In this document: one piece after another, positions 1 to 20,759 of the stretch
Layout: the number at the start of each line of letters is the position of its first letter
How positions within the stretch are numbered: position 1 is the first letter of the stretch
Source: a virus
Length of the DNA: 20,759 nt
Reading direction: 5' to 3' (one strand)
IMG/VR virus record: IMGVR_UViG_3300042090_000593
Location: 1-20,759 of that record
Notes under the pieces: generated by a model
What the model was told of the DNA's origin: nothing
Database searches by the model: none
The model's input: the letters and a program-made list of their open reading frames with translations, nothing else
Translations under genes and position numbers: made by a program

Positions 1-2
1 CG

Positions 3-434
3 GTGCAGCTCGACCTCTCGGAAAGCTCGCTGCTGAACGCCAATATCGTGATCAAGTCGACGTTCGTCGACGAAGCGGGCTTGCTGATCAACTGCCAGGC
101 CAAGCTGCTGCAAATCCCGCCGCAGCTGGAGCCGGTGGCGGCGCGGCTGATGAAATCCGACCTGCGTCCCGGAACGGCCGACAACGACCCGAACGTGATC
201 CCGATCGTCGCGGGAGGGATCAAGGAATATGTGGTCAACCCGTACCTGACGTCGAACTTCTCGTGGTTCGTTCACACCGACGTCGATGGGTTGCTTTACT
301 TGGAGCGCATCCCGTTCGAGACGAGCATGTGGGTCGACAACATCACGGACAACCTGCTGGTCAAGGGGCGTGAGCGCTACAGCTTCGGCGAGCGCGATCC
401 GCGGGCCATCTACGGCTCGACGCCGACGAGCTGA
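3..434 (+). CDS. Major capsid protein, C-terminal part (5' end outside window)
   Basis: This is the last 143 residues of a protein whose beginning lies left of the window; the reading frame is open from the first full codon and no ribosome site is visible, so the apparent GTG at the edge is not a real start. The part seen ends with a run of features I associate with phage major head proteins of the Mu gpT / major capsid type: an N-D-x-N-x-I region leading into a conserved tract with aromatic residues (SNFSWFVHTD), a basic-acidic stretch with ERIPFE, and a closing RERYSFGERDPRAIYGS pattern, where capsid proteins commonly end in an aromatic-G-S tail. It would form the icosahedral shell. The next gene starts 12 bases after its stop, and adaptor genes follow, as expected for a capsid gene. 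Which capsid family it belongs to cannot be settled from the C-terminus alone. Confidence 0.7.
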   Translation: MQLDLSESSLLNANIVIKSTFVDEAGLLINCQAKLLQIPPQLEPVAARLMKSDLRPGTADNDPNVIPIVAGGIKEYVVNPYLTSNFSWFVHTDVDGLLYLERIPFETSMWVDNITDNLLVKGRERYSFGERDPRAIYGSTPTS

Positions 435-446
435 GAGGGCGAGCGC

Positions 447-1649
447 ATGACAGCCGTTCATAACGCTGGCCCCTATATTTGCTGGGGCGGCGTCGCGGAC
501 AACAACCCGCACACCGCCCCCTCCGTGTATTTCGGCGGGACCATCCTCTACGATCCCCGGACCTATTACGGCTACCAGGTCGGGCGCGCCAAGCTGCGCG
601 GCGGCTGGTACAACACGAGCTTCGTGCAATCCGTCAACGCCATTCCGATGACGAAGTCGGCCACGATCATCGCGGCGGCGCAGCACGCGGTGTCCGGCAC
701 GCCCCTCACGCTGGCCTCGTCCAACGTCGACGGGCTGGCGGTGGTTTCCGGCGGCATCACGCGAGCTGACACCGGCGCCCAGACCTCCAGCGTTCTCAAG
801 ATCGATCCGCTGGTCGCGTCGGTTACCGCGAACCTCACGCTCGGAAGCAATATCATGACCGTCACCGCCGTCGGCGGCGGCGGCGGGCATTGCTACAATC
901 AGCTTTGCGCCGGCATGGTCCTCACCGACGCGACCACGGCGGGCAATCTCCCTACCGGCGTCACCATCACGGGGTGGAACGCCAATCAGCAGGGCACGGG
1001 CGGGGGCCTGCTCGGAACGTATCTGCTCAGCGCCGCCGCGCTGGCGACGGCGACCGGCGACACCGTGACCGGCCTGTTCACGGCCGGCCTTTCGACGATC
1101 GGCTTCGGCCCGGAGAGCTCGATCAACGTGTTCAACCCGGGCGACATGTCGTCGCGGACGCTGCTTTACACGGCCAGCAGCGCCTCGGGCGTCGGCGGCC
1201 CGATCACCACGCGCGGATTCGATGTCTACGGCTACCCGATCACGGAGACGGTGACGATCGCTCCCGGCACGGCGCTGACCATCGCGGGGACCAAGGCGTT
1301 CAAGTACGTCTTGTCCAGCACGCCGGGTTTCACCGATGCGACCTACAATTATTCGGTCGGGACCAACGACGTCGTCGGCCTCCCGTTTCGATCGGACGGC
1401 TTCCAGCTCGGCGGCCTGCCTGCCGACGTCTCGCTGGTGTTCAACGCCGCGGCCATCGCGGCCACGACCGGCTACCTCGCCGCCGTGCTGCTGACGCCCA
1501 CCGCTTCCACGGGCGACCCTCGCGGGACCTACGCGTTGCAGACGGCGTCGAACGGCACGCTCCGCCTGGTCGCGGTGCAGGCTCCGCCGATCGCCAACGT
1601 GCAAACCGCGATAGGGCTGTTCGGTCAGCCGAATTACGCAGATTTCTGA
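447..1649 (+). CDS. Beta-rich virion protein, possible head decoration or fibre
   Basis: A 400-residue protein directly after the capsid gene, with a good ribosome site (AGAGGG at 434-439, 7 bases before ATG). It is rich in Thr, Val, Ala and Gly, has no membrane segment or signal peptide, and is made of short beta-prone stretches. A Gly-rich turn (VGGGGGHCYNQLC) near residues 142-154 carries two cysteines. The C-terminal third has the pattern ITET at residues 265-268 and VGTN at 304-307, followed by GLPFR. The same pattern with the same spacing occurs in the protein at 2275-2916, so the two probably share a domain. Position and composition suggest a head surface or decoration protein, but this is inference; no enzyme motif is visible. 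Confidence 0.75.
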   Translation: MTAVHNAGPYICWGGVADNNPHTAPSVYFGGTILYDPRTYYGYQVGRAKLRGGWYNTSFVQSVNAIPMTKSATIIAAAQHAVSGTPLTLASSNVDGLAVVSGGITRADTGAQTSSVLKIDPLVASVTANLTLGSNIMTVTAVGGGGGHCYNQLCAGMVLTDATTAGNLPTGVTITGWNANQQGTGGGLLGTYLLSAAALATATGDTVTGLFTAGLSTIGFGPESSINVFNPGDMSSRTLLYTASSASGVGGPITTRGFDVYGYPITETVTIAPGTALTIAGTKAFKYVLSSTPGFTDATYNYSVGTNDVVGLPFRSDGFQLGGLPADVSLVFNAAAIAATTGYLAAVLLTPTASTGDPRGTYALQTASNGTLRLVAVQAPPIANVQTAIGLFGQPNYADF

Positions 1650-1664
1650 GAAAGGGCGACCGCC

Positions 1665-2060
1665 ATGAAGGCCAGACACAAGAGCATGGGCGGCGAGGTC
1701 AAGCCCACCGGCGGCCCCGGCATTCGCTCCGAAATCGCCGAAGGGCTGATGGCGCATCGCAAGCGCGGCGGTCGCGTCGACAAAGAGCACGAGCGGGCCG
1801 GCGAGAAGAAGATGATGGAAGGCCGCAAGCACGAGAGCGAGGGCGAAAAGAAGCATCTCGAAAAGATGCACGGCGAGAAAGCCCCGCATCGTCTCGATCG
1901 CCCGGGACGCAAGCGCGGCGGCAGGGTCGGCTGCGACGGCGCCCCGCTGTCGTCCGCCGGCAAGGGCGATCACCCGCATTCGGCCGACGACGAGATGGGC
2001 GGCCCGAAGGGCGGCGAGCCCGGCTACCGTCACGGCGGCGGCGTAAAAAAAAAGCGTTAG
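1665..2060 (+). CDS. Very basic Gly/Lys/His-rich protein, head region
   Basis: A 131-residue protein dominated by Lys, Arg, Gly, His and Glu, with repeated short pieces such as KRGGRV (twice, near residues 33 and 85) and an alternating charged helix (EKKMMEGRKHESEGEKKHLEKM). Composition is that of a disordered or nucleic-acid-binding protein; a role in contacting packaged DNA is possible but not shown. AAGGG at 1652-1656 is a plausible ribosome site. The gene ends in an A9 run (2045-2053) followed within two codons by TAG. One frame back, the same DNA continues into a 71-codon tract with conserved-looking sequence and no start codon of its own. The normal product may therefore be 131 residues, a 201-residue frameshifted product, or both. 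Confidence 0.7.
   Translation: MKARHKSMGGEVKPTGGPGIRSEIAEGLMAHRKRGGRVDKEHERAGEKKMMEGRKHESEGEKKHLEKMHGEKAPHRLDRPGRKRGGRVGCDGAPLSSAGKGDHPHSADDEMGGPKGGEPGYRHGGGVKKKR
2048..2054 (+). promoter_or_regulatory. Candidate -1 ribosomal frameshift site (A AAA AAG)
   Basis: The last codons of the basic protein read GTA AAA AAA AAG CGT TAG, so bases 2048-2054 are A AAA AAG in the reading frame, the slippery heptamer known from E. coli dnaX. A one-base backward slip here leads into GCG and on to a TAA at 2267-2269. The zero-frame stop lies one codon after the heptamer. I see no clear Shine-Dalgarno-like stimulator just upstream and no convincing long stem-loop downstream (only a weak GCG/CGC pairing around 2067-2075). 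An A10 run in the true sequence would give the same fusion without any slippage. Confidence 0.5.
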
Positions 2061-2269
2061 CGAGGGGCGGTCCGCTCACCACGAAAGAGCGTGACGCGTT
2101 GCCGAAGAAGGACTTCGCGCTTCCCGGCGGACGCTACCCGATCAACGATCCGAATCACGCCAGAAATGCCTTGGCCCGCGCGGCGCAGCACGCCTCGCCG
2201 GCCGAGCAAGCGGAAATTCGCCGCAAGGTCCACGCCAAATATCCCGATATCGAAATGGCGAAAGAATAA
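2054..2269 (+). CDS. -1 frame extension: ALPGGRYPI-type domain, no start codon
   Basis: From the A run, this frame is open for 71 codons and reads as real protein: a TTKERDALP stretch, then FALPGGRYPINDPNHARNAL, then a helical tail with AQHASPAEQAEIRRKVHAKYP. The pattern of an aromatic, P-G-G-R-Y-P-I, an H-x-R-N-A-hydrophobic-A-R segment and a final I-R-R-K-V helix resembles a small domain of unknown function that I recall from phage and prophage proteins (like DUF6582). There is no ATG or GTG before this domain; only a TTG at 2099 that has no ribosome site. It is therefore best read as the C-terminal part of the protein that starts at 1665. Its stop is 5 bases before the next start. Confidence 0.6.
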   Translation, partial: ALARGGPLTTKERDALPKKDFALPGGRYPINDPNHARNALARAAQHASPAEQAEIRRKVHAKYPDIEMAKE

Positions 2270-2274
2270 CGCGG

Positions 2275-2916
2275 ATGCGCCCTATCGTCGTAACGGTCGG
2301 CCCTTTGGCGTCAGCCTCGGCCAACAACATCGCAACCACGGCAACGCCGGTCTCTGGGACCGCGCTGACCCTGAACGGGTCGCTCGTCACCGGCGGCGTG
2401 GCGATCCTCGACACACCGCGGCGCATCTTGCTTACATTCGGCAACGAAGCGTCCAATCGCACGATGGTCTTGACTGGGACGAACTGGGCCGGAGACACGA
2501 TCAGCGAGACGCTCACCGTGGCCTCGGGCGCCGGCGGCACGGTCGCTAGCGTCCTCGACTACGCCAAGCTGACGAGCGCGCTCCCGCTCGGCGGGGGATG
2601 GACGGCCGCTGTAACTTTGGGCACGAATGGCGTCGCCGCAAGCCCGTGGGTACGGCTGAACGAATGGGCACGGCCAGCGATAGGGCTGCAACTGAACGCG
2701 ACGGGAACCGTAAATTATACCGTGCAGGTCAGCTACGACGATCCAAACTCGCGTGCCAATCCCGTCACTCCGTCGGCCATGGTTTGGAGCGGCACCTTGG
2801 TCGGGGGGACAGTTGATGCGCTTTCCAGTCTCACGGAGGTTGCGCTTTTCGTACGCACGCTCTTGAACAGTGGTTCAGGGTCGGTGGCGACTACCGTAGT
2901 GCAATACGGCGGTTAG
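2275..2916 (+). CDS. Beta-rich virion protein related to the 447-1649 product
   Basis: A 213-residue protein with alternating Thr/Val/Leu strands and Gly/Asn turns, no cysteine cluster, no membrane segment and no enzyme motif. Residues 76-79 read ISET and residues 115-118 read LGTN, followed by an aromatic and VR. The spacing of 37 residues from the Glu to the L/V before GTN is the same as in the larger protein at 447-1649, which supports a common domain. The C-terminal half (from about residue 128) has WARPAIGLQL, a Y-T-V-Q-V strand and D-D-P-N, like the jelly-roll or Ig-like proteins found on phage heads. The start has no strong ribosome site and may be coupled to the frame ending 5 bases before. 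A 58-base gap follows in which I see nothing. Confidence 0.72.
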   Translation: MRPIVVTVGPLASASANNIATTATPVSGTALTLNGSLVTGGVAILDTPRRILLTFGNEASNRTMVLTGTNWAGDTISETLTVASGAGGTVASVLDYAKLTSALPLGGGWTAAVTLGTNGVAASPWVRLNEWARPAIGLQLNATGTVNYTVQVSYDDPNSRANPVTPSAMVWSGTLVGGTVDALSSLTEVALFVRTLLNSGSGSVATTVVQYGG

Positions 2917-2974
2917 GGGCGAGAATGCAATGCGGCTCTCGTCGGTGAAATGACAACATCGGGTACGTGACGCA

Positions 2975-3670
2975 ATGAGCGGGACCAGCGGAACGTACCT
3001 TTTTGCGCCAAGTTTGGGGGAAACAGCTCTCTACGCCTTCAGCATGATCGGGGTGCGCCGCACGGCCGTAACCACGGATCATATGGTCGATGCACGGTAC
3101 GCCGTGAATATCATGCTCGCGGAATGGAGCAATCGCGGCGTCAATCTCTGGGAAGTAAAGCTCAACACGACGGCGCTGGTTCAGGGAACGCAAGTTTACC
3201 CCGTCCCGGCCTGGTGCGCGATGACCCTCGACGCCTATATCGAAACCGAAACCGGGACGTCCAATCCGATCGACCGGACGATCAGGGGGATCAGCCGCTC
3301 GGAATGGGCGCAGCAGCCCAACAAGCTGCTTCAGGCGCCCCCGACGCTCTATTGGTACGATCGCCTGATTGCGCCGACGATTACGATGTGGCCGGTTCCC
3401 GATGGTAATGGGCCGTACAACCTGAATTACTATTACGTTTCGCAGATTCAAGACGCCAATTTCGTCGCCGGGCAGACGGTCGATATCCCCTACCAGTGGC
3501 TCCGCGCGCTCGCTACCGGCTTGGCGGCCGAGCTCTGTCCCGCTCACGCGCCCGACAGGGAGCAGGCGCGGAGGGCCGATGCCGAACGGGCGTTCGAGAT
3601 AGCGGCCGGCTGGAATGTGGAAAACGTCCCTGTTAATATCTCTCCGGCTCTTGGAGGGTATTTTAGATGA
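2975..3670 (+). CDS. Head-tail adaptor, P22 gp4 / T7 gp11-like
   Basis: A 231-residue protein with the layout I know from short-tailed phage adaptors: an N-terminal helix starting with ETALYAFSMIGV, then TTDHMVDARYAVNIMLAEWSN, where helices stack around the portal, then a beta domain with VQGTQVYPVP, ISRSEWAQQPNK and TITMWPVPDG, and a final helical segment with PYQWLRALATGLAAELCP and many acidic and basic residues. Such proteins bind under the portal ring after DNA packaging, keep the DNA in and provide the dock for the nozzle. Length fits the family. The stop overlaps the next start as ATGA. The gene order (head genes before, tail genes after) agrees. The family match is from recall of the pattern, not a search. 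Confidence 0.75.
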   Translation: MSGTSGTYLFAPSLGETALYAFSMIGVRRTAVTTDHMVDARYAVNIMLAEWSNRGVNLWEVKLNTTALVQGTQVYPVPAWCAMTLDAYIETETGTSNPIDRTIRGISRSEWAQQPNKLLQAPPTLYWYDRLIAPTITMWPVPDGNGPYNLNYYYVSQIQDANFVAGQTVDIPYQWLRALATGLAAELCPAHAPDREQARRADAERAFEIAAGWNVENVPVNISPALGGYFR

Positions 3671-4215
3671 GCTGGTGGGCATCAAGAGGCCACGCGCAAG
3701 TCAATCCGAGCAATCCGCAAGCGTTCGGAATTTGTGACGAGTGCGGATTTCTGTACAATCTGAACAAGTTGCGCTATCAATACCAGTGGGCCGGCCCTAA
3801 GATCATCAATCTGCGCTTCCGCGTCTGCCCGACGTGCTACGACGAACCTAGCCATCGGAACTACCCGTTCGCCCTCCCGCCCGATCCCGTGCCCGTGGTC
3901 GATCCACGTCCGTGGCCTACGAGCTACAATTTCGGCTTCGTCAACAATGCCGGCGTGCTCACGCTGACGTCGCTCGGAAACTATCCGACGTCGGCGGTCC
4001 GCTTGCCTCCCGGCGCGGTTTGGAGCAATTCTCTGGTGATAACGGTCGTTCCCGGCGTGCTGCCGAGTCCGCTCTTTCCGGCGGTATTCTACGGCGGCGA
4101 AATCGACGCGCAGCAATTGCTGCAAATCGGCGGCGGAAATCTGCCTTTGACGGACCCCCACGTCAACACGCAGCTTTGGAACAACGCGGGGGTGGTGTAT
4201 GTCTCCAGCGGGTAA
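3667..4215 (+). CDS. Zinc-ribbon protein next to the adaptor
   Basis: A 182-residue protein whose N-terminal third carries two CxxC knuckles, C23-D-E-C26 and C54-P-T-C57, separated by 27 residues, which fits a zinc ribbon. The segment between them contains LRYQYQWAGPKI, which I recall from small proteins lying beside adaptor genes in alphaproteobacterial prophages. After a Pro-rich linker (PPDPVPVVDPRPWP) the rest is beta-prone and uncharged, ending in WNNAGVVYVSSG, so it may be a virion structural domain. Translation is probably coupled to the adaptor through the ATGA overlap. A role in head completion or in tail assembly is suggested only by position. Confidence 0.72.
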   Translation: MSWWASRGHAQVNPSNPQAFGICDECGFLYNLNKLRYQYQWAGPKIINLRFRVCPTCYDEPSHRNYPFALPPDPVPVVDPRPWPTSYNFGFVNNAGVLTLTSLGNYPTSAVRLPPGAVWSNSLVITVVPGVLPSPLFPAVFYGGEIDAQQLLQIGGGNLPLTDPHVNTQLWNNAGVVYVSSG

Positions 4216-4227
4216 AGGAAAAACCAA

Positions 4228-4704
4228 ATGGCGAACTATTCGATCGACAACCTGCTGGGCGGCACGCAGCAGGCGACTTCCTCGACCTACAAAACCCAAA
4301 TCTCGATGACGGCGGCGAGCGGCACCGCGCTCCGGCGCATCAAGTTGTATGATCTGCTCCTGGGCACGAACGGAACCCCGGCCGACAACTATATCGAATG
4401 GGACGTATCGCGCCAGACGGCGGCGGCTTCCGGCGGAACCACGGCGACAGCCCTTCCGCTGGACCCGGCCGACGCGGCCGCGCTGACGGTATGCTATATC
4501 GATCCGACCGGCGAGGGCACCGTCACGGCCAACAGCACGCTCTTTTACATCGGCGTGAACCAGCGCGCGAGCTATCGGTGGGTCGCGGCGCCCGGGTCCG
4601 AACTCGTCGGGCCGGCGACTAACCTTGCGGGGTTGGCAGGAAGAGCAAGGTCAGGAGGGTATACGGGCACGGTAACCATGACTATGTTGTTTCAGGAGCA
4701 ATAA
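4228..4704 (+). CDS. Small virion-type protein
   Basis: A 158-residue protein with a good ribosome site (AAGGA at 4215-4219, 8 bases before ATG). It has a run of short strands: an N-terminal SYKTQISMTA-like piece, RRIKLYDLLLG, YIEWDVSRQT, a Pro-Asp-Ala loop, STLFYIGVNQRASYRWVAAPG and a final GTVTMTMLFQEQ strand. The order (a strand about a stimulus-free core, a mid loop, RASYRWVAAPGSEL, then a terminal strand) resembles small virion proteins I have seen in short-tailed phages, where they sit near the neck or head surface. No catalytic motif, membrane segment or Cys cluster is present. Function unknown. Confidence 0.7.
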   Translation: MANYSIDNLLGGTQQATSSTYKTQISMTAASGTALRRIKLYDLLLGTNGTPADNYIEWDVSRQTAAASGGTTATALPLDPADAAALTVCYIDPTGEGTVTANSTLFYIGVNQRASYRWVAAPGSELVGPATNLAGLAGRARSGGYTGTVTMTMLFQEQ

Positions 4705-4736
4705 CTTCAAGTATTAGATAGCGTTTTCGTTTTGAT

Positions 4737-4742
4737 AGGAGG
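4737..4742 (+). promoter_or_regulatory. Perfect Shine-Dalgarno AGGAGG before a GTG start
   Basis: AGGAGG lies 8 bases before the GTG at 4751. It sits at the end of a short AT-rich stretch (4700-4736) that stands out from the GC-rich surroundings. The site decides the GTG as start of the next gene. The AT-rich stretch could also hold a promoter, but I see no convincing -35/-10 pair. Confidence 0.7.
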
Positions 4743-4750
4743 TTATAAGC

Positions 4751-5023
4751 GTGACAAACCCAAGCGAAAAACTGCCAATTCACGTCAGCCACGCTATGGC
4801 TGCGGCTGGCGTGAAGGTGCTGAAAGAGAGCTATCCGGAGACCGTAGGGGGGAGCGCTGATGACTATCAAATAGCCGCTACTATCTACAAAAAAATGAGA
4901 CGTAGGGTCAACGACATGACCGCACGCGGCGCAGAACGCCACGCGCTCGAATGCGCCGCTACGCCCCCCTGGACGCCTTCTCCAGGGATTCTATATGAGC
5001 TGACGCCTGGAACAGACGACTAG
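4751..5023 (+). CDS. Small protein of unknown function, GTG start
   Basis: A 90-residue protein with a GTG start chosen because of the AGGAGG 8 bases before it. The sequence is mostly helical in its first two thirds (SHAMAAAGVKVLKESYPETV, then ADDYQIAATIYKKMRRRVNDM), with mixed charge, followed by a short Pro-rich tail with one Cys (ECAATPPWTPSPG). I do not recognise the family. There is no zinc cluster, membrane segment or signal peptide. The unusually strong ribosome site, the 46-base AT-rich gap before it and its helical, non-beta character set it apart from its structural neighbours, so it may be a small regulatory or host-directed protein inserted in the late operon. Confidence 0.6.
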   Translation: MTNPSEKLPIHVSHAMAAAGVKVLKESYPETVGGSADDYQIAATIYKKMRRRVNDMTARGAERHALECAATPPWTPSPGILYELTPGTDD

Positions 5024-5061
5024 CTCCTTCGGCGTGCTTCGTCTTCGCGAGGTCCTCATAA

Positions 5062-5616
5062 ATGCCCCTCACCACGTCGCCGCGTCCCTGGACCGTCACG
5101 GGCAATCGCGAGATCGGCGACGGCGCTGGCAATATCGTGCAATACTCGATCGGCAATCTCGGGCAGATCTGCCTCGCCGTGAACAGCTACGACAAGCTCA
5201 CGCGCGTCATAGCCATGTTCGACGAGTGGCTGCGCACAGACAAGAGCGCGCGGAAATCCGAGGATGATCTCCGGGCCGCGATCGACGATGCGACGGGCCG
5301 CGTCGGGCTCGAAAGCCTCGCCGCGATGATCGAGGCGTCTCCGCGCGATTCGGCGGAAATCGACCGGACGATTGCGGAGACGTTGAGCGTCCCGCAGGCC
5401 CGCTATACCGAGAGCGCCGACGCGGCCATGTCGCTTTTGCCGAAGGGGGCGAAGTACAGCATGGCCAACAAAGATCAGATCGATATCCGCACGAACGAGC
5501 CGATCGTCGTTATCGCGGTCGACGTGAAAACGCCCGGCGGCAAGACGGCTTCGGCGGTCAATCCCTCGTTCGCGCGAGCGCTCGCGGCTGCTGCGCTGCG
5601 CGCGCATATCGGGTAG
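5062..5616 (+). CDS. Hypothetical protein with C-terminal alpha/beta domain
   Basis: A 184-residue protein. The N-terminal 45 residues (PRPWTVTGNREIGDGAGNIVQ, then a strand and a short helix) look like a small beta-hairpin module. A long charged helical middle (about residues 50-115) follows, rich in Asp, Glu, Arg and Ala. The C-terminus (about 115-184) has SLLPKGAKYSMANKDQ, strands with VVVIAVDV and a final helix FARALAAAALRAHIG, a pattern that recurs in small phage proteins of unknown function, often with an alpha-beta-alpha sandwich. CGAGG at 5048-5052 stands 9 bases before ATG. Two hydrophobic strands near the end are too short for membrane spans. The function is not apparent; it is the only gene here of this type. 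Confidence 0.62.
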   Translation: MPLTTSPRPWTVTGNREIGDGAGNIVQYSIGNLGQICLAVNSYDKLTRVIAMFDEWLRTDKSARKSEDDLRAAIDDATGRVGLESLAAMIEASPRDSAEIDRTIAETLSVPQARYTESADAAMSLLPKGAKYSMANKDQIDIRTNEPIVVIAVDVKTPGGKTASAVNPSFARALAAAALRAHIG

Positions 5617-5622
5617 CCCCCG

Positions 5623-5883
5623 ATGTGGCTTCGCCCGCAGGGCTACGCCGTCATCAAGGAAGACGGCAAGCGGGACCGCGAGGCGAATTCCATGACATGC
5701 GCCCATTGTTGCAGGATCACGCACATTCCAGCGAAATGCGATCCGGCCGACCTCGGCGGCTTCTGCACCGTCTGCTCCAGCCTCATCTGCGCGCAATGCG
5801 TCGGCAAGGGCTGCGATCCGCTCGAGGAAAAGCTTCGGCGGATGGAAGCGCGCGGCGCCGCGCTCAGATCGTACGGAGGCTGA
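5623..5883 (+). CDS. Small nine-cysteine (zinc-binding) protein
   Basis: An 86-residue protein with Cys at 26, 29, 30, 39, 48, 51, 56, 59 and 64, most of them in CxxC pairs (C26-C29, C48-C51, C56-C59), which fits two zinc sites or a compact double zinc finger. Flanking pieces are FCTVCSSLICAQCVGKGCDP and a final acidic-basic helix (EEKLRRMEARGAALRSYGG). I recall this arrangement, with WxRPxGYAV at the start and MEAR near the end, in small proteins of alphaproteobacterial prophages, always without known function. It could bind DNA, RNA or a protein partner. The last codons contain the ribosome site of the next gene. Confidence 0.72.
   Translation: MWLRPQGYAVIKEDGKRDREANSMTCAHCCRITHIPAKCDPADLGGFCTVCSSLICAQCVGKGCDPLEEKLRRMEARGAALRSYGG
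5875..5879 (+). promoter_or_regulatory. Shine-Dalgarno GGAGG inside the previous gene
   Basis: GGAGG lies in the last codons of the nine-cysteine gene and 7 bases before the ATG at 5887, so the two genes are translationally linked. Confidence 0.6.
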
Positions 5884-5886
5884 GCG

Positions 5887-6858
5887 ATGCCGGTCGTATT
5901 CTATGGCGTCGGCGGCGGGGCCGGATCGTTTGTGCCCCCATCCGGATTCGATCCGAGTTCGCCCTGGAGCCTCGAAGCGATCGGCGCCGGGGGGACCGGC
6001 GCGGAGGGGTCGCCCGGCAACTATAGCGGCGGCGGCGGCGCGGGCGCGATGTATTGCAAAATCACGAATGCGGACCTGACGCTCACCGGGACGACGACGA
6101 TCTACTATTCGGTCGGCTCGGGTAGTGGATCGCTGGGCGGGACCGGAGGCGACACTTGGGCGAACATGACCGGCCCCACGCCTCCCTCGGCGACGTACCA
6201 GGGGGTTCTGGCAAAGGGAGGACCGGGGGCTATAGGCGGGGGCACGGCGGCGCCGACCACTTCGGGAGTAGGCTCCACAAAAATCGCAGGGGGCAACGGG
6301 GCGGGCGGCACTCCTGCCGGCGGCGGCGGCGGCGGCGGCGGAGCTGGGGGGCCTAACGGATCTGGCGGGGCTGGCGGGTCACCGAGCGGAACCGGCGGCG
6401 GCGGCGGCGGCGGAGCCAACGGCGGCTCGAACTCGGCGGCGTCGGGCGGCAGCACGGGAGGCCCAGGCGGAACCAACCGGTTCTCGACAGGAGCCGGGGC
6501 CGGAGGAACGTCCGGGACGCCAGCTGGCGGCTCTGGAACATCCGGCGGCGGCGGCGGCGGCGGCTATGGGGCGTCCGTCCTGGGGGCCGGCGGCACAGGC
6601 TCGCAGGATACCGTCTGGACTCAGACATCCAACAACTCGACGGCTGGACCTGGATCTGGAGGCGGCGGAAACGGCGCGGCGAACACCACTTCTCCCGCCG
6701 CTGTCGGCTATGGCGGGGGGACCGGAGGAACGTTCAACACGACTGTCGGGATTCCGAACAGCGGCATCCTCGTATTCACATACATGGCGGTATTCGCGCC
6801 CCTCGACACCACTCAGCTGCTGACGCCTCGCATAAACGTCGAGATGGTGGGCTATTAA
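5887..6858 (+). CDS. Glycine-rich protein, probable tail adhesin
   Basis: A 323-residue protein with a folded N-terminal part (about residues 1-90, SPWSLEAIG, DLTLTGTTTIYYSVGSGSGS), a long central part (about 90-270) made mostly of Gly, Ser, Ala, Thr and Asn with several runs of six to eight Gly, and a folded C-terminal part ending in FTYMAVFAPLDTTQLLTPRINVEM. The pattern of a beta head, a central polyglycine region and a beta tail matches the glycine-rich domain proteins of phage tails; in the gp38-type adhesins of T4-like phages the glycine tracts form polyglycine II helices that carry receptor-binding loops. Here such a role is inferred. The poly-Gly runs are coded by GGC/GGG/GGA repeats, so length changes by slippage are likely. 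It is followed one base later by the next gene. Confidence 0.68.
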   Translation: MPVVFYGVGGGAGSFVPPSGFDPSSPWSLEAIGAGGTGAEGSPGNYSGGGGAGAMYCKITNADLTLTGTTTIYYSVGSGSGSLGGTGGDTWANMTGPTPPSATYQGVLAKGGPGAIGGGTAAPTTSGVGSTKIAGGNGAGGTPAGGGGGGGGAGGPNGSGGAGGSPSGTGGGGGGGANGGSNSAASGGSTGGPGGTNRFSTGAGAGGTSGTPAGGSGTSGGGGGGGYGASVLGAGGTGSQDTVWTQTSNNSTAGPGSGGGGNGAANTTSPAAVGYGGGTGGTFNTTVGIPNSGILVFTYMAVFAPLDTTQLLTPRINVEMVGY

Positions 6859-6859
6859 G

Positions 6860-7822
6860 ATGAGCCGCACTCAATATCAGATCGTCGCGGCTCCGGTTCT
6901 CATCCCCGGCCAGGATGCGGAGGTTGTCACCGAGAGCCGTTGGCATCAGCCGTGGTCGGAGCCTGTACGGTTCAAAATCGTTCCCGCGCTCGCTATCGCG
7001 CTGGCGGCGGCGTCGGGCCTTTCGTTCAATCCCCTGCCGCTGCCAAATCCGTTTCCAGGGGAAGACAAATACCATGAACCGTGGTCGGAACCGGTTCGCG
7101 TCCCGGCGAGACTGCTCACATCCAGCCAGCAATTTCTGGCGTTCGTCGAAGCTGCCCCGTTTCCGGAGCAAGTCACCGAAAGCGGCTGGCACCAGCCGCT
7201 CTCCGAGCCGGTTCGGATCAAGCCCGGCATATTGGCCGATGCGCAGCCCTACCTGCAATTCGTCGCGCCGTTGCCGCCGTTCGAGGCGAGCTGGCACCAG
7301 CCGCTTTCCGAGCCGGTTCGGCTCAAGCCGGACATGGGAGCGCCGCGGCAGCAGTTTTTCGCGCAGCCGTTCCCGCCGTACCTGGAGCAAATCACCGAAA
7401 GCCGCTGGCACCAGCCATGGTCCGAACCTGTACGACTGAAGCCGGATCTCGGCGCGCCGCGGCAGATGGTCATTCCGGCGTTTGCGGGCCCCCCGCTCGC
7501 GGAGGCGGTCACCGAAAGCCGCTGGCACCAGCCGTGGTCGGAGCCGGTGCGGTTCAAGCCGGATCTCGGCGCGCTGCGGCAACAGTTTTTGGCCCACGAC
7601 CCGAATACGAAATTCCCGGAGACGCCGACCGAGGATCGCTGGCACCAGCCTTGGAGCGAGCCGGTCAGGCTCAAGCCGAACATCGGGGCCTATAATCAGC
7701 CGTACCCGGCGGCGCAAATCATCGTCCCGCTGTTCCCGAACCCATATTACACCCTGACGAATTCGACAGTTCGGGTTAGGATGCTCGGATTCGATCTGCC
7801 CAATCCGGTCAGGAGCGCGTAG
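6860..7822 (+). CDS. WHQPWSEPVR-repeat protein
   Basis: A 320-residue protein whose body is seven copies of a motif centred on W/Y-H-Q/E-P-W/L-S-E-P-V-R. The first residues of the motif are at 28, 71, 110, 145, 183, 222 and 261, with spacings 43, 39, 35, 38, 39 and 39, so the repeat unit is about 39 residues. Between the cores lie K-P, a short helix with Q-Q-F-L-A, a Pro-rich turn and an E-S or E-D leading into the next core. Copy two is the most divergent (Y for W, HEP). The N-terminus (1-25) and the last 45 residues differ. I recall this motif from prophages of Hyphomicrobiales but know no function. It may form a shaft or bind a periodic partner. The stop TAG at 7820-7822 is in frame with the next gene. 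Confidence 0.78.
   Translation: MSRTQYQIVAAPVLIPGQDAEVVTESRWHQPWSEPVRFKIVPALAIALAAASGLSFNPLPLPNPFPGEDKYHEPWSEPVRVPARLLTSSQQFLAFVEAAPFPEQVTESGWHQPLSEPVRIKPGILADAQPYLQFVAPLPPFEASWHQPLSEPVRLKPDMGAPRQQFFAQPFPPYLEQITESRWHQPWSEPVRLKPDLGAPRQMVIPAFAGPPLAEAVTESRWHQPWSEPVRFKPDLGALRQQFLAHDPNTKFPETPTEDRWHQPWSEPVRLKPNIGAYNQPYPAAQIIVPLFPNPYYTLTNSTVRVRMLGFDLPNPVRSA
6941..7672 (+). repeat. Seven in-frame copies of a ~117-bp coding repeat
   Basis: Cores of the repeat begin at 6941, 7070, 7187, 7292, 7406, 7523 and 7640. The DNA of copies five to seven is most alike (TGGCACCAGCC followed by TGG or TTGG), the second copy the least. They are coding repeats within one gene, not mobile or CRISPR repeats, and the spacers are unequal in sequence. 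Confidence 0.85.
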
Positions 7823-7826
7823 GAGG
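7821..7826 (+). promoter_or_regulatory. Shine-Dalgarno AGGAGG pointing to an ATT start
   Basis: AGGAGG begins one base into the TAG stop of the repeat protein. Five bases beyond it lies ATT (7832-7834), in the same frame as the small beta protein that follows. No ATG, GTG, TTG or CTG lies in this frame between the TAG and the GTG at 7868. A second purine-rich site, AGGAAG at 7840-7845, precedes ATG at 7851 in another frame and opens only a 13-codon ORF. Confidence 0.55.
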
Positions 7827-7831
7827 CTAAC

Positions 7832-8146
7832 ATTTACGTAGGAAGAGACTATGATGTCTGCGACTCTGTGGAAACAGAGGCTTATGGAATGAATTTTGTC
7901 AACGATCTCGCGCCCGGCGACAGTATCGTCGGGGCGACCTGGATCGTGACCGTTTCTCAGGGGGTCGATCCGAACCCCAGCGCGCGGCTCGTCAATACGC
8001 CGTGGCTCGTCAACCCGACGACCACCTCGCAACTGATAACCGGGGGCATCCCCGGCGTAAGCTATTGCATCCAGGTCGTGTGTCCCACGGCTTTCGGCAT
8101 GACGATCAGTCTTGTCACGCATTCCCGCTGCGAGGTTGTCAGTTGA
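7832..8146 (+). CDS. Small beta virion protein, probable fibre-tail adaptor type, ATT start
   Basis: A 104-residue protein if it starts at the ATT at 7832, 97 residues shorter than the usual neighbours. The frame has a pattern D-x-x-E-x-x-x-Y-x-M-N-F (residues 11-22) followed by NDLAPGDSI and VGATWIVTV, which matches, in order and spacing, the D-P-x-E-x-x-x-Y-x-I-D-F/W, then GDxI, then xTW pattern I know from small beta proteins near phage tail fibre genes. The conserved Asp at 7862 is upstream of the first ordinary start codon (GTG 7868), so translation must start earlier; ATT with AGGAGG 5 bases before it is the only candidate. GTG 7868 and ATG 7889 remain possible shorter starts. A C-terminal GGIPGVSYCIQVVCPTAFG and SHRCEVVS follow. 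The stop overlaps the next start as TTGA. Length corrected: the ATT form is 104 codons plus stop. Confidence 0.62.
   Translation: MYVGRDYDVCDSVETEAYGMNFVNDLAPGDSIVGATWIVTVSQGVDPNPSARLVNTPWLVNPTTTSQLITGGIPGVSYCIQVVCPTAFGMTISLVTHSRCEVVS
7851..7892 (+). other. 13-codon ORF overlapping the small beta protein
   Basis: ATG ATG at 7851 with AGGAAG at 7840-7845 opens a 13-codon frame (MMSATLWKQRLME) that ends in TGA at 7890-7892, overlapping the ATG at 7889 as ATGA. It could be a leader that couples translation to the internal ATG, or chance. I do not claim it as a real protein. Confidence 0.25.
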
Positions 8147-8847
8147 CCTACTCCGATTACGTCGCAATACTTCAAAAGCTATTGACGGTCCCGACGATCG
8201 ATAACGTATTTCTTTCGGTCATTCCGCGCATAATCGACTATGCCGAACAACGGATTTACCGCGAGGGACAGTTTCTGGCGACGGTCGTCACGGATTCGAC
8301 AGTCGCGCTCGCGGCGTCCAGCCGGATTCTGCCGCTCCCGTCCGATCAGCGCCTCTATGTCGTGGACGACGTGAACGTGATCACGCCGGCCGGCACGACA
8401 AACCCCGATCTAGGCGTCCGCAACACGCTCACGCCGACGACCAAGGAATGGCTCAACCAGGTGTGGAACAGCGCCGCCGGCGCGGCCCTCCCGCAATACG
8501 TCGCGCGCTTGAACGATCAGACCATGATCGTCGGACCGTGGCCAGACCAGGCCTATCAAATCGAGTTCGTCGGCACGATCCGGCCGACGCCTTTGAGCGC
8601 GGCCAATCCGACCACGTTTCTTTCGCTCTATCTGCCCGACTTGTTCGTGGCGGCGTCGATGATTTTCGGCACTGGCTGTCAGCGCGATTTCGGCGCGCAG
8701 AGCGACGATCCACAGGCGGCGGTGAGCTGGGAGCGGGTTTATGGGGAGCTATTCGCATCCTCGAACATGGAGGAGGCAAAGAAACGATGGTCGATAGGCG
8801 CGGCAATGCCCCCGCCGCCTCCCGCTCCTCAGACAGCCGTGCAGTGA
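8143..8847 (+). CDS. Phage adaptor protein, SU10-adaptor-like, TTG start
   Basis: A 234-residue protein starting at TTG 8143, which overlaps the previous stop as TTGA and has GAGG at 8132-8135, 7 bases before; longer upstream reading gives out-of-character sequence. The protein opens with a helix (TYSDYVAILQKLL), then DNVFLSVIPRIIDYAEQRIYREG, a beta part with SSRILPLPSDQRLYVVDDVNV, a TPAGTTNPD segment, and a last helical part with LSLYLPDLFVAASMIFGTGCQRDFGAQ and SWERVYGELFASS. This is the pattern of the short-tailed-phage adaptor family named after phage SU10, which binds the portal and joins it to the nozzle. The nozzle gene follows after 6 bases. A Pro-rich tail (PPPPPAPQTAVQ) ends it. Confidence 0.76.
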   Translation: MTYSDYVAILQKLLTVPTIDNVFLSVIPRIIDYAEQRIYREGQFLATVVTDSTVALAASSRILPLPSDQRLYVVDDVNVITPAGTTNPDLGVRNTLTPTTKEWLNQVWNSAAGAALPQYVARLNDQTMIVGPWPDQAYQIEFVGTIRPTPLSAANPTTFLSLYLPDLFVAASMIFGTGCQRDFGAQSDDPQAAVSWERVYGELFASSNMEEAKKRWSIGAAMPPPPPAPQTAVQ

Positions 8848-8853
8848 CCGCGG

Positions 8854-10914
8854 ATGCCCTACCAGAAGATCACCGTCAAGCCCGGCTTCAACGTCCAAGC
8901 CACGCAGCTTTTGAACGAGGGCGGATGGTCTTTCGGCAATCTCGTCCGATTCCGATACGGCCTGCTGGAGAAGATCGGCGGCTGGAAGCAATTGTTCGCG
9001 ACCGCGCTCGCCGGCATAGCGCGCGCGCTGCACGCTTTCGAGGACTTGTCCCTGGTGAATACGCTGCTGATCGGAGGAGACGGCGGCCCTCAGATTTATG
9101 CCGGCGGCGTCCTGTACCCGGTGACTGAAGCATCATTTGGAATCTACGGTAATGTCACCATCTCGGCTTCGGCAGGATCAAACATCGCGACAGTCAGCGA
9201 TATCAATTCTGCGATCACGGCGGTCGGGCAATCCATAGCGTTGACCATGTTGACGACGCTGGGCGGCGAAGTGTTCCAGGCCGGCACGACATTCACCGCA
9301 GCGTCAGTGATAAGCCCCTCATCCTACACATTTTTATTGCCGTCCAACGCGACGACGAACGCGTCTTCATCCACTCCTCTTTTCAATTTTCCAGCCGGGA
9401 GCGGCGGCAACGTGACGGTCACGCTGACTGGCCACGGGTTCGTCGCTGGCAACCTGTTCAAAGTCGACCTGTCTACAAACTATCAGACCACCAGCGTCAG
9501 CGGACTTCTTTCGTTCAGCGCGGCGGGAGGCAGCACGTATCCGGTAGTAAGCGTGATAGACGCAAACAATTTCTTGATATCCGGATTTACTTATATCAAT
9601 TACACAGGCGCGCCGTCTGGGACATTTGCAGAGGGGCAAGTTTATAACGGGACCGGATCCCCGACGGAGCCTCCGGTCGTTGCATATCCGGCGCCGGCGT
9701 CGCCTGTAGGAAATCCATGGTTCGTAGACAACCTGGGAACCAACGGCCTCATTCTGGCCCAAGGCGGGCGCATTTGCGTTTATACTCCGCCGGTCTTTTC
9801 CGGAGCGTATGTCGGGGCGATAGGGGCCGGAAATCCGTTCACGGCGTCGCAGATAAACAACGGCATGTTTGTTGCGATGCCGCAAGCTCAAATCATTGCG
9901 TTCGGAACGGAGCCTGTCTTTGGCTCCGGCCTGGTCGATCCGCTCCTGGTCCGGTGGAGCGATGCGGGCAGCTATCTCGTCTGGACGGCTTCGGTGACCA
10001 ATCAGGCGGGCAGCTTCCGCCTATCCCGAGGCTCGAAAATCGTCGGAGGCTTGCAGGCGCCGCAGTCGTCGCTGCTCTGGACCGATGTCGATCTCTGGTC
10101 GATGGCGTATATCGGTCAGCCGCTGATCTACAGCTTCACCACGGTCGCGTCCGGGTGCGGCCTGATCGGACCTCACGCGGCCGCCGTGCAGGGGCGGAAT
10201 ACGTATTGGATGAGCCAGAACGCGATATGGAGCTTCGGAGATTATGGCGCGCAGGCGATCGACTGCCCGCTGTGGGACTTGATTTTTCCGGTTCTGGATC
10301 GCGCCAATGCGGAAAAGGTCACGGCGGGATCGAACTCGGCGACGCAAGAGATCAAATTCTTCTATCCGGTGATCGGAGGGAACGGCGAAAATCAGAATTA
10401 CGTGATATACAATACCTTGGAGCAGTTGTGGAGCTATGGGCAGGCCAATCCGCCATTGGTTCAAAACGCGACGCCGTTCGCGCGCTCCGCCTGGATCGAC
10501 GAGAGCGTCTTCGGCAGCCCGATCGGCGCGGACCCGGTTTCGCTCCTGGTGCAGCAGCATGACGTGGGTTACGACGCCAACGGCGCGGCGATGACCGGTG
10601 TTTACGCCGAAACCGGCTTTTTCGATATCGGCGACGGGACGACAATCCCGTTCCTCGATCAGATCATTCCGGATTTCAAGTGGTTCGGGACAAACGGTTA
10701 CGCAGAATTGACGCTGTGGGCGCAAGGAACGTCGGGCGGCGCTCCGACGATGTACGGTCCGTTCCCGGTAACGCCGACAACGGGAATCATCTCGACCGGC
10801 GGCATCCGAGGCAGGCAAATCGCCCTTCGGATCGACTGGGGCATCGAGGATGGGTTCAGCGCGCGATACGGCGCGCTGCGGGCGCGGATCGCCCCATCAG
10901 GAAGGGTGCAATAA
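8854..10914 (+). CDS. Tail nozzle / hub protein, P22 gp10 / T7 gp12-like
   Basis: A 686-residue, beta-rich protein. The N-terminus has LNEGGWSFGNLVRFRYGLLEKIGGW, where the arginines and a GGW turn are typical of the nozzle/hub family; the C-terminus ends with RGRQIALRIDWGIEDGFSARYGALRARI, and a TYWMSQNAIWSFG / QEIKFFYPVIGGNGENQNYV region sits between, like a propeller blade series. Such proteins form the tube-shaped hub below the adaptor through which DNA passes. Residues about 90-290 (DNA 9120-9720) are Thr/Ser/Asn-rich, less GC-rich to the eye and not clearly part of this pattern, so an inserted or added domain is likely. One base overlaps the next start (TAATG). Confidence 0.74.
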   Translation: MPYQKITVKPGFNVQATQLLNEGGWSFGNLVRFRYGLLEKIGGWKQLFATALAGIARALHAFEDLSLVNTLLIGGDGGPQIYAGGVLYPVTEASFGIYGNVTISASAGSNIATVSDINSAITAVGQSIALTMLTTLGGEVFQAGTTFTAASVISPSSYTFLLPSNATTNASSSTPLFNFPAGSGGNVTVTLTGHGFVAGNLFKVDLSTNYQTTSVSGLLSFSAAGGSTYPVVSVIDANNFLISGFTYINYTGAPSGTFAEGQVYNGTGSPTEPPVVAYPAPASPVGNPWFVDNLGTNGLILAQGGRICVYTPPVFSGAYVGAIGAGNPFTASQINNGMFVAMPQAQIIAFGTEPVFGSGLVDPLLVRWSDAGSYLVWTASVTNQAGSFRLSRGSKIVGGLQAPQSSLLWTDVDLWSMAYIGQPLIYSFTTVASGCGLIGPHAAAVQGRNTYWMSQNAIWSFGDYGAQAIDCPLWDLIFPVLDRANAEKVTAGSNSATQEIKFFYPVIGGNGENQNYVIYNTLEQLWSYGQANPPLVQNATPFARSAWIDESVFGSPIGADPVSLLVQQHDVGYDANGAAMTGVYAETGFFDIGDGTTIPFLDQIIPDFKWFGTNGYAELTLWAQGTSGGAPTMYGPFPVTPTTGIISTGGIRGRQIALRIDWGIEDGFSARYGALRARIAPSGRVQ

Positions 10915-11135
10915 TGCCTCCTAACCAGCCTCCGGGCGGCTCGCCGGTCAACATCGATCTGGTGGTCCAGGCGCTGAAGGCGATCGCGCAGGCGTGCAAC
11001 GCGCAGGCGACGGCGATCGGCGATGTGTTTCCGACCACGGGGGCGATCTCGACGACAGACAGCGGCGCTTCCGGCAAATATCTGACCATCGTCGTCGGCG
11101 GGACGGCGTATAAGCTGGCCCTGCTGCTGCCATGA
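10914..11135 (+). CDS. Small virion-operon protein, 73 residues
   Basis: The start ATG at 10914 shares a base with the previous stop (TAATG), and AGGAAGGG (10899-10906) lies 7 bases before it. The protein has a helix (LVVQALKAIAQACNAQATAIGD), a Thr/Ser-rich loop (residues 41-53) and a closing hydrophobic hairpin (KYLTIVVGGTAYKLALLLP). I recall short proteins of this make-up following nozzle genes in alphaproteobacterial prophages: a Q/A-rich helix then a glycine-turn strand. The helix could trimerise as a coiled coil. Function unknown. The stop overlaps the next start as ATGA. Confidence 0.7.
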   Translation: MPPNQPPGGSPVNIDLVVQALKAIAQACNAQATAIGDVFPTTGAISTTDSGASGKYLTIVVGGTAYKLALLLP

Positions 11136-11626
11136 ACGCGCCGCTTCGCCCAGCCACTTTCGAGCCGCAGCCGGATCGCGAAATCCGGATCGCGGACGCG
11201 GGCGACCGTTCGTGCGTGATCGAACTTTGTCGCCGCTTGCGCGAGGAAGGCGGAGCGCCTCCGTTGGCGATTCCCGAGGTCGAGCGCCTTGTGGACCGCG
11301 GACTGGCGAGAGAGAGAGCCGTGCTGCCCGTCATCGGCGAGCGCGACGACCTTCGCGCCATGATGCTGCTGATTGTCGACGAGATTTACTATCCGGATGA
11401 TTATTGGCTAGCGGAGATCTGGAATTACGTCAGGCCGGACAGCCGAATATCGGCCTACGGTCGGCAGCTTTTGCGCTTTGCGATCGAATGCGCCGACCGG
11501 AGCGGACTGGAATTGTCGGCCAGCATTGTCGCGAACGACCGCCTCGATGGTAAATTGCGCATGTACGAGCGATTCCTCGGGGCGCCGCGCTGCGTTTTCG
11601 CCTACCGGCCGAAGGTGCTGACATGA
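11132..11626 (+). CDS. GNAT-type acetyltransferase-like protein 1
   Basis: A 164-residue protein with the GNAT layout: an N-terminal strand REIRIADAGD, a helix with CRRLREE, a strand pair, then strand with WLAEIWNYV (residues 92-100), a helix with AYGRQLLRFAIECADRSGLE (about 109-127) and the last strand LSASIVANDRLDGKLRMYERF. In GNAT enzymes the strand before this helix and the helix N-terminus hold acetyl-CoA; here the usual Q/RxxGxG/A signature is reduced to R-I-S-A-Y-G, so the activity is unproven. Very similar segments recur in the protein at 12708-13184. It overlaps both neighbours as ATGA, so it is an integral member of the late operon. Substrate unknown. Confidence 0.7.
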   Translation: MNAPLRPATFEPQPDREIRIADAGDRSCVIELCRRLREEGGAPPLAIPEVERLVDRGLARERAVLPVIGERDDLRAMMLLIVDEIYYPDDYWLAEIWNYVRPDSRISAYGRQLLRFAIECADRSGLELSASIVANDRLDGKLRMYERFLGAPRCVFAYRPKVLT

Positions 11627-11958
11627 ACGAGATGATCGAACGCGTGAAACGGTCGCGTCTTCCTTATTCCGTCTCGGGGCGGAATTCCGCTCCCGGCAAG
11701 CTGGAGGAATGGTTTATCGACGACGATGACAACTTGCCTGCTGGCGAGTTCGTGGCTGGCCCGTTCGCGTCCGAGGACGAGGCGTATGATGCGCTGGAAA
11801 CCATGAACGCCCGCGCCGTGATCGCGGCCATGCGCGAACCAACGGAGGCGATGATGTATGCCGGATGGCAAAGGGGAGTATTCGGTGATGGGGAAGGCGA
11901 GGAAATGGGGCCTATTTGGCGAGCTATGATCGATGAGGCGCTGAAGGATATCGCATGA
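11623..11958 (+). CDS. Small acidic protein with a TEAM-type repeat region
   Basis: A 111-residue protein. The N-terminus (residues 1-50) has a basic stretch (ERVKRSRLPYSVSGR) and an acidic one (EEWFIDDDDNLPAGEFVAGPFASEDEAYDALE). Residues about 64-111 (AVIAAMREPTEAMMYAG, then GPIWRAMIDEALKDIA) match a pattern, AAMREPTEAMxxAG...xxWRAMIDxAL, that I recall from small phage and plasmid proteins of unknown function. No motif suggests an enzyme. Overlaps on both sides (ATGA before, a 4-base overlap after) indicate coupling. Confidence 0.65.
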   Translation: MNEMIERVKRSRLPYSVSGRNSAPGKLEEWFIDDDDNLPAGEFVAGPFASEDEAYDALETMNARAVIAAMREPTEAMMYAGWQRGVFGDGEGEEMGPIWRAMIDEALKDIA

Positions 11959-12533
11959 TGGATCCCATGAAAGGCGCGATGCGCATCGCCCGCATGCCTG
12001 TCCATCCGGTCAAGGCCTCGACGCCGAAGTCTGGGAGCCCGTTCAAGCCGATCGGACGCTTTGCTGCCGGCGGCGAATCCGGGCCGATGACGGGACAGTC
12101 GACACTCTCCGCGCCGCTCGCGCAGGCCGCGCCCATGTCGGCGCAATCCGACCTCGCCAATCTCATCCACGTCGGGCCGATCGAATCGCACGTGAAGGGG
12201 CGGACGGACCACATCCCGATCTCGGTCGCGCCAGGATCGTACGTCATGCCGGCCGACGTCGTTTCCGGGATGGGACAGGGCAACACCCGCGCTGGCCATC
12301 TCGCATTGCGGAAACGCTTCAATCTGACGTCTGGAGCACCCGCCTTCGCGCGAGGCGGCGGCATTCCGATCCTGGCGGCCGGCGGCGAGAATGTCATTTC
12401 GCCGCGCGACTGCACCCGGATCGGCGGCGGCAAGATCGAGGAGGGCCACAAACGGCTCGACAAGTTCGTGGTCGACGAACGCAAGAAAATCGTCGAGACG
12501 ATGAAGAAGCTGCCGGGGCCGAAGAAGGATTGA
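11955..12533 (+). CDS. Protein with internal duplication, virion operon
   Basis: A 192-residue protein. An N-terminal basic, Pro/Ser/Thr part (1-80) is followed by two similar units: residues 86-122 (DNA 12210-12320) and 136-172 (DNA 12360-12470). Aligned without gaps they share 12 of 37 positions, among them I-P-I, A, G, V, G-x-G, G-H, L and K. The unit reads IPI-x-x-A-x-G-x-x-V...GxG...GH..L.K. The rest ends in a Lys-rich tail (TMKKLPGPKKD). I recall this type in alphaproteobacterial prophages near internal virion genes. Position between two acetyltransferase-like genes is noted; whether it is their substrate, through its Lys-rich tail, is speculation. Confidence 0.66.
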   Translation: MMDPMKGAMRIARMPVHPVKASTPKSGSPFKPIGRFAAGGESGPMTGQSTLSAPLAQAAPMSAQSDLANLIHVGPIESHVKGRTDHIPISVAPGSYVMPADVVSGMGQGNTRAGHLALRKRFNLTSGAPAFARGGGIPILAAGGENVISPRDCTRIGGGKIEEGHKRLDKFVVDERKKIVETMKKLPGPKKD

Positions 12534-12757
12534 GCCGCTTGCGAAAACCAGTCGCCATATCGAGTTACCCGCCCCCGGATATGCTGGTGATCGTTCGAGA
12601 TAGGTTCGGCAGGACGATTTCCGTCGATCCGGCCTTGCGGCAGCAGGATTGCGCGAGGCGAATGGAAAGCCCCAGCTGGCATCCCCATTGGAGACACGAT
12701 CCAACCTATGACCTCCGGAGCAAAATTCCCCGATGTTCGCCTAGCCGTCCCCGCTGA
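12530..12757 (+). CDS. Small basic protein, TTG start, overlaps GNAT 2
   Basis: A possible 75-residue protein starting at TTG 12530, which overlaps the previous stop as TTGA. It has a readable first half (AISSYPPPDMLVIVRDRFGR) and a Trp/His stretch (SPSWHPHWRHDP), and overlaps the next gene by 50 bases. AAGGA stands directly before the TTG, too close for a good ribosome site. I keep it because the gap to the next start would otherwise be 174 bases and its first half looks protein-like, but a chance frame is possible. No function can be given. Confidence 0.4.
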   Translation: MSRLRKPVAISSYPPPDMLVIVRDRFGRTISVDPALRQQDCARRMESPSWHPHWRHDPTYDLRSKIPRCSPSRPR

Positions 12758-13184
12758 CGAGGCCGAGCTCATGCGACTCTCGCCGATCATCCACGAGGAA
12801 GTCGGCTACGGGCATTACAACGGCGACAAGGTCCGCGCCATGATGGCCAAGGCGCTGCTTCGCAAGGGTGGCATCATCGGCGTCGTCGGGAACGTGGGCG
12901 ACCTCAAGAGCTGCATCTATCTTTCCCTCGACCCGACGTGGTTCGGCGACGATTGGCAGCTTGTCGAACTGTGGAATTACGTGGGCGAGGATGCGCGGCG
13001 CGACAACAGGGCATTCGGCGAGCAGCAGATCGAGTTTGCAAAAAACTGCTCGGATCGCATCGGGGTCAGGCTCCTCATAGGAATTCTCAACAATGTGCGC
13101 GTAGAAGCGAAACTCCGGCTATATGATCGACATTTGACGCGCGCTGGCGCATTCTACATCCACGAGCCGGCGGGAGTTACATAG
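12708..13184 (+). CDS. GNAT-type acetyltransferase-like protein 2
   Basis: A 158-residue protein similar in order and motifs to the one at 11132-11626: VRLAVPADEAELMRLSPII (strand, helix), YGHYNGDKVRAMM, a beta pair, then ELWNYV at residues 87-92, then FGEQQIEFAKNCSDRIGVRL and LIGILNNVRVEAKLRLYDRHL. The WNYV, G-x-Q, DRxG and KLRxY positions coincide after a two-residue gap, so the two genes are probably paralogues from a duplication with later divergence. It too lacks a classical QxxGxG/A acetyl-CoA loop. GGAG at 12690-12693 is distant from the ATG. The next gene follows directly after its stop. Confidence 0.68.
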   Translation: MTSGAKFPDVRLAVPADEAELMRLSPIIHEEVGYGHYNGDKVRAMMAKALLRKGGIIGVVGNVGDLKSCIYLSLDPTWFGDDWQLVELWNYVGEDARRDNRAFGEQQIEFAKNCSDRIGVRLLIGILNNVRVEAKLRLYDRHLTRAGAFYIHEPAGVT

Positions 13185-16100
13185 ATGGGAGGCAAGACCT
13201 CTACCACGACGAGCACCAACACTCCGCCCGCCTCGGTTCTGGCCAACTATGGCACCCTGACGAGCGAAGCGAACGCGCTGGCCGCCCAGCCGATCACGGC
13301 TCCCCTGCAACAGACGGCGCAATTCAATCCGACGCAGGGACTGGCCACCGGGAACATCGCGCAGCAATACGGGAACCTCGGCGGCATATCGGACCAGCTC
13401 AACGGCACGAGCGAGAACGCTGGGAGCATCGGCACGAATTACACGGGGCTGGCGTCCCAGGCGCTCGGCGCCACGCAGCCCATCGCGGGCCAGATAGGGC
13501 AAACCGCGGGAACGCTCGGCTCCCTTTCTTCGGCCGCGGGGCAGGCGGCGACCGGGATAGGATCGCTCGCGAACGTCTATCAGCCCTATTACAACCAGGC
13601 GGAGAACTCCACGGCGACGGGAGCGAACATGCTCTCGCCGCAAAATTACGGGCAGAACGTCGCCCAGTTTCTGAATCCGTACACGCAGAACGTCGTCAAC
13701 GCGACGCAGGGGCAATTCAACAATCAGAACGCGATCCAGGGTTCCCAGCTCCTCGGCAGCGCCATCCAATCCGGCAACGCTTTCGGCGGCGATCGCGCCG
13801 GCGTGGCGCAGGCGGCTCTCGCCGGGCAACAGCAATCGGCAGAGGCCCCGGTTATCGCCGGCCTGGAAAGCGCGGGCTACACGAACGCACAAGGCGAGCT
13901 GAACACAGCAGCGAATACGGCCCTGCAAGCCGGCCAGCAGTACGGCAACCTGGGGACAGGCGCGGAGGCCGCTGCGCTGGCCGCTCCGCAAGCGATGATC
14001 ACCGGCCTGGGCGCAGCTGGAAATCTCGCGTCGTCGCAGGCGGGAGCGCTGTCCGGTCAGGCCGGCGCGCTGAACCAGGGCTATGCGACAGCCGGCAACC
14101 TCAATGCCGGCGCGCTCTCGGCTCTCGGCACGCAAAACCAAGGAGCCGCGCTGCAACAGGCCAACAACCAGCTCGGGGTGACGGATTCCAATGCCCTGCT
14201 CGCGGCGGGAACGCTGGCCCAACAGACGGCGCAGGCGACGGACACGGCGGCCTATCAGCAAGCCGAGAACCAGATCGCCCTTCCGTATCAGTCGCTCGGA
14301 TTTGCGGCAAATATCGGGGAAGGGCTCGGCTCGAACTCGGGTGGGACGACGACCACGACGCAGCCCGCGCCGTTCTTTTCCGACGAGCGGCTGAAAGAAG
14401 ACAAAACGATCATCGGCAAAACCCGAGACGGGCAGAACCTCTACCGTTTCCGGTACAAAGGCGATCCGAGCTGGCGCATCGGCCTGATTGCCCAGGAAGT
14501 GGCGAAGAAGCATCCCGAGGCGGTTTCATCGCACGGCGGTTTGCTCGCGGTCGATTACAAGGCGGCGACCGACAAATCGGCGGGAAAGCGCGGCCATTTC
14601 GCGGCGGGGGGGCTTCCCATGCCGGGCACGGATGTGACGAGCCTGATACCGGACCCCGATCCGCTCACGGCCAGCAACGGCATGGGGGCCGGCATGCCTC
14701 AGCGCAGCGGCGGCACGCAACAGCCCAGCGCCGCCGCCCAGGCGACGCAGGCCATGCAAGAGGCGAACACGGCGATCGGCTTCGGCAAGAATGTCGCTCC
14801 GGCGGTATCTGGCCTGGGCAGCGCGTTGGGATTTGGCGCTCCCGCGGCGGCCGGGGCTCCCATGGCGCTCGCGGGCGCGGTCGGAACCGTGGACGCAGCC
14901 GGCGCGGCGGCCGGGAGTTCCGCGCCGTGGCTGCTGGACTTGGCGACTTTGGCCGCGGCGCGCGGCGGCCGGATCGCAGCGCCCCGGCGCGCGGGCAACT
15001 TCGGGATGCTGAAGCGATCCGCGGGAGGACGCGCGGGATACGACGACGGCGGCTCCGTGTACGGAGATTTGTCGCAAAACGACTTGGCTTCGCTGCCTCT
15101 CGCCGTCGGCAACGCCGGCATGAGCGCGACGCCGGTCGGGTACGATCCCAGATTGTCGGACGAGGCCGCGTCCTGGCCGGGCGGGGCATCGCCCAACGCT
15201 CCTCCGCCGTCGCCCATGGGAACGCTCGCGGCGGCGATGCAAAACCCGGCTCCGGCGAATTCCAACGTGGGCACGATCGGCCAGATCGCCGACGCGTTCC
15301 CCACGGCTGCGGTCACGGCCCCCAACCCGATGGCGGTCGCGTTTCAGGGCGTCGACCGGCTTGGCCCCGATGCCGGCGCGCCTATGGGAGATGCGGTTCC
15401 GTCGCTTACTGCGTCCCGGGCCACTGACTACGCCAATCAAATGCCGCAGCCGACGCAGGGGAGTTTGGGTGGGGTGGCCGCGTCCAGTCCAGCGCCGAGC
15501 GCGCCTGAGGCGGCGCCGTCCAGTCCCGTGCCGAGCGCGCCAGCGATCCCGATGCGGCCTCAGACAGGCAGTCTGGGAGCGTCGGCTCCTGCTGCTGTCG
15601 CCCCTTCCGGAAGCTTGGCGGGAGCTGCGCCGCCATCCAGCGGCCCGTATCTGAGCGGGAGGTTGCCGGCGACAGGCACGATGGGTAGCGCGCCGGCCTC
15701 GAGCAGTCCAATCGCGGCAGTTCCCATGACGCCGTCCGAGCGGGATTTGGCTATTCGGACGGTTTACGGCGAAGCGCGCGGCGAACCTCCCGTCGGCCAG
15801 GCGGCGGTCGCGAGCGTGATCAGAAACAGAACGCTTTCCGGAGGGTCGAACGTCGGCTCCGTCATCACGTCTCCCTATCAATTCTCTGTGTGGAACAAAG
15901 GCGATCCGAACGGAGACATCGCGCGAAAGCTTCAGCCGGCCGATCCCGCATACCGGAAAATAGGCGCCATCGTCGATGGCGTGATGGCCGGCAAAACTCC
16001 GGATCCGACGAATGGCGCCTCCAGCTATTACAACCCGGCAGAGGCATCGCCGGCATGGGGGCCGAAGCTCGCGCAAGAAAACGACGTCACGATAGGCAAT

Positions 16101-17981
16101 CATCGGTTTGTAGGCTCGATCGACGGCGAGGGCGCCGGCTCTTCGGGCACGGGCTACGCGCCAGCGTCGACGCTTGCTGGCGGCGCGGCTCCGCGCGCGA
16201 TCGCCGCCGCGTCCACTCCGAGCGGCACACTCGGCGGGGCGCCTCCGTCCGCCTCGAACGACAACGGCGCCGACAAGGGCCTCTTCGGCACGGGCATCAA
16301 GATCGCCCCAGAAATGGGGCAGGCGCTTCTCGCTGGACTGTTCGGGATGCTCGGGTCCAACTCGCACTGGCTCCTCCCGGCGATCGGCCAGGGCGGCCTT
16401 GCCGGCATGGGGCAGTACAACACGGCCGTCACGAACGAGCGGCAGAATGCGCTGGTAAACAGCGAAGTCGCGAAGAACACGATGGGGATGTTGCAGGGAC
16501 GGTTCACGCCGATGCGAGATGCGGCCGGCAATCTCTCGTACCTGGACGGAGTGACCGGTAACGTCCTGAACCAGCAACAGCATCTGGCTCTCTTCCAGCA
16601 AGCCGTCATCGCGGCAGGAAATCCCGCGCTGGCCGGGCTGACGAATGGGGCCGCTGGTTCGGCGGCCGCCCCGGCGCCGGCCGTAGCGTCTGGGGGAAGC
16701 GGCGCCGCCACAATCCCTCCCGCCGCCGGGCCAATGGCCGCCGCCGGCGCGCCGCCGCCAGTGAGCGTGGCCGCCGCGCCGCCGATAAGCCCGCCAGCAG
16801 CCGCCGGAGCAGCAAACCCGCCGGCGCCGTCCACGATCGATCCTGACGTACTGAAGGCTAGAGCGGCGGCCAATGCCGATCCGGAGATTGCGCGTCTGAC
16901 GCAGCGCGCCGACGCGTTGAATGCGCAAGCTGATCACCTGGACGCGGTCGCGCAGCAAAATACGGGCTTTAACAAGGACGTCGCCGAGCAAGCGCGGGGC
17001 CAAGCCAACGCGGTGCGTCTGCAGGCGCAAAATATGTCTACGCAGGCCCAGACGCAGCGCGCGCAGCTTATGGAAACAGCAATTGCGGCATCTAAAGCGA
17101 GAGCGGAGGCTGAGGCTAAGTCTCAATACGACCTCGTCGAGATGCAGCCAACGCCAGGGGGGCCTACGGAATGGGTGCCTAAGTCGCGAGTGCTCGCCAT
17201 GACGAAGAGCAATCCAAATGCGGCGCCTGTCGGCATTGGCCCTGGCTCGCCTCCAGGCGCCGCGGTCGACGCGGCGGTGGCGGCAAATCCAGCAATCGCC
17301 AAGCAGCCGGGATTTTATGCGGAAAAGCAGAAGGCTATTGCCGATGACGAAGATAAGATGATCGAGCAGATGAAAACGCGGAATATCGCAAAGCAGCAAT
17401 TGCAGGCGATCCAAGGCGTCATGCAAACATACCAGCCCGGCGCTTGGGCTGAGCAAAAGGCGGACTTGGCCGGAAAATTGCGCGCGGTGGGGATAGATGT
17501 TCCGGCGAGCGCGACCGCCAATCCTGCCGCTTTCGAGGAATTCACCAAATACGCCACCGGCAACGTTTTCAACGATGTCAAGGGAATGGGAAGTAAGGTG
17601 TTGGTATCTGAGATCGAAACCGCGAAAAAGGCAAACGCCAACCCCGGAATGCAGCCTGAAGCGAACGCTGCGATTATTGGCCGTGGCTTGGGAGTAATAA
17701 ATTATGAAAATCAGCATACGAACGATTATTTCGACTGGAAACATCAGAAAGATGCTAACGGCAATATGCCAAATATGAATACGGTGGATACATCGACGTT
17801 TGAACTGCCGTGGCTTAATTCGCATCCGCTGCAACCATTTGTCGACCAAGCTAACAAGGGGATTGCTTATAAGGGTCAAGTCATCCCGCCAAATCCGGCC
17901 GATCGGATCGCGGGTCAGGCCTACATGACGCCCAAGGGCCCGTTTACTTGGACCAAAAACGGATGGCAGGCCCAGCAATGA
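13185..17981 (+). CDS. Giant virion protein with S74-type chaperone motif and SleB-type wall hydrolase
   Basis: A 1598-residue protein (GGGAG at 13172-13176, 8 bases before ATG). Residues 1-390 are Ala/Gln/Asn/Gly-rich, low-complexity and helix-prone. Residues 395-465 hold PFFSDERLKEDK, LYRFRYKGDPSWRIGLIAQEV and HPEAVSSHGGLLAVDYKAA, the pattern of the peptidase S74 / intramolecular chaperone domain of phage fibres, with S399 and K404 in the S-x4-K arrangement reported for self-cleavage. Residues about 500-845 are Pro/Ala/Gly-rich with a hydrophobic tract near 540-595. Residues about 848-975 (MTPSERDLAIRTVYGEARGE, VGQAAVASVIRNRT, YNPAEASPAWG) match SleB-type cell wall hydrolases, with the likely catalytic Glu at 863. 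Residues 1029-1078 contain LFGMLGSNSHWLLPAIGQGG; 1219-1313 form a coiled coil; 1386-1598 are charged and helical. Probably an ejected or tail-tip wall-piercing protein. GC falls visibly after about 17300. Confidence 0.78.
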   Translation: MGGKTSTTTSTNTPPASVLANYGTLTSEANALAAQPITAPLQQTAQFNPTQGLATGNIAQQYGNLGGISDQLNGTSENAGSIGTNYTGLASQALGATQPIAGQIGQTAGTLGSLSSAAGQAATGIGSLANVYQPYYNQAENSTATGANMLSPQNYGQNVAQFLNPYTQNVVNATQGQFNNQNAIQGSQLLGSAIQSGNAFGGDRAGVAQAALAGQQQSAEAPVIAGLESAGYTNAQGELNTAANTALQAGQQYGNLGTGAEAAALAAPQAMITGLGAAGNLASSQAGALSGQAGALNQGYATAGNLNAGALSALGTQNQGAALQQANNQLGVTDSNALLAAGTLAQQTAQATDTAAYQQAENQIALPYQSLGFAANIGEGLGSNSGGTTTTTQPAPFFSDERLKEDKTIIGKTRDGQNLYRFRYKGDPSWRIGLIAQEVAKKHPEAVSSHGGLLAVDYKAATDKSAGKRGHFAAGGLPMPGTDVTSLIPDPDPLTASNGMGAGMPQRSGGTQQPSAAAQATQAMQEANTAIGFGKNVAPAVSGLGSALGFGAPAAAGAPMALAGAVGTVDAAGAAAGSSAPWLLDLATLAAARGGRIAAPRRAGNFGMLKRSAGGRAGYDDGGSVYGDLSQNDLASLPLAVGNAGMSATPVGYDPRLSDEAASWPGGASPNAPPPSPMGTLAAAMQNPAPANSNVGTIGQIADAFPTAAVTAPNPMAVAFQGVDRLGPDAGAPMGDAVPSLTASRATDYANQMPQPTQGSLGGVAASSPAPSAPEAAPSSPVPSAPAIPMRPQTGSLGASAPAAVAPSGSLAGAAPPSSGPYLSGRLPATGTMGSAPASSSPIAAVPMTPSERDLAIRTVYGEARGEPPVGQAAVASVIRNRTLSGGSNVGSVITSPYQFSVWNKGDPNGDIARKLQPADPAYRKIGAIVDGVMAGKTPDPTNGASSYYNPAEASPAWGPKLAQENDVTIGNHRFVGSIDGEGAGSSGTGYAPASTLAGGAAPRAIAAASTPSGTLGGAPPSASNDNGADKGLFGTGIKIAPEMGQALLAGLFGMLGSNSHWLLPAIGQGGLAGMGQYNTAVTNERQNALVNSEVAKNTMGMLQGRFTPMRDAAGNLSYLDGVTGNVLNQQQHLALFQQAVIAAGNPALAGLTNGAAGSAAAPAPAVASGGSGAATIPPAAGPMAAAGAPPPVSVAAAPPISPPAAAGAANPPAPSTIDPDVLKARAAANADPEIARLTQRADALNAQADHLDAVAQQNTGFNKDVAEQARGQANAVRLQAQNMSTQAQTQRAQLMETAIAASKARAEAEAKSQYDLVEMQPTPGGPTEWVPKSRVLAMTKSNPNAAPVGIGPGSPPGAAVDAAVAANPAIAKQPGFYAEKQKAIADDEDKMIEQMKTRNIAKQQLQAIQGVMQTYQPGAWAEQKADLAGKLRAVGIDVPASATANPAAFEEFTKYATGNVFNDVKGMGSKVLVSEIETAKKANANPGMQPEANAAIIGRGLGVINYENQHTNDYFDWKHQKDANGNMPNMNTVDTSTFELPWLNSHPLQPFVDQANKGIAYKGQVIPPNPADRIAGQAYMTPKGPFTWTKNGWQAQQ
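14367..14583 (+). other. S74-type domain segment inside the giant protein
   Basis: This covers residues about 395-467. The SDERLKED core, with the probable cleavage before S399, the IGLIAQEV helix and the LLAVDY strand are the recognisable S74 parts. The domain is shorter than the 100-160 residues usual in fibre proteins, and lies at one quarter of the protein, not at its C-terminus. Confidence 0.65.
15726..16110 (+). other. SleB-type peptidoglycan hydrolase domain segment
   Basis: Residues 848-975. The VYGEARGEP loop with E863, the VGQAAVASVIRNR helix, the YQFSVWN region and the YYNPAEASPAWGPKL segment follow in the order seen in SleB-type lytic enzymes that cut the glycan strands of the cell wall. 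Confidence 0.78.
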
Positions 17982-20759
17982 GTGATGCCGGTTTTCTTTC
18001 GGATGCCGATGTCGGGCTGGATGATCCCCAGGTCGGTCCTCTTGCGGGTGCACCGCCGGCTCCGACGACCGATTCGGCGGGAAATCCGCTCGGCCCCGGC
18101 GACATTTTGGTCCGTCGTGGGCCGCGCGCAAAAACAAGCGTGTCCGCGCCGGTTTCGGCCGCGTCCCCAGGGGCGCCGAGCTATCTTTCTGACGCCGATG
18201 TCGGAATCCCGACGCCCTACACGGGCTCGACGGCTGCGGATGTCGCCAAGTCGACGGGCTCGGGTCTGATCAGCGGCGTCGAGGGGCTCGCCGGACTCCC
18301 CGGCGATCTCGAACGCGGCGCGAATTGGCTTATCAATAAGGCGACCGCCATTCCTGATTACGGAATGCTTTGGGCGCAGGGCAAGATCGCCGAAACAGCA
18401 GGGATGTTGCCGCACGGTCAAACGGCATCGACCTGGGCGTCGGCGAAGCTCGATGAACTCAATGCGGCTCGCTCTGGCCTGAATGCGATGCCGTCGAGTG
18501 CGGGCGTGAAAGGCGCGGCCACGGCGGCTGGCGTTCCCGACTATCAGCCGCAGACCGTGGCAGGGAAATTTGCGGGCACTGTCGCGTCGTTCGTCCCCGG
18601 CGCTCTGGCGCTTCCCGTCGACGGACCAGCGGCGGTTGCGGCCAACCTCGTGAAGTACGCGGCTATTCCCGGCGTCGCTTCGGAAGCGGCCGGCCAAATG
18701 ACGGCCGGAACGCCTTACGAGCCGTATGCGAGGGCTGTCGCGGGCCTCGTTGGTGGCGTCGGTTCGGATGTCGCCGCGACCGCTACCGGACTTGGAGCAA
18801 ACGCGGTCAAAAAGTACGTCGCGCCGATGACGGCCGAGGGGCAAGCGAACCTTGCCGCTACGACATTGCGCGGGGCTTTCACCGATCCGAATGCGGCAAG
18901 CGCCGAGCTGGCCAAGAATGCAGCGATGCAGCAACCCGGCCAAGGCTTGGGCGAAATCGTCCCCGGTTCCAAGCCGACGACAGGGCAATTAACCGGCGAC
19001 CTTGGCGCTCTCGCGCTCGAGCGCGACTTGGCGACAAAGCAGCAAGATCTTGCGAAGTCCAATTCGTTCGGGACAGGATCGCAGCAACAGAATGCCGCGC
19101 GGACGGCGGCGCTGAACGATATCCAGCCCGCGGGCTCACCGGAAGCTGTCGGGAACACGGTCCGACAGCGACTCGCAGACATCGAGGCGAGCCACGATGC
19201 CGCGGTTGCGAGCGCGGCGTCGAATGCTCAGAATGCGGCATCGGGCATCGGAACCGGAGCGGCGCCCGAGGATGTCGGCGCGAACATGCGGACGACGCTA
19301 CAAGGCGCGCGTGATGCCGCGAAAGTTCAAGAGCGGCAATTGTGGAATGCGGTCGATCCCGATGGCACGCTTGCGCTTCCTGCCGATCCGATCTCGAGCG
19401 CCGCCGCAAGCATATCGTCGAGCGTGCCGAAAACCGCAAAGCCGATGTCCGGAGAGGAGGATGCGATTTTCGCCACGGCCTCGAACCTGCCTACAGTTGC
19501 TCCTTTCTCGGACATCACCGCGTTGCGCAGCCGCATTTCGTCGGCGATGCGGCAGGAACTCATGATGGCTGGATCGACGCCGACATATGGGCGCCTCTCG
19601 CAATTGCGGGGGTCGGTCGAGGACGCTATAACGAATGCGGCATCGAACAAAGCGACACAAGAGCAAGCTGCAGTCGCAGCCGGATCGCTCGCTCCCGAGC
19701 AGACGCTCGCCGCTAAACTTCAGGCTGAGGCCGATGCTTTCAAGCAATCCAGAGCCCAAGCCCAAAGCGCCGGGCCAAACGCTGGCGGAAATCCTGCGGG
19801 CAATCCACCCATCGGACCAACCGGCTTTTCTGGCGCTGTTGGAGCAAAAATACCGCCGGCTGGGGGACTTGGAGGTTCTCCGGGAGCTGCGGGCCTACCG
19901 AGATCAACGCCACCACTGACGCCCGTCGATCCCGCAGCCGCCGCCCGCCTGCAAGCCGCATCAGCAGCCACGAAAGCCCGCGTCGCGACCTTCGATACTG
20001 GTCCGGTAGGCGCAGCGCTGAAAAAGGCCGGCAACTCCTCGGAATACCGCGCGCCAGATTCATCGCTTCCCGGCAAGTTCTTCGCTCCCGGCCCTGGCGG
20101 CGCCGAGAAGGTCGAGGCGTTCCGCGATGCGGCTCCGACGATGGATCCTGTCTACGATGCCGCGGCAGAAAGCTTGCGGCGCGAGGCGATGGCGCCGGAC
20201 GGGACGATCGATCCGGGGAGGTTCGCCGCGTGGCAGACGAAGCATCAGGACGCTTTGCGCGCCATGCCGCCGTCGCTTACCGACCAGTTCGCCACTGCGG
20301 CCAGAGCCTCGGACGCGGTCGCGGTCGCGGCTGAGGCCCGTAGGGCGGCAATCGACGGCTATCAAAAGAGCGTCGCCGGCAAGTTTCTCGGCCTAACCGC
20401 GCCCGAGGACGTGACGAAAACTGTCGCCGGAATTTTCGGCGCGAAAGACGCGGTTCGGCAGATGTCCGCACTAGCGCGCGAGACAGCGGCCAATCCGGAG
20501 GCGCGCGAGGGGTTGCGCAAGGCAGTCGCCGATATGATCCTCGCCAAGGCCACGGGCGTAACGGAAAACGGAGCATCGGGCATCGAGAACATCAACGCGG
20601 CCACGTTTCAGAAATTCGTCCGCGACAACGCGGCGACGCTAAAAGCTGCGGGTTTCTCTGACCGCGAAGTCGGATCGATGCAGGCCATTGCGCAAGACTT
20701 GCAGCGGTCGCAACGCACGCTGAGTGCGACGCGGCTCGCCGGACAATCCAATACGGCGC
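17978..20759 (+). CDS. Giant internal-virion-like protein, 3' end outside window
   Basis: The ATG at 17978 overlaps the previous stop as ATGA; the frame has no stop up to the window end (about 927 codons). Residues 6-13 and 69-76 hold the same aromatic-L-S-D-A-D-V-G motif. Residues about 85-260 have an LISGVEGLAGLPGDLERG helix, then YQPQTVAGKFAGTVASFVPG, a hydrophobic AVAANLVKYAAIPGVASEAAGQM and AGLVGGVGSDVAATATGLGAN, a pattern I recall from large internal or ejection proteins of alphaproteobacterial short-tailed phages. The remainder is helical and Ala-rich with charged heptads, except for a Gly/Pro/Asn-rich break (about residues 600-650). It is likely carried in the head and delivered into the cell, perhaps with the product of the gene before it. 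No enzyme motif is seen. Confidence 0.75.
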   Translation, partial: MSDAGFLSDADVGLDDPQVGPLAGAPPAPTTDSAGNPLGPGDILVRRGPRAKTSVSAPVSAASPGAPSYLSDADVGIPTPYTGSTAADVAKSTGSGLISGVEGLAGLPGDLERGANWLINKATAIPDYGMLWAQGKIAETAGMLPHGQTASTWASAKLDELNAARSGLNAMPSSAGVKGAATAAGVPDYQPQTVAGKFAGTVASFVPGALALPVDGPAAVAANLVKYAAIPGVASEAAGQMTAGTPYEPYARAVAGLVGGVGSDVAATATGLGANAVKKYVAPMTAEGQANLAATTLRGAFTDPNAASAELAKNAAMQQPGQGLGEIVPGSKPTTGQLTGDLGALALERDLATKQQDLAKSNSFGTGSQQQNAARTAALNDIQPAGSPEAVGNTVRQRLADIEASHDAAVASAASNAQNAASGIGTGAAPEDVGANMRTTLQGARDAAKVQERQLWNAVDPDGTLALPADPISSAAASISSSVPKTAKPMSGEEDAIFATASNLPTVAPFSDITALRSRISSAMRQELMMAGSTPTYGRLSQLRGSVEDAITNAASNKATQEQAAVAAGSLAPEQTLAAKLQAEADAFKQSRAQAQSAGPNAGGNPAGNPPIGPTGFSGAVGAKIPPAGGLGGSPGAAGLPRSTPPLTPVDPAAAARLQAASAATKARVATFDTGPVGAALKKAGNSSEYRAPDSSLPGKFFAPGPGGAEKVEAFRDAAPTMDPVYDAAAESLRREAMAPDGTIDPGRFAAWQTKHQDALRAMPPSLTDQFATAARASDAVAVAAEARRAAIDGYQKSVAGKFLGLTAPEDVTKTVAGIFGAKDAVRQMSALARETAANPEAREGLRKAVADMILAKATGVTENGASGIENINAATFQKFVRDNAATLKAAGFSDREVGSMQAIAQDLQRSQRTLSATRLAGQSNTA

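Follow-up and report, generated by a model that had tools for sequence, protein, structure and literature searches.

The window, by which we mean the whole stretch of DNA analysed (20,759 bases), carries a 1598-amino-acid ORF with an ATG start at positions 13185–17981 of the plus strand, as read from the window's ORF translation. The genes around it and the parts of its product are listed below by window position.

8002..8847, plus strand: SU10-type adaptor protein (PF24175, E 4e-14)
8854..10914, plus strand: virion structural protein (phrog_3287, E 9e-42)
11132..11626, plus strand: acetyltransferase-like protein (phrog_1249, E 2e-4); a similar gene precedes the S74 gene in phiGT1 and RHph_N2
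13185..17981, stop included, plus strand: gene for 1598 amino acids, assigned by sequence comparison as a fused ejection-protein gene
13185..14378, plus strand: part A, residues 1–398, rich in Gly, Ala and Gln, with an FGGDR motif at 200–204 (matches to PHROG 4287 and 6121; AF2 prediction all-alpha)
14379..14597, plus strand: short S74 module, residues 399–471, beta strands and one helix, with a short terminal helix replacing the long coiled coil
14379..14381, plus strand: S399, predicted nucleophile, at the predicted scissile bond F398–S399 (codon TCC; invariant in 125 modules; aligned to residue 1 of 3gud)
14394..14396, plus strand: K404, predicted general base (codon AAA; invariant in 125 modules)
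14598..15722, plus strand: residues 472–846, rich in Gly, Ala and Pro, with recurrent GG motifs
15723..16112, plus strand: SleB-like cell wall hydrolase domain, residues 847–976 (Pfam core 866–976)
16113..17978, plus strand: C-terminal part, residues 977–1598, also present in other fused proteins (e.g., L102: 31% identity over 195 amino acids, E 8e-26)
17978..20758, plus strand: next gene, at least 927 amino acids, joined to the stop of the fused gene by an ATGA overlap and running off the contig

An earlier note on this DNA had proposed an S74 core with S399 and K404 in the middle of the protein, followed by a SleB-type hydrolase, and had suggested profile searches as a check. Pfam placed Peptidase_S74 (PF13884) at residues 399–447, covering positions 1–57 of the 58 in the profile (E 3.9e-6, 27.5 bits against a cut-off of 22), a match that is above the threshold and not due to chance. 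Hydrolase_2 (PF07486) was matched at residues 866–976 (E 3.7e-14, 53.6 bits against a cut-off of 27), so both domains were confirmed, with S399 and K404 at the residues given in the earlier note. The spore_SleB model TIGR02869 also matched residues 847–976, but its score of 48.1 bits is far under the equivalog cut-off of 236.5, and the domain is therefore better described as SleB-like than as a spore cortex enzyme; its closest phage matches were SleB-like proteins of Rhizobium phages. From S399 to the C terminus there are 1200 residues, so the S74 domain of this protein is not C-terminal. Part A is conserved in the fused relatives described below. Residues 472–846 contain no second S74 module, whereas relatives with two modules have theirs in such a stretch, downstream of the first; a former, since lost second module in the window protein could not be demonstrated by alignment. 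The short motifs ARGG(R/L/V)I and (Y/F)xxGG recur in the low-complexity stretch past the first module, both in window residues 472–640 and in relatives. Opposite the fused gene, a 1203-amino-acid frame is open on the minus strand at 14526–18137; it is probably a composition artefact, given a GC content of 64% for the window and a GC3 of 75% for the sense gene.

The N-terminal region was matched by two phage protein families: phrog_4287 (DNA ejection protein) over residues 1–460 and phrog_6121 (virion structural protein) over residues 67–463. Both matches reach the ends of their own profiles, which indicates that S74 forms the C terminus in those families. Among the fused relatives, 32 of 33 matched phrog_4287 and all 33 matched phrog_6121. 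Adaptor and tail genes lie upstream of the fused gene, and a further large protein is encoded downstream. This downstream gene, at 17978, is probably another ejection protein by its position, and profile searches returned no family match for it. Its product opens with a short repeat, FLSDADVG...YLSDADVG, possibly a docking peptide; genes downstream of other fused loci begin with other repeats, for example LPDAPWA or FDWS. SU10-adaptor-like genes occur twice in the window, at 2975–3670 (E 6e-9) and 8002–8847 (E 4e-14), and resemble the dual tubeA arrangement reported for phiGT1 and Bcep22-like phages (PMC10386132).

The earlier note had placed the domain in the frame of trimeric fibres. A classical trimeric tail-fibre or tailspike chaperone, in an external protein that carries a wall hydrolase, would account for the PHROG tail-fibre side matches, which come through the S74 part, and for the annotation of the phiM5 homologue as a "putative tailspike." Such a fibre or spike is nevertheless very improbable, because the ejection-protein PHROGs span part A together with S74, the genes are ordered as they are around internal virion proteins, and neither a beta-rich stalk nor a coiled coil is predicted. 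We rejected it on family, synteny, and predicted structure; judged by the same three lines, the window protein belongs, in fused form, to the podophage ejection proteins and is no fibre.

In 33 relatives, 10 of them known phages, part A and S74 form a separate gene that ends 64–94 amino acids past the serine. Most of these stand-alone genes abut or overlap the following gene within a few bases, and in EBPR podovirus 2, NYA-2014a, phiGT1, and phiM5, the following gene is annotated as a peptidoglycan hydrolase or internal virion protein. For phiM5, the annotation notes virion detection; the homologue is annotated as detected in particles, with no location given. At several known-phage loci, the stand-alone gene comes after adaptor, tail, and acetyltransferase-like genes, a series comparable with that upstream in the window. 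Some next genes of split loci are also similar to the downstream region of fused proteins (L085 with L043 and L051, E 3e-12; L014 with L086, E 1e-16; L016 with L050, E 2e-7). Based on this split synteny and next-gene similarity, we read the window gene as two adjacent podophage ejection-protein genes fused into one. Residues 1–398 plus the S74 module (399 to approximately 471) correspond to the first gene, which is separate in many podophages, and the linker, SleB-like hydrolase, and C-terminal part to the following one. The stand-alone proteins phiGT1_17, NYA-2014a SUFP_020, EBPR podovirus 2 gp27, phiM5_27, and RHph_N2 EVC05_012 share with the window protein a short S74 with SDxxxK and, in several, the same genes before them and a hydrolase or internal virion protein gene next, but they stop right after S74, whereas the window protein runs on for approximately 1130 amino acids. 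In Chlorobiaceae phage CV-1-33, a 294-amino-acid part-A homologue (L011:7740–8624) ends without any S74 module; part A can thus do without S74.

Fusion is also seen in the internal virion protein D of phage isolate ct7L0027 (MW202675.1, UOF80297.1, 1185 amino acids), which, like the window protein, combines part A, S74 (beginning after residue 276), lysozyme-like, and C-terminal parts. It is shorter, and a transglycosylase-like sequence replaces the SleB-like domain. As a metagenomic virus contig, the window might owe the joining of two genes to misassembly or to a miscalled stop codon, but this is extremely unlikely: other contigs yielded 58 more fused ORFs, 42 of which have both of their ends, and the deposited circular genome MW202675.1 carries the 1185-amino-acid fusion. 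An artefact is contradicted by these independent fused genes and was rejected.

Relatives were collected by scanning IMG/VR with a narrow alignment of the S74 module, which confirmed at least 395, of which 80 were kept; a whole-protein search returned only two loci, both weak. The resulting set of 103 module-bearing ORFs represents collected loci and includes five with a classical fibre-type S74. Fifty-nine of the 103 were fused, the window included, and 28 of these had two internal modules; the 33 stand-alone genes described above belong to the same set. The mid-protein S74 singled out in the earlier note is not the oddity of a single gene, being shared by tens of relatives. An S74 match was obtained in 33/33 fused proteins, and their wall hydrolases were of five recognisable kinds (SLT, 3; Hydrolase_2, 3; GH108, 3; Phage_lysozyme2, 1; VanY, 1); judging from these domain matches, the hydrolase is swappable among fused proteins.

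Forms with a C-terminal S74 were found in isolate genomes of Bradyrhizobium, Methylobacterium, Mesorhizobium, and Rhizobium; long fused forms in the same bacterial-genome scan came only from metagenome-assembled genomes and may be viral contigs. Two Methylobacterium pseudosasicola ORFs (L111 and L119) have 182 amino acids from the S74 serine to the end, between the stand-alone and fused forms. Bradyrhizobium ORFs of approximately 765 amino acids, stop to stop (L118, L120, and L121), carry the short S74 at the C terminus. Short ORFs of 160–200 amino acids that end in a short S74 without a coiled coil (L125, L129, and L139) are from Roseicyclus, Tabrizicola, and another alphaproteobacterial genome.

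The module profiles matched solved S74 domains from the T5 long tail fibre (6f45), MYRF (7dc3), and GA-1 (3gud). The chain in 3gud, GA-1 gp12, starts at the serine aligned with S399, a start produced by its own self-cutting. PF13884 was matched by 63/63 modules of the module alignment. The solved domains aligned to the module are known self-cleavers (PMC8326128). With the S/K stretch left out of the model, 130 modules were recovered, in 125 of which SDxxxK was in register; the other five were all fibre-type, four of them classical S74 domains in which the motif was offset. S and K were kept in 54 of the 55 modules (17 clusters) that had not been found via the motif. Within the first 27 positions, only S, D, and K were invariant across first, second, and stand-alone modules alike (125 modules, 80% clustering), and the serine was encoded by 120 TCN and 4 AGY codons. 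The invariance and the use of both serine codon families fit selection for a Ser-Lys dyad, although the roles of S, D, and K could be structural instead. Second modules with an eroded C-terminal half retained SDxxxK (L092, L020, L023, L078, L093, and L095), even where the second half was lost (L092 and L020), so the motif alone is no proof of activity.

The stand-alone proteins finish 64–94 amino acids past the serine with no more than a short helix and lack the trimerising coiled coil (alpha4), whereas the classical S74 in L103–L106 runs on into a coiled coil; the module is therefore a variant and not a classical fibre S74. AF2 modelled the module with a pLDDT of 95–97 in a long construct and about 85 in a short one, with a beta hairpin at the place of MYRF helix alpha1. 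The part upstream was predicted to be all-alpha with low-confidence linkers and moderate overall confidence, and no beta stalk was predicted. Foldseek searches against the PDB gave no significant match for a 486-amino-acid model, which was mostly of low confidence. With a 96-amino-acid model of the module, the MYRF ICA came out on top, but with an E value of no better than 0.17 (probability 0.94), so the S74 family assignment rests on sequence profiles.

Given the sole invariance of S, D, and K and the retention of S and K in modules found independently of the motif, we lean towards S74 modules that actively cut. The explanation that we favour, by a modest degree, is a fused ejection protein in which the S74 module cuts before S399 during assembly. 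Residues 1–398 would become an N-terminal ejection protein, and residues 399–1598 would start with S74 and carry the wall hydrolase; the 398- and 1200-amino-acid chains calculated in the earlier note agree with this arithmetic. The head would hold both chains until their ejection at infection, when the hydrolase would open the peptidoglycan like T7 gp16, and relatives with two modules would give rise to three chains. In T7, the first ejected protein makes the outer-membrane pore and gp16 supplies the hydrolase (PMC8954989); by this analogy, which is one of position only, part A may form an outer-membrane pore and the hydrolase part may bring the hydrolase. In the split genomes there is no chain behind S74, so S74 must primarily serve part A, and separation of the hydrolase protein would be a consequence of the fusion. 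The proposal that one gene yields two virion products therefore stands as far as the possible chain lengths are concerned, but the two products would be a by-product of fusion.

The alpha4 coiled coil drives trimerisation of the MYRF ICA, which is needed for cutting (PMC8326128), and a leucine-zipper mutation stops MYRF processing (PMC3742443). With no coiled coil and a predicted helical upstream part, the textbook S74 mechanism cannot be transferred unchanged; we suppose that the modules meet when they are packed as a ring close to the portal. The same features would also suit a module that no longer cuts and acts as a small folding or docking unit, for example towards the portal or neighbouring ejection proteins, with the 1598-amino-acid chain packaged and ejected whole. 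No coiled coil follows the module, the upstream part is predicted to be all-helical without a beta stalk, eroded second modules still have SDxxxK, and T7 ejection proteins are octamers or hexamers, not trimers (PMC8954989). We regard loss of cutting as the less probable outcome, though one to be taken seriously: across the three module sets, which include the motif-independent finds, nothing but S, D, and K is invariant, and a purely structural role would not predict a dyad that is fixed while its neighbours vary. An inactive module would not by default be the trimerisation unit suggested in the earlier note, because trimerisation of MYRF is driven by a C-terminal coiled coil that these modules lack.

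If the preferred reading, cutting before S399, is correct, the module would be a smaller self-cleaving unit that provides ejection proteins at 1:1 (or 1:1:1) from one gene, and the cut could license ejectosome assembly. If the module is inactive, the invariance of S, D, and K needs another reason. The layout is common to dozens of uncultured phages, which means that their injection machinery may be a self-splitting polyprotein. Our broader proposal is more tentative and falls a little short of an even chance: the ejection apparatus of many uncultured podophages would be a self-processing polyprotein, in which one or two coiled-coil-free S74 modules yield two or three proteins without a classical trimer and outside fibres.

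No description of S74 in ejection proteins was found in the open-licence papers searched; the phiGT1 paper does not discuss the S74 domain, which is mentioned only in the phiGT1 GenBank note. Nor was a description found there of ejection proteins that unite coiled-coil-free modules, two modules in a single chain, and swappable hydrolases. An internal S74 as such does have precedents, although the earlier note had found none for an S74 with so long a functional part behind it: UniProt already lists long phage proteins as "intramolecular chaperone auto-processing domain containing protein," and MYRF has an internal ICA/S74. MYRF/MrfA resembles the window protein in having a mid-protein S74/ICA core with a Ser-Lys dyad (PMC3742443, PMC8326128), and its self-cut releases the N-terminal part while a C-terminal part of approximately 500 amino acids remains (PMC3742443); a C-terminal location is therefore not essential for S74. 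MYRF differs from the window protein in being eukaryotic, in its alpha1 collar and alpha4 coiled coil, in the beta stalk ahead of the core, and in spanning a membrane. T7 gp16 is, like the window protein, an ejection protein with a peptidoglycan hydrolase domain (PMC8954989). No sequence match was found between the two. T7 gp16 is not known to contain an S74. The phage fibre S74 chaperones (K1F endosialidase, GA-1 gp12, and T5 long tail fibre) have the homologous core and dyad, but they are C-terminal and trimeric, fold beta-helical fibres, and possess a long coiled coil. S74/ICA domains are discussed as chaperones of MYRF and of such trimeric beta-helical fibres, and the present analysis finds their dyad unchanged throughout a large family of DNA-ejection proteins that are predicted to be helical, sometimes with two modules in one chain.
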